A DNA stretch of 64,000 bases, taken from NCBI RefSeq assembly GCF_014396975.1, contig NZ_CP060719.1, positions 1,460,001-1,524,000 on the forward strand, given 5' to 3'. Made by a program: the position numbers and the translations under genes. Shown here piece after piece: positions 1-64,000 of the stretch. Under the pieces are notes generated by a model. That model did no database searches. It saw nothing but the letters and a program-made list of their open reading frames with translations, and was not told the origin of the DNA. How positions within the stretch are numbered: position 1 is the stretch's first letter; each line of letters opens with the position of its first letter. The stretch is from Thermomonas carbonis (GTDB lineage Bacteria; Pseudomonadota; Gammaproteobacteria; Xanthomonadales; Xanthomonadaceae).

Positions 1-386
1 AGGAACACGCCGACCCAGTCGTCGTTGAACATCGCATCGCGGTCGCGCAGGTTGGCGCGCACCGAAGACGGATCCGGGTCCATCGCCTTGAACGAGACGT
101 ACAGCGCGTCGTCGGTATAGCCCAGGCGCACCCGGGTCTTGGCCTGCGCGGGGGTGTTGTCGCCGGGACTGATTTCGTAGTCGATCGACTGCTCCAGCGC
201 ACCTGCCCACCCGGCATCGTCCAGCTTGCCGTCGATCACGATGTCGCCCTGCAGGCGCGGGATCGCACCCGCGGGAATGCGCGACGTGGTCGGCGCGGCG
301 GGCGTGGCGTCCTGCGCCTGCGCGAACGGCGCGCACAGCAGCAGGGCGATGGTCAGTGCGCGGGGTTTCGGTGCGAACAGATTCAA
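1..386 (-). CDS. Secreted CBM9-like / DUF5916-type protein, N-terminal part
   Basis: Only the first ~128 codons are in the window; the gene runs off the left edge. A short hydrophobic leader ending near AQAQ is followed by the motif IDGKLDDAGW and later YTDDALYVSFKAMDPDP, the opening of the carbohydrate-binding family-9-like fold that heads DUF5916 proteins in this family. These are large outer-membrane-associated proteins of unknown substrate. The ATG at 400 runs into a stop after five codons, so the start is taken as TTG at 386, which has GGAGAG a few bases upstream. Family assignment is from memory of the motif; substrate is unknown. Confidence 0.7.
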   Translation of the reverse strand, partial: MNLFAPKPRALTIALLLCAPFAQAQDATPAAPTTSRIPAGAIPRLQGDIVIDGKLDDAGWAGALEQSIDYEISPGDNTPAQAKTRVRLGYTDDALYVSFKAMDPDPSSVRANLRDRDAMFNDDWVGVF

Positions 387-653
387 GCGGCTCTCTCCAT
401 GAGTCGTGCGGTCAAGTGGTGCAATCGATGGCGCAATGGGTGGATGGATGCAGGCGGATGCGATCCGGTTGCCATGACCAATGGCAGGGGGCGCGTTACA
501 TGGCGCGCGTGCTGCGCCTGGCGTTAACGATGCCGATGCGCGATGTCTTGCACGCAGTGCTGCAGGTGGGCCTGACCGATGGCACGGGGCGGTTGCGGCG
601 GTCTCACGCGGGCGGCGCTAAACTCGCGGCTTTCCGTTGCAAAGGCCTTCCCC

Positions 654-2717
654 ATGCGCCCATCGAATCTGAGCCGGCTTGTCCTGAGCCTGTCCATTGC
701 CGCCGCCCTCGGCCTGCCCATGGCGGCTTGCACCAAGAGCCCCGCACCGGAAGCGGCCGCCACCGCCGCCAAGCCCGCCGCCAGCGTGGAGAAGGTCGTG
801 GACGAACATTCCTATGCCGAGCCGGACAAGGTGCGCACCACCGACCTGGCGCTGGACCTGAAGGTCGACTTCGCCAGCAAGACCATCAGCGGCACCGCGA
901 CCTATGCGCTGGAGTGGATCGACAAGGCCGCGACCCAGCTTGCGCTGGACAGCCGCGACATCAGCATCCAGAAGGCCGAAGGGCTGGGCGCAGACGGCAA
1001 GTGGAGCGACCTCAAGTTCGCACTGGGCGGCAAGGATCCGATCCTGGGCAGCAAGCTGACCATCGAGACGCCCAACCGCCCGGCCAAGGTGCGGGTGACC
1101 TATGCGACTTCGCCCGAGGCCTCCGGCCTGCAGTGGCTGGAGCCGTCGATGACCGAGGGCAAGAAGACGCCTTTCATGTTCAGCCAGTCGCAGCAGATCC
1201 ACGCGCGCTCGTGGGTGCCGTTGCAGGACACGCCGATGATCCGCTTCACCTACAGCGCCAACGTCAAGGCACCGGCGGACGCGATGGTGCTGATGAGCGC
1301 GGACAACGATCCGGCCGCAGTGCGCGATGGCGATTACAGCTTCAAGATGCCGCAGAAGATCCCGTCCTACCTGCTGGCGATCGCCGCCGGCGACCTGGTG
1401 TTCAAGCCGATCGGCGCGCGCAGCGGCGTGTGGGCGGAACCGACGATGGTGGACAAGGCGGTGGCCGAATTCATCGACACCGAAAAGATGATCGATACCG
1501 CCGAGAAGCTGTACGGCCCGTATCGCTGGGGTCGCTACGACCTGCTGGTGCTGCCGCCGTCGTTCCCGTACGGCGGCATGGAAAATCCGCGCCTGACCTT
1601 CGCCACGCCCACGGTGATCGTCGGCGACAAGTCGCTGGTCTCGCTGATCGCGCATGAACTCGCGCACAGTTGGTCGGGCAACCTGGTGACCTTCGCCACC
1701 GACAAGGACGCGTGGCTCAACGAAGGCACCACCACCTACGTGCAATCGCGCATCACCGAGTCGCTGTACGGCCGCGACATGGCGGCGATGGAAGAGGTCA
1801 TCGACCGCAACGAGCTCAAGGAAGAATTCAAGGAGCTCGATCCCAAGCTGCAGCGGCTGTCGCTGAAGCCCGGCGACCTGGCCGATCCCGACAATTCCTC
1901 CTCCGCCACCGTCTACACCAAGGGCGCGTGGTTCCTGCAGTTCCTGGAGCAGCGCTACGGCCGCGCCGTGTTCGATCCGTGGCTGAAGGGCTACTTCGAC
2001 CACTTCGCCTTCCAGAGCATCACCACCGCGCAGTTCCGCGATTACCTGAAGGCCAACCTGGTCGACAAGCATCCGAACGTGGTGACGATGGCCGAGGTCG
2101 ATGCGTGGCTGTTCGATGCCGGCATCCCCAACGGTGCACCTGTCGTCGAGTCCGGCAAGTTCAGCACGGTCAATGCCGCGCGCATCGCCTGGCAGGGCAG
2201 CAACAACCTGCCGAATCCGATCGTCACCGACGAGTGGACGACGCAGGAATGGGTGCACTTCCTCGAAGGCATGCCGGACACGCTCAAGCCGGAGCAACTG
2301 GCGCAGCTCGACACCGCGTACAAGTTCACCGGCACGCCGAACGGCGAGATCGCGATGCGCTGGTATCCGCTGGCCGAGCGCAGTGGCTATGCGGCGGCGC
2401 GTCCAGAGCTTGGCAAGTTCGTGGAGCGGGTCGGCCGGCGCAAGCTGATCATGCCGATCTACACCGCGCTGGTCGCCACGCCGGAGGGCCTGGCCTTCGC
2501 CGAGCAGTCGTTCGCCCGCGCCAAGCCGGGCTATCACCCGATCACCACAGGTTCTGTCGAAGGCGTGATCGCCAAGGCGAAGGACAAGGCGGCCTCGACG
2601 ACGGTGCCGTTCCAGCCCGACGCGCCCGCGGCCACGCCGGGCAAGATGGAATCGATGGAAGTGCCGCAGGAACTGCATCCGGTCGATCCGGCACCGCAGA
2701 CACCGCCCGAGAGCTGA
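654..2717 (+). CDS. M1-family aminopeptidase lipoprotein (leukotriene A4 hydrolase-like)
   Basis: Zinc aminopeptidase predicted to remove N-terminal residues from peptides in the periplasm or at the inner face of the outer membrane. The 687-residue protein has a lipoprotein signal with lipobox LPMAAC. The M1 exopeptidase motif GGMEN is followed by HELAH (H334, E335, H338) and the third zinc ligand E357 in WLNEGTT. SGLQWLEPS and QDTP resemble leukotriene A4 hydrolase, whose C-terminal helical domain is also present. The ORF is open further upstream, but ATG 654 is the start that yields the signal peptide. A TAAACT box at 619-624 is a plausible -10. The next gene begins 8 bases after the stop, so the two are probably co-transcribed. 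Confidence 0.9.
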   Translation: MRPSNLSRLVLSLSIAAALGLPMAACTKSPAPEAAATAAKPAASVEKVVDEHSYAEPDKVRTTDLALDLKVDFASKTISGTATYALEWIDKAATQLALDSRDISIQKAEGLGADGKWSDLKFALGGKDPILGSKLTIETPNRPAKVRVTYATSPEASGLQWLEPSMTEGKKTPFMFSQSQQIHARSWVPLQDTPMIRFTYSANVKAPADAMVLMSADNDPAAVRDGDYSFKMPQKIPSYLLAIAAGDLVFKPIGARSGVWAEPTMVDKAVAEFIDTEKMIDTAEKLYGPYRWGRYDLLVLPPSFPYGGMENPRLTFATPTVIVGDKSLVSLIAHELAHSWSGNLVTFATDKDAWLNEGTTTYVQSRITESLYGRDMAAMEEVIDRNELKEEFKELDPKLQRLSLKPGDLADPDNSSSATVYTKGAWFLQFLEQRYGRAVFDPWLKGYFDHFAFQSITTAQFRDYLKANLVDKHPNVVTMAEVDAWLFDAGIPNGAPVVESGKFSTVNAARIAWQGSNNLPNPIVTDEWTTQEWVHFLEGMPDTLKPEQLAQLDTAYKFTGTPNGEIAMRWYPLAERSGYAAARPELGKFVERVGRRKLIMPIYTALVATPEGLAFAEQSFARAKPGYHPITTGSVEGVIAKAKDKAASTTVPFQPDAPAATPGKMESMEVPQELHPVDPAPQTPPES

Positions 2718-2725
2718 TCGCCAGC

Positions 2726-3691
2726 GTGGTGAAACGGGCGAAACGTTTCGCCGCGATCGCCGTGCTGGCGATCGTGGCGACTTCGTTGATTGCGGCGGTC
2801 GCGTTGTGGCGCGATCCCTTCCTGCTGGTGCGCGGCGAGTTCGCGCGCCAGCGGGTGGCGGCAGGATTGTCGCGTGCGAGTGTGGACGTGGCCGGTCATC
2901 GCTGGTCGTACGCCTATCGCGATGCCGATGCGGCCGATGCACCGACCGTGGTGATGCTCCACGGCTTCACCGGCAGCAAGGAAAACTGGTACCCGCTGGC
3001 TGCGCAGCTGGAAGGCCGCTATCGCCTGCTGATCCCCGATCTGCCCGGTTGGGGCGAAAGCGAACGCAAGCCGGGTGCCGTCTACGGGTTCACCCAGCAG
3101 GCGGCCAATGTGGTGGCCTTCGTGCGCGCGCTGTCGCCCGGCAAGCCGGTGGTGTTGCTTGGCCATTCGATGGGCGGTGGCATCGCCGCGCTCGCCGCGG
3201 CGCGCTACCCGCAAGACATCGGCAAAGTCGGCTTGCTGGATGCCGCCGGCGTGCGCTTCAAGGACAACCAGTTCGGACTGGACGTGCTGGCCGGCAGGAA
3301 TCCGTTCGCGGTCGAGGACGACGCCTCGCTCAAGCGCTACATCGACATCGTCTTCCATGACGCGAACGCCAAGCCATGGCTGCCGTGGCCGGCCTCGACC
3401 GCGATCATCCGCAAGCGCCGCGCCGACGCCGAATTCGAGCAGGGTGTGCTGACCCGCATCGGTCGCAGCGAGGAAATGCTGTTGCCCGGCAAGGAAGCCA
3501 CCAACATCCGCCAGCCGGCACTGTTGTTGTGGTGCAGGCAGGACGCGGTGATCGATGCCAGTGCGCTGGAGTTGTACGCGCAACGCATCCCGCAGGCGCG
3601 CAAGGTGCTGCTGGACGGCTGCGGGCACATGTCGCTGATGGAGCGGCCGGCCGAGGTCGCCGATGCGGTGGTGGCGCTGGTCGATCGCTGA
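2726..3691 (+). CDS. Alpha/beta hydrolase, membrane-anchored
   Basis: Serine hydrolase of the alpha/beta fold, likely an esterase or lipase; substrate unknown. An N-terminal hydrophobic helix (about residues 8-28) would anchor it in the inner membrane. The oxyanion-hole HGFTGS, the nucleophile elbow GHSMGG and the C-terminal histidine in GCGHMSLMERP are all present, with an acid in CRQDAVID. Length (321 aa) is normal for monoacylglycerol lipase/ABHD6-like proteins. The start is one of two adjacent GTG codons (2726 or 2729), lying 8-11 bases after the aminopeptidase stop, so the genes form a short operon. Confidence 0.85.
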   Translation: MVKRAKRFAAIAVLAIVATSLIAAVALWRDPFLLVRGEFARQRVAAGLSRASVDVAGHRWSYAYRDADAADAPTVVMLHGFTGSKENWYPLAAQLEGRYRLLIPDLPGWGESERKPGAVYGFTQQAANVVAFVRALSPGKPVVLLGHSMGGGIAALAAARYPQDIGKVGLLDAAGVRFKDNQFGLDVLAGRNPFAVEDDASLKRYIDIVFHDANAKPWLPWPASTAIIRKRRADAEFEQGVLTRIGRSEEMLLPGKEATNIRQPALLLWCRQDAVIDASALELYAQRIPQARKVLLDGCGHMSLMERPAEVADAVVALVDR

Positions 3692-3782
3692 CGGCGTCGC
3701 GCGGCGATGGGCGTGCTTGTACGATCGGCGTCGGCCGGCGAATCTCCTTCGCCCGCGACGACAACGCAAACGGAGTTGCCTC

Positions 3783-4505
3783 ATGAAGACCGCATCGCTC
3801 GCCATCGCCGCCGTGTTGCTGCTCCCCGCCTGCAAGGGCGAAGATCCGCAGGCCGCCGCGCAAGCCGCCGCCGCGCAGGCCGCGGCGAAGGACCAGGCCG
3901 CCGAGGCGATGGCGAAGCAATTCGACGATGCCGTGACCGCGCAGAACTGGACGCTGGCCAAGGCGCATGGCGAGATCCTGCAGATCGAGCATCCCACCAG
4001 CGCCGCTGCCGAGCGGGTCAAGCCGAAGCTCGACGAGATCAAGGCCAAGGCCGAGGCGACCCAGCAGGAGGCGCGGCTGGCCTCGTTGTGGGCCTATGGC
4101 GATGAACCCGTCGGCAAGAACGGCCACCAGCTGTCGGCGGCGATTTACTCGCAGGAACCGGTGGATACCGACGGCAGCGGTGCCAAACCGGTGCGGCTGA
4201 TCTTCCGCGACCATCCCGAATGGGGCCGCAGCAGCTACCTCGTCCTGGAAGCCGGCGACTTCGACTGCTACGCGGGTTGCAAACTCAAGGTCACCGTGGA
4301 CGGCAAGGTCCACACCTTGCCGGGCTCGCGGCCGAAGACCGATGACGCCATCGCCATGTTCGTCGAAGACTGGAAGGGCCTGTGGAAGCTCGCCAAGTCC
4401 GGCAAGCAGCTGTCGATCGAGTTCCCGACCAAGACCGTCGGCAAGCGCACCGCCGAATTCGAGGTCGGCGGGCTGGATGCGTCGAAGTTGCCGAAGTGGA
4501 ATTGA
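3783..4505 (+). CDS. Hypothetical lipoprotein
   Basis: A 240-residue protein of unrecognised family. It starts with a lipoprotein signal (lipobox LLPAC, cysteine at residue 17), then an alanine/glutamine-rich helical stretch (about 25-90) likely to be coiled coil. A globular C-terminal half (about 95-235) contains GDFDCYAGCKLKV and a predicted beta-rich fold. The start ATG 3783 is chosen because upstream in-frame codons lack a signal peptide. It is the last gene before a convergent pair; a palindromic repeat and a stem-loop follow. Function is unknown. Confidence 0.8.
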   Translation: MKTASLAIAAVLLLPACKGEDPQAAAQAAAAQAAAKDQAAEAMAKQFDDAVTAQNWTLAKAHGEILQIEHPTSAAAERVKPKLDEIKAKAEATQQEARLASLWAYGDEPVGKNGHQLSAAIYSQEPVDTDGSGAKPVRLIFRDHPEWGRSSYLVLEAGDFDCYAGCKLKVTVDGKVHTLPGSRPKTDDAIAMFVEDWKGLWKLAKSGKQLSIEFPTKTVGKRTAEFEVGGLDASKLPKWN

Positions 4506-4524
4506 GTGCGCCGACAGCAGCACC

Positions 4525-4613
4525 GTAGCCCGGACAAGCGCAGCGCATCCGGGGTTTCGTACGTCGGATGTCGCGATACCCCGGATGCGGCCGTTGGCCT
4601 TGTCCGGGCTACA
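4525..4613. repeat. Large REP-like inverted repeat
   Basis: The arms GTAGCCCGGACAAG (4525-4538) and CTTGTCCGGGCTAC (4600-4613) are perfect inverses. A second nested pair, CGCATCCGGGG (4544-4554) and CCCCGGATGCG (4580-4590), lies inside. The element sits between convergent genes. The GTAGCCCGG...GCATCCGGGG core belongs to a class of palindromes scattered in gammaproteobacterial intergenic regions; a partial copy is at 42488-42511. Confidence 0.75.
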
Positions 4614-4625
4614 AGATCTTGACCG

Positions 4626-4647
4626 CTCTCCCGCAGGCGCGGGAGAG
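4626..4647. terminator. Stem-loop between convergent genes
   Basis: CTCTCCCGC (4626-4634) pairs perfectly with GCGGGAGAG (4639-4647) around a 4-base loop. It lies just past the stop of the minus-strand kinase and downstream of the plus-strand lipoprotein, so it can end both transcripts. No U-run follows, so a rho-independent role is inferred only from position. Confidence 0.5.
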
Positions 4648-4658
4648 GGAGTCCCGGT

Positions 4659-5594
4659 TCACGCCAGCGCGTAACCGAACTGCTGGCGGAACTGCTGCGA
4701 GAATTCGTCGTGGTCGAAGCGCTGGTTCTGGGTGCCGGGGTGTTCGACCTTGAGCGCGCCCATCAGGTTGCTCATGCGGCCGATGGTCATCCAGTCGTAG
4801 CCTTTCTCGATGCCGAAGATCAGGCCGGCGCGGAAGGCGTCGCCGCAGCCGGTGGGATCGGTGACGCGGCGTTCGTGCGCGGGCGGGATGCGGTGGGTGA
4901 TGCCGTCGGCATGGATTTCCGCACCCTGCGGGCCACGGGTGGTGATGTACGCCTTCACCTTGCCGGCGATCTCCTGCTCGCTCCAGCCGGTGCGTTCCTG
5001 CAGCAGGTTGGATTCGTAGTCGTTGACGGTGACGTACTGCGCCTGTTCGATGAAGTGCCGCAGCTCCTCGCCGTTGAACAGCGGCATCGCCTGGCCGGGA
5101 TCGAAGATGAAGGGGATGCCGGCTTCGGCGAATTCGGACGCGTTCTGCAGCATGCCTTCGTAACCGTCCGGGCTGACGATGCCGATGGTCACGCCGGGCA
5201 CGTCGCGCACATGGTTCTCGTAGCTGCGCATCATCGCGCCCGGATGGAAGGCGGTGATCTGGTTGTTGTCGAGGTCGGTGGTGATGAACGCCTGCGGGGT
5301 GAACAGTTCGTCGATCACCTTGACCCGGTCCAGAGTGATGCCCTGTTCCTGGAACCACTCGCGGTACGGGCCGAAGTCGGCGCCGACGGTCGCCATCGGG
5401 ATCGGGTCGCCGCCCAGCAGCTTGAGGTTGTAGGCGATGTTGCCGGCGCAGCCGCCGAATTCGCGGCGCATCCGCGGGACCAGGAACGACACATTCAGGA
5501 TGTGCACCTTGTCCGGCAGGATGTGGTTCTTGAACTGGTCGGGGAACACCATGATGGTGTCGTAGGCCAGGGAACCGCAGATCAGGGCAGCCAT
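4659..5594 (-). CDS. PfkB-family carbohydrate/nucleoside kinase
   Basis: ATP-dependent kinase of the ribokinase superfamily, 311 aa, cytoplasmic; homologues in this family are usually called adenosine or carbohydrate kinase. The N-terminal strand MAALICGSLAYDTI, the FGGCAGNIAYNL substrate-lid region and the PfkB signature 2, DPTGCGDAFRAGLIFG, with its catalytic aspartate, are all present. The ORF is open 39 codons further upstream, but ATG 5594 gives the conserved N-terminus. Divergent from mreB with about 230 bases between. Which sugar or nucleoside it phosphorylates cannot be read from the sequence. Confidence 0.88.
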   Translation of the reverse strand: MAALICGSLAYDTIMVFPDQFKNHILPDKVHILNVSFLVPRMRREFGGCAGNIAYNLKLLGGDPIPMATVGADFGPYREWFQEQGITLDRVKVIDELFTPQAFITTDLDNNQITAFHPGAMMRSYENHVRDVPGVTIGIVSPDGYEGMLQNASEFAEAGIPFIFDPGQAMPLFNGEELRHFIEQAQYVTVNDYESNLLQERTGWSEQEIAGKVKAYITTRGPQGAEIHADGITHRIPPAHERRVTDPTGCGDAFRAGLIFGIEKGYDWMTIGRMSNLMGALKVEHPGTQNQRFDHDEFSQQFRQQFGYALA

Positions 5595-5700
5595 CGGGGC
5601 CTCGCGGGCGCGTGGACGAAAAGGGCGCACAGGGTAGCGTCGGCATCGCCCGGCGGCCAGCGACGGCTGAATCGGAGCGCGGCGCTGCCCGGCAATCTCC

Positions 5701-6868
<1,168 letters not shown>

Positions 6869-6912
6869 GTCTGTATCCGGAGATCGGCCATCCATGGCCG
6901 ACTCCGAAGCCG

Positions 6913-6965
6913 CGTAGCGAAAAACGTGGTTTTCGCTAGGCTACGCAAACGTCGTTGCCGTTTGC
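6913..6965 (+). promoter_or_regulatory. Two hairpins in the mreB-mreC gap
   Basis: The 163-base gap between mreB and mreC holds a stem TAGCGAAAA/TTTTCGCTA (6915-6923 with 6930-6938) flanked by CGTAGC/GCTACG, then GCAAACG/CGTTTGC (6945-6951 with 6959-6965). Because the rest of the operon is tightly packed, the hairpins could lower readthrough or stabilise the mreB message so that MreB is made in excess of MreC. That role is inference. Confidence 0.55.
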
Positions 6966-7031
6966 GTTGGTCCCTCCCGGGCCAAACCGTCGCTTCGTTC
7001 CTTCTCCCAAAGCCCTCGCCGACTCGCCCAC

Positions 7032-8006
7032 GTGCCGCCTTACGCCGGACCTCCCGCAGCCCGCCCTGGCGATGTCGCCGGCGTGCTGCGCCTGCTGGCG
7101 TACCTGATCCTGGCCACCGCGTTGATGGTGCTGGACTACCGCAGCGGCTGGCTGCGCGCCGTGCGCACCCAGGCGGAAGTGGCGGTGCAGCCGTTGTGGT
7201 GGCTGGCCGGGTTGCCCTCGAAAGTCGGTACCGGCCTGCGCGAGGAAGCGGTCACCCGCACGCAGCTTGCGCGCGACAACGAGCGCCTGCGCAATGCCCT
7301 GCTGATCCAGTCCGCGCGCAACGCCCGTATGCGCACTGCGGCAGCGGAAAACGAGCGCCTGCGGGGCCTGCTCGGCAGCGCCGAGCGTGGACGGCTGGAT
7401 GTGCAGCTGGCCTCCATCCTCGATATCGACCTGGACCCGACTCGCCAGCGCCTGTTGCTGGACAGCGGCAGCAACGGCGGGGTGCGCGTGGGTCAGGCCG
7501 TGATCGATGCCGGCGGTCTGATGGGGCAGGTGATCGCCACCACTCCAACCACGGCCAGCGTCCTGCTGCTGACCGACCCGGATCATGCGGTGCCGGTGGC
7601 GGTGGCGCGCAGCGGCATTCGCCTGGTGGTGTATGGCAGCGGCCGCAGCGACGCGTTGCACCTGGCCGACGTGCCGCTGTCCGCCGACGTGCGCGCCGGC
7701 GACCAGTTGTTGACGTCCGGCCTGGGCGGACGCTTCCCGCCCGGTTTCGCGGTGGGCACCGTGGGCGCGCTGCGGCCGGACGACAGCCGCGCCTTCCTGG
7801 AAGCCGACGTGACGCCCGCCGCGCAACTCGACCGCGGGCGCGACGTGCTGTTGCTGCGCGGCTACAAGCCGGTGCCGGCGATCAATCCCGCCGGCATCGC
7901 GCCACCTGCCACCAACGCATCCGCACCTGCATTGACGACTCCTGCCGCGCCGATGAATGCCGTCGTGCCGCCACCGAGCGCGCCCGCGCCGGAGCCGCGC
8001 CGATGA
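7032..8006 (+). CDS. mreC: Rod shape-determining protein MreC
   Basis: Bitopic inner-membrane protein whose periplasmic beta domains bind PBP2 and activate wall elongation. One transmembrane helix (about residues 18-38) is followed by a coiled coil (about 75-115, rich in leucine/arginine/glutamate) and the two beta-barrel modules, with the conserved VIDAGGLMGQV and LLTDPDHAVPV. The C-terminal ~45 residues are a proline/alanine tail without clear fold. The start GTG 7032 gives a normal 324-residue protein. Its stop overlaps the mreD start by 4 bases (ATGA), so translation is coupled. Confidence 0.95.
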   Translation: MPPYAGPPAARPGDVAGVLRLLAYLILATALMVLDYRSGWLRAVRTQAEVAVQPLWWLAGLPSKVGTGLREEAVTRTQLARDNERLRNALLIQSARNARMRTAAAENERLRGLLGSAERGRLDVQLASILDIDLDPTRQRLLLDSGSNGGVRVGQAVIDAGGLMGQVIATTPTTASVLLLTDPDHAVPVAVARSGIRLVVYGSGRSDALHLADVPLSADVRAGDQLLTSGLGGRFPPGFAVGTVGALRPDDSRAFLEADVTPAAQLDRGRDVLLLRGYKPVPAINPAGIAPPATNASAPALTTPAAPMNAVVPPPSAPAPEPRR

Positions 8007-8482
8007 GCCGCGCACGCAACGGCTGGGTGCTGCCGGTCAGCCTGCTGCTGGCGCTGCTGCTGGGGCTGGTGCCCTTGCCGGGGATGTTGCAGCCGTTGCG
8101 GCCGTACTGGCTGGCGCTGGTGCTGGCCTACTGGTTGCTGGAAGAACCCGAGCACATCGGCCTGGGCGTGGCGTTCGCACTGGGCGTGCTGGCGGACCTG
8201 GTGTTCGGCGGCCTGCTCGGCGAGCAGGCGATGCGGCTGGTGGTGATGGCCTTCATCCTCGATCGCTTCCGGGCGCGCATGCGCTTTTTTCCGCTGTCGC
8301 AGCAGGCGCTGGTGATCGGCGTTTTGCTGCTCAACGACCGCGTCATCAGCGCCGCCATCCACGTGGTGATGGGCGCTCCGCAACTACCGTGGTTGTACTG
8401 GCTGGCACCGTTGCTGGGCCTGCTGCTGTGGGCGCCGCTGCATTTCGCGCTGGACACCCTGCGCCTGCGCCGGCGGGGTTGA
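8003..8482 (+). CDS. mreD: Rod shape-determining protein MreD
   Basis: Small integral membrane protein, 159 aa, of the elongasome; partner of MreC. About five hydrophobic helices are visible, with the family segments RPYWLALVLAYW and the central GVAFALGVLADLVFGGLLGEQ. The start overlaps the end of mreC (ATGA at 8003-8006), and mrdA follows after 10 bases. Identification rests on membrane topology plus operon position as well as sequence. Confidence 0.93.
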   Translation: MSRARNGWVLPVSLLLALLLGLVPLPGMLQPLRPYWLALVLAYWLLEEPEHIGLGVAFALGVLADLVFGGLLGEQAMRLVVMAFILDRFRARMRFFPLSQQALVIGVLLLNDRVISAAIHVVMGAPQLPWLYWLAPLLGLLLWAPLHFALDTLRLRRRG

Positions 8483-8492
8483 ACGCACGCCG

Positions 8493-10490
8493 ATGATCCG
8501 TCGCGCCCGCCAACTCAAGGACCATGCGGTCGAGGCCGACCTGTTCCGCCGGCGCGCGCTGGTCGGGTTTTTGCTGGTGCTGCTGGCGTTGGGTGGCTTG
8601 GCCGCCTGGTATTTCCGCCTGCAGGTGATCCAGCACGCCGAGTTCGCCACCCGCTCGGAAGCCAACCGGCTGCGGCTGGTGCCGGTCGCGCCCGCGCGCG
8701 GCCTGATCTACGACCGCAAGGGCCGGCTGCTCGCCGACAACGTGGCGGCATGGAGGTTGGACGCGGTGCCGGAGCGCGCCGGTAACGCCGAAGCCCTGCT
8801 GGCGAAGCTGCAGTCGGTGGTGGTGCTGGACGACGAACAGCGCAGCCGCTTCCTGCGCGACTACAGGAACAGCCGCCCGTTCAAGCCGGTGACGATCAAG
8901 TTGCGCGTCTCTGACGATGAAGCCGCCCGCTTCGCGGTGGATCGCTGGCGTTTCCCCGGCGTGGAGCTGGTGCCGTACCTCGGGCGGGTGTATCCGCAGG
9001 GCGCGCTGTTCGCGCACGTGGTGGGCTACGTCGGCCGCATCGACGAGAAAGACCAGGCCGCACTGGGCGATGCCGGCGGCGCGTACTCGCACACCGGCAA
9101 GACCGGGCTGGAGCGCTATTACGAAGCGCAGCTGCGCGGCAAGCCCGGCTTCCGGCGGCTGGAAACCAACGTCGACGGGCGCACCGTGCGCGCGCTGGAC
9201 ACCGTGCCGGCCACGCCGGGTACCGACCTGCGGCTGTCGATCGACATCGACCTGCAGCGGGCGATGGTGGACGCCTTCGCCGAACTGGAAGGCACCGCGG
9301 TGGCGGTCGACCCGCGCAGCGGCGAAATCCTGGCGATGGTCAGCCTGCCGTCCTACGACCCCAACCTGTTCGTCAACGGCATCAGCCATGCCGACTACCA
9401 GGCGCTGAACGACAACCCGTCGCGGCCGCAGTTCAACCGCGCGGTGCTGGGCGGCGTCGCCCCCGGCTCCACGATCAAGCCGATGCTCGCCCTGGCCGGC
9501 CTGGACAGCGGCGTGCGCCGGGCCGAGGACAAGACCCTGTCGACCGGCATGTTCTACCTTGGCGGCCAGCGCCGCGGCTATGGCGATTCGCATCGCGGCG
9601 GCCACGGCTGGACCGACGTTCGCAAGTCGATCTATGAATCGGTCAATACCTACTATTACCGGCTGGCGCTGGACATGGGCATCGCCAGGATCGACGAATA
9701 CCTGGGCCGCTACGGCTTCGGCAAGCCGACCGGCGTGGATCTGTCCGGCGAGATCGGCGGGATCCTGCCGTCGCCGGAATGGAAGGCGGCGAACGCGTCG
9801 AAGCAGGGCAAGTGGTATCCCGGCGACACCGTGATCACCGGCATCGGCCAGGGCTTCTGGAAGGCCACCACCCTGCAACTGGCGCAGGCCACCGCGATGC
9901 TGGCCAACAACGGCTGGGTGCGTCGCCCGCATCTGGTCAAGGACATGCGTGCGGATTTCGCCGCGGCGTGGATGCCGGTCGAGCTGGTACCGCCGACCCG
10001 CGGCAGCGACAGCGCCGCGCATCTGCAGGCGGTTCGCGAGGGCATGATCGCGACCGTGCACGGACCCGGCACCGCGACCAACATTCGCCACGGTCTGACC
10101 TACCTGATCGCCGGCAAGACCGGCACCGCGCAGGTGGTCAGCCGCCGCGGCAGCGCGGCGATGAACCCGCGCAGCCTGCCGATGCACCTGCGCCATCGCG
10201 GCCTGTTCATCGCCTACGCGCCGGCGGATGCGCCGACCATCGCGATCGCCGTCGCGATCGAGGGCGGCGGCTACGGCGCATCCAGTGCGGCACCGGTGGC
10301 GCGCAAGGTGTTCGATGCCTGGCTGCTGGGCAAGGCCGTGGCACCGCCGCCGCAACAGGAACAGGCCGCGGCGATCGATGCCAATGCCGATGCTCAGGCG
10401 GCGTTGCCGCCGGATTTCTCCGGCGTGCAAGGCAGTCCCGGCGCGGCGATGCCGGCAGCCGCACCCGCAACGGCGGCATCGCGCCGATGA
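8493..10490 (+). CDS. mrdA: Penicillin-binding protein 2 (elongation transpeptidase)
   Basis: Monofunctional class B transpeptidase that crosslinks new peptidoglycan on the side wall together with RodA. A membrane helix (about residues 22-44) precedes the non-catalytic pedestal, starting near RGLIYDRKGRLLADN, and the transpeptidase domain. Active-site motifs are S326-T-I-K329, S383-V-N385 and K542-T-G. The 665 residues include a C-terminal alanine/proline-rich extension of about 40 residues. The stop overlaps the rodA start by 4 bases. Confidence 0.96.
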   Translation: MIRRARQLKDHAVEADLFRRRALVGFLLVLLALGGLAAWYFRLQVIQHAEFATRSEANRLRLVPVAPARGLIYDRKGRLLADNVAAWRLDAVPERAGNAEALLAKLQSVVVLDDEQRSRFLRDYRNSRPFKPVTIKLRVSDDEAARFAVDRWRFPGVELVPYLGRVYPQGALFAHVVGYVGRIDEKDQAALGDAGGAYSHTGKTGLERYYEAQLRGKPGFRRLETNVDGRTVRALDTVPATPGTDLRLSIDIDLQRAMVDAFAELEGTAVAVDPRSGEILAMVSLPSYDPNLFVNGISHADYQALNDNPSRPQFNRAVLGGVAPGSTIKPMLALAGLDSGVRRAEDKTLSTGMFYLGGQRRGYGDSHRGGHGWTDVRKSIYESVNTYYYRLALDMGIARIDEYLGRYGFGKPTGVDLSGEIGGILPSPEWKAANASKQGKWYPGDTVITGIGQGFWKATTLQLAQATAMLANNGWVRRPHLVKDMRADFAAAWMPVELVPPTRGSDSAAHLQAVREGMIATVHGPGTATNIRHGLTYLIAGKTGTAQVVSRRGSAAMNPRSLPMHLRHRGLFIAYAPADAPTIAIAVAIEGGGYGASSAAPVARKVFDAWLLGKAVAPPPQQEQAAAIDANADAQAALPPDFSGVQGSPGAAMPAAAPATAASRR

Positions 10491-11614
10491 GCACCCTGCT
10501 GCGCCTGCTCGCCGACCTGCTGCTGCGTTTCCTGCGCACGCTCGACCTGCCGCTGCTCGCCGCCCTGCTGGCGGTCATGGGGATCGGCTTGGCCACGCTG
10601 TACAGCGCCAGCAACGAATCGATGCGCCTGGTGACTGCCCAGGGCGTGTTCTTCTGCGTTGGGTTGAGCGCATTGTGGGTGGCCTCACGGATCCCCGCGC
10701 ACATTCTCAAGCAGGCCACCCCGGCGATTTTTGCGTTGTCGATGATGCCGTTGGTGCTGGTGCTGTTCATCGGCAGTGGCAAGTACGGCAACCACTGGAT
10801 CAGCCTGGGCTTCTTCAATTTCCAGCCATCGGAACTGGCCAAGCTGACCCTGCCGATGATGCTGGCCTGGTACCTCGACCGCCAGCGCCTGCCGCCGCGT
10901 CTATCCACCTTGCCGGTGGCCTTGCTGATCATCGCCTTGCCGGTCGGCCTGATCCTGTTGCAACGCGACCTCGGCACGGCGGTGCTGGTGCTGGCCGCGG
11001 GTGTGTTCGTGCTGTTCCTGGCCGGGGTGTCGTGGTGGTGGTTCGGCACCGCCGGCGTGTTCGCCATCGGCGGTTTCGCGGTGGCGATGTTCGCGCCGAT
11101 CAGCTGGTTCTCGTTCCTGCGGCCCTACCAGCAGAACCGCATCCTCACCTTCCGCGATCCCGAGAACGACCCGATGGGCGCGGGGTGGAACATCCTGCAG
11201 AGCAAGATCGCGATCGGTGGCGGCGGGCTGACCGGCAAGGGCTGGGGGCAGGGCACGCAATCGCATTTGGACTACTTGCCGGAGCACACCACCGACTTCG
11301 CCTTCTCGGTGCTGTCGGAAGATTTCGGTTGGATCGGCGTGATCGTGGTACTGGCGTTGTACCTGTTCGCGGTCGCGCGCTGCCTGTGGATCGCGGCGGA
11401 TTCGCGCGACGGCTATTCGCGCCTGCTCGCCGGCACCATCGGCCTGTCGCTGTTCGTGTATGTGCTGGTCAACGCCGGGATGATCTCCGGCCTGCTGCCG
11501 GTAGTCGGCGTGCCGATGCCCCTGATCAGCTACGGCGGCACCTCGTCGGCGACCCTGCTGCTCGGCTTCGGCGTGGTGATGGCGTTGAAGGGGCGGCGCG
11601 TGCTGAATCGCTGA
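10487..11614 (+). CDS. mrdB: Rod shape-determining glycosyltransferase RodA
   Basis: SEDS-family peptidoglycan glycosyltransferase that polymerises lipid II and pairs with PBP2. It is 375 aa with about ten membrane helices. SEDS signatures include FQPSELAKL, the catalytic-loop region SHLDYLPEHTTDFAFSVLSEDFG and the C-terminal PLISYGGTSS. The start is ATG 10487, overlapping the mrdA stop. It is convergent with the cupin gene, only 9 bases separating the two stops. Confidence 0.96.
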   Translation: MSTLLRLLADLLLRFLRTLDLPLLAALLAVMGIGLATLYSASNESMRLVTAQGVFFCVGLSALWVASRIPAHILKQATPAIFALSMMPLVLVLFIGSGKYGNHWISLGFFNFQPSELAKLTLPMMLAWYLDRQRLPPRLSTLPVALLIIALPVGLILLQRDLGTAVLVLAAGVFVLFLAGVSWWWFGTAGVFAIGGFAVAMFAPISWFSFLRPYQQNRILTFRDPENDPMGAGWNILQSKIAIGGGGLTGKGWGQGTQSHLDYLPEHTTDFAFSVLSEDFGWIGVIVVLALYLFAVARCLWIAADSRDGYSRLLAGTIGLSLFVYVLVNAGMISGLLPVVGVPMPLISYGGTSSATLLLGFGVVMALKGRRVLNR

Positions 11615-11623
11615 GGCGAAGGG

Positions 11624-11994
11624 TCAGACCGGCCGCAGTTGCTCGGCCCGCGATCGCGTCCTCTCGTTGACCACGTCGCCGCTGTGCAGGGTGCTCTTGC
11701 GCTCGATCAGCATGACCAGGCATTCCTGCTGCGCGCTGGGGTTGTGGCGGACCCCTTCGGCACGACGAACAGCTCGCCCTCCTGCAGGAGGACCGTGTCG
11801 ACCTCCATTTCGATGCGCAGGCAGCCGCGCAGGACCAGGAACAGCTCGTCTTCGTGCTCGTGGCGATGCCAGCCGAAGGTGCCGTGGACCTTGGCGACCT
11901 TGACGTAGTTGTCGTCGACATCGGCGACCACGCGTGGCGACCAGAGCTCGGTCAGGGAGGCGGCAATCGTGAGTGGGGACACGCTGTCAGGCAT
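11624..11994 (-). CDS. Small cupin-domain protein (frameshifted in this sequence)
   Basis: Single-domain cupin, cytoplasmic, metal ligands visible as GWHRHEHEDELFLVLRG; function unknown. From ATG 11994 the frame is good to VVPKG, then turns into nonsense and stops near 11707. Adding one G to the G4 run at 11752-11755 restores a normal end (VRHNPSAQQECLVMLIERKS...) closing at 11624-11626, for a 123-residue protein of the usual length. The defect is a single homopolymer base, so a sequencing error is as likely as mutation. Its start overlaps the end of the upstream CPBP gene by 8 bases, suggesting an operon. Confidence 0.75.
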
Positions 11995-12910
11995 GACCGG
12001 GTTCCTTGTGCGCAGGCGCTGGGGACTCGATGGCGGCGGCACCGGCCGGCACCAGGCGATGGTTGCGCCTGGCCCAGGACAGCATAGCCAGCACGCTGGC
12101 CGCGACCATGGCGGTGGTGACAAGCGAATCCTCAGGTCCGAACACGCCACCGGTCAGCCAGCCAGGGCCGCAGAGATGCTCCCTGCACTCGGTGGCAAGC
12201 GGTGCCAGACTGCGCCAGCCGTCGATGCCTGAAAGCGGCACGCCGGCGAGGATGACCGTGTAGTTCCATGCCGCGTGGTTGGCGGCGACCGTCCAGAGAT
12301 TGCGCGTGTGCACGAACACCAAGGTCCAGAACGCGCCGATCAGGGTGCCGGCCACCACGGTCATGGCCAGTTGCTGCGTGCTGGCGCGATCCTCGATGTT
12401 GGCGATGTGCATCAGCGCGAACACCAGCGATTGCAGCCACAGCGCAGGCAAGCTGCCGATGGCGTTCTCGAGGATCCGGAACAGGATGCAGCGATAGACC
12501 AGTTCTTCCAGTACCGCCGCGACCACGATCAGTCCGGCGATCCCGAGCAGGCCCTCCTGCCAGCCGCGATAGGCACTCACTTCATAGGCGCTGGCCGCGA
12601 ACATCAGCAGCATCGCGATGCCGATCAGCAGGCTGCCGGCGATTGCGGCCAGCATGATCGGCAACGGCGCGATCCGCAGCTCGCGGGCGTCGCGTTTCTC
12701 GAACAGGCGCACGTAGGCCCAGTAGGCCAGCACCGCGAACACGAAGATGCCGATCCGCCGCAGCAGGCTGGTGGTCGCGGCGTCGGCATGCAGGACCGAC
12801 TGGATCACCGGCAGCAACAGCAGGCGGAACAGTTGCACGGCGCCAACGATGGCGGCGAATGACACGAGCAATTGCAGCAGGGCCTGTCGTGCGATGCGGA
12901 CGTTGGACAA
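11987..12910 (-). CDS. CPBP-family intramembrane metalloprotease
   Basis: Polytopic inner-membrane protein of the CAAX-protease/bacteriocin-processing (Abi) family. The three catalytic motifs are present: EELVYR, FALMHIAN and NHAAWN, spread over about eight hydrophobic helices. The frame is open to 12988, but a TTG at 12910 with GGAG six bases upstream gives a start closer to the first membrane helix; the longer GTG start at 12988 is possible. Bacterial members act in peptide processing or self-immunity; no peptide substrate gene is visible nearby, so its role is unknown. Confidence 0.8.
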   Translation of the reverse strand: MSNVRIARQALLQLLVSFAAIVGAVQLFRLLLLPVIQSVLHADAATTSLLRRIGIFVFAVLAYWAYVRLFEKRDARELRIAPLPIMLAAIAGSLLIGIAMLLMFAASAYEVSAYRGWQEGLLGIAGLIVVAAVLEELVYRCILFRILENAIGSLPALWLQSLVFALMHIANIEDRASTQQLAMTVVAGTLIGAFWTLVFVHTRNLWTVAANHAAWNYTVILAGVPLSGIDGWRSLAPLATECREHLCGPGWLTGGVFGPEDSLVTTAMVAASVLAMLSWARRNHRLVPAGAAAIESPAPAHKEPGHA

Positions 12911-13218
12911 GGGGTACTCCGGGACGTGCCGAGGGCGGGAAGCGGTCGCGTGGATGGCGACGCCGGTGGTGAGACTAGGTCGAACCAATCCGCGCGTTCG
13001 CGGTCTCCGATGAAGTGGCGGTTTTGCCGGATCAGGGCGAACGGACAGCCGACCAGTCCGATCCCGCGGCGGCCTTCCGCCGGCGCGGCGGCCAGGATCG
13101 GGCGGTCGTGGTGTCGTCGCGGGCCTTCGGGTGGCCCGACGCAGCGTGCCTGGAGCGAGCCGCGCAAGCTGAATCGGCCGTTCCGGGGCGCTTCCGGGCC
13201 CGTGCTACCCTCGCGCCG

Positions 13219-14318
13219 ATGATCCGACGCGCACTTGTCCCCAGCCTCGCCGCGCTCGCGCTTGCCGCGTGCGCCGTCCCCCGCCCAAGCCGATGCCCTC
13301 GCCGCCGGCGACCCCAGCGCCGGTGGTCGAAGCCCCGCCGCCCGCACCGCATCTGCGCGACATCGGCCCGGCCCGCGCCGAGTTCGTGCGCAGTACCGCG
13401 CAACGCTTCAACATCCCTGCCGCCGAGATCGAGGCGGTACTGGCCAACGCGCAGATCCGCGAGTCGATCATCAAGGCGATGTCCCGGCCGGCGGAAGCCA
13501 AGCCGTGGCGCGATTACCGCCCGATCTTCATCCAGCCGAAGCGGATCAACGACGGCCGCGCCTTCCTGTCCACCCATGCCGCCGCGCTGCAGCGCGCAGA
13601 AGATGCGCACGGCGTGCCGAAGGAAATCATCGTCGCCATCCTGGGCGTGGAGACCAGTTACGGCGGCAACAAGGGCAGCTTCGCGGTGGTCGATGCGCTC
13701 TACACGCTGGCGTTCGCCTATCCGCGCACCGGCGATCCCGCCAAGCACGCGCGCGAGAACCAGCGCGAGGCATTCTTCCGCGACGAGCTGGCGCAACTGT
13801 TCGCGCTGGCGCGGGAGCAGCAACTCGACATCGCCACGCTCAAGGGCAGTTATGCCGGCGCGATGGGCTGGGGCCAGTTCATGCCGTCCAGCTATCGCGA
13901 TTACGCGGTGGATGGCGATGGCGATGGGCGCGTCGACCTGTTCAACAACCTCGACGACGTGTTCGCCTCGGTCGCCAATTACTTCGCCAAGAAGGGCAAG
14001 TGGGAGCGTGGCGGTCCGGTGATGCAGCGAGCGGTGCGCGATGCATCCGCCACGGATTTCATCAATCCCGGCAATGCGGTGACCCTGGATCAGTCGCTGG
14101 CTAGCCTGGCTGCCGCCGGCTATCGCCCGGTCGCGGCTCCGCTGGTCACCGGCAAACCGGTCACGTTGATCACGCTCGAAGGCGTGGCCGGCCCGGAATA
14201 CTGGATCGTCTACAACAACTTCAAGGCGATCACCACGTACAACATCTCGCGCCTGTACGCGACCGCGGTGTACCAGCTGTCGCAGTCGATCGCCGGCCGC
14301 GAGCCGGGGACGCCGTGA
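13219..14318 (+). CDS. mltB: Lytic murein transglycosylase B (frameshifted near N-terminus)
   Basis: Lipoprotein that cleaves glycan strands, forming 1,6-anhydro-muramic ends. The catalytic domain (SLT family 3) is intact, with the catalytic glutamate in ILGVETSYGG, then AMGWGQFMPSSYR and DGDGDGRVDLFNN. A signal peptide with lipobox LALAAC starts at ATG 13219 but is in another frame from the rest, which is open only from GTG 13269. One C missing from the C5 run at 13278-13282 explains the break; with it restored the signal runs straight into PPPKPMPSPP. The stop overlaps the rlpA start by 4 bases. Probably a functional gene with a base-calling error. Confidence 0.85.
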
Positions 14319-15610
14319 ACCGGCGCGTGCTTCTGCTGGCCGCCTTGCCGTTCGCGCTGGCGGCCTGCGCGACGACCGGCACCGCATCGAAGAGCAAGCC
14401 CCCGTCGCCAGGGCTCAAGGTGGTTGTGAAGCCCGCGGGCACCGTGAACGCCACGCCGCCCCTGCAGCGACCAAAGGCGTCGCCGTATGCCGCGGCACAG
14501 GAAGACCCGAGCAAGCGCGGCGATTACGTCGCCGGCGGCCTGTTCCGCCCCGGCGAGGCGGACACCGTTCCCGACTACGTGCCGGATGTCGATGCGATTC
14601 CCGAGCCAGAGGTGCGCGACGAGCCGCGGTCGCGCGCCGGCAACCGGAAGACCTACAGCGTGCTCGGCAAGCGCTACGAAGTGCTGGACAGCGCACACGG
14701 TTACGCCGAGGACGGGTTGGCCTCGTACTACGGCAAGAAGTTCCATGGCCGGCGCACCTCCAACCAGGAGGTGTACGACATGTACGCCTTCACCGCCGCC
14801 CACAAGACCCTGCCGCTGCCCAGTTTTGCCCGTGTCACCAACCTCGACAACGGCCGTTCGATCGTGGTCCGGGTCAACGACCGCGGCCCGTTCCATGCCG
14901 GCCGTGTGATCGACCTGAGCTATGCCGCTGCGGTCAAGCTGGGCTATCGCGACCAGGGCACCGCGCGGGTGCGCGTCGAGGCACTGACCCAGGCCGATGG
15001 CGGTGGCGTGCTGGCATCGACCACCAAGCCGGCCGCTGATACTGCGATGGACCGGCTGGTCGAGCAGTTGCCCGAGGCGCTGGCGAGCGCCGGTGCGGTC
15101 GATCCGTCGGTGCCGACCAAGCCCGCGCCCGACATCGGCTACCGCTTCGACATGCAGCAGAACGGCAAGGTCATGTCGGCCGACGAATTCGATGCCTGGA
15201 TGCAGTCGCGCCGCGTCCGCGTGGCCACCGGCAAGCCGGGAAAGCCTGATCCCGTGCCGGTCTCCGCCGATGCCAAGGCGTCGGCACCCACGCCTGCTGC
15301 GGTCGCGCCGCCACCGCCGTCGCCGGTCAACGCGGCCGCGCTGGTTGCCGCCACTACGGCCACCCCGACGGCCACGGCCGACGACGTGACCCTGCAAGTC
15401 GCCAGCTTCGCCAACCAGCAGAACGCGCAGCAGGCGCTGGCGATGCTGCACGGGGCCGCGATCGCCCGCGCCCGCCTGTTCGATGCCGACGTCAACGGCA
15501 AGAAAATCTGGCGCCTGCGGATCGGCCCGGTCGCGGCCGCGCACGCACCGGAACTCGCGGCGCGGATCGTGGGTCTGGGCTTCGGTCAGCCGCAGCGGGT
15601 TAGGGATTGA
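14315..15610 (+). CDS. rlpA: RlpA-like septal lytic transglycosylase lipoprotein
   Basis: Outer-membrane lipoprotein that trims peptide-free glycan at the septum. The start GTG 14315 overlaps the mltB stop. The signal has lipobox ALAAC; the double-psi beta-barrel domain (about residues 125-215) contains GLASYYGKKFHGRRTSNQE and VRVNDRGPFHAGRVIDLS, including the acidic and histidine residues of the active site. A proline/alanine linker leads to a C-terminal SPOR domain (about 350-430) that binds denuded glycans. Its 431 aa length is normal for this family. Confidence 0.92.
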   Translation: MNRRVLLLAALPFALAACATTGTASKSKPPSPGLKVVVKPAGTVNATPPLQRPKASPYAAAQEDPSKRGDYVAGGLFRPGEADTVPDYVPDVDAIPEPEVRDEPRSRAGNRKTYSVLGKRYEVLDSAHGYAEDGLASYYGKKFHGRRTSNQEVYDMYAFTAAHKTLPLPSFARVTNLDNGRSIVVRVNDRGPFHAGRVIDLSYAAAVKLGYRDQGTARVRVEALTQADGGGVLASTTKPAADTAMDRLVEQLPEALASAGAVDPSVPTKPAPDIGYRFDMQQNGKVMSADEFDAWMQSRRVRVATGKPGKPDPVPVSADAKASAPTPAAVAPPPPSPVNAAALVAATTATPTATADDVTLQVASFANQQNAQQALAMLHGAAIARARLFDADVNGKKIWRLRIGPVAAAHAPELAARIVGLGFGQPQRVRD

Positions 15611-15620
15611 GTTCCGAGCC

Positions 15621-15702
15621 GTCATGCCCGCGAGAGCGGGCATCCATGGACTTTGATTTCCCGTGCAGAACGTCCATGGATTCCCGCTTTCGCGGGAATG
15701 AC
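15621..15702. repeat. Inverted pair of 31-base repeats with internal palindrome
   Basis: 15621-15651 and 15672-15702 are near-perfect inverses of each other. Each unit contains its own palindrome (GCCCGCGAGAGCGGGC and TTCCCGCTTTCGCGGGAA) and the arm GTCCATGGA, so the whole can fold as one long hairpin. It lies between rlpA and dacC. Similar ATTCCCGC-GCGGGAAT repeats are dispersed in many beta- and gammaproteobacteria. Confidence 0.8.
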
Positions 15703-15754
15703 GAATAAAATCGTGTATTCGCCGCGCCTGCGCGGCCACCAGGAGTTTGCTTTG

Positions 15755-16972
15755 ATGCGTTCGCGTTCGTTGTTGTTCGTCGCCCTCGCCACCGCCGGCA
15801 TCGCCTTTGGCTCCGGCCTGTCCATCGCCCAGGTGCCCACGCCCGCACCGGTCGCCAAGCCGGCTGCGCTCAGCGACAACCTGCCGATCCCGGACGCGCC
15901 CGCGCCCGCGGTCAGCAAGGCCTGGATCATCATGGACCACGCCACCGGCCAGGTACTCGCCGGCGACAACATCGACACACCGGTGGATCCGGCCAGCATC
16001 ACCAAGGTGATGACCAGCTACGTGATCGCCGCCGAAATGGCCGCCGGCAAGGTCAAGCCGACCGACCCGGTGATGATGAGCGAGCATGCCTGGCGCAGCG
16101 GCGGCGCCGGCACCGACGGCAGTTACAGCGGCTTCGAGGTCAACAAGACCGCGCCGCTGCTCGACATGGAAAAAGGCATGGTGGTGCAGTCCGGCAACGA
16201 TGCCGCGATCGCGCTCGCCGAACATGTCGCCGGCAGTGAACAGGCCTTCGCGCAGCTGATGAATGCCTACGCGAAGAAGATCGGGATGACCAAGTCGCAT
16301 TTCGTCAATCCGCACGGTCTCACCGCCGAGGGTCACGTCACCACCGCCCGCGACCTGGCCATCCTCGGCCGCGCGCTGATCCGCGACTTCCCCGAGGCGT
16401 ACGCCTACAACAAGATCAAGGAGTTGACGGTCGGCCCGATCACCCAGCCGAACCGCAACCTGTTGCTGTGGCGCGACCCCTCGGTGGACGGCATCAAGAC
16501 CGGGCATACCTCGGCGGCGGGCTACTGCCTGATGGCCTCGGCCAAGCGCGAGGACCAGCGCCTGATCACCGTGGTGATGGGCAACAGCAGCGAGAACCAG
16601 CGCGCGGTGGATTCGCAGGCCCTGCTCAACTGGGGCTTCCGCTTCTACGAATCGCACACGCTGTACGAAGCCAACACGTCGCTGGCCACCCCCAAGGTCT
16701 GGAAGGGCGCCGCCAACCTGGTCCAGGTCGGCGTGGCCCAGCCGCTGCTGGTGTCCACCCCGCGTGGCAAGTACCAGCAGCTGAAGGCCAGCATGGACCT
16801 GCCGAAGTCGCTGGTCGCGCCGATCGCCAAGGGCCAGAAGATCGGCATGGTCAAGGTCACCCTGGACGGCAAGGTCATCGCGCAGTCGCCGCTGGTCGCG
16901 CTCAGCGCGGTGGAGAAGGGCGGCTTCTTCAAGCGCCTGTGGCATGAGCTGCTGATGTGGTGGCAGGACTGA
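15755..16972 (+). CDS. dacC: D-alanyl-D-alanine carboxypeptidase (PBP5/6 type)
   Basis: Low-molecular-weight penicillin-binding protein that removes the terminal D-alanine of the stem peptide. It is secreted (signal ending near SIAQ) and held to the inner membrane by a C-terminal amphipathic helix (FFKRLWHELLMWWQ). Active-site motifs are S81-I-T-K84, S146-G-N148 and K248-T-G, followed by the PBP5 C-terminal beta domain. ATG 15755 is preceded by AGGAG. The upstream in-frame extension would encode the inverted repeat and is rejected. 405 aa. Confidence 0.95.
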   Translation: MRSRSLLFVALATAGIAFGSGLSIAQVPTPAPVAKPAALSDNLPIPDAPAPAVSKAWIIMDHATGQVLAGDNIDTPVDPASITKVMTSYVIAAEMAAGKVKPTDPVMMSEHAWRSGGAGTDGSYSGFEVNKTAPLLDMEKGMVVQSGNDAAIALAEHVAGSEQAFAQLMNAYAKKIGMTKSHFVNPHGLTAEGHVTTARDLAILGRALIRDFPEAYAYNKIKELTVGPITQPNRNLLLWRDPSVDGIKTGHTSAAGYCLMASAKREDQRLITVVMGNSSENQRAVDSQALLNWGFRFYESHTLYEANTSLATPKVWKGAANLVQVGVAQPLLVSTPRGKYQQLKASMDLPKSLVAPIAKGQKIGMVKVTLDGKVIAQSPLVALSAVEKGGFFKRLWHELLMWWQD

Positions 16973-17006
16973 CTGAGCCTGGCGGGCCTGCTGCGCTCGG
17001 CGGCAG

Positions 17007-17035
17007 TTGGGGAACCGCAATCGGATCCCCATAAT
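17007..17035 (+). promoter_or_regulatory. Candidate promoter giving a near-leaderless ybeD transcript
   Basis: TTGGGG (17007-17012) and CATAAT (17030-17035) are separated by 17 bases. The ATG of the DUF493 gene is at 17042, six bases past the -10, so transcription would start at or next to the start codon. No Shine-Dalgarno sequence is visible, consistent with leaderless translation. Confidence 0.5.
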
Positions 17036-17041
17036 CGGGCC

Positions 17042-17320
17042 ATGGACATCAACTCCGACAACCCCGAACACGGCTTCCAGTTCCCCGGCACCTTCGAGCT
17101 CTCCGCGATGGGCACTGCCGACAAGGATCTTGAAACCGCGCTACCCACCGCCCTGCTGGATGCCGGCATCGAAGTCGTGCACGAATCGGTGAACTGGAAA
17201 CATTCCAGCAGCGGCCGCTTCGTCTCGGTTCGCATCGCCTTCCGCGCGAACTCGCGCGAGGAGTACGACCGCGCCCACGAAGCGTTGCGCGCGCATCCTG
17301 AAGTGAAGTGGACGCTGTAG
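17042..17320 (+). CDS. ybeD: DUF493/YbeD-family protein
   Basis: Small cytoplasmic ACT-like protein (92 aa) that in many gammaproteobacteria sits between dacA/dacC and lipB; molecular function not established. It contains the family core [28 protein letters not shown] and [21 protein letters not shown] at the normal length. The end overlaps the start of lipB, so the two are translated together. Confidence 0.92.
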
Positions 17321-17985
17321 CCAGCGACCGGCGGTACGCGTTGCTGCGCGACCTCGGCCGCCAGCCCTACGAGCCGGTGTGGCGTGCGATGCAGGCCTTC
17401 ACCGACACGCGCAACGAGGGCACGCCGGACGAGCTCTGGCTGGTCGAGCACGACCCGGTGTTCACCCTCGGCCAGGCCGGCAAGCCCGAACACGTGCTGA
17501 TGCCGGGCGAGATCCCGGTGATCCACGTTGATCGCGGCGGCCAGGTGACCTACCACGGGCCCGGGCAGATCGTGGTGTATCCGCTGCTGGACCTGAAGCG
17601 GCTGAAGATCGGCGTGCGCGACTACGTTTGCAGGATCGAGCAGGCACTCATCGACACCCTCGCCGAATGGAACATCGATGCCATGCGCCGCGAGGGGGCG
17701 CCCGGCGTCTATGTCGGCGCTGCCAAGATCGCTGCGCTCGGCATCCGCGTGCGCCGCGGCTGCACCTTCCACGGACTGGCATTCAACATCGCCCCGGAAA
17801 GCACCGCGCCGTTCCTGCGGATCAATCCCTGCGGCTACCAGGGACTGCAGGTGATCGCGCTGCAGGACCTCGGCGGGCCGTCCTCGCTGGAGGCGGTCAA
17901 GCCGGTGTTGCTGGAGGCGCTGGCCCACCAGTTCGGGTTGGCATTGCGCCATGCCGATGGATTGCCCGCGCAACTCGCCGCCTGA
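17308..17985 (+). CDS. lipB: Octanoyl-[acyl-carrier-protein] transferase LipB
   Basis: Moves octanoate from acyl carrier protein to lipoyl domains of 2-oxoacid dehydrogenases and GcvH, the first step of de novo lipoate assembly. The signature [18 protein letters not shown], the catalytic lysine in AKIAALG and the catalytic cysteine in INPCGYQG are all visible. The start GTG 17308 overlaps the end of ybeD by 13 bases; 225 aa is normal. lipA follows after 42 bases. Confidence 0.95.
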
Positions 17986-18007
17986 TCCGCGGTTCTGCGC
18001 GATAATC

Positions 18008-18031
18008 ATGCCCATGAGTATCCGGCCATGA
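18008..18031 (+). other. Seven-codon leader ORF overlapping the lipA start
   Basis: ATG 18008 opens a reading frame of seven codons that stops at TGA 18029-18031, overlapping the lipA ATG (18028) in an ATGA junction; a second ATG lies at 18014. A -10-like GATAAT is at 18001-18006. It may couple translation or be chance, since lipA has no obvious Shine-Dalgarno of its own. Confidence 0.3.
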
Positions 18032-19020
18032 GCAGCACGCCCCGCACCATTCCGCTGGCCGTCGTTGCCGATGGTTCCGCTTCGCTGGAGCCGGGCGCGC
18101 GCCAGGTCGCCGACCAGAAGATCGGCCGTTCGCCGGTGTCTTTCGCCGAGGCTCCAGTGCTGCGCAAGCCCAGCTGGATCCGCGTGCGCATCCCTTCCGG
18201 CAATGCGGTGCAGGCGCTCAAGTCGAAGTTGCGCGAGAACCGCCTGGTCACCGTCTGCGAAGACGCCAGCTGCCCGAATATCCACGAGTGCTTCAGCCAC
18301 GGCACCGCGACCTTCATGATCCTTGGCGACGTGTGCACGCGTCGCTGCAGCTTTTGCGACGTCGCCCACGGCCGGCCCAAGCCAGCCGACGCCGGCGAGC
18401 CGCTGCGGCTGGCCAACACCGTCGCCGACATGGGCCTGAAGTACGTCGTCATCACCAGCGTCGACCGCGACGACCTCCGCGACGGCGGTGCCCAGCATTT
18501 CGTCGATTGCATCCGCGAGACCCGCGCTGCAGCGCCTGGCATCCGCATCGAAATCCTCACTCCGGATTTCCGCGGCAAGGGCCGCATGGAACGCGCGCTC
18601 GAGATCCTGGCGCAGTCGCCGCCGGACGTGTTCAACCACAACATCGAGACCGTGCCGGATCTGTACCGCAACGTGCGTCCCGGTGCGGACTACCAGTGGT
18701 CGCTGACCCTGTTGCAGCAGTTCAAGGCGCAGCATCCGGACGTGCCGACCAAGTCCGGCATCATGCTCGGTCTGGGCGAGACCATGGAGCAGGTGCAGGC
18801 CACCCTGCGCGACTTGCGCGCGCACGATGTCGAAATGGTCACCATCGGCCAATACCTGCAGCCAAGTGCGCACCACCACCCGGTGCTGCGTTACTGGACG
18901 CCGGACGAATTCAAGGCGCTGGAGGACTACGGCATGGCACTGGGTTTTTCCCACGTTGCCTCCGGACCGATGGTGCGTTCCAGCTACCACGCCGATCGCC
19001 AGGCTGCCGGGCTCGCCTGA
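18028..19020 (+). CDS. lipA: Lipoyl synthase LipA
   Basis: Radical-SAM enzyme that inserts two sulfurs into protein-bound octanoate using a sacrificial auxiliary Fe-S cluster. Auxiliary cluster cysteines are C77, C82 and C88 ([12 protein letters not shown]); the radical-SAM triad is C103, C107 and C110 (CTRRCSFC). The C-terminal RSSYHAD supplies the serine ligand. It is 330 aa and cytoplasmic. It follows lipB closely; a perfect hairpin just after the stop ends the cluster. Confidence 0.97.
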
Positions 19021-19027
19021 AACGAAA

Positions 19028-19049
19028 ACGGCGCGGTTGCCCGCGCCGT
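19028..19049. terminator. Bidirectional terminator between lipA and the autotransporter gene
   Basis: ACGGCGCGG (19028-19036) pairs with CCGCGCCGT (19041-19049) around TTGC. The stem is extended by A-rich sequence on the left and TTTCGT on the right, so each strand reads as a GC stem followed by a short T run. It serves the convergent genes lipA and the adhesin. Confidence 0.75.
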
Positions 19050-19070
19050 TTCGTATTGCGGTGTCGCGAA

Positions 19071-21155
19071 TTACAGGTCGAACCCGAAACCCGCGCCGGC
19101 GCTGGATTCACCGCTGCTGAAGCTCGCACCCAGCGAGAACGAACCACGGTCGCCCAGCCGCTTGCCGTAACCGATCGACACCGCGCCCTGGCTGCCTTGC
19201 GTACCGATGCCGATCGCGATGCGGCCCTTGGCACCATTGCCATTCGCGGCGTTGACGGACATATGGGTCATCGCGCTGCCCATCGCGCCGATCTGGTCGA
19301 TGCGCCTGTCGGTCTGGGCGAAGCGACGATCCACCTGCTGCTGGTACTGCGTGAAGGTGTCGTTCCAGGCCGCGAACTTCTGGTCGGTGTAGGTCTTCGC
19401 CGAGGCCAGGGTCTGCGTGGCGGTGGTGTCGGTGTAGCTCTTGGATGCGGTCAATGTCGCGGCATCACCGGTTGTGGCGAAGCTCTTGGCTGCGGAGAGG
19501 GTCGCGACGTCGCCCGCATCGGCGTGCGCGTTCGCACTTTCCAGCGTTGCGGCATCGCCCGCATCGGCATATGCATTGGCCTGTTCAAGCGTTGCCGCAT
19601 CGCCTGCATCCGCATGGGCGTTGGCTTGCTCCAGCGTCGCGGCATCGCCGGCCTCCACCATCTCGGCCACCTGGGTCATGTCGGCGTTCTCACCATCTTG
19701 CCCGGCCGGGCCCTGCGCGCCCGTCGGCCCTTGTTCCCCCTGCGGACCTTGCGACCCGGCGGGGCCTTGCTCGCCCTGCGGACCGGCAGGACCGGCGGGG
19801 CCCGGCTCGCCCTGTGGACCCGCGGGGCCTTGCGGGCCGGCCGGGCCCTCCGGGCCACCCACGCTGCCGGCCAGTGCGGTCAGGCGCGCGTCCACCGCCG
19901 CAAACGCCGCACCCACGTTGTTGAAATTGCTGCCCTGGATGGTGAAGGTCGGCGCGGTGAACACGCTGCCCGTGAAAGCCGCGCCACCACCGAACCAGTT
20001 CGCCAGCATGCGCAACTGGCTGATGTTCACCGCATCGGTATCGGCGATGCCGGCGGCGACGTGGATCAGGCGAGCATTGAGGTCGCTGTCGTAGGGGTCG
20101 CCATTGACATCGAGTTGCCCCCTGGAATGCCCGAACGACACCACGCCGGATTCGTCGGCGACCGCCTGGAATCCGATCGCCGTGCTGTTGTCGGCCGATG
20201 CGCGGCTCTGGCTGCCGAAGGCACTGCTGTTCTGCGCACTGGCGGAGTTGTTGGAACCGAACGCGCTGCTGTTCGCCCCACCGGCAGAATTTCTGGTGCC
20301 GAACGCATTGCTGGAGCGGCCGTCGGCCGTGTTGCTGCGGCCGAAGGCGCCGCTGTCTTCACGAAGGGCCTGGTTGCCACTGCCGAAGGCACTGCTGTCG
20401 TTGCCGCTGGCCGTGTTGCCTGCGCCGAATGCACCGCTGAAACGGCCGCCGGCGGTGTTTTCCCTGCCGAATGCGCTACTGCCGCCGCCGTTGGCGCTGA
20501 CCGTGTTTCCGGAGCCGAATGCGCTGCTGGCGCTGCCGCTGGCCGTGTTTCCTTCGCCGAACGCACTGCTTAGCAGGCCCTCAGCCTGGTTACCGCTGCC
20601 GAACGCGTTGCTGTCGTCCTCTCTGGCGAAATTCAAGAAACCGAACGCGCTGCTTCGCAGGCCATCGGCTTGGTTACTGCCGCCGAACGCGTTGCTGTCC
20701 TCCTCACTGGCCAAATTTCTGAAACCGAACGCGCTACTTAACTGGCCGCGGGCGATGTTGTTTGCGCCAAACGCGTTGCTGCTTTCCGATTCGGCGAAAT
20801 TGCTGTGGCCGATCGCACTGCTACGCGGACCTTCGGCGAAGTTCAATGAACCGAACGCGCTGCTTGCCTCCGCGTTGGCCCTGTTGCTGTAGCCGAATGC
20901 GCTACTTTGCATGCCGCTTGCAATGTTCCGGTGACCGTAGGCCGATGCTGTCGGGTCGCAGGTGCTGTTCTCGCCGGTGGCACCTTCGCCATCCTCGATG
21001 CCCTGGTTGGTGGACGCTGCCGGCACTGGATTGCCGGCGGCATCCAGGCACACCGGATCGGCGGCCAAGGCCGGCATCGACAATGCCAGCAGCAGCGCCA
21101 GGGACAGGGCGGAAACAGCCGGCGCGCGCCGGAGGCGGAAGGTGCGAAGGTTCAT
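19071..21155 (-). CDS. YadA-type trimeric autotransporter adhesin with collagen-like segment
   Basis: Surface adhesin that would trimerise and thread itself through the outer membrane. Order: signal peptide (about 1-32); head of some twenty 14-residue YadA repeats with the SSAFG core (about 67-340); neck region [16 protein letters not shown] (about 365-382); a Gly-X-Y collagen-like run (about 433-487, mostly GPQGPA/GEQGPA); a stalk of near-identical 15-residue units around [10 protein letters not shown] (about 495-560); coiled coil; and a C-terminal YadA membrane anchor ending in GFGFDL. The start ATG 21155 has AGGAA upstream. It is 694 aa and divergent from the ECF sigma gene. Ligand is unknown. 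Confidence 0.9.
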
Positions 21156-21343
21156 CGGAAGATTCCTGGGTCGAAAGGCGGGCGAAATGCCGGCCATGTC
21201 TTCCCTATGCGCAAGCCGGGGCGGAACCTTGTCATGCCGCGCGAAACACACCAGCGGGCCGATTGCAGGCCGTCTCCGCGCGTATGCGAAACTCGGGGAC
21301 GAAACACGTCAGATGTTTCCTCCACGTACGGAATTCCCCGCAA

Positions 21344-21907
21344 ATGGCCCACTCCATGCCCGAGACTTCGGTCACCGTCCTGCTGGCGCGCGCGCGCGCA
21401 GGCGACGCGGCGGCGATGGATGCCATGTTCGATGCCGTGTACGAGGAGCTCAAACGCGCCGCGCGCGCGCAGTTGCGGCGTACCCGTGACGCGGTGGACA
21501 CCACCGTGCTGGTGCATGAGGCCTATCTGAAGCTGGCCGGCGGCGTGCAATTGGTGGCGGTGGATCGCAACCATCTGCTGGCGTTGTCGGCGCGGGCGAT
21601 GCGACAGGTGCTGGTGGATCACGCCCGTCACGCGCAGGCGCAGAAACGTGACGGCGGCGAAGCAGCGTTGACGCTCACCGCCAACCTGGGCGCGGAGGCC
21701 GCCGCGGTGGTCGATGTGCTGACGCTCGAAGGGATGCTCGAAGGCCTGCAACGGATCGATCCCCGCGCCGCGCAGATCGTGGAGTTGCGTTATTTCGGCG
21801 GCTATTCCGAACCCGAGATCGCCGACATGCTGGGCATCAGCGGAAGCACCCTGAGCCGCGACTGGCGCAAGGCGCGCGCCTTCCTGTTCGCGGAAATGTC
21901 GGCGTGA
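21344..21907 (+). CDS. ECF-type sigma factor (TIGR02999/ECF43-like)
   Basis: RNA polymerase sigma factor with region 2 (about 12-85, including VDTTVLVHEAYLKL) and region 4 helix-turn-helix (about 130-180, IVELRYFGGYSEPEIADMLGISGSTLSRDW). 187 aa. The gene overlaps the following Ser/Thr kinase gene by 4 bases (GTGA). Sigma factors of this group lack a dedicated anti-sigma and are activated when a partner kinase phosphorylates a region-2 threonine; precedents known to me are EcfK/PknS of Xanthomonas and EcfP/PknT of Vibrio. T53/T54 would be the candidates here. Regulon unknown; the divergent adhesin is a possible target. Confidence 0.88.
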   Translation: MAHSMPETSVTVLLARARAGDAAAMDAMFDAVYEELKRAARAQLRRTRDAVDTTVLVHEAYLKLAGGVQLVAVDRNHLLALSARAMRQVLVDHARHAQAQKRDGGEAALTLTANLGAEAAAVVDVLTLEGMLEGLQRIDPRAAQIVELRYFGGYSEPEIADMLGISGSTLSRDWRKARAFLFAEMSA

Positions 21908-24567
21908 ATGACGACGCGATCGGGCGCGCGCGTCGTGCGTTCGAGGTGTTCGAGGCGGCGGTCGAGCAGCACGGCGATCAACGCGAACGTTTCCTGACCG
22001 AAGCCTGCGCCAACGATGCCGCACTGCGGATGCAGGTGGATGCGCTGCTGGCAGGGGACCGCAACACCGGCGATCCGTTCGCCGCGGCGGCCGGCTGGAA
22101 CCATGTGCTGGGCGGCGACACCCATCAGGACGATCCGATGCTCGGCCGCAGCATCGGCGCATGGCGCGTGCTCGATGTCCTCGGCCGCGGCGGGATGGGC
22201 GCGGTGTACCGGGTCGAACGCAGCGACGGCGCGTATGCGCAACGGGCGGCGCTGAAGCTGATCCGGACCAGCGCGGATTCCCCCGCCGCGCGCGAACGCT
22301 TCCTGCGCGAACGGCAAATCCTGGCCGGCTTGCAGCACACCAACATCGCCACCCTCCTCGATGGCGGCATCAGCGCCGAAGGCGAACCGTATTTCGTGAT
22401 GGAGCTGGTCGACGGCATGCCGCTGGACCGCTGGTGCGACGGGCAAGGCCTTGGCCTGCGCGAACGCGCGATGCTGTTCCTGCAAGTGCTGGACGCCGTG
22501 CGTTACGCGCATCGCAACCTGGTGGTGCATCGCGACTTGAAGCCCTCCAACCTGCTGGTGGATACGAGCGGCCGCGTCAAGCTGCTGGATTTCGGGATCG
22601 CCAAGCAACTGGAAGGCGCCGAGCTGACCCGCACCAGCGACCGCGCCCTGACCTTCGAATACGCCTCGCCGGAACAGTTGCACGACGCACCGATCACCAC
22701 CGCCACCGACATCTGGCAGCTCGGCATCGTGCTGCATCGCCTGTTGTCCGGCGCGCATCCGTTCGGACTGACCCGCGATACCCCGCTGGCCAAACAGTTG
22801 CAGCAACTGGAACGCGAACCGGAGCCGTTGACCCGCGCGGCCGCGCAAGCCAGTCCGGAGCTGGCCGCGCAACGTGGCGGACTAACGCCGACGGCACTGA
22901 CGAAGGCGCTGCGCGGCAACCTGGCGGCCATCGTGCAGGCCTGCCTGCGCCGCGATCCGGACGCGCGCTATGCCTCTGCCGATGCGTTGGGCAACGACCT
23001 GCGCGCGTGGCTGGACGATCGGCCGATTGCCGCAGTGCCGTTGTCGCGTGGCGAACGCGCGCGACTCTGGCTGCGCCGCAGCCGCGCATTGGCGGCATCG
23101 GCGGGCATCGTGGCCCTTGCGTTGTTCGCCGGCACCGGCGTGGCGCTGTGGCAGGCGAGCGAGGCACGCGAACAGGCGCGCATCGCGGACCAGCAACGCA
23201 AGCACGCCGAACGCGAAGCCGCGCGCTCGGACGCGGTCACCCGCTTCCTGACCGACGACCTGTTCCGCCATGCCGATCCTTACGCCAGCGGCGAGCCGGA
23301 CATCCGCGCACACGAGCTGCTGGATCGCGCCTCTGGCCAACCGATGCAGCGCTTCGCCAAAGCGCCGGACATCCAGGCCGTCTTGCGTACCAGCCTGGCT
23401 GCGGCATACCTCGGCCTGGACGACTTCCCCGCAGCCGAAAAGCAGCTTCGCGCGGCGCTGACGTTGCTGTCCGCCGATGCGGGCGAGCGGCAACGCCGAC
23501 AGCGCGCGCAGACCATGCTCGGCATCGCGCTGGCCAAGCAGGACAAATGGGAGGAGGCGCATGCCGTGTTCGCCGCGGCACTGGCCGCCGAACGCGCATC
23601 GGCCGCACCCGACGTGGCCACGCAGTTCGACCTGCGCGGCTGGCTGGCGCAGATGGACTACAAGCGCGGCAAGCTGGAAGCGGCAGGCGATGCCTACGCA
23701 CCGCTGATCGCCGAGACCGCGCGCGTGCTGGGCGAAACCCATGCGGGGACGCTCGACATGCTCCGGCAAGCCGCCAGCGTCGACCTGGACCTGGGCGAGG
23801 AAGCGCGCGCCGAACAGCGCTACCGCCGCGTGTACGAGATCTATGCAACTGCGTTCGGCATCGAGAGTCCGGAAATGCTGGGTCCGGCCGTCGACCTCGG
23901 TCGGGTGCTGGTGCGACTGAAGCGCTTCGACGATGCCAATGCATTGCTGCAGCCGGCGGTGCAACGGGCGCGCAAGCAACTCGGCATCGAACACATCGAG
24001 ACCCAGCGCGCCATCAACGAACTGGCGACCAGCCATCAGTTCGGGAAGCGCTTCGACGAGGCCGAGGCCGGCTTCCGCGAAGTCCTGGCGGTCCGCGAAC
24101 GCCGCTACGGCGACGACGCCATGGCCACCCGCACCTCGCTGAACAACCTGGCGATGCTGCTCGGCAGCACGGATCGCGATGCCGAGGCGATTCCCTATTT
24201 CGAACGCGCGCTCGCCGCCGAGCGTCGCGCGCTGGGAGACAGTCACCCGGACACGCTGGTGCTGTCGCACAACCTGGCGATGGCGTTGCGCGATGTGGGC
24301 CAACGCGAACGTTCGATCGACATCCAGCGGCAGAACGTCGACCTGGCCAGGCGCATCCTGCCGGCCGACCACTGGCAGACCTCGATCTACATCGCGGTGC
24401 TGGGGCAGACCCTGACCCAGGCCGGCCGCCTGGACGAAGCCGAACCACTCCTGCGCGCCAGCCTTGCCAACTTCAGTCGCCAGTTCGGCGACGATGACGG
24501 CCGCACCCGCAAGGCGCAGCAGCTCCTGGAGGCTTGGCAGGCGCGCAAGACGGGGCAGCGTTCCTGA
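21904..24567 (+). CDS. Membrane Ser/Thr protein kinase with C-terminal TPR repeats
   Basis: Hanks-type kinase, 887 aa. Kinase domain about 80-370: glycine loop LGRGGMGAVYRVE, catalytic lysine K118, HRDLKPSN (D211) and DFG (229-231), so it should be active. A single membrane helix (about 397-418) separates the cytoplasmic kinase from an outside region of about 460 residues made of tetratricopeptide repeats, with clear units such as TRTSLNNLAMLLGSTDRDAE and DTLVLSHNLAMAL. The start GTG 21904 overlaps the sigma-factor stop. Inferred role: sense an envelope or extracellular signal through the TPRs and phosphorylate the sigma factor. Confidence 0.92.
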   Translation: MNDDAIGRARRAFEVFEAAVEQHGDQRERFLTEACANDAALRMQVDALLAGDRNTGDPFAAAAGWNHVLGGDTHQDDPMLGRSIGAWRVLDVLGRGGMGAVYRVERSDGAYAQRAALKLIRTSADSPAARERFLRERQILAGLQHTNIATLLDGGISAEGEPYFVMELVDGMPLDRWCDGQGLGLRERAMLFLQVLDAVRYAHRNLVVHRDLKPSNLLVDTSGRVKLLDFGIAKQLEGAELTRTSDRALTFEYASPEQLHDAPITTATDIWQLGIVLHRLLSGAHPFGLTRDTPLAKQLQQLEREPEPLTRAAAQASPELAAQRGGLTPTALTKALRGNLAAIVQACLRRDPDARYASADALGNDLRAWLDDRPIAAVPLSRGERARLWLRRSRALAASAGIVALALFAGTGVALWQASEAREQARIADQQRKHAEREAARSDAVTRFLTDDLFRHADPYASGEPDIRAHELLDRASGQPMQRFAKAPDIQAVLRTSLAAAYLGLDDFPAAEKQLRAALTLLSADAGERQRRQRAQTMLGIALAKQDKWEEAHAVFAAALAAERASAAPDVATQFDLRGWLAQMDYKRGKLEAAGDAYAPLIAETARVLGETHAGTLDMLRQAASVDLDLGEEARAEQRYRRVYEIYATAFGIESPEMLGPAVDLGRVLVRLKRFDDANALLQPAVQRARKQLGIEHIETQRAINELATSHQFGKRFDEAEAGFREVLAVRERRYGDDAMATRTSLNNLAMLLGSTDRDAEAIPYFERALAAERRALGDSHPDTLVLSHNLAMALRDVGQRERSIDIQRQNVDLARRILPADHWQTSIYIAVLGQTLTQAGRLDEAEPLLRASLANFSRQFGDDDGRTRKAQQLLEAWQARKTGQRS

Positions 24568-24899
24568 GGCGTTGGAAGCCTGCCGGCAAGCACGACCACG
24601 ACATCGCCTGATCTCCCGATCACACAGGTGTTGGCCAAGGCGGCGAGACGGCGGGGTGTTTGCGAAGCGGCATTTCGAGCCGCGGAGCAAATACCCGCGG
24701 TCTCGCCGCTGAGCCCGGACACGCTCGTGAAGATCGGTCACCCGCCAGCGATCCACAGCGTCCCGAATCCGTTCACACACCCTCGCGCAGGCCCGCTACA
24801 GTGGGGACGAGCCGCGGCGGGCCGAACTTCCGGCACTGTGCCGCGGTCGCAGTCCAGCGCATCCTGCAACGACGGCTCCCCACGCCGCGGAACCCACGA
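24568..24899. other. Intergenic region upstream of prc
   Basis: 332 bases without a convincing gene. A weak promoter candidate is TTCACA (24772-24777) with TACAGT (24797-24802), spaced 19 bases, about 100 bases before prc. In-frame extension of prc through this region is open but has no signal peptide and is rejected. No repeat or RNA structure stands out. Confidence 0.5.
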
Positions 24900-27086
24900 A
24901 TGACATCCAATCGCACCCTGCTCGCCCTGTCCCTTGGCCTTGCACTTGCCGCTCCGCTGGCTCTGCTTGCGCGTTCGGCCGACATCACCTCGCTGCCGTC
25001 CGCGCCCACCGCCGACCAGGCCACCACCTCGCGCCTGGTGTACGGACTGCTTTCCGACAGCCGCTATGCGTACCGCCCGCGTGCGCTCGACGATGCGATG
25101 TCGAAGGATGTGCTGAAGCGTTACCTGGAGTCGCTGGACCCGGGCAAGGTGTTCCTGACCGCGCAGGACGTCGCCAGTTTCAATCGCTACTCGACGACAC
25201 TGGACGATGCGATCAAGGGCGGCCAGGTCGAACCGGGCTGGGCGATCTTCGCGCTTTACCGCCAGCGCGTGGATCAGCGCATCGGCCATGCGCGAAAAGT
25301 GCTCAAGGGCGAGTTCGACTTCAGCGGCGACGAGCGCTACGAATACGATCGTGAGGACGCGCCGTGGGCCGCCGACGATGCCGAGCTGAACGCGCTGTGG
25401 ACCAAGTCGGTACGCAATGACTGGTTGCGCCTGAAGCTGGCCGGCAAGCAGCCAGACGAGATCCGCAAGACCCTCGACAAGCGTTACGCGAACCTGCTGT
25501 CCAGCGTGGATGAACTGAAGGGCGAGGAAGTCTTCCAGACCTTCCTCAACGCCTATGCCGGCGCGATCGACCCGCATACCGATTACCTGACCCCGCGCAG
25601 CGCGGCCAACTTCACCATGACCATCTCCAATTCGCTGGAGGGGATCGGCGCGGTGCTGTTCAAGCAGGACGACGTGATCGTGATCCGCGAACTGGTGCCC
25701 GGTGGCCCGGCGATGATGAGCGGCAAGCTGAAGCCGGGTGATCGCATCGTCGGCGTGGGCCAGGGAACCTCCGGCGAGATGAAGGACGTGATCGGCTGGC
25801 GTACCGATGACGCGGTCGAGCTGATCCGCGGCACTGCCAATACACAGGTGCGGCTGGACATCGTTTCGGCCGAGGCACCGATGGACGCCAAGCCGGCGCG
25901 GGTGGTGCTGACCCGCGCCAAGGTCCGCCTGGAGGACGCGCGTGCCAAGGCCGAAACGATCACCCTGCCGGCTGCCGATGGCCAACCGGCGCGCCGCATC
26001 GGCGTGATCAAGCTGCCGGGTTTCTACCAGGACTTCGAGGCGCGCCGCCGCAACGACGACACCTACGCGTCGGCGAGCAAGGATGTCGAGCGCATGCTCG
26101 GCGAGTTCCGCACGCAGAAGATGGATGGCGTGGTGCTGGACCTGCGCGGCAACGGCGGTGGCTCGTTGAGCGAAGCGGTCGAACTCACCGGCCTGTTCAT
26201 CGACAAGGGCCCCGTTGTGCAGGTGCGCGAATCCGGTGGCCGCGTCAGCGTGGACGAGGACCGCAAGACCGGCGTGGCCTGGGACGGGCCGCTGGCGGTG
26301 CTGGTGAATCGCGGTTCCGCATCGGCTTCGGAAATCGTGGCCGGTGCGATCCAGGATTACGGCCGCGGCCTGATCATCGGCGAAACCAGCTTCGGCAAGG
26401 GCACCGTGCAGAACATGGTCGACCTGGATCGCTGGCCCGCCAACGAGGAGCCGCGTTTCGGCCAGGTCAAGCTGACCATCGCCCAGTTCTTCCGCCCCGG
26501 TGGCAGCAGTACCCAGAACAAGGGCGTGGTGCCGGACGTGAGCTTCCCGACCAGCGTGGACGCCAGCGAATACGGCGAGAGCACCTACGACAACGCGCTG
26601 CCGTGGACGCGGATCGCCGCGGTGCCGCATGTGCAGTACGGCAATTTCGCGCCGTTGCTGGGCCAGCTGGATGCGCGCCATGACGCGCGGTCGGCCAAGG
26701 ACGTCGAATTCCAGTGGTGGGTCGAGGACGTGCGCACCTTCCGCGAGGAGCAGGCGAAGAAGTCGATCTCGCTCAACGAGGCCGAGCGCCGCGCCGAGCG
26801 CGACAGCTTCGACGCCAAGCGCAAGCAGCGCATCGAGGAACGCAAGAAGCTCGGCATCGCGCTGGATCCGTTGCTGGAAGGTCGCTCCGACGATGGCCTG
26901 CAGGCCGACGAACGCAACGTGGCCGAATCGGTCGCGCGCGAGGAAGCGGCGAAGAAGGTCACCGACCCGCTGCTGCGCGAATCCGCGGCGATCCTGGGTG
27001 ATGCGATCGGCCTGCTCGGCAAGGACGCGAAGCTGGCATCGCAGGTGCTGCCGGAAGCGCGTACCCAGGGCCACTGGGTCGACTGA
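24900..27086 (+). CDS. prc: Carboxy-terminal processing protease Prc/Tsp
   Basis: Periplasmic S41A protease that degrades or trims proteins with apolar C-termini and controls wall hydrolases. It is 728 aa with a signal peptide (about 1-27), an N-terminal helical domain, a PDZ domain (about 240-330) and the protease core with the Ser-Lys dyad: serine in GSASASEIVAGAIQDYG (about 472-480) and lysine K500 in TSFGKGTVQ. A long C-terminal helical domain (about 580-728) is characteristic of Tsp. The start ATG 24900 gives the signal peptide. Convergent with the Lrp-type gene. Confidence 0.94.
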   Translation: MTSNRTLLALSLGLALAAPLALLARSADITSLPSAPTADQATTSRLVYGLLSDSRYAYRPRALDDAMSKDVLKRYLESLDPGKVFLTAQDVASFNRYSTTLDDAIKGGQVEPGWAIFALYRQRVDQRIGHARKVLKGEFDFSGDERYEYDREDAPWAADDAELNALWTKSVRNDWLRLKLAGKQPDEIRKTLDKRYANLLSSVDELKGEEVFQTFLNAYAGAIDPHTDYLTPRSAANFTMTISNSLEGIGAVLFKQDDVIVIRELVPGGPAMMSGKLKPGDRIVGVGQGTSGEMKDVIGWRTDDAVELIRGTANTQVRLDIVSAEAPMDAKPARVVLTRAKVRLEDARAKAETITLPAADGQPARRIGVIKLPGFYQDFEARRRNDDTYASASKDVERMLGEFRTQKMDGVVLDLRGNGGGSLSEAVELTGLFIDKGPVVQVRESGGRVSVDEDRKTGVAWDGPLAVLVNRGSASASEIVAGAIQDYGRGLIIGETSFGKGTVQNMVDLDRWPANEEPRFGQVKLTIAQFFRPGGSSTQNKGVVPDVSFPTSVDASEYGESTYDNALPWTRIAAVPHVQYGNFAPLLGQLDARHDARSAKDVEFQWWVEDVRTFREEQAKKSISLNEAERRAERDSFDAKRKQRIEERKKLGIALDPLLEGRSDDGLQADERNVAESVAREEAAKKVTDPLLRESAAILGDAIGLLGKDAKLASQVLPEARTQGHWVD

Positions 27087-27102
27087 TCGGATCGACCAAC
27101 GC

Positions 27103-27603
27103 TCAGCGCTTGCGCCGGCCCTTCGCGGCGGGCGCTAGCGTCGGTAGCTGCAGGCCGCGCTTGACGGTGTCGAACACCAGCCGGGTTTCGTAGCGCTTGA
27201 TGTTGCCGTCGCTCTTGAAGAGCCGCTCCGCGGTCTCGCGATAGGCGGCCATGCTGGTGGTCGCCATGATCACCAGGTAATCCCACTCGCCGGCCAGCTG
27301 GTAGCACTGCTGCACTTCCGGGGTGGCGCGCATGCGCGTGTAGAACGCATTGAGCTGGCGGACCGATTCGCGCTCCATCGTCACCCAGACCGCAGCGAGC
27401 ACCACCGCCGGGAACGCTTCGGCATCCAGCACCGCGACCTGCCGCAACAACCCATGCGCGCGGTATCGCTTGATGCGCCGTTGTACCGCGCTGGGCGAGA
27501 GGCCGACGGCCTCGCCGAGGGCGGTGAGCGTGCGCCCGGCATCGTCCTGCAGGAGCTCCAGCAGGCGGTGGTCGAAGGCATCCAGGACGACGGAAACAGT
27601 CAC
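27103..27603 (-). CDS. Lrp/AsnC-family transcriptional regulator
   Basis: Feast/famine regulator: N-terminal helix-turn-helix (about 8-55, LLELLQDDAGRTLTALGEAVGLSPSAVQRRIKR), then the RAM effector-binding domain with AGEWDYLVIMAT. The frame is open to GTG 27621, but a good promoter overlaps that codon, so GTG 27603 is preferred (166 aa). It is divergent from an EamA exporter 68 bases away. Regulators so placed usually control the exporter and themselves in response to an amino acid; that is inference. A basic tail KGRRKR ends the protein. Confidence 0.9.
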   Translation of the reverse strand: MTVSVVLDAFDHRLLELLQDDAGRTLTALGEAVGLSPSAVQRRIKRYRAHGLLRQVAVLDAEAFPAVVLAAVWVTMERESVRQLNAFYTRMRATPEVQQCYQLAGEWDYLVIMATTSMAAYRETAERLFKSDGNIKRYETRLVFDTVKRGLQLPTLAPAAKGRRKR

Positions 27604-27609
27604 GCAAAA

Positions 27610-27638
27610 ATATTGCGCCACCGCGCATGAATTTTCAA
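27610..27638 (-). promoter_or_regulatory. Promoter of the Lrp-type gene
   Basis: On the minus strand, TTGAAA (27638-27633) and CAATAT (27615-27610) are 17 bases apart, close to consensus. The preferred GTG start at 27603 is 6 bases beyond the -10, so the transcript would be leaderless or nearly so. This local AT-rich patch is also the likely operator shared with the divergent exporter. Confidence 0.6.
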
Positions 27639-27671
27639 ACCGCGTCCACGGCTCGGCGCTAGCCTGAGCGC

Positions 27672-28574
27672 ATGCACACCACCTCTTCGGCCGCCACCCC
27701 CACCGGCGGACGGATCGCGCTTGCGCTCGCCGCGGTCTACGTCATCTGGGGGTCCACCTATCTCGCCATCCGCTTCGCGCTGGAGGGCGGCTTCCCGCCG
27801 TTCCTGCTCGGCGGCATCCGCTTCACCATCGCCGGCGCGCTGATGTACGCCTTGCTGCGTTGGCGCGGCATGCCCGCACCGACCCGCGCGCAATGGGGCA
27901 ACGCGGTCGTGCTGGGAATCCTGCTGATGTTGCTGGGCAACGGCATGGTCAACCTGGCCGAGCAGACGGTGTCGTCCGGCATGGCCGCGGTGGCGGTGGC
28001 TTCGGCACCGTTGTGGATGGGCATCTTCGCGGCGATGCGCGGCGATCGCCCGACCCGTGGCGAGTGGGTGGGCCTGGGCATCGGCTTCATCGGCGTGCTC
28101 TGGCTCAATGCCGGCAGCAGCCTGTCGGCGACCCCTATGGGAATGCTGGCCTTGCTGGTGGCCACGCTGGCGTGGTCGTTCGGCTCGATCTGGAGCCGCG
28201 GTCGCGATCTCGCGCCACCGTTCATGAATGCCGCAGCGCAGATGCTTTGCGGTGGCGTGGCGATGATCGTCGTCGGCCTGCTGAGCGGCGAGCGCATGCA
28301 GGCGTTGCCGACGCCGCATGCGCTGGGTGCATTCGCGTACCTGATCGTGTTTGGCTCGTGGATCGGATTCACCGCCTACATCTGGCTGCTGCACCACGTG
28401 CGCCCCGCGCTGGCCGGCAGCTATGCCTATGTCAATCCGGCGATCGCGGTCCTGCTTGGCGCATGGCTCGCGGGCGAGCGCTTCGGCACGCACGAACTGG
28501 TGGCGATGGGCGTGATCCTGCTTGGCGTGGTCGCGATCACCTTCGCCAAGGCGTTCAAGGCGGCATCGCGATGA
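27672..28574 (+). CDS. EamA-family exporter (YedA-like)
   Basis: Drug/metabolite-transporter superfamily permease, 300 aa, ten membrane helices in two EamA repeats. The first helix carries YVIWGSTYLAIRFALEGGFPP, the YedA-type signature. Likely exports amino acids or metabolites; substrate not deducible. TAGCCT at 27660-27665 is a possible -10 only six bases before the ATG. Divergent from the Lrp-type gene and followed after 10 bases by rarD, so probably co-transcribed. Confidence 0.9.
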   Translation: MHTTSSAATPTGGRIALALAAVYVIWGSTYLAIRFALEGGFPPFLLGGIRFTIAGALMYALLRWRGMPAPTRAQWGNAVVLGILLMLLGNGMVNLAEQTVSSGMAAVAVASAPLWMGIFAAMRGDRPTRGEWVGLGIGFIGVLWLNAGSSLSATPMGMLALLVATLAWSFGSIWSRGRDLAPPFMNAAAQMLCGGVAMIVVGLLSGERMQALPTPHALGAFAYLIVFGSWIGFTAYIWLLHHVRPALAGSYAYVNPAIAVLLGAWLAGERFGTHELVAMGVILLGVVAITFAKAFKAASR

Positions 28575-28584
28575 GCGTCGCGGC

Positions 28585-29517
28585 ATGAGCGCGGCCGTTG
28601 GTGCAGGCCCGCTGGATCGGCGCGGCGTGTGGATCGCGATTGCGGCGTACGTCGCCTGGGGCCTGATGCCGCTGTACTGGCATCTGCTGAAGGTGGTCCC
28701 GGCGATGCAGATCATGGCCCACCGGGTGGTCTGGAGCGCGCTGCTGGTCTGCGGCTGGCTGGGCTTCAAGTACGGCCGTGGCTGGGTGCGGGAAACGTTG
28801 TCGCGGCCGCATGCGGCGCCGCTGCTGGCCCTGAGCGGTGCGCTGATCGCGTTCAACTGGGGGCTTTACATCTGGGCGGTGAATGCCGGCCACGTGGTGG
28901 AGTCCGCCCTCGGCTACTTCATCAATCCGCTGCTCAGCGTGATGCTGGGCGTGGTGGTGCTGAAGGAGCGGCTCAACCGGGTGCAGTGGCTGTCGGTGGG
29001 GATCGCCGCCATCGGCGTGCTGTGGCTGACCGTGAGCTACGGCAGCTTCCCGTGGATCGCATTGGCGCTGGCCGCGTCGTTCGGCATCTATGGCCTGGTG
29101 CGCAAGCTGCTGGGCGTGCCGCCGGTGCGTGGCCTGGGCGTGGAAAGCCTGTGGCTGCTGTTGCCTGCGCTCGCCTTCCTGCTGTGGAGCGAGGCGAGCG
29201 GCCAAGGTCAACTGTTGCCGCATGCCGCTGCACCGAGTTGGGGCTGGAGCGTACTGGGCCTGCTGGTGTTCGGCGGCGTGCTGACCTCGCTGCCGCTGAT
29301 CGGCTTTGCCGCCGCGGTGCAGCGCATTCCCTATTCGCTGGTGGGACTGCTGCAGTACATCTCGCCGACCCTGCAGCTGCTGGTCGGCGTGCTGGTGCTG
29401 CACGAGCCGTTCGGTCAGGAACGCGCGATCGGCTTCGGCTTCATCTGGCTCGCGCTGGCGCTGTATGCGGCCGAGGGCCTGCTGCGTTCGCGGCGCACAA
29501 AACCCGCCATCGCCTGA
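28585..29517 (+). CDS. rarD: EamA-family transporter RarD
   Basis: Inner-membrane transporter of the RarD subfamily, 310 aa with ten hydrophobic helices. Diagnostic segments are AYVAWGLMPLYWHLLK, MAHRVVWS, NWGLYIWAVNAGHVVESALGYFINPL and a C-terminal GFIWLALALYAAEGL. The physiological substrate of RarD proteins is not firmly known. The start ATG 28585 is chosen because the open frame upstream overlaps the previous gene without homology. Convergent with a hydrolase gene 24 bases beyond the stop. Confidence 0.92.
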   Translation: MSAAVGAGPLDRRGVWIAIAAYVAWGLMPLYWHLLKVVPAMQIMAHRVVWSALLVCGWLGFKYGRGWVRETLSRPHAAPLLALSGALIAFNWGLYIWAVNAGHVVESALGYFINPLLSVMLGVVVLKERLNRVQWLSVGIAAIGVLWLTVSYGSFPWIALALAASFGIYGLVRKLLGVPPVRGLGVESLWLLLPALAFLLWSEASGQGQLLPHAAAPSWGWSVLGLLVFGGVLTSLPLIGFAAAVQRIPYSLVGLLQYISPTLQLLVGVLVLHEPFGQERAIGFGFIWLALALYAAEGLLRSRRTKPAIA

Positions 29518-29541
29518 GGCGCGGCATCGATCACGCCGCAA

Positions 29542-30639
29542 TCAGACGTGGTGTGGACGCCGCGGTTGTGACAACGCCAGCGGTTCCGGGCAGAAATTGC
29601 GTGCAGGCGTTGCGTTGTCCAGCCAGTCGATCACCGTCGGTGCCAGCAGGTCCAGGCGCATCGGCAGACTGATGTGGTCTTCGCCAGCCACTTCGATGTA
29701 GTGCGCGCGCGGCGCGGCGGCGGCCAGCGCGCGACCATGCGCGACCGGTACGTGCTGGTCCTCGCGGCCATGCAGCAACAGTACGCACGCCGGCACCTGC
29801 GCGAGCGCCGCACTTACGTCGATCTGGTCCAGCGGCAATTGCAGGGTATCGCCGGCATGCGCAATCGCCCGCTCCAGCGCGGCATCGTCCAGTTGCATGC
29901 GCAGCATGCGGTGGGTGAGCTGCTGGGCGAGCGTTTCCGGCGGCTTCGACAACATGTGCGGGACCATGTCGCGGATCGCGCTACCGGCGTTGTCGAACGA
30001 TTCGATGGCGATGACGTTGTCCACCTGCGCACCGAGTTCGCGCGCGCTGAAGATCGCGGTCGCGGCGCCGTAGGACACGCCCATCAGGTGCAGCGGGCCG
30101 ACCACCTCGCCACGCGCGCGCAGCGCCGTGATCGCATCGGCCACGTCGCGCGCTTCGCGCAGGCCGTAGCCCGAAAGTGCTGTACCGGAACGCCCGTGGT
30201 TGCGCAGGTCCAGGCTGATCGTGCGATAGCCGGCCTGCGCGAGTTGCAGCGACCATGGCAGCAGCGAGCCGCCATCCATCATCCAGCCATGCAGCAAGAC
30301 CACCGTGCCGCGCGGTGCCATCGGGGTGGCGCGCGGGATGGCGAAGTCGAGATCGAACTGCATGCGCCCGTGTTGCGTGCCGTCGGGACGGTAAGCGTAG
30401 TCCAGCACGTAGTCGCCCGGATCGAACGCACGCCAGAACAGCGGCACGCCCGCGGACGTGACCACGAAGCCTTGCCGATGCGGCAGTCGCGCCACTGCCT
30501 GGTCGATGCGTGCGGTCGGCAGGATCGGCGAAGTGCCGCCGGGCGCGACCAGGCGCTTGCCGAGCATGTCGGCGGCGTCCGGCCAGGCGAAGCCGGCCAG
30601 CAACAGGCAGGCGCAGAGGAGGAGCAATGCGCGACGCAT
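29542..30639 (-). CDS. Alpha/beta hydrolase, exported or membrane-anchored
   Basis: Serine hydrolase, 365 aa, with an N-terminal hydrophobic leader (about 1-20). Conserved features are the oxyanion HGWMMDGG, the strand SLDLRNHGRSG, nucleophile elbow GVSYGA, acid in HGREDQHVP and histidine in GEDHISLP. The pattern fits a periplasmic esterase or lipase-like protein; substrate unknown. It is on the minus strand between rarD and an ABC exporter, with a strong hairpin upstream that should isolate it from the exporter transcript. Confidence 0.85.
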   Translation of the reverse strand: MRRALLLLCACLLLAGFAWPDAADMLGKRLVAPGGTSPILPTARIDQAVARLPHRQGFVVTSAGVPLFWRAFDPGDYVLDYAYRPDGTQHGRMQFDLDFAIPRATPMAPRGTVVLLHGWMMDGGSLLPWSLQLAQAGYRTISLDLRNHGRSGTALSGYGLREARDVADAITALRARGEVVGPLHLMGVSYGAATAIFSARELGAQVDNVIAIESFDNAGSAIRDMVPHMLSKPPETLAQQLTHRMLRMQLDDAALERAIAHAGDTLQLPLDQIDVSAALAQVPACVLLLHGREDQHVPVAHGRALAAAAPRAHYIEVAGEDHISLPMRLDLLAPTVIDWLDNATPARNFCPEPLALSQPRRPHHV

Positions 30640-30716
30640 GGGCGCGATCCAGACGGCAGGGGGTCGCGCAGCGTATGGGTCGCCGGCCCGCGCATCTACC
30701 GCATTCGCGTGACAGT

Positions 30717-30761
30717 GCGATGACAGGCAGCAGGCATTCAGCCTGTGCCGCCTGTCATCGC
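30717..30761. terminator. Strong nested hairpin at the end of the exporter operon
   Basis: GCGATGACAGGC (30717-30728) pairs perfectly with GCCTGTCATCGC (30750-30761), 12 pairs, and an inner stem CAGGC/GCCTG (30731-30735 with 30741-30745) stacks inside. It lies 14 bases past the stop of the minus-strand permease gene. There is no long U-run, but the stem strength and position argue for transcript ending or 3' protection. Confidence 0.65.
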
Positions 30762-30774
30762 GGCGGCGCGTCGT

Positions 30775-32094
30775 TCAGGCGCCGCGCAGGGCGTCGGTCA
30801 CCGGCAGGCTGGCCGCGCGGAGGGCGGGGAACAGGCCGCCAATGAAGCCGATCGCCAGCGCCCACTTCAGTCCTTCCCACAGCAGCGCGGGGCTGACCTT
30901 GAATTCGAAGCTGAGCTGCGACGTGCCGCCGGCCAGCGTCGAGGCGGTATAGCCATTGAACACCAGCCAGGCGACCAGCCCGCCGAGCAAGCCGCCGAGC
31001 AGGGCCAGCAGCATCGTTTCCAGCATCACCGCGATCACCACCGGCACGCCGCGGAAACCGATCGCTCGCAGCGTCGCGATCTCGCGCGCGCGCGAGGCGA
31101 CGGTGGCGAACATGGTGTTGAGCGCACCGAACACCGCGCCGATCGCCATGATCGAACCCACCACGATGCCGATGATGCGCAGCACCTTGGTCAGCGCTTC
31201 GGATTGCTTGCTGAAATAACTCAGCGTGGTATCGGCTTCGACCTGCAGGCGCGGATCCGCCGCCAGGGTCGCCTTGAATGCGTTGAATTCCTTCGCGCCC
31301 ACGAGCTTCGCGTACATCGACGCACGGCTGCTGCCGCGTCGGTAGGTTGCCGATACCACCTCGGCATCGGCCCACATTTCCGACGCCGTGGCGTCCCTGG
31401 AATCGAAGATGCCGACGACCGTCCACGCCTGGTTGCCCAACCGTACCTGCTTGCCGACCGCCAGCCCGGCGAACTGCCGCTGCGCGCCGGTCCCCACCAC
31501 GAGTTCGCGGCGTCCGGGCTGGAAGGTGCGCCCTTCGACCAGCTTCAGGCCGGGGCGTACCGCGAAGGCCATGTCGCCCACGCCGCGCAGGCTGACGTTG
31601 CCGTCGTCCTTGCTGTCCTTCAGCGGAACGGTGGCGGCCACCAGCAGCTCCGCGGATGCGAGCGGCCTGCCTTCGCCATCGCGCGCGATCTGCGGCGCGC
31701 GGCTGATCGCATCGATCTGCTCGCGCGACAGCACCGACCCCAGTTCGGCCGACGAGCCACCGCGCAGCACGATGGCGGTGTCCTCGCTGCCGCTGGCGCT
31801 CACCGTTTGCCGGTAGCCTTCGCCCATCGCCAGCAGCGCCACCAGCACGCCCACCACGCCGGCGATGCCGATGACCACCACCGACGAAGCGCCGATGCGC
31901 TGCGACAGGGTGCTGATGCCGACCTGGGTGACGGAGGCCGCCTGCCGGCCACTGCGGGTGAATGCCATCCACAGGGCGAACAGCGCGACCGCGCCGAGCA
32001 GCGCCGGCCACGGCAACACGATCCACGCGGCCAGGAGTGCGGCCAACAGCAGGGCCAGGCCGAAGCCGCGCAACAGTGACTTCATCTTCTTCAT
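30775..32094 (-). CDS. MacB/FtsX-type ABC transporter permease 2
   Basis: Membrane component of a tripartite exporter, 439 aa. One or two N-terminal helices (about 8-45) and the core helix near 75-95 precede a periplasmic MacB-like domain (about 100-310), then three FtsX-type helices (about 320-430) containing ASRAREIATLRAIGF, the coupling segment that contacts the ATPase. The start ATG 32094 is preceded by a purine-rich GGGGAACG; an alternative start lies ten codons upstream. The extra N-terminal helix pair is not found in the partner permease. Last gene of the adaptor-ATPase-permease operon. Confidence 0.88.
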   Translation of the reverse strand: MKKMKSLLRGFGLALLLAALLAAWIVLPWPALLGAVALFALWMAFTRSGRQAASVTQVGISTLSQRIGASSVVVIGIAGVVGVLVALLAMGEGYRQTVSASGSEDTAIVLRGGSSAELGSVLSREQIDAISRAPQIARDGEGRPLASAELLVAATVPLKDSKDDGNVSLRGVGDMAFAVRPGLKLVEGRTFQPGRRELVVGTGAQRQFAGLAVGKQVRLGNQAWTVVGIFDSRDATASEMWADAEVVSATYRRGSSRASMYAKLVGAKEFNAFKATLAADPRLQVEADTTLSYFSKQSEALTKVLRIIGIVVGSIMAIGAVFGALNTMFATVASRAREIATLRAIGFRGVPVVIAVMLETMLLALLGGLLGGLVAWLVFNGYTASTLAGGTSQLSFEFKVSPALLWEGLKWALAIGFIGGLFPALRAASLPVTDALRGA

Positions 32095-32104
32095 GTCGTT
32101 CCCC

Positions 32105-33271
32105 TCAACGGCCCGCGAGGGCATCGACGATGTTCAGGCGCATGGCGCGGATCGCGGGCAGCGCGCCGACCAGCAGGCCGATCGCGACCATCAAAGCGAG
32201 GCCCAGCGACCAGCTGCGCCAACCGATCGCCGGCAGGTTGATGGCACCGTTGCTGGCGGCACCCACGATGGGGGCCAGCACCGTCGCCAGCGCCAGGCCG
32301 AGTACGCCGCCGATCAGCACCAGTACCACCGATTCGGCGAGGACCATGCCCAGTACGCTGGTGCTGCTGAAGCCGATGGTCTTGAGCACCGCCAGCTCCG
32401 ACGTGCGTTCGCGCACTGCCTGCGCCATGGTGTTGCCGGTGAGCAACAACAGGGTGAAGAACACCGCGCCCATGATGGAACCCACGATCAGCCCGATGTC
32501 GGCCATCTGCTTGAGCTGGGAGGCGAAGGCCGCCTGCTCGTTCATGGTCTTGGTTTCGTGCGGCGAATTCATCGACAGCGCGTCGATGGCCTTGGCGGCG
32601 GCGTCGCTGCGGTTCACGTCGGACACGCGGCTGATGTACCAGCCCACGTCACCGTCCACGTAGGGCGTGGATTCCTCGAAGTACTTGTAGTGCATCAGGA
32701 TCAGCGCATCGAAGAAACCGGCCTGCTTCTTGTCCTTCGGGGTGAGCGTGCCGACGATGTCGAACGACCAGTTCAGGGTGCCGTCGCTGTTGGGGAAGAT
32801 GTTCGACTGCAACGGGATCTTCTGCCCGACCTTCCAGCCGAAGCGCTTCATCATCGCCTCGCCCACCAGGATGCCGGTGCGGTTGGCCTTCCACGCCTGC
32901 ACTTGCGCCGGGTCCACGTGGATCTCCGGGTACAGGTCCAGGTAGTTGTCTGCCACCGCGAAGGTGAACAACTGGTTGCGCGGGTTCTGGTAGACGCCGC
33001 CGAACCAGTTGGCGTGGGTCACGTCCTCGATGTTGTCGACCTTGCGCAGGCGGGCTTCCAGCGACTGCGGCAGGCTGTCCATGAACGACAGCCGGGACGA
33101 CGTCTGCAGGCGCTGCGCGCCGTCCGCGTTCTGCCCGAGCGACGCGAACGTGGTGCGGATTCCGTCCAGCATGCCGAACAGCAGGAACGCGGCCAGGATC
33201 GAGGCCAGGGTCAGGAAGGTGCGGGTCTTGCGCCGGAACAGCGCCGCCCAGATGAGGTGGAAGTATTTCAT
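32105..33271 (-). CDS. MacB/FtsX-type ABC transporter permease 1
   Basis: Second permease of the exporter, 388 aa: first helix about 17-37, periplasmic MacB-like domain about 40-250, then three helices (about 265-385). It carries the coupling motif ERTSELAVLKTIGF and ends APAIRAMRLNIVDAL-like. The ATPase domain that MacB has fused at its N-terminus is a separate gene here, 21 bases upstream. Together the two permeases presumably form a heterodimer; substrate unknown. Confidence 0.9.
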   Translation of the reverse strand: MKYFHLIWAALFRRKTRTFLTLASILAAFLLFGMLDGIRTTFASLGQNADGAQRLQTSSRLSFMDSLPQSLEARLRKVDNIEDVTHANWFGGVYQNPRNQLFTFAVADNYLDLYPEIHVDPAQVQAWKANRTGILVGEAMMKRFGWKVGQKIPLQSNIFPNSDGTLNWSFDIVGTLTPKDKKQAGFFDALILMHYKYFEESTPYVDGDVGWYISRVSDVNRSDAAAKAIDALSMNSPHETKTMNEQAAFASQLKQMADIGLIVGSIMGAVFFTLLLLTGNTMAQAVRERTSELAVLKTIGFSSTSVLGMVLAESVVLVLIGGVLGLALATVLAPIVGAASNGAINLPAIGWRSWSLGLALMVAIGLLVGALPAIRAMRLNIVDALAGR

Positions 33272-33292
33272 CGCATGCTCCCGTGGCCGGCC

Positions 33293-33985
33293 TCAGGCCG
33301 GGTCGGCGTGTTCGCCGACCAGCGTGCCCTTGTCCAGGTGCAGGGTGTGGCTGGCGTACTCGGCGGCCTTGGGGTCGTGGGTGACCATGACGATGGTCTT
33401 GCCATGCTCGCGGTTGAGCGTCTGCAGCAGGCCCAGGATGTCCTCGGCGGACTGGCGGTCGAGGTCGCCGGTGGGTTCGTCGCAGATCAGCAGGGTCGGG
33501 TCGGAGACGATCGCGCGGGCAATCGCCACGCGTTGCTGCTGGCCGCCGGACAACTCCGCGGGCTTGTGGCTGACGCGATCGGACAGCCCCACCAGCTGCA
33601 GCGCGACCTGCGCGTTGCGCTTGCGCTGCGCGCCGGACAGGCGGGTCAGCAGCAATGGCAGCTCGACGTTCTTCTGCGCGGTCAGCGCCGGCATCAGGTT
33701 GTAGAACTGGAACACGTAGCCGACGTGCTGGCTGCGCCAGTGCGCCAGCTGGCCCCCACCGAGCTGGTCGATGCGCTGGCCGGCCACTTCGATGGTGCCG
33801 GCCGTAGGCGAATCCAGGCCGCCGATGAGGTTGAGCAGGGTGGTCTTGCCGGAGCCCGACGGGCCCATCAGCGCGACGAAATCCCCCTCCGCGATGTCCA
33901 GGTCGATGCCGTGCAGGACCTCGACTTTCTCGGGCCCGCGCTGGTAGGTCTTGGTGAGGTTGTGGATCGAAACCAGGGATGCCAT
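33293..33985 (-). CDS. ABC transporter ATP-binding protein (MacB/LolD type)
   Basis: Cytoplasmic ATPase of the exporter, 230 aa. Walker A GPSGSGKTT (41-49), Q-loop in YVFQFYNLMP, signature LSGGQQQR, Walker B LLICDEPTGDLD and switch histidine in VMVTHD are complete. The length and the QFYNLMPALTAQKNV segment match the LolD/MacB group used by mechanotransmission exporters. The start is ATG 33985; longer open sequence upstream is in another gene's territory. Confidence 0.94.
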   Translation of the reverse strand: MASLVSIHNLTKTYQRGPEKVEVLHGIDLDIAEGDFVALMGPSGSGKTTLLNLIGGLDSPTAGTIEVAGQRIDQLGGGQLAHWRSQHVGYVFQFYNLMPALTAQKNVELPLLLTRLSGAQRKRNAQVALQLVGLSDRVSHKPAELSGGQQQRVAIARAIVSDPTLLICDEPTGDLDRQSAEDILGLLQTLNREHGKTIVMVTHDPKAAEYASHTLHLDKGTLVGEHADPA

Positions 33986-34068
33986 GGCTGCCTCGTCGAT
34001 GGATGTCGGGTCGTTGGTTCTGGGATGGGCGGCGATGCGGTGCTGCCCGCAAGTTCGATGGATGGCGG

Positions 34069-35304
34069 TCAGTCGGTGCCGGTGGCCACGGGAGTGCCGT
34101 CCACCAATCCCGCGGGCGGCGCGACCACCACGGTTTCGCCCGGTGCCAGGCCGGAGATCACTTCGCGGTGTTCGCCGAGCGCGCCGCCGGCCTGCACCTT
34201 GCGCAGCTCGACGATGTCCTCGCCGCCGACCACGAAGATGGCGTCGCCGCCATCGCGCCGGACGATCGCGCTGGCCGGGACGCGCACGCCGCGCTTCGGC
34301 TCGGCATTCGCCTCTGTGGCCTTTTCCAGGAAGCTCACGGTCACGCCCATGTCCGGCACGATGCGCGCGTCGCGCGCCTTCAGCGCCACCCGCACCTTGA
34401 CCGTGGCCTTGCCGCGGTCGGCGGTGGGGATGATCGCGATGACCTCGGCGGGGATTTTCCAGTCCGGGTAGGAGTTCAGGGTGGCTTCCACCGGCATCTT
34501 CGGCTGGACCCGGCCGATGTAGGCCTCGCCGACGTCCACTTCGACCTCCAGCGAATCCATGTCGACGATGGTGCCGATACCGGTGCGGGTGAAACCGCCG
34601 CCGGCGGACAGCGGCGACACGATCTCGCCGGGCTGCGCCGCCTTGGCGATCACCACGCCCGCGAACGGCGCGCGCACGATGGTGTTGTCGACGCCGTTGC
34701 TGGCGATGGCCAGGCTGTTGCGCGCGACCTGCGCGTTGCGTTGCGCGGTGGCCACCTGCGCGCGGAGTGCGTCGCGCTGGGCCACCGCCTGTTCGAACTG
34801 CGCGCGCGAGACCAGCTTCTGGCCGACCAGCGCGCCGAGCCGTGCGGCGTTTGCCTCGGCTTCCTTCAACTGCGCCTGGCTGCCGAGGATCTGGCTCTGC
34901 GCGGCGGCCAGCTGCGAGGCGGACAGGGCGCGCTGGGCATCGGCATCGACCGGATCCAGCGTTGCCATCACCTGCCCGGCTTCGACCCGCTGGCCTTCCT
35001 CGATCAGGACCTCGCGCACGCGCCCGGTGATCTTCGACGAGACCGTCGCCATTCGTCGCGCCACCACGTAGCCACTGGCGTCCAGCACGGAGGCACTGCC
35101 GCTGCCAGCACTCAGCGAGACCGCGCTCGCCGTCTGCACCGGTACCGCCTGGTCGCGACCGAACAGGAACCAGCCGGCCGCGCCCAGCACCACCACTGCG
35201 CCGGCTGCGGCCAGGCCGATCCACAGGCCCTTGCGGGAGGTCGGCGGCGGCGGGGCGCTGCGGTCGATCTTGAGGGAGTTGAGCAGGTCGGCTGAATTGG
35301 TCAT
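34069..35304 (-). CDS. Periplasmic adaptor (HlyD/MacA-type) of the ABC exporter
   Basis: Membrane-fusion protein, 411 aa. N-terminal cytoplasmic tail, one membrane helix (about 26-48), barrel-sandwich/lipoyl halves (VSSKITGRVREVLIEEGQRVEAGQV), a coiled-coil hairpin (about 120-200) and beta-barrel plus membrane-proximal domains (about 210-410). First gene of a four-gene minus-strand operon (adaptor, ATPase, two permeases). The start ATG 35304 is supported by family length. The exporter would need a TolC-type outer-membrane channel encoded elsewhere. Confidence 0.92.
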   Translation of the reverse strand: MTNSADLLNSLKIDRSAPPPPTSRKGLWIGLAAAGAVVVLGAAGWFLFGRDQAVPVQTASAVSLSAGSGSASVLDASGYVVARRMATVSSKITGRVREVLIEEGQRVEAGQVMATLDPVDADAQRALSASQLAAAQSQILGSQAQLKEAEANAARLGALVGQKLVSRAQFEQAVAQRDALRAQVATAQRNAQVARNSLAIASNGVDNTIVRAPFAGVVIAKAAQPGEIVSPLSAGGGFTRTGIGTIVDMDSLEVEVDVGEAYIGRVQPKMPVEATLNSYPDWKIPAEVIAIIPTADRGKATVKVRVALKARDARIVPDMGVTVSFLEKATEANAEPKRGVRVPASAIVRRDGGDAIFVVGGEDIVELRKVQAGGALGEHREVISGLAPGETVVVAPPAGLVDGTPVATGTD

Positions 35305-35605
35305 GGGCGATGCGAAGCAGAGGAGGGATCCGGGATGGACGCCGGCAATGATGCGTGCCGCGTGATGGTCGCCACCTTCGGACAAGCGATTCCTGCTGTC
35401 AAGTTTCCTTTACATATCGATGTCGGCGCGCAGGCGGTGGTCGCCGTGGTCGCGAATGCATGCGCCATTCCCGATGCACGCAGGCTAGCGCTGGCGGCGA
35501 TGGCGGTCACCTGACGGTTGTCATGTCGATTGCATGAAAGCCGCGACTGCCGGCATGGGCATGTTGCGCGGAGGATGCACGCCATCGACCACGGGGAGAT
35601 GTGCG
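35305..35605. other. Divergent regulatory region between two ABC exporters
   Basis: 301 bases with no convincing gene. On the minus strand a perfect TTGACA lies at 35400-35395, but no good -10 follows at 16-18 bases. AT-richer sequence at 35403-35422 and repeated TTGTCATG/TTGCATGA-like words at 35518-35538 could be operator or promoter material. As it separates two exporter operons, one with a DesK/DesR pair, a response-regulator site is expected here, but I cannot define it. Confidence 0.4.
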
Positions 35606-36535
35606 ATGCACGGCAACGATGAGGTACTGGCGCGCTTGCAGCAGGCAGGCAAGGCCTACGGCAAGCTGCGTGCGCTGGACGGGTTGGACCTGTCGCTGCG
35701 TGCAGGTGAGGTCACCTCGCTGCTCGGTGCCAACGGTGCCGGCAAGACCACCGCGATCGGCCTGCTGCTGGGCCTGTTGCGCGCGGACAGCGGCACGGTC
35801 CAATTGTTCGGGCGCGACCCGCGCGAGCTCGCCGCACGCCGCCGGATCGGGGTGATGCTGCAGACCGCCGGCCTGCCGGAACGCCTGCGCGTCGGCGAGT
35901 TGCTCACGCAGGCGCGCAGCTATTACCCGGACGCGCGCAGCATCGCCGACTGCGTGGCGCTGGCCGGCCTGGACGGCTTGCTGGATCGCCCCTACGGCAA
36001 GCTCTCCGGCGGCCAGCAGCGGCGCGTGCAGTTCGCCATCGCGGTGTGCGGCCGGCCGCGCCTGCTGTTCCTCGACGAACCCACCACCGGCCTCGACATC
36101 GATGCCCGGCAGAAGCTCTGGCAGGCGATCCGCGAACTGGTCGCGCAGGGCAGTGGCGTGCTGCTGACCACCCATTATCTGGAAGAAGCCGAGGCGCTGT
36201 CCGACCGCGTGGTCGTGCTCGATCGCGGCAAGCTGGTCGCCGAAGGCAGCGTGCGCGAGATCCGCGCGCATGTCTCGCAACGCCGCGTGCGTTGCATCAC
36301 CGGCATCGATGCTGCCCTGGCCGCGCGCTGGCCCGGCGTGCGCGAGGCGGTGCGCGATGGCGAGTACCTGCGCATCGTCGCCGAGACGGCCGAACCGGTG
36401 GTGCGACGTTTGTTCGATGCCGATCCGGACCTGCACGAACTGGAAGTGCAACGCGCCGGCCTGGCCGACGCCTTCCTCGAACTCACCCGCAACGCCGACT
36501 CGGCTGATGTCGAGCAAGCAAAGGAAGCCGCCTGA
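35606..36535 (+). CDS. ABC-2 transporter ATP-binding protein
   Basis: ATPase of a drug/antibiotic-type exporter, 309 aa. Walker A GANGAGKTT, signature LSGGQQRR, Walker B LLFLDEPTTGLD and switch LLTTHYLEEAE are intact, followed by a C-terminal extension of about 90 residues typical of the DrrA/CcmA group. The start ATG 35606 has GGGGAG upstream. Its stop overlaps the permease start by one base (TGATG). Confidence 0.93.
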   Translation: MHGNDEVLARLQQAGKAYGKLRALDGLDLSLRAGEVTSLLGANGAGKTTAIGLLLGLLRADSGTVQLFGRDPRELAARRRIGVMLQTAGLPERLRVGELLTQARSYYPDARSIADCVALAGLDGLLDRPYGKLSGGQQRRVQFAIAVCGRPRLLFLDEPTTGLDIDARQKLWQAIRELVAQGSGVLLTTHYLEEAEALSDRVVVLDRGKLVAEGSVREIRAHVSQRRVRCITGIDAALAARWPGVREAVRDGEYLRIVAETAEPVVRRLFDADPDLHELEVQRAGLADAFLELTRNADSADVEQAKEAA

Positions 36536-37299
36536 TGAACGCCATCGTCCACCACGCCACGTATTCCTCGTGGCGCAGCTATCTGCAGGAAGCGAAGTGC
36601 GAGTTCCTGCGCATGCTTCGCGAGCCGTCGTTCTGCCTGCCGGTGATCTGTTTTCCGGTGCTGTTCTATCTGTTGTTCGGCGTGCTCCTCGACAAGGGCA
36701 CAGGCGGGGCGTCGCAGTATCTGCTCGCCACGTACGGTGCGTTCGGGGTGATCGGCGCGGGGCTCTTCGGTTTCGGCGTGACCATCGCGGTGGATCGCGA
36801 GAAAGGCCTGCTGCGGCTCAAGCGCGCGCTGCCGGTGCCGCCCGGCGCGATGCTGCTGGCGAAGATGGTGATGGCAATGCTGTTCGCCGCGATCATCTCG
36901 CTGGTGCTGGCGGTGATCGCCGCGACCGTGGCCGGGGTGGTGCTGGAGCCATCGCAATGGATCCGCCTGTTCGTGATCAACGTGCTCGGCGTGCTGCCGT
37001 TCTGCGCGATCGGCCTGTACGTGGGCTCGCTGGTCGGCGGCAACGCGGCACCGGCGCTGCTGAACATGCTGTACCTGCCGATGGCCTTCCTGTCCGGCCT
37101 GTGGCTGCCACTGACGATGCTGCCCGACATTCTCTCCACCATCGCACCCGTGTGGCCGGCGTATCACCTGGGGCAGCTCGCGCTGAAAGTGGTCGGCTTC
37201 GACATGGGCCAGCCGATCGGCATGCACGTGGCCGTGCTTCTCGGCATCACCGCGCTGTTCTTCGTGCTGGCGCAGCGCCGCCTGTCCGCGGCGGAATGA
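36535..37299 (+). CDS. ABC-2 type permease
   Basis: Six-helix integral membrane partner of the preceding ATPase, 254 aa. Visible features are the first amphipathic segment KCEFLRMLREPSF, helix FPVLFYLLFGVLL, the coupling region IAVDREKGLLRLKRALPVPP and the C-terminal TIAPVWPAYHLGQLAL. Translationally coupled to the ATPase. Substrate unknown; co-location with a DesK/DesR-type system suggests export of, or response to, a membrane-active compound or change in membrane fluidity. Confidence 0.9.
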   Translation: MNAIVHHATYSSWRSYLQEAKCEFLRMLREPSFCLPVICFPVLFYLLFGVLLDKGTGGASQYLLATYGAFGVIGAGLFGFGVTIAVDREKGLLRLKRALPVPPGAMLLAKMVMAMLFAAIISLVLAVIAATVAGVVLEPSQWIRLFVINVLGVLPFCAIGLYVGSLVGGNAAPALLNMLYLPMAFLSGLWLPLTMLPDILSTIAPVWPAYHLGQLALKVVGFDMGQPIGMHVAVLLGITALFFVLAQRRLSAAE

Positions 37300-37338
37300 G
37301 CGTGCCATGATCCGCGCAGCCCGCCACCGGAGCGACCC

Positions 37339-38550
37339 GTGAAGCGTCTTTCCCAGCTGCGCTGGCTGCAACCCGCGCCGGATTCGGTGGCGGCGCAGGA
37401 ACTGCGCCTGGGGCGTTCGCCGTGGACCAACTTCATCCACCTGGTGTGGTCGGTCTGGGTGTTCCTGACCCCAGCGCTGTCGGGCGGGGAGTACGGATTC
37501 AGCTGGCAATGGCTGTGGCTGACCCTGCTCTCGTACCCACTGTTCCTGTGGGCCTACGTCACCAGCGTGTTCGCTGCGCCGCGCCGCGCCCACCTGGCGG
37601 CGCTGGCGATGGTGGCGATATGCCTCGCCCTGCTGCCCTGGTATCCCTCGGGCCTGAGCTACTTCGTGTTCGGCTGCGTGATGCTGCAGCCACGGCGCTC
37701 GCGCTCGATCCTGCGCTACCTCGGCACGATCGCCGTGCTGAACGTGGTCCTGATCAGCTACGCGCGATACATCGGCTATCCGTGGCAGGCGCTGGTGTGG
37801 ATGCCGACGGTGACCGCGATCATCGGCGTGATCGTGATGGTCGAACGCATCAACCGCGAACGCGAGGTCGCGCTGAAGCTCTCGCACGACGAGGTGCGCC
37901 GGCTGGCCGCGCTGGCCGAACGCGAACGCATCGGCCGCGACCTGCACGACCTGCTCGGCCACACGCTGTCGATGGTGGCGTTGAAGTCGGACCTTGCGGG
38001 TCGCCTGCTGGATCGCGATCCTGCCGCCGCACGCAACGAGATCGGCGAAGTCAGTCGCGTCGCCCGCGAGGCGCTGGCGCAAGTGCGTCGCGCGGTGACC
38101 GGGATCCGCGCCGCCGGCATCGCCGCCGAACTCGCTGCGGCCAAGCTGCTGCTGGAAACCGACGGCGTCAGCTTCGACTATCGCTTCGACGACGGCTTCG
38201 CCGGCAACGCGCTGCCGCCCGGCGTGGAAAGCGCGCTGGCGATGACCGTGCGCGAGGCCGCCACCAATATCCAGCGGCACGCACGCGCGCAACGCGCCGA
38301 GGCCAGCTTCGGCATGGACGGCGGCGACGCGGTGCTGCGCATCGTCGACGATGGCCGCGGCGGCGCGATCGTCCCCGGCAACGGACTGGTCGGCATGCGC
38401 GAGCGACTGGAAGGCGTGCACGGCAGCCTGCGCATCGATGCCGGCCCCGGTCGCGGCACCCGGGTCGAAGCGCGGGTGCCGCTGGCGGCCAACGATGATC
38501 CGATCGACGACGGCATTTTCGACGACGGCCGGATCGACGAAGCGTCGTAG
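37339..38550 (+). CDS. DesK-type sensor histidine kinase
   Basis: HisKA_3-family kinase, 403 aa. Five or so membrane helices (about 30-165) form the sensor. The dimerisation/phosphoacceptor segment ERERIGRDLHDLLGHTLS has H203, and the HATPase domain shows REAATNIQRHARA, VDDGRGG and NGLVGMRERLEGVHG. No large extracellular domain, so it most likely senses the membrane itself. The C-terminus has an acidic tail (DDPIDDGIFDDG). The start GTG 37339; the response regulator gene follows after 61 bases. Confidence 0.93.
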   Translation: MKRLSQLRWLQPAPDSVAAQELRLGRSPWTNFIHLVWSVWVFLTPALSGGEYGFSWQWLWLTLLSYPLFLWAYVTSVFAAPRRAHLAALAMVAICLALLPWYPSGLSYFVFGCVMLQPRRSRSILRYLGTIAVLNVVLISYARYIGYPWQALVWMPTVTAIIGVIVMVERINREREVALKLSHDEVRRLAALAERERIGRDLHDLLGHTLSMVALKSDLAGRLLDRDPAAARNEIGEVSRVAREALAQVRRAVTGIRAAGIAAELAAAKLLLETDGVSFDYRFDDGFAGNALPPGVESALAMTVREAATNIQRHARAQRAEASFGMDGGDAVLRIVDDGRGGAIVPGNGLVGMRERLEGVHGSLRIDAGPGRGTRVEARVPLAANDDPIDDGIFDDGRIDEAS

Positions 38551-38611
38551 CGATTGGTCGCCACGGGCGATCTGCTAACGTCCCGCGCATGTCGATGCCC
38601 CCTCCATTCGC

Positions 38612-39214
38612 ATGATCCGCGTCCTCCTGGCCGAGGACCAGGCAATGCTGCGCGGCGCGCTGTCCGCGCTGCTCGGCATGGAAGACGACATCGAGGTGCT
38701 CGGTGCCGCCGCCGATGGCGAAGCCGCCTGGCGCGAGCTGCAGCGGCTCAAGCCCGACCTGCTGGTCACCGACATCGAGATGCCCGGCCTGACCGGCCTG
38801 GAACTGGCGCAGCGGATCCAGCGCCACGCGCTGCCGATCAAGGTGGTCATCGTCACCACCTTCGCGCGTGGGGGTTTCCTGCGCCGCGCGCTGGACGCCG
38901 GCGTCTGTGGTTACCTGTTGAAGGACGCACCCGCCGAAGACCTGGCCGAAGCCCTGCGCAAGGTCCATCGCGGCGGTCGCGCGATCGACCCGAACCTTGC
39001 GCTGGAAGCCTGGGGCGAAGCGGACCCGCTCAACGACCGCGAACGCCAGGCCCTGCGCCTGGCCGGCGAGGGCATGAGCGCGGGCGAGATCGCCGCCAAG
39101 CTCAATCTCTCGCAAGGCACCGTGCGCAACTACCTGTCCGAGGCGATCGGCAAGCTCGGCGTCGGCAACCGCATCGAGGCGTATCGGCTGGCGCGGCAGA
39201 AGGGTTGGCTGTGA
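38612..39214 (+). CDS. DesR/NarL-type response regulator
   Basis: Two-domain regulator, 200 aa. The receiver has acidic pocket AEDQ, phospho-acceptor D54 in LLVTDIEMPGLTG, and the conserved threonine and lysine (VTTFARGG, GYLLKDAP). The LuxR-type helix-turn-helix follows (LNDRERQALRLAGEGMSAGEIAAKLNLSQGTVRNYLSEAIGKLG). Partner of the upstream histidine kinase; presumably controls the adjacent ABC-2 exporter. Confidence 0.95.
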   Translation: MIRVLLAEDQAMLRGALSALLGMEDDIEVLGAAADGEAAWRELQRLKPDLLVTDIEMPGLTGLELAQRIQRHALPIKVVIVTTFARGGFLRRALDAGVCGYLLKDAPAEDLAEALRKVHRGGRAIDPNLALEAWGEADPLNDRERQALRLAGEGMSAGEIAAKLNLSQGTVRNYLSEAIGKLGVGNRIEAYRLARQKGWL

Positions 39215-39286
39215 CTGCTGCATCGCCGGATGCGGCCTGCGTGCATCGGGCGTAGGCTGCGGGCGACATCCAGAAAGGGAATCACC

Positions 39287-39715
39287 ATGCATCCTGTGCC
39301 ACGTCCGATGTCGTTCCGGGTGGTCGCCGTGGTCGCCCTGCTCTGGAACCTGTTCGGCCTGCTCTCGTTCTACCTGCATGTCACCGCGACACCCGATGTC
39401 GTCGCCACTTGGCCCGAAGCCCAGCAGCAGATCGCCGCGGCGACGCCGCGCTGGATCTTCGTGCCGTTTGCCGTCGCCACCATCGGCGGCGTGCTGGGTT
39501 CGCTCGGCCTGCTGCTGGGCAGGCGCTGGGCGGTGCCGGTGTTGCTGCTGTCGCTGCTGGCCATCCTTGTGCAGTTCGGGTCGATCTACGCGATCACGCC
39601 CACGTGGGCGCTCACCGGCATCGGCGGCGCGATCCTGCCGCTGTGCATCGGCTTGTTCGGCCTGTTCCTGTGGTGGTACGCGGGCAAGGCGGCGTCGCGC
39701 GGCTGGTTGCGCTGA
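39287..39715 (+). CDS. Small four-helix membrane protein of unknown function
   Basis: 142 residues with four hydrophobic helices (about 12-32, 60-82, 88-107, 113-132) and a short loop with WPEAQQQIAAATPRW between the first two. No motif I recognise beyond general similarity to small sugar-transporter-like/DoxX-size membrane proteins in this family. The start ATG 39287 has AAAGGGA upstream. Stand-alone gene after the two-component system. Confidence 0.75.
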   Translation: MHPVPRPMSFRVVAVVALLWNLFGLLSFYLHVTATPDVVATWPEAQQQIAAATPRWIFVPFAVATIGGVLGSLGLLLGRRWAVPVLLLSLLAILVQFGSIYAITPTWALTGIGGAILPLCIGLFGLFLWWYAGKAASRGWLR

Positions 39716-39806
39716 GCCGCGAGACGATCAGCGCATGGCCGCAAACCTCGCCATTTTCCGCTTCGATGGAAAGAATCCCGTTGCGGGATGCCATGGAACC
39801 CTGCCG

Positions 39807-40316
39807 ATGATCGCTGTCGTTCGCCCGTGTGTGCTCATCGCCGTCGCCACAGGCGCCTTGCTGCTCGCGGCCTGTGGTCGTGGCCAGCCCGCGCCCGCCA
39901 AGCCCGAGCCGCCGGTCGCCACGGACACGCCGCCCGCGACGTCGCCGGCACGGATCGTGGCGGTCGTGCCGCCACCCAAGCCAGTGGCCTACAAGGTCGA
40001 GGGCGGCGCCGATGACTGGCACGGCACCGGGATCGTCTGCGATTTCGAGAAGCCGTTTCAGCTCAAGGGTGGCGGTCTGACCGTGTATTTCACCCCGACC
40101 TCGAAGGACGGCGGCACCTACAAGTACGACGGCCACCTGAGCGGTTTCGGTGTGCGCGGCGGCGAGGCCTACTCGGTCGAATGGATCGGCAGCGCGCCGG
40201 TCAGGATGAAGGGCTGGGGCGTGGGAACGGTAATGACGCCGATCGGGCCGCAGAGCGACAACGGCGTCGAGCACTACACGATCGAGCGATCCACCGAACC
40301 TTGCCCGGCGGCTTGA
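39807..40316 (+). CDS. Hypothetical lipoprotein
   Basis: 169 aa. Lipoprotein signal with lipobox LLLAAC, a proline/alanine/threonine linker (about 25-60) and a C-terminal beta-rich domain starting DDWHGTGIVCDFEKPFQLKGGG. No family recognised. An ATG at 39735 in the same frame would add 24 residues ahead of the signal and is less likely. Only four bases separate its stop from that of the convergent aminopeptidase gene. Confidence 0.78.
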   Translation: MIAVVRPCVLIAVATGALLLAACGRGQPAPAKPEPPVATDTPPATSPARIVAVVPPPKPVAYKVEGGADDWHGTGIVCDFEKPFQLKGGGLTVYFTPTSKDGGTYKYDGHLSGFGVRGGEAYSVEWIGSAPVRMKGWGVGTVMTPIGPQSDNGVEHYTIERSTEPCPAA

Positions 40317-40320
40317 ACGC

Positions 40321-41700
40321 TCAGGCCGCGGCGCGCGCCTTGAGCATCGCGTAACAGGCGCGCAGGCCCTGCGCTTCACCACCGGCCGGCTTGCCGGCGC
40401 GGTCGCTGTCGTTCCACGAATAGACATCGACATGCGCCCAGCGCTGGCCTTCGGTCACGAAGCGCTCCAGGAACAGCGCAGCGGTGATGCTGCCGGCCAT
40501 GGTGCTGGCGCTGCCGTTGGCGAGGTCGGCAATGCCGCTGGTGAGATAGCGCAGGTACGGCCGCCACAGCGGCATCCGCCACAACGGATCGCGCGTCGTG
40601 TTCCCGGCCGCCAGCCAGTCGTTGGCCAGCGACTCGTCATTCGCATACAGCACCGGCAGGTCCGGACCCAGCGCGATGCGCGCGGCACCGGTCAGGGTGG
40701 CAAAGTCGAGCAGCAGGTCGGGCTTGAGCTCGCAGGCGCGGGTCAACGCGTCGCACAGGACCATCCGCCCTTCGGCATCGGTGTTGTCGATCTCCACGCT
40801 CACGCCGGTGCGGGTGGCAACGACTTCACCGGGGCGGAAGGCATCGGGACCGACCGCGTTCTCGACCGCCGGCACCAGCACGGTCAAACCCAGCGGCAGC
40901 TTGCGCGCCATGATCAGTTCCGCCAGCGCCAGCGCATGCGCGGCACCGCCCATGTCCTTCTTCATGTTGCGCATGCCGACCGCGGTCTTCAGGTCCAGGC
41001 CGCCGGTGTCGAAGCACACGCCCTTGCCGCAGATCGCGACATGCGGATGCGAGGCATCGCCCCAGCTCAGTTCGATGATGCGCGGCGGGCGATGCGAGGC
41101 GCGACCGACTGCGTGGATGGCCGGATAATTCTGCGCGAGCAGATCGTCGCCGGTCGTGACCGTCAGCGCCGCGCCATGTGTGGCCGCGAGTTCGCGCGCC
41201 AACGCTTCCAGATCGGCCGGCCCCATGTGTTCGGTCGGGGTGTTGACCAGGTCGCGCACGCGTACGCAGGCAGCCAGCAGGTCGAGGGTTTCGACATCGA
41301 AGGTGTCGACCAGGCGCGCGGGCAATCGGGTGTTTTTCTTGTAACGGTCGAAGCGGTAGCAGCCCAGGCCCCAGCCGAGATGCAATGCCTGGCGCGTCAG
41401 GTCATCGACATCGCCGACGACCTGCCAGTCGCCGCCCGGCAGCGCCAGTGGTGCATGCGCGTAGCTGTACGGATCCAGCGCGTCGCCGATGCCGATCACC
41501 GCACCGCCGATCGCGCCCTCCGCATCCGCCCAGCTTTGCGCGGTGCCGGCACTGCCGTCGAAGCGTTGCGCGGCCAGCCAGGCCTGCACGGCCGGCACCT
41601 GCGCATCGCGCCAGGAGGCGAAGGCGGCCTTGTGGACGAGGTGCAGCGGCTGCGGCGTCATCGCCGCATCGACCATGGCGAAACCGGCGGGCAGGGTCAT
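40321..41700 (-). CDS. M17-family leucyl aminopeptidase (PepA/PepB type)
   Basis: Cytosolic di-metal aminopeptidase, 459 aa. The C-terminal catalytic domain has the metal and active-site motifs GKGVCFDTGGLDLK, MKKDMGGAA and the family signature NTDAEGRMVL, then DFATLTGAARIALG. The N-terminal domain is shorter and divergent, as in the second leucyl aminopeptidase paralogue of this family. The start ATG 41700 overlaps the stop of the HAD gene by four bases, so they are translationally coupled. Confidence 0.93.
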   Translation of the reverse strand: MTLPAGFAMVDAAMTPQPLHLVHKAAFASWRDAQVPAVQAWLAAQRFDGSAGTAQSWADAEGAIGGAVIGIGDALDPYSYAHAPLALPGGDWQVVGDVDDLTRQALHLGWGLGCYRFDRYKKNTRLPARLVDTFDVETLDLLAACVRVRDLVNTPTEHMGPADLEALARELAATHGAALTVTTGDDLLAQNYPAIHAVGRASHRPPRIIELSWGDASHPHVAICGKGVCFDTGGLDLKTAVGMRNMKKDMGGAAHALALAELIMARKLPLGLTVLVPAVENAVGPDAFRPGEVVATRTGVSVEIDNTDAEGRMVLCDALTRACELKPDLLLDFATLTGAARIALGPDLPVLYANDESLANDWLAAGNTTRDPLWRMPLWRPYLRYLTSGIADLANGSASTMAGSITAALFLERFVTEGQRWAHVDVYSWNDSDRAGKPAGGEAQGLRACYAMLKARAAA

Positions 41701-42410
41701 GCGGCCTGCTCCTTGTGCAGGTGGGCGTCGAGCGCGTCGGCAAGTTCGCCGAGGGTGGTCACGCGCAAGTCGGCATGGGCAAGCGCCTCCGGCCAGGTGT
41801 GGTCGCCGCGGTCGATCCAGCAGGTCTGCAGGCCGGCAGCGGCGGCACCGGCGATGTCGGTGCGCGGATCGTCGCCGACATGCAGCACTTGATGCGGCGG
41901 CAGGCCGAGCCGCTTGCAGGCTTCGTGGAATAGGCCGGCATCCGGCTTGGCCGCGCCGTACTCGCGCGCGCTCAGCGAAAACACGAACAACGGGGCGATG
42001 CCGACCGCGCCGAGATCGGCATTGCCATTGGTCAGGCCCGCCACCGGCAGGCGCGCGGCGATCCGCTGCAAGCCGGCTTCAGCATCGGCATAGAAATCCA
42101 CGCGGTTGCGTTCGCGGAAGAAGATCGCGTACGCGGCGGTGGCGAGTGCCGGGTCGTCGCCGCTTTCCTTCAGCGCGCGCTCGATGGTCAGCCGCCGCAG
42201 CAAGCCCAGGTCATGCGCATGCTCCGGGAACTGCGCGAACACGCGTTCGCGAAGATGGCGCATCTCGCTGATCGGGAAGCGCTCGGCGGTACGCGGGCTG
42301 TGGGCGACGAACCAGTCGTGCAGGGCGCATTCGATGCGCTCGCCGATCGGTGCGAACGGCCACAGGGTATCGTCGAGGTCGAGGGTGACGGCACGGATGG
42401 GAGACTTCAC
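41697..42410 (-). CDS. HAD-superfamily hydrolase (phosphatase)
   Basis: Haloacid-dehalogenase-like phosphatase, 237 aa, YjjG/FMN-phosphatase-like. Motif I is TLDLDDTLWP (nucleophile and acid/base aspartates), motif II TNGN, motif III lysine in GAAKPDAGLF and motif IV HVGDDPRTDIAGA. GTG 42410 is taken as start; the frame is open 20 codons further without homology. Followed with 4-base overlap by the M17 aminopeptidase. Substrate unknown; small phosphometabolites or flavin nucleotides are typical. Confidence 0.88.
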   Translation of the reverse strand: MKSPIRAVTLDLDDTLWPFAPIGERIECALHDWFVAHSPRTAERFPISEMRHLRERVFAQFPEHAHDLGLLRRLTIERALKESGDDPALATAAYAIFFRERNRVDFYADAEAGLQRIAARLPVAGLTNGNADLGAVGIAPLFVFSLSAREYGAAKPDAGLFHEACKRLGLPPHQVLHVGDDPRTDIAGAAAAGLQTCWIDRGDHTWPEALAHADLRVTTLGELADALDAHLHKEQAA

Positions 42411-42487
42411 CGGCGCATTGTAGGACGCGCCCGCGCCACAGGCGTGATCGCGGTCGCGCTTTGCCGGCATGGCCGGTCTCAGCTCAT

Positions 42488-42511
42488 GTAGCCCGAAGGC
42501 CGCATCCGGGG
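42488..42511 (+). repeat. Half copy of the REP-like palindrome
   Basis: GTAGCCCGAAGGCCGCATCCGGGG matches the left arm of the inverted repeat at 4525-4554 apart from a shorter spacer. It lies between the AI-2E-family gene and the HAD gene, both on the minus strand. Confidence 0.6.
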
Positions 42512-42527
42512 TTGGCTCGCCGATCCC

Positions 42528-43670
42528 TCATTCGAGCAGCTTCGCCCAGCCTTCCATGCCCTCGATCCGGGTCAGCACGATCTTGACGCAGACCAGCATC
42601 GGCACCGCCAGCAGCAGGCCGATGATTCCCCAGATCCAGCCGAACACCATCAGCGCCAGGATCAGGATCAGCGGCGACAGCGCCATCCGCTTGCCGAGCA
42701 CGATCGGCGTCACGATCTGTCCTTCCAGCGTGTGCAGGCCCAGGTAGATCGTCGCCGGCAGCAACGACTGCACCGGATCGTCGAAGCTGGAGAAGCCCAT
42801 CAGCAGCATCAACACGATGCCGATCAGCGGCCCGACATAGGGAGCGAAATTGAGGATTGCCGCCATCGTGCCCCACAGCAAGGCCTCGTCGAGCGGCAGA
42901 TCCATGAAGAAATACAGGCAGCCGGCAAACACCAGGCCGACCACCGCGTTGATCACGCTGATGGTCAGCACGTAGCGACTGACTTCGGTTTCGATCGCCT
43001 GCAGGATGCCGACCGTCACCTTCTTTTTCTGCCGGTCCGGCAACAGCGCGATCGCGTGCCGCTGCAGGTCCTGTCCATAGACCATGAAGAAGAACGTCAG
43101 CAGTACCACGGCCAGAATCGACGTGATCAGCATCGGCGTGGTGGTGAGCACGCGGTAGGGATCATTGACCTCGGTCCTGACCACCTGCACCGGCCGCGAG
43201 GTGTTCTCGCCACCGGCGGCGCGGGCGATGTTCTCGGCGGCCTTGTTCGCCTCCTGCATCGGTTTGGCCAGCTTCTGCAGCTTGGGTGCCAGGCTGCGCA
43301 ATTCGCGCGGGGCCTCGCGGATCCATTCGCCGGCCGGCTGCACAAGTTGCTGGCCAAGCAGTACCGCCAGCGCGATACCGCTGCACAGCACCGCCAGCGC
43401 GGCCAGGAAGCGCGGGATGCGAATGCGCTGGAGCACGCGGATGATCGGGTTGCCGACCAGGGCGAAGAACATCGCCAGCAGCACCGGCAGGATCAGGTCC
43501 TGGGTCGCCCACAAGGTGTAGCCGACCGCCAGCACCGCCAGCACCACCAGCGAGGCCGACGCGCGCGGGCGCGTGGGGGGCGAAATGCTGTCAGGGACAA
43601 TTTCCGGTGTGGCCGGAATGGTCCCTGACACCATTTGCGTTTCCGCGTTGTCTATCGGCGGCGCGCTCAT
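42528..43670 (-). CDS. AI-2E-family transporter (YdiK/PerM-like)
   Basis: Polytopic inner-membrane protein, 380 aa, about eight helices. Helix I follows an unusual N-terminal tail; the membrane core shows LPVLLAMFFALVGNPIIRVLQR, the long soluble loop (about 105-185), and the C-terminal NFAPYVGPLIGIVLMLLMG and QIVTPIVLGKRMALSPLILILALMVFGWIWG. Function in the family ranges from autoinducer export to Na+/H+ exchange. Residues about 12-30 are encoded by an inserted hairpin repeat (43588-43632). The ATG overlaps the upstream stop by 4 bases, so this start is probably right. Confidence 0.9.
   Translation of the reverse strand: MSAPPIDNAETQMVSGTIPATPEIVPDSISPPTRPRASASLVVLAVLAVGYTLWATQDLILPVLLAMFFALVGNPIIRVLQRIRIPRFLAALAVLCSGIALAVLLGQQLVQPAGEWIREAPRELRSLAPKLQKLAKPMQEANKAAENIARAAGGENTSRPVQVVRTEVNDPYRVLTTTPMLITSILAVVLLTFFFMVYGQDLQRHAIALLPDRQKKKVTVGILQAIETEVSRYVLTISVINAVVGLVFAGCLYFFMDLPLDEALLWGTMAAILNFAPYVGPLIGIVLMLLMGFSSFDDPVQSLLPATIYLGLHTLEGQIVTPIVLGKRMALSPLILILALMVFGWIWGIIGLLLAVPMLVCVKIVLTRIEGMEGWAKLLE
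43588..43632. repeat. Hairpin repeat inside the AI-2E transporter gene
   Basis: CTGTCAGGGACAATTTCCGG (43588-43607) and GGAATGGTCCCTGACACC (43615-43632) are inverse copies of the same word, TGTCAGGGACAATTTCC, that recurs at 55169, 57942 and, in variants, seven or more times from 52.5 to 58.4 kb. Together they form a stem of about 17 pairs. The insertion kept the reading frame. Confidence 0.8.
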
Positions 43671-44071
43671 CCGCCGCGCGCAGCCCGTTCGATCGCGGCG
43701 ATCTCGTCATCGCTGACAGGTGCCACGCCCGCACTGCGGTCCGCGACCGCACCGGTGGCATCCGCGGCGTTGCCCGCGGCATCCGCCGCCTGTTCCGCAT
43801 CCTCGGCCGCGGCCTGTGCGCTGCCACTGGCCAGCATGCCCGACAGCGCGGTGACCAGGTTGAGCAGGCCACCGCTGCCAGCCAGCTTCAACGGTTGCGT
43901 GCGGCCGACCAGGAAACCGCTGGCCAGTCCGGCGATCACGATCCGCCCCGGCGTCCAGCTTTGCCGCCAGGTCGTCTTGACCTGCTGCCATTGCGCGCTG
44001 GTGCGGCGCTCGCGGTCTTCTAGCGCCTGTTCGGCCTGTTCCACCTTGGCGATCAATGCATGGAAGCTCAT
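43667..44071 (-). CDS. YqjK-like small membrane protein
   Basis: 134 aa. An N-terminal helical, charged region (about 1-38, MSFHALIAKVEQAEQALEDRERR) leads to a hydrophobic stretch (about 43-60) and a small-residue-rich segment (about 65-90), then an alanine/aspartate-rich tail. Placed after DUF883 and YqjE-like genes, as in the yqjD-yqjE-yqjK cluster; similarity to YqjK is mainly by position and size. Its stop overlaps the AI-2E transporter ATG by 4 bases. Confidence 0.65.
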   Translation of the reverse strand: MSFHALIAKVEQAEQALEDRERRTSAQWQQVKTTWRQSWTPGRIVIAGLASGFLVGRTQPLKLAGSGGLLNLVTALSGMLASGSAQAAAEDAEQAADAAGNAADATGAVADRSAGVAPVSDDEIAAIERAARGG

Positions 44072-44079
44072 CTGGGTTC

Positions 44080-44640
44080 CTACGGTGGGGTCACGTCGAC
44101 GCCCAGCCCCTTCTTCATCGGCTTGCCGGCGGTGGCATTCGCCTCGGCCACGCGTTGCGCGGCGTCGACGCTGGACTCGGCGCTGCCCGGGTTCGGCATC
44201 AGGTCGGCCAACTCGCCGAAACCGAGGCGGGCGAACTGGCGACGCGTGGCCTGCATCCGGGTGTGTTCGAAGTAGCGCATCGCCGCGACCACCGCGGCGA
44301 CGGTGATGGCGATGCTCAATGCGGACGCGATCAACAACGAGACCAGCCAGGAAATCCCGGCCGCCTGCATCGCCGCGATCAGCGCCCCCATCAGCAACAA
44401 CCAGGAAGACGCGCCGAAGGCGATCGCCACACCGGTGAACGCCAGTGCCCGGCCGAACGCGCTGCGGGCGAGCGAAAAATCCGCGGCGACCAGGATGCGC
44501 AGCGCCTTCAGGCTGTCGCTGGCGGCCTTAAGTCCGGCACGGCTGTCCGCGCCCAGCGCATGCAGAGCCTCGCCCAGATCGGGCGGGGCCTGCGGCTTGG
44601 CGGCAGGATCGGGCGGTGGCGCGTCGCCGTCGGCGCGCAT
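44080..44640 (-). CDS. YqjE-like phage-holin-family membrane protein
   Basis: 186 aa with two central membrane helices (about 65-88 and 95-122) in an otherwise soluble alanine-rich protein, the layout of the Phage_holin_3_6 (YqjE) family. Middle gene of a DUF883-YqjE-YqjK-like set on the minus strand; in enterobacteria these genes are induced in stationary phase and osmotic stress. It is not thought to be a lytic holin. Confidence 0.75.
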   Translation of the reverse strand: MRADGDAPPPDPAAKPQAPPDLGEALHALGADSRAGLKAASDSLKALRILVAADFSLARSAFGRALAFTGVAIAFGASSWLLLMGALIAAMQAAGISWLVSLLIASALSIAITVAAVVAAMRYFEHTRMQATRRQFARLGFGELADLMPNPGSAESSVDAAQRVAEANATAGKPMKKGLGVDVTPP

Positions 44641-44649
44641 GCGTGCGGC

Positions 44650-45006
44650 TTACTTGTCGCTGCGGCCGAGCTTGGAAATGATCCAGCCGGCAGCGAAGGC
44701 CACGCCGAAGGCGGCCAGCGGACGCTCGCGGATCAGCTCGGCAGCGCTGTCGATGAGGTCGCGGCCCTTGTCCATCAGCGCGTCCATCTGCTCACCGGCC
44801 GCACCGCCCAGGTGTTCGGCGGCGCTCAGCCCGGCCAGCGCGCCGTCGGCCAGTTCGGACTTCATCTGCGCCTTGCCCAGCTGCACTTCGCCGCCGGCCG
44901 CGCTGGCAGCGCCCTTGATCGCATCGCCGGCGGCAACCGCCGCCTGCTTCAGGTGAGAGCCGGCTTCGCCGAGATTGGATTTGACCGCGTCGGTGTTGTT
45001 GCTCAT
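44650..45006 (-). CDS. DUF883 (YqjD/ElaB)-family protein
   Basis: 118 aa. An amphipathic, alanine-rich helix (about 1-85) is followed by a C-terminal membrane anchor with the family motif IRERPLAAFGVAFAAGWIISKLGR. YqjD and ElaB tether ribosomes to the inner membrane in stationary phase. The start ATG 45006 is preceded by GGAG-rich sequence; an upstream ATG at 45030 is possible. First of a three- or four-gene minus-strand group. Confidence 0.88.
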   Translation of the reverse strand: MSNNTDAVKSNLGEAGSHLKQAAVAAGDAIKGAASAAGGEVQLGKAQMKSELADGALAGLSAAEHLGGAAGEQMDALMDKGRDLIDSAAELIRERPLAAFGVAFAAGWIISKLGRSDK

Positions 45007-45125
45007 CCGGAACTCCTCGTGGGGAAACATGTGGAAATGGGGAATGCAGCTTGTAACGAACCATCTTTAACGAAGATGCAGGCTCGCATCGTCCACGTGA
45101 TGCGACCGTCATGGCGCGATGCCGA

Positions 45126-46571
45126 TCAGCGCATCACCAGCTGGCCGCTGTTGCGTCCGCGCAGCACGCGCAATACCAGTTGTTGCGGTTGCGCCGAAAC
45201 CGCCGCGCGGAAGCCGGTCAGGTCGCTGAAATTGCCGCCGCTCGAGGCCAGTACCACGTCGCCGCGTTGCAGCCCATTCTGCGCCGCGCGGCTGCCGCGC
45301 TGCACCTCTTCGACCAGCACACCGGCCAGCCCCTGACGGCGCAGCGATTCCGGCAGCTCGGCGAAGCTGGCACCGCCCAGGCGTTCGTCCAGCTGCGCGC
45401 CCTGCAACGCCTTCGGCGCTTCGCGCAGGCTGGTGGCCAGCTGCAGCGGCTTGCCGTCACGGCGCACGTCCAGGGTGACCCGCGCATTGACCGGTTGCAG
45501 GCCCTGGAAATTGCGCAGTGCCTCGGCGTTGTCGATGTGGTCGCCGTTGGCGGCCAGGATCACGTCGCCGACCTTCAATCCGGCGGCTGCACCGGCGGAG
45601 CCGGGATAGATCCGGGTCACCACCGCGCCGCGGGTTTCGCCCAGCCCCAGCGCGCGGGCGATCTTGGCGTCCACGTCCTGGGTATCGATACCCAGGGTGC
45701 CGCGACGGACCACGCCGCCGGCCAGCAACTGATCCTTGATGTTGTTGGCCAGGTTCACCGGGATGGCGAAACCCAGGCCGATGTTGCCGGCCATCGAGCC
45801 CTGCCGGTTGTAGCTGGCGGTATTGATGCCGATCAGCTGGCCGTTGAGGTTGACCAGCGCGCCGCCCGAGTTGCCGGGATTGATCGAGGCATCGGTCTGG
45901 ATGAAATTCTGGAACCCCGCGCCGGGCAGGTTGTTGCGGCCGATCGCCGAGACGATGCCCGAGGTCACGGTCTGGCTGAAGCCGAACGGGTTGCCGATCG
46001 CCACCACGAAGTCGCCGACCTGCAGACCGTCGCTGTTCGCCATCGGGATCGCGGTCAGGTCCTGCGCCGGGATGCGCATCAGCGCCACGTCTGTATCGGC
46101 ATCGCCACCGATGAACTCGGCCTTGAGCTTGCGGCCGTCGGCCAGCATCACCTCGACCTCGTCCGCGTTCTCGATCACGTGGTTGTTGGTCAGCACCAGG
46201 CCGCGCTGGGCGTCGATGATCACGCCGGAGCCCAGCGACTGGGCGATGCGTTCCTGCGGGATGCCGAACATCCGGCGGAACACCGGGTCGTCGCCGAACG
46301 GCGTGTTGACCCGGACGCGCTGCTTGCTGGTGACGCTGACCACCGCCGGCAGGACTTTCTTCAACATCGGTGCCAGCGACGGCACCGGCACGCCGTTGAC
46401 CGCGGTCGGCAGCGCGCCAGCGGCCGGCACGGTTGCAGTGCTGGGGGGCGGTTGCGCACCGGCGGGCGCGTCCAGCATCAGATCGAGGCCGGTGGCGGCG
46501 AATCCACCGAAGGCGGCGGCAGCGGTCAGGGCCAGCAGGGTGCGGCGGGCGGTGCTCGGGGCGTGCTGCAT
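45126..46571 (-). CDS. Do-family serine endoprotease (DegP/MucD)
   Basis: Periplasmic chaperone-protease, 481 aa. Signal peptide followed by the trypsin-like domain with catalytic triad H131 (TNNHV), D161 (DTDVALM) and S235 (GNSGGALV), then two PDZ domains (about 285-375 and 390-480). The start ATG 46571 gives the best signal peptide; the open frame upstream is non-homologous. Divergent from nrdJ. In this family MucD works with the envelope-stress sigma factor; no regulator lies next to it here. Confidence 0.93.
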   Translation of the reverse strand: MQHAPSTARRTLLALTAAAAFGGFAATGLDLMLDAPAGAQPPPSTATVPAAGALPTAVNGVPVPSLAPMLKKVLPAVVSVTSKQRVRVNTPFGDDPVFRRMFGIPQERIAQSLGSGVIIDAQRGLVLTNNHVIENADEVEVMLADGRKLKAEFIGGDADTDVALMRIPAQDLTAIPMANSDGLQVGDFVVAIGNPFGFSQTVTSGIVSAIGRNNLPGAGFQNFIQTDASINPGNSGGALVNLNGQLIGINTASYNRQGSMAGNIGLGFAIPVNLANNIKDQLLAGGVVRRGTLGIDTQDVDAKIARALGLGETRGAVVTRIYPGSAGAAAGLKVGDVILAANGDHIDNAEALRNFQGLQPVNARVTLDVRRDGKPLQLATSLREAPKALQGAQLDERLGGASFAELPESLRRQGLAGVLVEEVQRGSRAAQNGLQRGDVVLASSGGNFSDLTGFRAAVSAQPQQLVLRVLRGRNSGQLVMR

Positions 46572-46725
46572 TGCGGGACGACTCCGGGATGAATCAGGGG
46601 GATGCACCGGTCGGTGCGCATTCACACTTTCCCCCGGCGCGCTTGAATCTTCGGTGAAACCGCGGCGGGATGCGCGTGTCAGCCGGCACCCCCGCTTTGC
46701 AAGTGGTTTTCGACAAAATTTGGCG

Positions 46726-46754
46726 TTGACTTGCCCGGGCACGCTGGGTACCTT
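46726..46754 (+). promoter_or_regulatory. nrdJ promoter
   Basis: TTGACT (46726-46731) and TACCTT (46749-46754) are 17 bases apart. AT-rich sequence lies just upstream (46701-46722). Predicted transcription start near 46761, giving a 270-base untranslated leader to nrdJa. Confidence 0.65.
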
Positions 46755-46761
46755 CGTTTGC

Positions 46762-47030
46762 TGGCGAGCCACTACATCTTGTGGTCAAGCTCGTCGAACA
46801 GGCCCAAGACTTGTGCCCGGGGAGGGACGCAAGGCTTGGCAGGAACGACGTCGGGGAGCGGCGCGTGACGAGGCTGGAGTTCGGCGGCAACGCCAGGAAA
46901 ACCAATGACATGCAGGCTGCGCGCAGCGCGCGGCATGCATCGTTGCCGGCGGAATTCGCCGCAGGCGACGCATATCGATCACGACGCGGCCCCGCCGCGC
47001 ACGCGCAACAGGACAGGAGAGTCGTCAGGC
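46762..47030 (+). ncRNA. Structured 5' leader of nrdJ, candidate cis-regulatory RNA
   Basis: No gene fits this 269-base interval, but it is dense in stems: CCAC/GTGG (46769-46772 with 46781-46784); a long helix CCAAG-A-CTTG with CAAG-G-CTTGG (46804-46813 with 46830-46839); GGCG-GCAA-CGCC with a GNRA loop (46883-46894); GCTGC/GCAGC (46917-46928); and CGGCG/CGCCG (46947-46961). An nrdJ leader RNA class is known in proteobacteria and B12 riboswitches precede some nrdJ genes. I cannot match either consensus with certainty, as no canonical B12 box is visible. AGGACAGGAGAG just before the ATG supplies the ribosome site. Confidence 0.5.
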
Positions 47031-49180
47031 ATGAGCACGGTGAGGCTGGAAGCAGTGGCCACGGACGCAAAGCAGGACATCCCGATGCAGCCGGCCTCGC
47101 TGGACATCTGGGACAAGAAGTACCGCCTCAAGACCAAGCAGGGCGTGGCCCTGGATGCCGACATCGACGGCACTTACCAGCGCGTGGCCAAGGCGCTGTC
47201 CGAAGCCGAATCCACCGCCGAGCTGCAGCAATACTGGATGGAGCGTTTCGCCTGGGCACTGCGCCGCGGTGCCATTCCCGCCGGCCGCATCACCAGCAAT
47301 GCCGGCGCGCAGGAACACAAGCCGGCGACCAGCACGATCAACTGCACCGTGTCCGGCACCATCACCGACTCGATGGACGGCATCCTCGACAAGGTCCACG
47401 AGGCCGGCCTGACCCTGAAGGCCGGCTGCGGCATCGGCTATGAATTCAGCACGCTGCGCCCGCGTGGCGCGTTCGTCGCCGGTGCCGGTGCATACACCAG
47501 CGGGCCGATGTCGTTCATGGATATCTACGACAAGATGTGCTTCACCGTGTCTTCGGCCGGTGGCCGTCGCGGCGCGCAGATGGGCACCTTCGAAATCGCC
47601 CACCCGGACGTCAAGGACTTCATCCGCGCCAAGCGCGAAGACGGCCGCCTGCGCCAGTTCAACCTGTCGCTGCTGATCACCGACGGCTTCATGGACGCAG
47701 TCAAGACCGACGCCGACTGGCCGCTGGTGTTCCCGGTGGCAGTGAAGGAAGCCGACGAGATCGACCTGGCCAACCCCGCCCAGGTGGTCTGGCGCGAGTG
47801 GCCGACCCACGCCGGCTACATCACCCGCGAGGACGGCCTGGTGGCCTGCAAGATCTACGGCCAGATCCGTGCCCGCCACCTGTGGGACATGATCATGGTG
47901 TCCACCTACGACTACGCCGAGCCCGGTTTCATCCTGATCGACCGCGTCAACGAGATGAACAACAACTGGTGGTGCGAGACCATCCGCGCCACCAATCCCT
48001 GCGGCGAGCAGCCGCTGCCGCCGTACGGCGCCTGCCTGCTCGGCTCGATCAACCTGACCAAGTTCGTCAAGCATCCCTTCACCGACAAGGCCAGCTTCGA
48101 CTGGGAGGAATACAAGGAAGTCGTCCGCGTGTTCACCCGCATGCTGGACAACGTGGTCGAGGTCAACGGCCTGCCGTTGCAGCAGCAGCGCGACGAGATC
48201 GCCCGCAAGCGCCGCCACGGCATGGGCTTCCTCGGCCTGGGCAGCACCGTGACCATGTTGCAGATGAAGTACGGCAGCAAGGAATCCTGCGAGTTCACCG
48301 AGCGCATCGCCCGCGACATGGCTGTCGCCGGCTGGGAAATGGGCTTGGCGCTGGCCAAGGAAAAGGGCGCCGCGCCGATCATGGACGAGGTGTTCGAGGT
48401 CACCGCCGAGATGCTGCGCAAGCGCCCGGAAATGGTGAAGGACGGCTGGACGCTGGGCCAGCAGATCAGCGGCAAGGTGCTGCACGCGAAGTACAGCCGC
48501 TACATGCAGCGGGTGGCCGAGGTCGCCCCGGAACTGGTCGCGGAACTGGCGGAGGTGGGCGCGCGCTTCACCCACCACAGCTCGATCGCGCCGACCGGCA
48601 CGATTTCCCTGAGCCTGGCCAACAATGCCAGCAACGGCATCGAGCCCAGCTTCGCCCACCACTACAGCCGCAACGTGATCCGCGAAGGCAAGAAGTCCAA
48701 GGAAAAGGTCGACGTCTGGTCGTTCGAGTTGCTGGCCTATCGCGAACTGGTCAACCCGAAGGCGATGCCGTACGCCGAAGACGCCGCGGCCAGGCTGCCG
48801 GACTACTTCATCAGCGCCGACGACATCACCCGAAGGCGCACGTGGACGTGCAGGCCGCCGCGCAGAAGTGGGTGGATTCCTCGATCTCCAAGACCGCGAA
48901 CGTCCCCACGGACTACCCGTACGAGGACTTCAAGGACATCTACCGCTACGCCCACGAGCAGGGCCTGAAGGGCTGCACCACCTTCCGCTTCAACCCGGCC
49001 GCCTTCCAGGGCGTGCTGGTCAAGGACGCCGACCTCGAGAACACCACCTACCGCTTCGAGCTGGAAGACGGCAGCGTGGTCGAGGTCAAGGGCAACGAGC
49101 AGATCGAATACGACGGCGAAATGCACACCGCCGCCAATCTCTTCGACGCGTTGAAAGAGGGTTACTACGGCAAGTTCTGA
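47031..49180 (+). CDS. nrdJ: B12-dependent ribonucleotide reductase large part, NrdJa (frameshifted near C-terminus)
   Basis: Class II ribonucleotide reductase, which makes deoxynucleotides with adenosylcobalamin as radical source and needs no oxygen. Seen: redox cysteine C105 in STINC, and the active-site loop NPCGEQPLPPYGAC with N322, thiyl cysteine C324 and E326. The frame breaks at 48829-48831, where a C3 run should be C4 (DDITPKAHVDVQ); the downstream frame then continues normally to 49180, for about 716 aa. The redox C-terminus is on a separate gene (49999), as in the split NrdJa/NrdJb of Pseudomonas aeruginosa. The break is probably a sequencing error in an essential-looking gene. Confidence 0.9.
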
Positions 49181-49293
49181 CCGCGCCCTGCGGCGGACGC
49201 GGCAGTCACGATTCGTCACGCTGCACGCACGCCGCAAGCAGGTATAGGATCGCGCTGTAATACCCACCAACCAATGCCCTACAGGAGGGCTTC

Positions 49294-49905
49294 ATGAGCA
49301 ATGGAAATGGAGTGGCGGCCACGCTGTCCGATGCCGCAGAAAGCGTGAAAGAGAAAGCGTCCGAGATCGGTGGTGCCGTGGCCAACACTGCCAGCGCCAC
49401 CGTGGCGAAGGCGAAGAAGGCCGCGAAGTCCGCCGAGAAATCGGTGAAGTCCTCGGTCGCCAGCGCCAAGAAAGCCGTGGCCAAGCGCACCGAGAAGGCC
49501 AGCAAGGCGGTCAAGAAGACCGTTGCCAACGCGAAGAAGAAGCTCGCCGCCGCCAGCGCCGATGCCAAGAAGGAAGTGGCCAGCCTGAAGAAGAAGGCGA
49601 CCGGCAAGAAGGCCGCCAAGAAGGCACCCGCCAAGAAGGCCGCTGGCAAGAAGGCAACCAAGAAAGTCGCCAAGAAAGCCACCGCCAAGAAAGCGGCAGT
49701 GAAGAAGGCGGTCAAGAAGGTCGCGAAGAAAGCCACGGCCAAGAAAGCGGCAGTGAAGAAGGCGGTCAAGAAGGCACCCGCCAGGAAGGCAGCTGCGAAG
49801 AAGGCACCGGCCAAGAAGTCCGCGGCAAAGAAGGCAATGAAGAAGTCCGCGGCCAAGAAGGCGCCGGCGAAGAAAGCCGCCAAGAAGGCAACGAAGAAGA
49901 AGTAA
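49294..49905 (+). CDS. Histone H1-like lysine/alanine-rich DNA-binding protein
   Basis: 203 aa. A short N-terminal helical region (about 1-60) leads into a tail (about 60-203) built of KKA/KAPAKK-type repeats, like the C-terminal tails of eukaryotic histone H1, chlamydial HctB and Pseudomonas AlgP. It would bind DNA or RNA through charge. AGGAGGG precedes ATG 49294. It has its own spacing on both sides and a strong hairpin after it. Located exactly between nrdJa and nrdJb. The internal lysine-codon repeats are prone to length variation. Confidence 0.88.
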
Positions 49906-49917
49906 GCACGCACCACG

Positions 49918-49942
49918 TCCGCCCGGCGTCGCGCCGGGCGGA
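49918..49942. terminator. Strong hairpin after the histone H1-like gene
   Basis: TCCGCCCGGCG (49918-49928) pairs perfectly with CGCCGGGCGGA (49932-49942) around TCG. It would end or throttle transcription between the H1-like gene and nrdJb. No U-run is present. Confidence 0.65.
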
Positions 49943-49998
49943 TGGATTCGCAACGCAAATACCCATAACAACAAGACAGCACGGAAACCGGAACACAC

Positions 49999-50790
49999 AT
50001 GGCCGTCAGGATCGAAAAGAAAATCAAGGGCTACGCCGTCGTCACCCCCGAGGACAAGGCGAAGGAAGCGGTCAAGGTCGACTCCGTCAGTCGCGCCCAG
50101 GCGGAGGCCGACCTGCCGGTCGCCGACGTCATCCAGATGCACGAGCGCATCGAGCGCCCGGAAGTGCTGATCGGCAGCACCTACAAGATCAAGTCGCCGC
50201 TGGTCGAACACGCCATGTACGTGACCATCAACGACATCGTGCTCAATGCCGGCAGCGACCATGAACACCGCCGTCCGTTCGAGATCTTCATCAACTCCAA
50301 GTCGATGGAGCATTTCCAGTGGATCGTGGCGCTGACCCGGATCATGTCCGCCGTGTTCCGCAAGGGCGGCGACGTGACCTTCCTGGTCGAGGAAATGAAG
50401 GCCGTGTTCGACCCGAAGGGCGGCTACTTCAAGGCCGGTGGCGTGTACATGCCGTCGCTGGTCGCCGAGCTCGGCATGATCATCGAGGACCACCTGAAGT
50501 CGATCGGCATGATGCACGACCCGGAGATGAGCGACGCGACCCGCGCGCTGATCGCGGAGAAGCGCGCGGCGTTCTCCAAGCTGGGCTCAAAAAAAAACTC
50601 TGACGTGACCCCGGTCGCCGGCGTGATCGCCGACTCCACCGCGGACCACCAGGAAGAGATCGAAGTCACCGGCGACGGCGCGAGTTTCCCGCCGACCGCG
50701 ACGATGTGCCACAAGTGTTCGACCAAGGCGCTGGTCCTGATGGACGGGTGTGCGACTTGTTTGAATTGTGGGTATTCGAAGTGCGGGTGA
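49999..50790 (+). CDS. Ribonucleotide reductase C-terminal subunit, NrdJb (TSCPD domain plus zinc/redox tail)
   Basis: 263 aa. The TSCPD-type domain (about 50-175: [56 protein letters not shown]) and a C-terminal cysteine-rich tail ([28 protein letters not shown]) correspond to the end of single-chain NrdJ. The tail cysteines would reduce the active site of NrdJa after each turnover. A run of nine A at 50589-50597 encodes the linker before the tail. Separated from nrdJa by the H1-like gene. Ends where the lower-GC island begins. Confidence 0.85.
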
Positions 50791-50812
50791 TCTCGCAGTA
50801 ACACGCTTTTAC

Positions 50813-50832
50813 GGCCAGGCACTCGTCTGGCC
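50813..50832. terminator. Hairpin after nrdJb
   Basis: GGCCAG (50813-50818) pairs with CTGGCC (50827-50832), with an eight-base loop and possible extension through AACAC/GTGTT. It separates nrdJb from the TIR-like gene 22 bases further on. Confidence 0.4.
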
Positions 50833-50854
50833 TGTGTTCAATGGGGATACGGCT

Positions 50855-51271
50855 ATGGCAAAGCACAAAGTTTTTATCAGCTACGATCATTCCGAGGACG
50901 CTGTCTACAAATACCTCTTGTGTGCATGGGATGCGAACCCATCGTTCGATTTTGAATTCGACAATCGAAGCCCCAATGTTGCCATCGACAGTACCGATGC
51001 GGCGGCAATTAAGACAGCACTTACAAAGAAAATGAAGGAATCCACCCATCTACTTGTACTCGTCGGCGAAAAGTCGAACGAGAGTAAATGGATGAAGTGG
51101 GAAATCGACCGAGCAAAAGATACCGATACGAAGCTTAAGATTGCTGCAGTGAAACTCGCTAAAGCGAACATATGTCCGGCTGGTCTACTGGGATGCGGAG
51201 CTTCGTGGGCGACCAGCTTTGAGCGCGATCGAATCATCGACGCTCTCAACGGTGCCACTAATAATTACTAG
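50855..51271 (+). CDS. TIR-like domain protein (MTH538/ThsB-type)
   Basis: 138 aa, a stand-alone TIR-like domain. The first strand KHKVFISYDHSED, the stretch with MKESTHLLVLVGEKS and helix KWMKWEIDRAKD, whose WEI-type glutamate is the conserved active-site position, match the TIR-like family that includes ThsB of Thoeris antiviral systems. Such proteins make or cleave NAD-derived molecules. Codon use and base composition are visibly lower in GC than the flanking genes, a sign of transfer. The next gene starts 17 bases after its stop, so the two form an operon. The start ATG 50855 gives the standard N-terminus. Confidence 0.8.
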   Translation: MAKHKVFISYDHSEDAVYKYLLCAWDANPSFDFEFDNRSPNVAIDSTDAAAIKTALTKKMKESTHLLVLVGEKSNESKWMKWEIDRAKDTDTKLKIAAVKLAKANICPAGLLGCGASWATSFERDRIIDALNGATNNY

Positions 51272-51288
51272 GTAAAGCGGCCACACTA

Positions 51289-52524
51289 ATGAACGCACCT
51301 AGGCAGCCAGTTTGCTTCGTAGTAATGGGTTTCGGCCGCAAGACAGACTACGAGTCGGGTCGAACCTTGGATCTCGATGCAACTTTCAGCGAAATCATCT
51401 CTCCAGCCGCTGAGGCTAAGGGGTACCGTTGCATCCGAGCTGACAAGATTTCGCACTCGGGGCTCATCGATCTGCCGATGTATGAAATGCTTTTACGAGC
51501 AGACCTGGTTATTGCAGATATTTCGACGGGCAATGTAAACGCTGTGTACGAACTTGGTGTAAGGCATGCGCTGCGCCCGCGATCGACAATCATCATAAAA
51601 GAGTCGAAGGGCCGCCTTCACTTCGATCTGAATCACGTAAACACGTTTGAATATGAACATTTAGGGGATGACATAGGCTCACGTGAGGCGCGTCGGGCGC
51701 AAGCGGATTTAGGGCTCCTCATTGAAGCTACAACGAACTCAAATCGCCCGGATAGTCCCGTTTACACATTTCTTCCGAAGCTTCAGCAGCCACGTTTAAC
51801 AGATGAGGAGTACGAAGATCTCCTTGACGCCGCCGAAGACGCACAAACGCGCATCACTGCACTCCTAGACGATGGGCAAAATGCAATTGACCAGAGCGAT
51901 TTCGAAAAAGCGGTAGTTGCATTTTCTTCGGCTAGAGAACTTCGGCCAGATGACACATACATCCTGCAACGACTGGCTCTGAGTACTTATAAGGCGTCTA
52001 AGCCTTCTAAGTTGTCAGCCTTAATCGATGCTTTGCGAATTGTCGATCAATTAGGCCCTGATGACTCCAACGACCCAGAGACGACGGGGCTGGCTGGCGC
52101 TATCCATAAGCGTCTTTGGCAAGAGACAAAAGATGTTGTTCAGCTGGAACGTGCAACCAAGTTTTATCGTCGTGGATTCGAGATTCGACGCGACTACTAC
52201 AACGGCGAGAATCTCGCTCTCTGTTATGACCTTTTAGCCGACCAATCGACTGGGGCTGAAAGAATCTTTTATAGGGTTTCAGCTGAGCGTACGCGTCACG
52301 AAATCGTTGCGCTTTTAACCGCTATAACGGCAGCTGACACATTTCAGGATCGCAGCGATAGGAAGTGGATATTTGCAACGCTTGCGAATTCCTACTTGGC
52401 ACTCGGGCGCTTGGATGAGGCTCGCGCAGCGGAAAATGAATTTCGTAATGAACTGCCAGCGGATTGGGAAGTGCAGTCTTTCGAAGAAGGGAAGGTCGCT
52501 GCTCAGCGAGACCGGAGCACATAG
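51289..52524 (+). CDS. Nucleoside-deoxyribosyltransferase-like domain fused to TPR/TRAF-binding-like helical region
   Basis: 411 aa. Residues about 5-110 (CFVVMGFGRKTDY, GYRCIRADKISHSG, ADLVIADISTGNVNAVYELGVRHAL, STIIIKE) are the fold of putative nucleoside 2-deoxyribosyltransferase-like or TIR-like sensors/effectors; the YELG glutamate is the expected catalytic residue. The remainder (about 180-400) is all-helical with TPR-like pairs (DFEKAVVAFSSARELRPDD; WIFATLANSYLALGRLDEARAAEN). The FYRRGFEIRRDYYNGENLALCYDLLA segment resembles the MAP3K TRAF-binding (DUF4071-like) family. Low GC like its partner. Inferred: cell-suicide or signalling component acting with the TIR protein. Confidence 0.65.
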   Translation: MNAPRQPVCFVVMGFGRKTDYESGRTLDLDATFSEIISPAAEAKGYRCIRADKISHSGLIDLPMYEMLLRADLVIADISTGNVNAVYELGVRHALRPRSTIIIKESKGRLHFDLNHVNTFEYEHLGDDIGSREARRAQADLGLLIEATTNSNRPDSPVYTFLPKLQQPRLTDEEYEDLLDAAEDAQTRITALLDDGQNAIDQSDFEKAVVAFSSARELRPDDTYILQRLALSTYKASKPSKLSALIDALRIVDQLGPDDSNDPETTGLAGAIHKRLWQETKDVVQLERATKFYRRGFEIRRDYYNGENLALCYDLLADQSTGAERIFYRVSAERTRHEIVALLTAITAADTFQDRSDRKWIFATLANSYLALGRLDEARAAENEFRNELPADWEVQSFEEGKVAAQRDRST

Positions 52525-52530
52525 CGAAAC

Positions 52531-52609
52531 AGGGGTCAGAGTCGACCTTTCTTGAGGCCAGAAAACAGGGGTCAGAGTCGACTTTCCTCAAAGGCAGGCA
52601 TGTACCTGC
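52531..52609 (+). repeat. Two tandem copies of the GTCAG repeat, second with hairpin tail
   Basis: AGGGGTCAGAGTCGAC starts at 52531 and again at 52567, both preceded by GAAAAC-type sequence. The second continues into CTCAAAG and a stem GCAGG/CCTGC (52594-52598 with 52605-52609). They follow directly on the stop of the TIR-operon second gene. Same family as 43588, 52717, 53937, 54051, 55138, 55169, 56743 and 57942. Confidence 0.75.
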
Positions 52610-52716
52610 TTAGCCCAGGGTGTCCGATGCCCCCGTGTTCAGCGTTGCACTGACATGTGCGTCGCAGACGCGGTATTCCGCGGCCGCATCCGCCGCCACC
52701 ATTCTTGCCACGAACC

Positions 52717-52735
52717 AAGGGTCAGCGTCGACTTT
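52717..52735 (+). repeat. Copy of the GTCAG repeat
   Basis: AAGGGTCAGCGTCGACTTT, preceded by CGAACC, lies 56 bases before the PLC-like gene. The intervening 52610-52716 holds no credible gene, although the minus strand keeps an open frame that might be a remnant. Confidence 0.65.
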
Positions 52736-52790
52736 GATGCGGGGCGGAGCACTCAAAGCAGTTAACGTAAGTCGACAAGTGGAGTGACCA

Positions 52791-53894
52791 ATGCACACTT
52801 TTGCGCGTAGAGCTTCGTTATGTGTAGCCGCTTTAGCTGTGCTTGCAACGCCTGCATACGCTTACAAACTAGCAACCAAGGCCTCAGCCGAAGAACGTCG
52901 ACTGGCCGGAATCACAAATAGTTCTTGGACAGCGGCGCTTTCTTACATCGCTGCGCGCGGCATGCCGCTGTTGACTGAACCGGTCCACGAAGAAGCTACG
53001 AACAGAATCTACGGATGCAATGGCGATGTGTGCGCCGGTGCTGAGGCCACCCAGGCGCCTGCTGCAGTGCTCTCCGGCGTGCGATGGAATGACGATCCAC
53101 CCTTTCGCATGACAGCGCAGCAGGCGCGAGGCATGGGGTGTCAGACCGCGTCGACTATCCGTTTTGAGACGCAGCCAAATTGTTGGGTAAGCCTGTTCCG
53201 TGATGCGGAAAAGCGCGCCGCCAAAGGCGCGAAGTACGGTCCAGGCGACGCAATGCTTTATCGCACCCACTTCGGTGACCTTCAATTTCTTCACGCGATG
53301 GCCAGCCGAAACGGCGAGCTTGCGCGAGACACAAAGCAGCGATTGATGGACTGGTTCGAATTCACCTGGCGCTCTGCGCTTGGCGAATACACGTTGGATA
53401 CAAGGCTGAAAAGCATCACGTCCAACCAAACCATCGTGGCGGCATTTGGAAAAACCGACTGGCGCCTGCTTGATCTATACACGCAGGGTGCGAGTGGCGG
53501 ATTGCGGGGGCGTGTAAGCGACGTTGCGTTCGGGTCATTGCTTCATGCGTTGGAAGATAGCTACGCAGCCGGGCACGCCGCGCGCGAGGAGTCCAGCGGG
53601 AGCGCGCGTTGTTATGCGGGTGACATTAGTGTTGAAGCGCCAGGTGCGATCCTCGCGTTCCATTCCTACAGTCAGCAGGATCACGAAGCACATGAAGAGG
53701 CTGACAGCCGTGCCAAGTTCATGGCGGATTTTCAGCAGCCAGGGAACGTAGTGGACGTTGGGCGCGCGTTAGTGCGAGCCCGGGCACAACGGCTGCCTTG
53801 GGAAACCATGCGTCCGATGTTCGACTGTCTCCTGACGCTGGAAAGGCCAACCACGCCGGCAGGTCCGGGCGAGGGGTTCGAGAACTTGAACTGA
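52791..53894 (+). CDS. Secreted zinc-dependent phospholipase C/P1-nuclease-like protein
   Basis: 367 aa with signal peptide (about 1-25, cleavage after AYA). No close family recognised by name, but the spacing of metal-ligand residues matches the PC-PLC/S1-P1 nuclease fold: H66 in VHEEATNR, D101/D102, H160 and H168, then H252-x3-D256-x5-H262 (LHALEDSYAAGH) and H298-x3-E302. Predicted trinuclear-zinc hydrolase acting outside the cytoplasm on phospholipid or nucleic acid. RBS GTGGAG before ATG 52791. Base composition is intermediate between island and chromosome. Flanked on both sides by the GTCAG repeat. Confidence 0.6.
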   Translation: MHTFARRASLCVAALAVLATPAYAYKLATKASAEERRLAGITNSSWTAALSYIAARGMPLLTEPVHEEATNRIYGCNGDVCAGAEATQAPAAVLSGVRWNDDPPFRMTAQQARGMGCQTASTIRFETQPNCWVSLFRDAEKRAAKGAKYGPGDAMLYRTHFGDLQFLHAMASRNGELARDTKQRLMDWFEFTWRSALGEYTLDTRLKSITSNQTIVAAFGKTDWRLLDLYTQGASGGLRGRVSDVAFGSLLHALEDSYAAGHAAREESSGSARCYAGDISVEAPGAILAFHSYSQQDHEAHEEADSRAKFMADFQQPGNVVDVGRALVRARAQRLPWETMRPMFDCLLTLERPTTPAGPGEGFENLN

Positions 53895-53936
53895 GACGCG
53901 TTAGCTTTGCGAGGCATTTCGATCTAAGGAAAAACA

Positions 53937-53978
53937 GGGGTCGGGGTCGACTTTTCTTGAGGCGGGCATGTCCCGCCT
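53937..53978 (+). repeat. Copy of the GTCAG repeat with perfect hairpin tail
   Basis: AGGGGTCGGGGTCGACTTTT is followed by CTTGAG and a stem GGCGGG/CCCGCC (53962-53967 with 53973-53978, loop CATGT). The same CATGT loop is in the copy at 52567, showing that head and hairpin move as one unit. Preceded by AAAAAC. Confidence 0.8.
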
Positions 53979-54050
53979 TTCGCATGTCTGGAACAAGCAG
54001 AGCTTCCGTCCGCCTTCGGCGACCGGGTAACTTCTATTTGCAGTAGAACA

Positions 54051-54077
54051 CGTGTCAGAGTCGCCTTTTCCCTCCGG
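54051..54077 (+). repeat. Copy of the GTCAG repeat
   Basis: CGTGTCAGAGTCGCCTTTTC preceded by AGAACA. Second copy in the 53.9-54.1 kb gap; no matching hairpin tail is obvious. Confidence 0.6.
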
Positions 54078-54118
54078 AATCTCGGCTCCCGTCCCTTGGG
54101 ATGAGAGAGCTCCCGACA

Positions 54119-54170
54119 TCGCGGTTGGCAGAGTGGTTATGCCGCAGACCGCAGATCTGCGTAAGTGCCC
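54119..54170 (+). pseudogene. Truncated tRNA-Cys-like sequence
   Basis: The D arm GGCA-GAGTGGTTA-TGCC and anticodon arm GCAGA-CCGCAGA-TCTGC (loop of seven with GCA at the anticodon place, i.e. cysteine) line up base for base with gammaproteobacterial tRNA-Cys. Position 33 is C instead of U, the T arm with GTTCGAAT-type loop is missing, and no acceptor 3' strand pairs with the 5' end. Most likely the leftover 5' part of a tRNA carried or broken by an integrative element. Confidence 0.45.
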
Positions 54171-54460
54171 GCGGAGTGTATGGGGTAGCAGTGCAGCAAA
54201 GGGTTTGGCTCCCTCAGTCTCCGCCGCCAGTGGCGGCTACGCCTGGCGCCAGGTCGAAGACTCAAACCTAGATAACCCCCGACAGGTGCCGGAAATAGGA
54301 ATCGTATGTCCCAGCCCTCGCTCCCGGCGGAGCTTGAATCCCAGGAACCCGCTATTGCAGGTTGTTGCGACGTAGAGAAGCCCGCACTTCAGCGATACGA
54401 ATTGTTGCTCAGCTGAGGATCTATTGAGGCGACGTTCAAACGTGTTTCACCGCAGATCGA

Positions 54461-55015
54461 TCAAGGGCTAGGCGAAGCACCCGACAACGCCCTCATCGCA
54501 GCCCCATCAGCGGCTGCGGGTGCCATCGCACAAGAGACTGCCATGTTTATCGCAATGAGCACTTGCTTGTTGGGATCAAGCTCAGCCGAAAATTCGCCTT
54601 GTCCAGTTGTGGTTGCATCCAAAACCGCTTTGGTGCGCTTCACTGCGAGCGAGCCGGACAAGTTGTCCCGGATCGATGACTGCATGGCATTTGTGGCACC
54701 AGACAGACCAGCCCATGCCTTCGCGGCATTTCCAGTGCTCAGCGGGGCGGCGACAGTGCCGGCAATGACTCCAAATGTGCCAATCCCGGTTTGCGCAAGC
54801 CCCGTTCTGCTGCCATCCGCTTCGTACCAATTGTGCACTTCACGACAGTACATAGTTGACGCCATAAATGCGCTGAGAGCTTCGCGAGTTGTGCACGTCT
54901 CTGCTACGCACGGGTGGGTGGCTTTGGGCCAAGGCCACATCGGGCTATGCCGCCCTTGAAAGGTGGCGCAACTTGTCGTCGACAGGCAAAAAACTAGAGC
55001 AACTACTGTGCGCAT
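54461..55015 (-). CDS. Small hypothetical lipoprotein
   Basis: 184 aa. Lipoprotein signal with TTSC lipobox, a cysteine-rich patch (about 35-60: HPCVAETCTTREALSAFMASTMYC) and an alanine/glycine-rich hydrophobic stretch (about 75-100) that may be a membrane-associated helix. No family recognised. It is the only minus-strand gene in the repeat-separated region. Composition is lower in GC than the chromosome. Confidence 0.6.
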   Translation of the reverse strand: MRTVVALVFCLSTTSCATFQGRHSPMWPWPKATHPCVAETCTTREALSAFMASTMYCREVHNWYEADGSRTGLAQTGIGTFGVIAGTVAAPLSTGNAAKAWAGLSGATNAMQSSIRDNLSGSLAVKRTKAVLDATTTGQGEFSAELDPNKQVLIAINMAVSCAMAPAAADGAAMRALSGASPSP

Positions 55016-55297
55016 TCGTATCTCTCCCCAGGAGATGTCGTCTGCTGGCGAATCGTTCCGGCGTTAGTCTCTGTTGTGTCTTGGCCAGCCCGCAATGTGA
55101 ATAGTTCACTACCGAGCCAAGTAAAAGAATGAGGAAACACGAGTCAGAGCCGATTTTTCTCCAGAAAAGGTGTCAGGGACAATTTCCTGTCTTCCCAGGC
55201 ATCAGCGGAAACCTCGTTGCGTAGCGACGTGTGCCTTCATCGCCGCATCGCGATCTGCGTGAAGGCATGCTCCAGAGCGCGCCGCTAGGATCGGCGC
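55016..55297. other. Intergenic region with two repeats
   Basis: 282 bases between the divergent lipoprotein and methyltransferase genes. Contains the repeats at 55138 and 55169. Lower-GC sequence ends near 55200, so this is the likely right edge of the foreign segment. Confidence 0.5.
55138..55187 (+). repeat. Two adjacent copies of the GTCAG repeat
   Basis: ACGAGTCAGAGCCGATTTTT (from 55138, preceded by GAAAC) and GGTGTCAGGGACAATTTCC (55169-55187, preceded by GAAAA) lie 31 bases apart. The second is identical over 17 bases to the copies at 57942 and inside the AI-2E gene at 43589. Confidence 0.8.
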
Positions 55298-56059
55298 ATG
55301 CCTCGAACCCTCAACGCGCTGTTCTTCGCCCTGTGCCTGCCTGTGCTCGCCTCCGGCTGTCCCCTCGAACGCGAGGCGCAGGTGCCGCAGGCCCGCGCAG
55401 GCGACGCGACAGTTGCAGCCGACGGCTACACGCAGGTCCCACGCAGCGCAGACGGGATCGGCAAGGCCTACATGGGCCGCGAGATTGCGTCGGTGATGGG
55501 CTGGCAGGGCGCGGCGTGGCTGGAGCGCGAGGAACGCGAACGCGAGGAGCGCGGCAGCGTGCTGCTCAAGGAGCTGCGCCTGGCGGCGGGCATGCAGGTG
55601 GCCGACATCGGCGCGGGGACGGGTTGGCATGCGCGGCGCATGGCGCCGATGGTCGCGCCCGGGCGCGTGTACGCAGTGGACGTGCAGCCGGAGATGGTGG
55701 CCATGCTGGAGCGCGTGGCGGCGCAGCCGGGGCTTGCCAACGTGGTGCCGGTGCTGGGTGGCGAACGCGATCCCGGGCTGGCGCCCGGCAGCATCGACCT
55801 GGCGCTGATGGTCGACGTGTACCACGAGCTTGCGTACCCGGCGGAGATGCTCGATGCGCTGGTGGTTGCGCTGAAACCCGGCGGGCGGCTGGTGCTGGTG
55901 GAATACCGCGCCGAGGACGATGCCGTCCCCATCAAGCCGGTGCACAAGATGAGCCAGGCGCAGATCCGCCGCGAAGTCACCCGGCATGGCCTTGCATGGG
56001 AGCGCACCGCGGACTCGCTGCCGTGGCAGCACGTGGTGGTGTTTCGCAAGGCCGAGTGA
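55298..56059 (+). CDS. Exported class I SAM-dependent methyltransferase
   Basis: 253 aa. Rossmann-type methyltransferase with motif I VADIGAGTGWHARRMA, acidic loop VYAVDVQPEM, and LMVDVYHELAYPAEML. It carries an N-terminal signal with lipobox LASGC, which would put a SAM-dependent enzyme outside the cytoplasm, where SAM is not expected. Homologous proteins with this leader occur in the family, so the leader is probably real; acceptor unknown. A secreted cupin follows 113 bases downstream on the same strand. Confidence 0.8.
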   Translation: MPRTLNALFFALCLPVLASGCPLEREAQVPQARAGDATVAADGYTQVPRSADGIGKAYMGREIASVMGWQGAAWLEREEREREERGSVLLKELRLAAGMQVADIGAGTGWHARRMAPMVAPGRVYAVDVQPEMVAMLERVAAQPGLANVVPVLGGERDPGLAPGSIDLALMVDVYHELAYPAEMLDALVVALKPGGRLVLVEYRAEDDAVPIKPVHKMSQAQIRREVTRHGLAWERTADSLPWQHVVVFRKAE

Positions 56060-56172
56060 TGCGCTGGAGCGGGAAGAGGGGTCGAGGAACATTCCCGTTT
56101 GAATCGATGCAGCAAGTGGCCGGGCTCTGGCGCGCTCTTTCGTTGGCAGATGCATTGATCGAGGAGACGACC

Positions 56173-56718
56173 ATGCCCTTCCGTTTCGCCGCCAGCCTTG
56201 CGTTGCTGCTTCTCTCGTTCGCACCGGGGGCGAGCGCGCAGTCGGCGTTCGCCGGACCGCAACCGGTGATTGCCGTCGATATCCCGGCGCAGCCCTACGA
56301 TGCAGGCACGCTGCGCGTGCTGGTGCCGTCGTCCGCCACCGAGGGGCGCTTCTCGGTGGTGGAGCTCACCGAGCACCCGCCGTATCGCACGCCGGCGCAT
56401 GTGCACCCGGAGATGGACGAGAGTTTTTACGTGCTCGACGGGACGCTGGCGCTGCAGATCGACGGGCGCAGCCATCGCCTGCCGGCCGGCTCCTTCATCC
56501 ACATCCCGCGCGGGACGGTGCATGCGCAGGGCAGCGCCGATGATCGCCCGGTGCGGTTGCTGGTCACGCTCTCGCCCGGCGCATTCGAGCAGTTCTTCCT
56601 CGATCGCGTGGAACTGGCGAAATCCATCCAGCGCAGCGATGCGGGGTTCCAGGAGCGCTTGCTCGGGATCGTGCGGCGCTATCCGCGCTGGCTGGCGCCA
56701 CCGCCGATGCCGGAGTAG
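56173..56718 (+). CDS. Secreted cupin-domain protein
   Basis: 181 aa with signal peptide (about 1-22, ending SAQS). One cupin barrel with motif 1 HVHPEMDESFYVLDGTLAL and motif 2 GSFIHIPRGTVHAQG; the histidines and glutamate would bind a metal. Similar periplasmic cupins are poorly characterised. RBS GAGGAG before ATG 56173. The repeat at 56743 follows the stop by 25 bases. Confidence 0.85.
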   Translation: MPFRFAASLALLLLSFAPGASAQSAFAGPQPVIAVDIPAQPYDAGTLRVLVPSSATEGRFSVVELTEHPPYRTPAHVHPEMDESFYVLDGTLALQIDGRSHRLPAGSFIHIPRGTVHAQGSADDRPVRLLVTLSPGAFEQFFLDRVELAKSIQRSDAGFQERLLGIVRRYPRWLAPPPMPE

Positions 56719-56742
56719 CCACGAACGTTCCGTTTGCAAAAA

Positions 56743-56761
56743 GGTGTCAGCGACGATTTCC
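56743..56761 (+). repeat. Copy of the GTCAG repeat
   Basis: GGTGTCAGCGACGATTTCC preceded by AAAAA. The 195 bases after it contain a short open frame (56763-56972) with no signal peptide, homology or good start; it is not called. Confidence 0.7.
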
Positions 56762-56956
56762 CTTGGTCGATGTCGGCGACAAACCGGCAAAGAAGCACGC
56801 CAAGCCGTTGCTTGACGCAATGACCGACATGCCGCGCGAACTGCGTAACGAAGGCGGGGCAAAGATGATCCGCGCCCTGGTGAACGTGCGACGCGACGCC
56901 GACTCATGTTCCCGTTCCTGTAACGCGTGTCTGACCCGCCAATGGAGGTTCCATCG

Positions 56957-57871
56957 ATGCATCGTCTGCTGACTGCTCTGCTGCTCGCACTTGCCGCCAC
57001 GTCCACGACGCCCGCCGTGGCGGCGCAGGAATCCTGCAAAGGGCTTCGCTACGGTGAAGGCACGCGTGAGGTCTGCCTCAAGCAGGGTGAAAGCTCGTTC
57101 GCGGATGCGGTGGTGTCGTTCAAGCCGGGCAAGCGGGCCGCGGCTGGCACGGCCGCCAAGCCCGGACACACGCTGGGCAAGCCCGATTACACGATGCCCT
57201 CTGCACCGGGATTCCTCGCGCTGGGTTGCGATGGCGAGTTGGTGGTGCGCTTCGACGACAACGCGCTGGTGCAGTCCGCCGGGCCCGATCTGTACATCTT
57301 CGAGGTGGGGCCGGATGTGGAGGCCACCGACGTCGCGGTGTCGATCGATGGCGAAACATGGATCGAGGTGGGGCGGGTCGAGGGCGCGCGCTCCGACCTC
57401 GAACTCGAAGGCCTGATCAAGGACGACCAGAGCTATCGCTTCGTGCGCATGCGCAATGCCAGCACCGACTGCGCGGGTCGCTACCCTGGCGCCGATATCG
57501 ACGCGGTCGCGGCGGTCGGCTCGGCGATGCGGCTGTCGCTGGACAGCGCCGTGCTGTTCGATGTCGGGTCGGCCGAACTGAAGCCCGCTGCACGCGATGA
57601 GCTGCTCAGGGTGGCCGGCCTGGTCAAGGCGCGCAGTGGCACTGGCCCCATCCGCATCGAGGGCCACACCGACAGCGATGGCGACGCGGCGATGAATCTG
57701 GCGCTGTCGCAACGGCGAGCACAGTCGGTCCTGGATTTCATGGCAGCCGAGGCCGGCCTGGACAGGCAACGCATGCAGAGCATCGGCGCGGGGGAGTCGC
57801 GACCTGTCGTCGCCAACGACAGCATCGTCAACAAGGCGCGCAACCGGCGGGTGGAGATGATCGTGCGCTGA
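56957..57871 (+). CDS. OmpA-family protein
   Basis: 304 aa, secreted (signal about 1-23). The N-terminal domain (about 30-190) is unfamiliar but beta-rich with GPDLYIFEVGPDVEATDVAVSIDG. The C-terminal OmpA/MotB domain (about 195-304) has the peptidoglycan-binding residues in IEGHTDSDGDAAMNLALSQRRAQ and NKARNRRVEM. It would anchor to the cell wall from the periplasmic side. TGGAGGT precedes ATG 56957. A perfect 11-pair hairpin and a repeat follow. Confidence 0.88.
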   Translation: MHRLLTALLLALAATSTTPAVAAQESCKGLRYGEGTREVCLKQGESSFADAVVSFKPGKRAAAGTAAKPGHTLGKPDYTMPSAPGFLALGCDGELVVRFDDNALVQSAGPDLYIFEVGPDVEATDVAVSIDGETWIEVGRVEGARSDLELEGLIKDDQSYRFVRMRNASTDCAGRYPGADIDAVAAVGSAMRLSLDSAVLFDVGSAELKPAARDELLRVAGLVKARSGTGPIRIEGHTDSDGDAAMNLALSQRRAQSVLDFMAAEAGLDRQRMQSIGAGESRPVVANDSIVNKARNRRVEMIVR

Positions 57872-57889
57872 CCCGGCAAACGACAAACC

Positions 57890-57927
57890 GGGACGGAGAG
57901 CGTCAAGCGGTCAACTCTCTCCGTCCC
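57890..57927. terminator. Hairpin after the OmpA-family gene
   Basis: GGGACGGAGAG (57890-57900) pairs perfectly with CTCTCCGTCCC (57917-57927), loop 16 bases. Positioned 19 bases after the stop codon; no U-run. Confidence 0.6.
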
Positions 57928-57941
57928 TGGGGTACGAAAAC

Positions 57942-57960
57942 GGTGTCAGGGACAATTTCC
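57942..57960 (+). repeat. Copy of the GTCAG repeat
   Basis: GGTGTCAGGGACAATTTCC preceded by GAAAAC; identical over this stretch to 55169-55187. Read as protein from GTG 57943 it would encode the first residues of the following open frame, but the real start is probably further on. Confidence 0.8.
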
Positions 57961-58047
57961 CGCAAAGGCATCGCGGACAACCCTTGGCTACGCATGTCAC
58001 GGGCATGCAGCAGTGGAATCGGCAAGATCCCGGGTTATCCATCGCTG

Positions 58048-58413
58048 ATGCTCACGCCTACCGCACTGACCGTGGAAGAACGCGCCGCGGTGCTGGCATC
58101 GTCCACGTGGCCCGGGATGCCGCTGATGGACAAGCGTACCGCCGACTATCCGGATCGCTATCCCGTCGTCACCGTGAAGTTGAGCCATGAGGGCGCGCTG
58201 GAGCGGGCCAACGTGCGCAACTATTACGTCATGGCCTACGGCATCGCCGAGCCCAGCCACACCGACAACATCAATGGCCTGCTCGACTTCCCGGGCGACA
58301 AGGCACGTCTGGAACGACTGCAACCGCAGGGTGATCGGGTCTCGCTGAAGTTCTCCGACGAGCGGGAGATCGACGGCGAGATAAGCAGCTGGGCGTTCGA
58401 TATTCCCGGCTGA
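58048..58413 (+). CDS. Hypothetical protein
   Basis: 121 aa from ATG 58048; the frame is open back to 57943 inside the repeat. No signal peptide or known motif; segments such as KLSHEGALERANVRNYYVMAYGIAEPSHTDNINGLLDFPGD suggest a small globular protein. The gene may have lost its original 5' end to the repeat insertion. It is the last gene of the repeat-separated series. Confidence 0.5.
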   Translation: MLTPTALTVEERAAVLASSTWPGMPLMDKRTADYPDRYPVVTVKLSHEGALERANVRNYYVMAYGIAEPSHTDNINGLLDFPGDKARLERLQPQGDRVSLKFSDEREIDGEISSWAFDIPG

Positions 58414-58422
58414 GAAGGCCGC

Positions 58423-58440
58423 GAACACGTGTCGGAACTC
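58423..58440 (+). repeat. Degenerate copy of the GTCAG repeat
   Basis: GAACACGTGTCGGAACTC shares the GAACACGTGTC head with the copy at 54051 but the rest has drifted. It follows the stop of the hypothetical gene by 9 bases, in line with the other copies. Confidence 0.35.
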
Positions 58441-58535
58441 ACTGACTGAGTCCGCACGTGCATCAAACCCGCCGCATGGAAACGGGCGGCCGAAGCCGCC
58501 CGCACGGATGCCGCCACGAAGGAGGCGGAACGCGG

Positions 58536-59174
58536 TTACTTCGGCATCAGCACGCTGTCGATCACGTGCACCACGCCATTGCTCTGGCGCACATCGGCGG
58601 TGGTCACCTTGGCGGTGCCGCCCTTGCCGTCGGTCAGGGTGATGCCGCCCGCGCCATCCGACATGGCGGTCAGGATGGCACCCTGCACGGTGGTCAGTGT
58701 GGCGCTGCCGCCGCCGACCTCGATCTGTTGCGTGAGGGCTGCGGCATCCACGTTGCCTGCGACCACGTGGTAGGTCAGCAGGCCGGCGAGGTCGGCCTTC
58801 ATCTCCGGCTTCAACAGCCCATCCACGGTGCCCGCGGGCAGCTTGGCGAACGCGTCATCGGTGGGCGCGAACACGGTGAACGGACCTGCGCCCTGCAGGG
58901 TGGCGACCAGATCGGCGGCCTTCACCGCGGCCACCAACGTACTGAGGTTCGGCGCGGCGGAGGCATTGGTCACGATGTCCTTGCCCGCGTCCATCGCGGC
59001 ACCGCCGACGCTGGGATTGGCCGGGGTCGCGGGCATCGGGTCTGCCGGCATCGGCGTGGCCGGGGTTTCGGTCGCCACGGGCGGTTCGGCGGGCGCGGGG
59101 GGCTCGGCCGCGCTGCAGGCGGCCAGCGCAAGCGCGGTGGCGATGGCGATCGGCAGGGTGAGGTGCGGCTTCAT
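58536..59174 (-). CDS. Fasciclin-domain lipoprotein
   Basis: 212 aa. Lipoprotein signal (lipobox ALAAC), a proline/alanine linker (about 25-60) and one fasciclin (FAS1) domain with H1 box GPFTVFAPTDDAFAKLP and H2 box GVVHVIDSVLMPK. FAS1 domains mediate weak adhesion or serve as stress-related surface proteins. The start ATG 59174 has GGAGA seven bases upstream; the ATG at 59180 is less well spaced. Confidence 0.9.
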   Translation of the reverse strand: MKPHLTLPIAIATALALAACSAAEPPAPAEPPVATETPATPMPADPMPATPANPSVGGAAMDAGKDIVTNASAAPNLSTLVAAVKAADLVATLQGAGPFTVFAPTDDAFAKLPAGTVDGLLKPEMKADLAGLLTYHVVAGNVDAAALTQQIEVGGGSATLTTVQGAILTAMSDGAGGITLTDGKGGTAKVTTADVRQSNGVVHVIDSVLMPK

Positions 59175-59501
59175 CGGCATTCTCCGTAAGTAAGTGAGGG
59201 ACGCCCGCCGTTGCGGCTCTCGGCCGGGCGTGCGTAGTGACGATACGAAGGCGCGTGCAAGGCGGATGCATCGGCGGCGTTCGGAAATGCGTTGCGCCAG
59301 GTGAAGGTTCCGTTGGCGCTCATGAACGTGCATGCGGCGTCATGAAGCACGCACATGCCTGGATGCGCGCAGCGACACGCGTCTTTGCTGAGTGGCCACG
59401 CGCATCTGCCTGAACATTGCCGACACCACACGCGACTGCCTCACCACGCAATCACCGCGGGGTCGGTATCGATACGCCTCCATTCGGAAGGAGACCATGA
59501 C
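59175..59501. other. Intergenic region
   Basis: 327 bases between divergent genes for a fasciclin protein and a small secreted protein. No gene, repeat or strong hairpin seen. AT-poor throughout except near 59450-59475; promoter elements cannot be picked out with confidence. Confidence 0.4.
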
Positions 59502-59873
59502 ATGCAGAAGTTGATCATCGCAGCCGGCCTGATGCTGGCCATGTCCACCGCCAGCGCCGATGGCGTGGAGAACAAGTGGCGCGTCGAGTTCAGCGGCAAT
59601 GCCGAGAGCGCCGGCCGTATCGTCCTGCAGGTCGCGCCGGCCAAGGGCGAGCCGATCCGCGCAGTGGCGGAGGTCGTCAATGGCCGTGCCGAGAACGACG
59701 TGGCCCGCGACGTCGGCGCTGCGTTGCAGGCGGTGGCGAGCGACCACTACAACGTCGAGGTCGATGATGGCGAGGACGTGCTGCTGAAGAAGCAGGGCGG
59801 AGAGGGCGACTTCGTGGTCACCGTGGTGGAGAACACCGTGCAGGGCGTGCGCATCGACATCGACGCCGAGTGA
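59502..59873 (+). CDS. Small secreted hypothetical protein
   Basis: 123 aa with signal peptide (about 1-20, cleavage after ASA). Mature part is acidic and beta-rich (NKWRVEFSGNAESAGRIVLQVAP; DVLLKKQGGEGDFVVTVVENTVQGVRIDIDAE). No family recognised. AGGAG precedes ATG 59502. Convergent with the DUF6159-like gene. Confidence 0.75.
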   Translation: MQKLIIAAGLMLAMSTASADGVENKWRVEFSGNAESAGRIVLQVAPAKGEPIRAVAEVVNGRAENDVARDVGAALQAVASDHYNVEVDDGEDVLLKKQGGEGDFVVTVVENTVQGVRIDIDAE

Positions 59874-59930
59874 CCCTGGAATGGCGGCGAGGGAATCGAT
59901 GCGCCGATTCCCTCGCCTGTCGTCCTGCGC

Positions 59931-60773
59931 TTACTTGACGCGGAACGCCTGCCCCAGCAATTGCGCATCGAAGCCTTCGCTGTCGCCCGCGCCCATTGCA
60001 TAGCGATACAACGCGGCCGAATAGATCCCGGACAGCGCGGCCTGCACCAGCGCCGCCAGCAGCAATGCGGCGATCACGACGGCCACCACCAACCCGATCA
60101 GCACGCCGCTGCCGGTCATCGCCACGGCGACGATCGCCGCAGCGCCGGCAATGATCAGCGCGAAGAAGATGAAGGCGAACACCAGCCCCACGCCGCCCTG
60201 GCCGATCAGGTTCTCGCCCCAGGTTTTCTTCAGGAGCAACGCGCTTTCCTTGACCGCGTCCAGCGGGCCGATGTCGCGCGATACCAGCACCGGCACCACC
60301 AGGAAACTGGCCAGCGTCCAGGCCACGCCGATCAGGCCCGCGACGATCCTGCCGAGGAAGCCGGCGCGCTCCTGGATCGCGCGCAACACCATGCCCACGG
60401 TCGCGGCGATGGCGGCATAGCCCAGGATCGGCATCGCCTTGCTGCCGGCGATGCGCAGGCCGTCGCGCACGGTCGGGTCCCCGCCGTCCAGGCGGATCAT
60501 CGCCGCGCCGACCAGCGCCGAGTTGAAGAAGAAGATCACGAAGTACTGCACCAGGTAGAACAGGAAGGCCAGCGCGTAGGCCGTCGCCGACATGCCGCCC
60601 TCGCGCAGTCCGTCCAGTGCGCCCAGGCCGAACGCCGGCAACAGGAACGCCGCCGCCACGATCAGCGTGCAGATCGCCGACAGCAGCGGGAACACCAGCA
60701 GTTCCTTGTCCTTGGCCAGCACGCCGGCACTGGCCTTGATCAGGCCCCAACTGCGGGAAAAGCGCTCGAACAT
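59931..60773 (-). CDS. DUF6159-like membrane protein
   Basis: 280 aa with six or so hydrophobic helices. The N-terminus MFERFSRSWGLIKASAGVLAKDKELLVFPLLSAI and RDIGPLDAVKESALLLKKTWGENLIG are typical of this conserved family of unknown function. The start ATG 60773; the frame extends further without homology. Divergent from the FKBP gene. Confidence 0.85.
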   Translation of the reverse strand: MFERFSRSWGLIKASAGVLAKDKELLVFPLLSAICTLIVAAAFLLPAFGLGALDGLREGGMSATAYALAFLFYLVQYFVIFFFNSALVGAAMIRLDGGDPTVRDGLRIAGSKAMPILGYAAIAATVGMVLRAIQERAGFLGRIVAGLIGVAWTLASFLVVPVLVSRDIGPLDAVKESALLLKKTWGENLIGQGGVGLVFAFIFFALIIAGAAAIVAVAMTGSGVLIGLVVAVVIAALLLAALVQAALSGIYSAALYRYAMGAGDSEGFDAQLLGQAFRVK

Positions 60774-60882
60774 GGCAGTTCTCCAGAACGGAAAATCGTG
60801 AGCGGAGTATGCCGGAGGTACCCTGTTTCCGCTGCGGCTAAACTGCGGGTCACGACCATCACCACCCCAAAAGGAACCTCCC

Positions 60883-61236
60883 ATGGCATTCACCACCACG
60901 GCCTCCGGCCTGCAGTTCGAAGACACCGTCGTCGGCAGCGGTGCCGAAGCGCAGCCCGGCCGCAACGTCACCGTCCACTACACCGGCTGGCTGTTCGAGA
61001 ACGGCGAGCAAGGCGGGAAGTTCGATTCCAGCAAGGATCGCGACGAACCCTTCATCTTCCCGCTCGGCCGCGGAATGGTGATCAAGGGCTGGGACGAAGG
61101 CGTGCAGGGCATGAAGGAAGGCGGCCAGCGCACCCTGATCATCCCGGCCAGCCTGGGGTACGGCACGCGCGGCGCGGGTGGCGTGATCCCGCCGAATGCC
61201 ACCTTGAAGTTCGACGTTGAATTGCTGGGTGCCTGA
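60883..61236 (+). CDS. FKBP-type peptidyl-prolyl isomerase
   Basis: 117 aa, a single cytoplasmic FKBP domain without signal peptide or IF insert. Active-site residues in VTVHYTGWL, KFDSSKDRDEPFIFPLG, VIKGWDEGVQGMKEGG and LGYGTRGAGGVIPPNATL are all present. AAAGGAACC precedes the ATG; TAAACT at 60838-60843 is a possible -10. Confidence 0.95.
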   Translation: MAFTTTASGLQFEDTVVGSGAEAQPGRNVTVHYTGWLFENGEQGGKFDSSKDRDEPFIFPLGRGMVIKGWDEGVQGMKEGGQRTLIIPASLGYGTRGAGGVIPPNATLKFDVELLGA

Positions 61237-61304
61237 CGCGGCAGCCGGCTTGCCCTGAGCGTCCCGGGGCACCAGCGGTGTCCCGGGCTGGAGCGGTGCC
61301 TGGG

Positions 61305-61634
61305 TCAGGAATCGAACGTGTCGCCTGCCGGTGGCAGCGCCGGGAACTGCGCGGTCATGCGTACGCCGGGCATCATGCCCCAGCGGATCCCGATGCGACG
61401 CAGGCGCGCTTCCACCCGTTCAAGCGATGCTGCAGGCGTGGCGGAGACGATGGCGTCATGCCGCTCCGCCCACGCGCCAGCGAGGACGAAGACATTGCCG
61501 GCGCGCGCCTAGATGTTCGGCATCTCCGATTCCAGCGCATCCAGTTCCGCTTCCAGCGCATCGCTGCCGGGCGTGTCCTGCATCAGGCTGAGGCTGTCCA
61601 TCTCGGCATCTTCTTCGGGCGTCGATGCCAACAT
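61305..61634 (-). pseudogene. Hypothetical gene interrupted by an in-frame TAG
   Basis: From ATG 61634 (GGTGGA just upstream) the frame reads 41 acidic codons (PEEDAEMDSLSLMQDTP...LESEMPNI) to TAG at 61509-61511, then continues open in the same frame for 67 more codons (GNVFVLAGAWAERHDAIVSA...VEARLRRIGIRWGMMPGVRM) to TGA at 61305-61307. Codon use after the TAG looks coding. One substitution (for instance from a tyrosine codon) would join both into a 109-residue protein. Family unknown. Either a recent nonsense mutation, a base error, or two small proteins. Confidence 0.5.
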
Positions 61635-61708
61635 TCCACCCGCACGGGTGGAGCCGACGTGATCGCGGTGTCCACACGCCGTGAATCAGCGAATGGACGG
61701 GCATCGGT

Positions 61709-62605
61709 TTACTGCAGGCGCAAACGCGTGGTGATCGCGCAATGGTCGCTCAACGGGTCGGCGGTGAAGGTCCTCTCGTCGAAGTCGAGCTGGTCGGCGG
61801 TGGCCCGGCGATCCAGCACGATGTAGTCGATGAAGTCCTTGTAGCGCGGATTGCAGCGCGCCGATTGGTCGCCGGATGCGCGCGCGAGATCGGCGTTGGC
61901 CGGCAAGGCATCGTCCCAGTCTGCCCACACCTTATCGCCCGGCATCACCAGGCGACGGTTGAAGTCGCCGAGGACCGCGAAACGGATCTCTTCGGACGCG
62001 CGCGCGTCGATCCAGCGCTCCAGCATCGGTAACTGCTCGAAAAGCGTCGCGCAGGCGTCGTTGCGATCGCCCGCGCTGCAACCGGCCTTGAGGTGCACGG
62101 ACAGCAGGCGAATCGGCGTTCCATTGACGGGCCTGACGATCACATCGACGCCGGAGCGCAGGTCGGGATTGCCGACCTGAACATCGGTCACGTCGGCCAG
62201 GCGATCGAAGGCCAGTCCCTTGCGGATCGCGAAACCGGTGCGTTGTGCGTTGATCGTCAAACCGGGCCGGCCGCCGCACTCGCCATTTCGACCGGTGCCG
62301 ATGCGCGTTTCGATCACCACGCTGTAGCGCGACGGATCGAACACGCGTTCGGCGGCCGCGCGCGATTCGACCTCCTGGAATGCGATCACGTCGGCGGCCA
62401 GGGCGTCCACGTAGTCGCGCATCGCGGCGTAGTCCGCGTCGGTGCGTGGCCGGCAACCCGAGCCATTGCGTTCGGCCAGGTGCTCCATGTTCCAGGAGGC
62501 CAGGGTGATCGTCGATGCAGCGGAAGCCTCGATGCCGCGATCGGGAATTCCCGTGCAGGAAGTGGCGAGCAGGCAGAGCGTGGCGAGCAGGGCGTGATGT
62601 TTCAT
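61709..62605 (-). CDS. Endonuclease/exonuclease/phosphatase-family lipoprotein
   Basis: 298 aa. Lipoprotein signal (lipobox LATSC), then an EEP-fold domain with ASWNMEHL, FQEVES (metal-binding glutamate), LLSVHLKAGC, LGDFNRR and the catalytic histidine in LSDHCAI. Four cysteines in the loops may form disulfides. Predicted extracytoplasmic metal-dependent phosphodiesterase acting on nucleic acid or lipid headgroups; substrate unknown. Confidence 0.88.
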   Translation of the reverse strand: MKHHALLATLCLLATSCTGIPDRGIEASAASTITLASWNMEHLAERNGSGCRPRTDADYAAMRDYVDALAADVIAFQEVESRAAAERVFDPSRYSVVIETRIGTGRNGECGGRPGLTINAQRTGFAIRKGLAFDRLADVTDVQVGNPDLRSGVDVIVRPVNGTPIRLLSVHLKAGCSAGDRNDACATLFEQLPMLERWIDARASEEIRFAVLGDFNRRLVMPGDKVWADWDDALPANADLARASGDQSARCNPRYKDFIDYIVLDRRATADQLDFDERTFTADPLSDHCAITTRLRLQ

Positions 62606-62818
62606 GCGTGCAGTAAATCACCTGAGGCTTGCGATGCGTGAAGCGACCCACGATCGCGGACGGCAGCACGCAGAGCGCAGCATGATGGAGTAGGCAGATT
62701 CAGCATCCTGCCGCGCTGACCCGCACCTGCTCCAGTGCGCAAGGTCATGTACATTGACGAGCAAGCGATTGTCGCCGCCGCTGTGTCCCTGGATCTCTTC
62801 CTGTCACGGAGCCCCACG

Positions 62819-63244
62819 ATGGCCAATCCGCAGCCAATGCTCGGTCCTGTCATCGCACTGGTGGCATGGACGGCACTGATGTGGGGCTGGATGTATGCGA
62901 CCCGCATCCCGGCGATCCTGCGCCTGCGCATGCGCCTGGACGGCAACCTGCCGCGTGGCGAGCAGATGGCGACGCTGCCGCCACGGGTGCGCTGGAAGGC
63001 GGACAACTACAACCACCTGCTGGAGCAGCCGATCCTCTTCTACGCGGTCGGGCTCAGCCTGGCGGTGCTTGGCGATGCGTCCACCGTGTCGCTCGCGCTG
63101 GCCTGGACCTATGTCGCGCTGCGGGTGGTGCACAGCCTGTGGCAGGCGTTGGTGAACGTGATCCCGGTGCGCTTCGCGCTGTTCGCGGTGTCGTCGCTGG
63201 TGTTGTTCGCGCTGGTGGTGCGCGCCGCGCTGCAGGTGTTCTAG
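62819..63244 (+). CDS. MAPEG-family membrane protein
   Basis: 141 aa, four helices, with the eicosanoid/glutathione-type signature around WKADNYNHLLEQPILFYAVGLSLAVLG and TYVALRVVHSLWQALVNVIPVRF. Bacterial members have unknown or glutathione-linked activity. The start ATG 62819 has ACGGAG upstream; the longer open frame to 62735 is rejected. Confidence 0.88.
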   Translation: MANPQPMLGPVIALVAWTALMWGWMYATRIPAILRLRMRLDGNLPRGEQMATLPPRVRWKADNYNHLLEQPILFYAVGLSLAVLGDASTVSLALAWTYVALRVVHSLWQALVNVIPVRFALFAVSSLVLFALVVRAALQVF

Positions 63245-63263
63245 GCGTGCCCGCGAGGCTGCA

Positions 63264-63611
63264 TCAAAAGCGCCAGCTGGCACCGATCAGCGGCCCGGCC
63301 AGGGTGGCGTCCACGCGCGTGCCGCGGTCGCGGTAATCCACCGACCAATGGCGCAGGCCTGCCAACAGGTCCACCGCGATGCGCTCGTCCTGGTGCACGC
63401 ACAGGCCCGTGGCCAACCTCAGCGAACGTTGGTGCAGGCGGCCTTCCGCAGGCACACCCGGCGGGACCAGCCCGTCTTTCGAGGATGCGGAATAACTGAA
63501 GTCGCCCAACAGGACCAACCGGTCGCGCCGTGCATAGGCGGACAGGAAGAACGCGCCATCGGAATCCTCCAGCACCTCGCTGAAGGACTTGTCGATCTTT
63601 ACGGACGGCGC
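63264..63611 (-). pseudogene. Fragment of an outer-membrane beta-barrel-like protein
   Basis: A C-terminal piece of about 115 codons (DKSFSEVLEDSDGAFFLSAYARRDRLVLLGDFSYS...LDLLAGLRHWSVDYRDRG...GASWRF) shows alternating strand pattern and ends in phenylalanine like barrel proteins. There is no start, signal peptide or N-terminal half; the upstream frame belongs to a different gene remnant. Probably a decayed gene truncated by deletion. Confidence 0.5.
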
Positions 63612-63618
63612 ACCCGCG

Positions 63619-63720
63619 CGCGCCGGAGGGCCAGATGCGCGGGCCGGGAATCGTGCCGCGGTCGATGGCGGCCTTGAGCGGGAAGATCGGACCGCCGGCA
63701 TCGCGCCGCGATGTGGACGC
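63619..63720 (-). pseudogene. Fragment of an amidohydrolase
   Basis: About 34 codons reading RRDAGGPIFPLKAAIDRGTI-PGPRIWPSGA match the internal segment of imidazolonepropionase/Xaa-Pro-dipeptidase-like amidohydrolases. Neither the metal-binding HxH start nor the C-terminal half is present. It abuts the barrel fragment at about 63611-63619, in another frame, marking a deletion junction. Confidence 0.5.
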
Positions 63721-63845
63721 GGCGTGCACGACGGATGACGAGCGTGCAAGCTTCGTCTGCATGGAGAAGCGCGGTCGGCTCCGTCGTTCTCCTCCCCTAT
63801 CAACGCTTTGCCGTTGTAGTCACCACAACACGCGAGAACCTGCCC

Positions 63846-64000
63846 ATGTTCAATCACATCATGATCGGTACCAACGACCTCGACCGTTCCGAAGCGTTCT
63901 ACAACGCCGTGCTCGGCGTGCTGGGCGCGGGCGCGCCGCTGCGCAACCAGTCGCCGAGCGGGCACCTGCGGCTGTTCTATCGCCACGCGGGCAGCACCTT
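63846..64000 (+). CDS. VOC/glyoxalase-family protein, N-terminal part
   Basis: The first 51 codons are in the window; the gene runs off the right edge. MFNHIMIGTNDLDRSEAFYNAVLGVLG is the opening beta-alpha-beta of the vicinal-oxygen-chelate fold, with the first metal ligand histidine at residue 4. Substrate cannot be told from this part. Confidence 0.85.
   Translation, partial: MFNHIMIGTNDLDRSEAFYNAVLGVLGAGAPLRNQSPSGHLRLFYRHAGST

Follow-up and report, generated by a model that had tools for sequence, protein, structure and literature searches.

What does a pair of low-GC genes, sitting in an otherwise GC-rich chromosome of Thermomonas carbonis, do for its host? The pair lies on a 64,000-nucleotide stretch of contig NZ_CP060719.1 (positions 1,460,001 to 1,524,000), which was analysed as a whole and is referred to here as the window. 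An earlier note, made from the letters of the window, had described the pair as a candidate new immune module, composed of a TIR-like protein and a protein with a deoxyribosyltransferase-like N-terminus and a TPR-like C-terminus. Our analysis partly supports this reading. We give an even chance to the pair being a Thoeris-like phage-defence module, with the TIR protein as signal maker, the TPR-S part of its partner as receptor and the partner's N-terminal DRHyd part as effector. The features discussed below are collected in Table 1.

Table 1. Features of the gene pair and its left border, in window positions.
Feature	Position	Strand	Remarks
TSCPD-domain gene, conserved left border of the acquired stretch	49999..50790	+	PF12637, E 4.4e-8
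TIR gene	50855..51271	+	ATG at 50855, stop at 51271, 138 residues, stand-alone ThsB-type
E83 codon, predicted catalytic glutamate of the TIR protein	51101..51103	+	aligns with active-site E89 of EcThsB2
DRHyd-TPR-S gene (ASK-like partner)	51289..52524	+	411 residues, predicted receptor plus effector
Residues 1-150: DRHyd part at the N-terminus (nucleoside deoxyribosyltransferase/DNPH1-like), predicted effector	51289..51738	+	
E88 codon, predicted catalytic glutamate of the DRHyd part	51550..51552	+	aligns with YELG of DNPH1
Residues 175-411: TPR-S domain plus the helices behind it, predicted to sense the ligand	51811..52521	+	

Both open reading frames are present as the earlier note had claimed, on the same strand and separated by 17 bases. 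The TIR frame has an alternative GTG start at 50768, which overlaps the upstream gene; TIR homologues mostly have 138 residues (120 listed of 622 found). The low GC content noted earlier is real: 47.7% in the TIR gene and 50.6% in the partner gene, against 67.4% in the window outside the island. A scan of the window in 100-base steps found no equally GC-low stretch of the same length that does not overlap the pair. Both reading frames are intact, and every residue that is invariant in the relatives is retained. A scan for promoter-like sites (one, with 1.6 expected) and terminator-like sites (four, with 2.3 expected) gave nothing convincing.

The gene to the left of the pair, encoding a TSCPD-domain protein, is found in 24 of 25 genomes of the genus, counting that of the window. 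Twelve loci were aligned to the window, one being the window itself. In ten of the 11 loci from other genomes, homology ends at 50788-50791, the end of the TSCPD gene, and in L066 it ends at 50774; past this border, only short scattered repeats still align. We compared the downstream side by tblastn with seven relatives (L069-L075), of which 9.4-9.9 kb were in view. The TIR gene, the partner gene and the window genes at 52791, 54461, 55298 and 56927 were not detected in any of the seven stretches, and the next shared DNA is 58.5-64 kb of the window in six of them, being missing from the stretch of L073. At this site the relatives hold other DNA, among it DUF3800 in L072 and transposition genes of the TnsB/TniB/TniQ type in L073. 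Therefore, the pair occupies an insertion site that varies within the genus and immediately follows the TSCPD gene (window 50791). Both genes were apparently acquired horizontally.

Behind the pair, the repeat CAGGGGTCAGAGTCGAC occurs at 52530, 52566, 52716 and 53935 (two exact and two near copies; 0.01 expected), and a 26-base match to it is also present in the relative L059. A 367-residue gene at 52791-53894 was considered as a third component and rejected: at E<=1 neither Pfam nor the PDB gave a match to its product, PADLOC gave none, and the single NCBIfam match is far below the cut-off, and the gene is separated from the pair by the repeats. By eye, this product has a likely signal peptide, and its stretch LLHALEDSYAAGH recalls zinc-dependent phospholipase C. 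A cupin gene in the window matches Cupin_2.

The TIR protein matches the ThsB_TIR family (Pfam PF08937) with 64.1 bits (cut-off 21.2, E 1.7e-17), and its predicted fold matches ThsB structures. Its best PDB profile match is EcThsB2 (E 2.9e-9), and in that alignment F7 and E83 face Y8 and E89 of EcThsB2. E83 is the glutamate of the WEI motif that the earlier note had singled out. Both F7 and E83 are present in 120 of 120 listed homologues (the window's own included), of 622 found. According to the accessible part of PMC11204291, the tyrosine is a feature of the ThsB of TM-macro Thoeris, while phenylalanine or alanine usually takes its place in TIRs that act as NADases. Because F7 and E83 match active-site positions and are invariant in the listed homologues, the protein looks like a working NADase-type TIR, and we predict that it is likely an NAD+-processing signal maker. 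Its identity across phyla, 59-72%, is unusually high for a defence protein. The NCBIfam equivalog ThcB4, a component of Thoeris type III, scores 16.7 bits against its cut-off of 220.

The partner protein is matched by the TPR-S family (Pfam PF20308) over residues 204-312 with 82.5 bits (cut-off 27.6, E 3.6e-23), and by MAP3K_TRAF_bd (PF13281) with 24.1 bits, which is exactly the cut-off. The TIR and TPR domains read by eye in the earlier note are thus both borne out by profile matches. The proposed likeness to the TRAF-binding region of ASK kinases is supported too, the best structural match of the partner's predicted model being ASK1. The TPR region has an ASK1-like predicted fold. Identity with ASK1 is 12%; the full-length ASK1 alignment has an rmsd of 19.4, and the relative placement of the domains therefore differs from ASK1. 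Pfam gave no kinase match in the 411-residue partner at E<=1. Four residues (G267, Y293, N308 and W360 in window numbering) are invariant across 11 TPR-S parts from three kinds of fusion. Genome G000 has another TPR-S match, weaker than its first (L002, G000:C1:2127153-2127395), inside a 713-residue open frame.

The first 150 residues of the partner contain the motif ADLVIADIS...YELGVRHA, and the pattern ADLVIAD...NAVYELG described earlier is present, with E88 as its glutamate. No Pfam family matches the DRHyd part at E<=1, PF05014 not being among the matches, and its phmmer alignments with DNPH1 are weak (E 0.17-0.58). A PDB profile search with the partner alignment A3 returned only weak matches to the helical part and no DRHyd match. 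The predicted model has an alternating strand-helix order in this region, with pLDDT partly 59-75. In one related locus (L005), PF05014 matches a DRHyd-like neighbour with E 0.0023, below the family cut-off. A PADLOC model named 'Effector' and described as TIR matches the DRHyd part (E 8.9e-7), as it does in L007, L022 and L082; we take this model to derive from CBASS.

In the weak alignment with DNPH1, E88 faces the glutamate of YELG, and this position is glutamate in 120 of 120 listed partner homologues (own included), of 3860 found and 7998 scored. The same weak alignment places M64, invariant in the homologues listed, in the column of DNPH1 D80, the residue mutated in DNPH1 entries. An invariant D61 stands three residues before M64, next to an alignment gap, and strand 1 of the DRHyd part holds an invariant cysteine, C9. 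The domain retains one key residue (E88). Because the D80 column holds M64 and strand 1 holds C9, it may act on another substrate, or may serve for ligand binding only.

How regularly do the two genes occur together? A pattern-limited scan of genomes via the TIR protein gave 15 loci, with TIR identities of 59-72%. Eight of these encode a DRHyd-TPR-S protein with both parts matched (L005, L007, L008, L012, L015-L018). TPR-S is over the Pfam cut-off in a further four (L009, L010, L011 and L013) and, with 27.4 bits, just below the cut-off of 27.6 in L014. The contig of L004 ends inside an open reading frame with a weak Abhydrolase_1 match. In L006 the TIR gene has no adjacent TPR-S gene; a DRHyd-TPR-calcineurin protein is encoded 1.6 kb off and a DRHyd-TPR-S protein about 8 kb off.

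Among plasmids, 56 records match the partner, 41 of them over at least 80% of its length, and 30 are on plasmids typed conjugative. We viewed 20 of these loci, picked to avoid near-copies. A TIR gene lies within 5 kb of the partner in 16 (by annotation, Pfam or profile), counting L096, where it is a 111-residue fragment behind an insertion sequence. The four loci with no TIR within 5 kb are L094, which is cut by an IS26 directly downstream of the partner, L095 and L099, which are records without gene annotation and gave no TIR profile match, and L100. By eye, one open reading frame in L095 has a TIR-like start. The TIR type of the window is rarer than the partner, being found on nine plasmid records, four of them among the 56.

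A virus collection contained nine loci with partner-type matches. Three (L079, L080 and L082) encode full-length DRHyd-TPR-S proteins, each with an adjoining TIR; L081 is cut inside the gene, and five loci have DRHyd-only matches. A pattern search for the TIR in this collection found none. In annotated phage records, the window's TIR has 23 matches at 30-35% identity, SN10 included, and the DRHyd part has 36, none over 80% of the partner. In an even phylum sample of 398 genomes, the partner profile was found in 17 (three near full-length) and the TIR profile in eight. Both occur within about 5 kb in four genomes (G000, G266, G071 and G014), the co-occurrences in G014 and G071 resting on weak TIR matches 4-5 kb away. 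Among 277 genomes sampled from the G071 family, the partner was matched once and the TIR six times, in each case weakly, and 48 genomes sampled from the class of G014 gave no match at E<=1e-15.

Two further comparisons bear on the pairing. Over ten adjacent pairs, TIR distances rise with partner distances (r 0.75, permutation p 0.0004); the loci are not all independent, as L019/L020, L021/L101 and L023/L092/L093 resemble each other. Contigs of at least 3000 bases were compared among the matches listed, equal size being taken to mean the same contig. Eleven contigs are common to TIR and DRHyd-TPR-S (one being the window's own genome), nine to TIR and hydrolase-TPR-S, and three to all three, compared with 0.3-0.4 on average and at most three in a shifted-size control. 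The module is rare, and its parts tend to travel together. The pair recurs across distant bacteria. Neither of the outcomes that the earlier note had named as refuting its reading, a lack of both domains or a rare pairing, came about.

The domain in front of TPR-S varies among the relatives. On a tree of 22 TIR rows, six of them unlabelled (L006, both L010 TIRs, L011, L014 and L103), the TPR-S protein beside the TIR clade begins with DRHyd in 12 rows. An alpha/beta hydrolase takes this place in L009 and L010 (Pfam) and apparently in L004. A TIR_2 domain does so in L013, and also in L102, whose TIR is more distant. The labels require four changes, and well-supported branches force at least three of them for DRHyd; on the TIR tree, L004 with its hydrolase is the sister of L008 with its DRHyd (support 84/80). 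Shuffled labels need equally many changes, the partner labels being no more clustered than by chance, and the tree therefore reveals exchange but no pattern. The hydrolase versions hold AHSMG and RDEFVP...GNHLE, which we read from the motifs as an intact catalytic set. A search with the hydrolase-TPR-S protein gave 791 relatives at E<=1e-10 (7997 scored). TIR and TPR-S are thus kept while the domain at the N-terminus changes, which is what an effector role of this domain would predict.

Single loci can hold more than one such protein. One island (L010:7125-11461) has two TIRs and two TPR-S proteins, one with DRHyd and one with an alpha/beta hydrolase, and three contigs (lengths 6974, 22315 and 298759) carry TIR, DRHyd-TPR-S and hydrolase-TPR-S.

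Many relatives have further genes close by. A SLATT/DUF4231 gene is present in 9 of the 20 viewed plasmid loci and 4 of the 15 genome loci; five of the nine plasmid loci were used to build the profile, and so match by construction, and are annotated DUF4231. In L005, SLATT was confirmed by Pfam SLATT_3 and SLATT_1. Patatin phospholipase genes are found in L011, L014, L017, L026 and L076. Since many relatives also hold SLATT or patatin genes, the partner may be a regulator in those that carry them. In the accessible part of PMC9503650, SLATT is found paired with phage TIRs and is predicted to be an effector that acts on membrane permeability under the control of ADP-ribose derivatives. Neither SLATT nor patatin is present in the stretches seen of L015 (open reading frame list) and of L021, L022 and L101 (annotation). 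Profile search found no SLATT elsewhere in the window, and phmmer with single relatives found no patatin, alpha/beta-hydrolase-TPR-S or 187-residue ALAGRRID protein there; searches of the genome with SLATT_1 and STALD gave no matches, as did their positive controls. Other defence-type neighbours in relatives are further TIRs and macro/DarT. In L103, a related TIR stands beside SLATT with no TPR-S gene in view.

Some neighbours deserve mention in their own right. The ALAGRRID protein just named has 183-194 residues (133 in L011) and is encoded beside or near the TIR in L004, L009, L010, L011, L013, L017 and L102, and by eye in L014 and L095. Most copies start near ALAGRRID and contain CSAACGADLLAL. 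We considered it as a SLOG protein; the likeness is by eye, and the members tested have no convincing Pfam, PADLOC or PDB match. Near the TPR-S gene in L019, L020, L028 and L098, and by eye in L076 and L082, there is a cassette of a TIR, a QueC-like synthase and an HhH-GPD-type DNA lyase, joined by a PfkB-type kinase in the annotated plasmids. The cassette TIR of L076 carries a short C-terminal TGT match. The cassette is possibly a deazaguanine-linked conflict system. A SIR2-TIR fusion (SIR2_2, TIR_2; L011:13433-14707) lies two genes downstream of DRHyd-TPR, behind patatin.

How might the pair work? Infection would cause the TIR protein to turn NAD+ into a nucleotide signal, which would be bound by the ASK1-like TPR-S half of the partner. 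The N-terminal DRHyd domain would thereby be switched on and hydrolyse a nucleotide pool, so that the infected cell would be killed or stalled. A signal maker, a receptor and an exchangeable effector, as in Thoeris, are the simplest account because TIR and TPR-S are constant and the enzyme-like front domain varies. This domain exchange lends indirect support to the division of labour proposed in the earlier note; the antiphage role, a soluble NAD+-derived signal, TPR-S as its receptor and DRHyd as the killing enzyme are what we infer.

The same observations can be arranged differently. The TPR-S protein could be a scaffold that binds the TIR protein and a phage component, with TIR assembly depleting NAD+ and no diffusible signal. 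The covariation of TIR and partner would suit such a direct complex, as would two points from the accessible parts of the literature, namely that ASK1 works through protein contacts made by its N-terminal and TPR parts (PMC10972558) and that TIR domains work as assemblies (PMC11204291). However, a pure scaffold leaves unexplained the intact-looking hydrolase site found in the DRHyd place, and the related TIR of L103 occurs beside SLATT with no TPR-S gene in view; we regard a direct complex as unlikely. Still more doubtful is the reverse order of events, in which DRHyd-TPR-S would detect infection and release a nucleotide product, leaving the TIR protein as the effector that depletes NAD+. The invariant E88 suggests an enzyme, and for some systems DRHyd enzymes have been predicted to make signals, as far as the accessible parts of PMC9503650 and PMC7159879 go. 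But it is the TIR, not the DRHyd part, that stays constant across partners, and the domains that can replace DRHyd, lipase-like or TIR, are of a more effector-like kind.

The pair might also serve no antiviral purpose and be a stress or plasmid-conflict switch, given its frequency on plasmids, the strong conservation of the TIR and the fact that ASK1 itself is a stress sensor (accessible part of PMC10972558). The neighbours elsewhere are nevertheless of defence type (further TIRs, SLATT, patatin, macro/DarT) and the pair is also found on three contigs of the virus collection, and we hold this to be slightly less probable again. Least probable of all, in our estimate, is that the window's pair is a remnant that has lost a membrane effector. 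The frequency of SLATT/DUF4231 genes near its plasmid and genome relatives, with none in the window, would fit such a loss, but four related loci likewise lack both SLATT and patatin in the stretch seen, and both window genes are open with their invariant residues kept.

The preferred reading, a Thoeris-like module, can be widened. Tentatively, and with rather less than even confidence, we suggest a modular system in which a near-constant TIR serves ASK1-like TPR-S receptors whose killing domain can be swapped (nucleotide hydrolase, lipase-like hydrolase or TIR), some loci having two receptors, and in which the receptor half of animal ASK stress kinases would descend from such a bacterial second-messenger receptor. 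If the proposed reading is right, a compact two-gene system would reveal what TPR-S senses in bacteria and perhaps, by extension, inform on the stress kinase ASK1, whose front half is built alike. Nature's swapping of the N-terminal domain amounts to a clean experiment, with one kind of TIR, one kind of receptor and three kinds of killing domain.

Where does the pair stand among known systems? Its architecture is not new, and the earlier claim of novelty fails on this point because TPR-S and the MAP3K link are already in Pfam; the TPR-S family, the MAP3K resemblance and the 'TRAFs-binding' annotation all stand in the databases. Conflict systems with DRHyd and TPR-S, and the link to ASK, were reportedly described by Burroughs et al. 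(2015 NAR) and Burroughs and Aravind (2020 J Bacteriol). In the literature covered, mostly short of full text, we found no experimental work on a TIR/DRHyd-TPR-S pair, and no description of the TIR-clade pairing or the N-terminal exchange.

Thoeris type I, with its SIR2-SLOG ThsA, has the same layout, in that a ThsB-type TIR of small size is followed or preceded by a partner combining an effector domain with a predicted sensor. In the window, however, this partner is DRHyd-TPR-S and has no SIR2 or SLOG match at E<=1, in agreement with the earlier remark that no ThsA-like gene adjoins. Thoeris with a TM-macro ThsA (the His-ADPR class of EcThsB2) provides the best PDB match of the TIR, and several TIRs per locus are found in relatives of the pair. 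Unlike that class, the window's TIR has F7 where the class-marking active-site tyrosine stands, and its partner has no macro domain match at E<=1 (Pfam). We therefore rejected an assignment to standard Thoeris: the partner does not fit and, for the TM-macro class, neither does the active-site tyrosine. The TIR-SLATT pairs of Firmicute phages, as given in the accessible part of PMC9503650, share a related TIR, and SLATT is frequent near the module's relatives, whereas the window has no SLATT and pairs its TIR with DRHyd-TPR-S. Animal ASK kinases (ASK1/MAP3K5) differ from the window's partner in having a kinase domain and in the placement of their domains. Within the bacterial TPR-S family (PF20308; proteins annotated 'TRAFs-binding' or DUF4071), the partner is a clear member.
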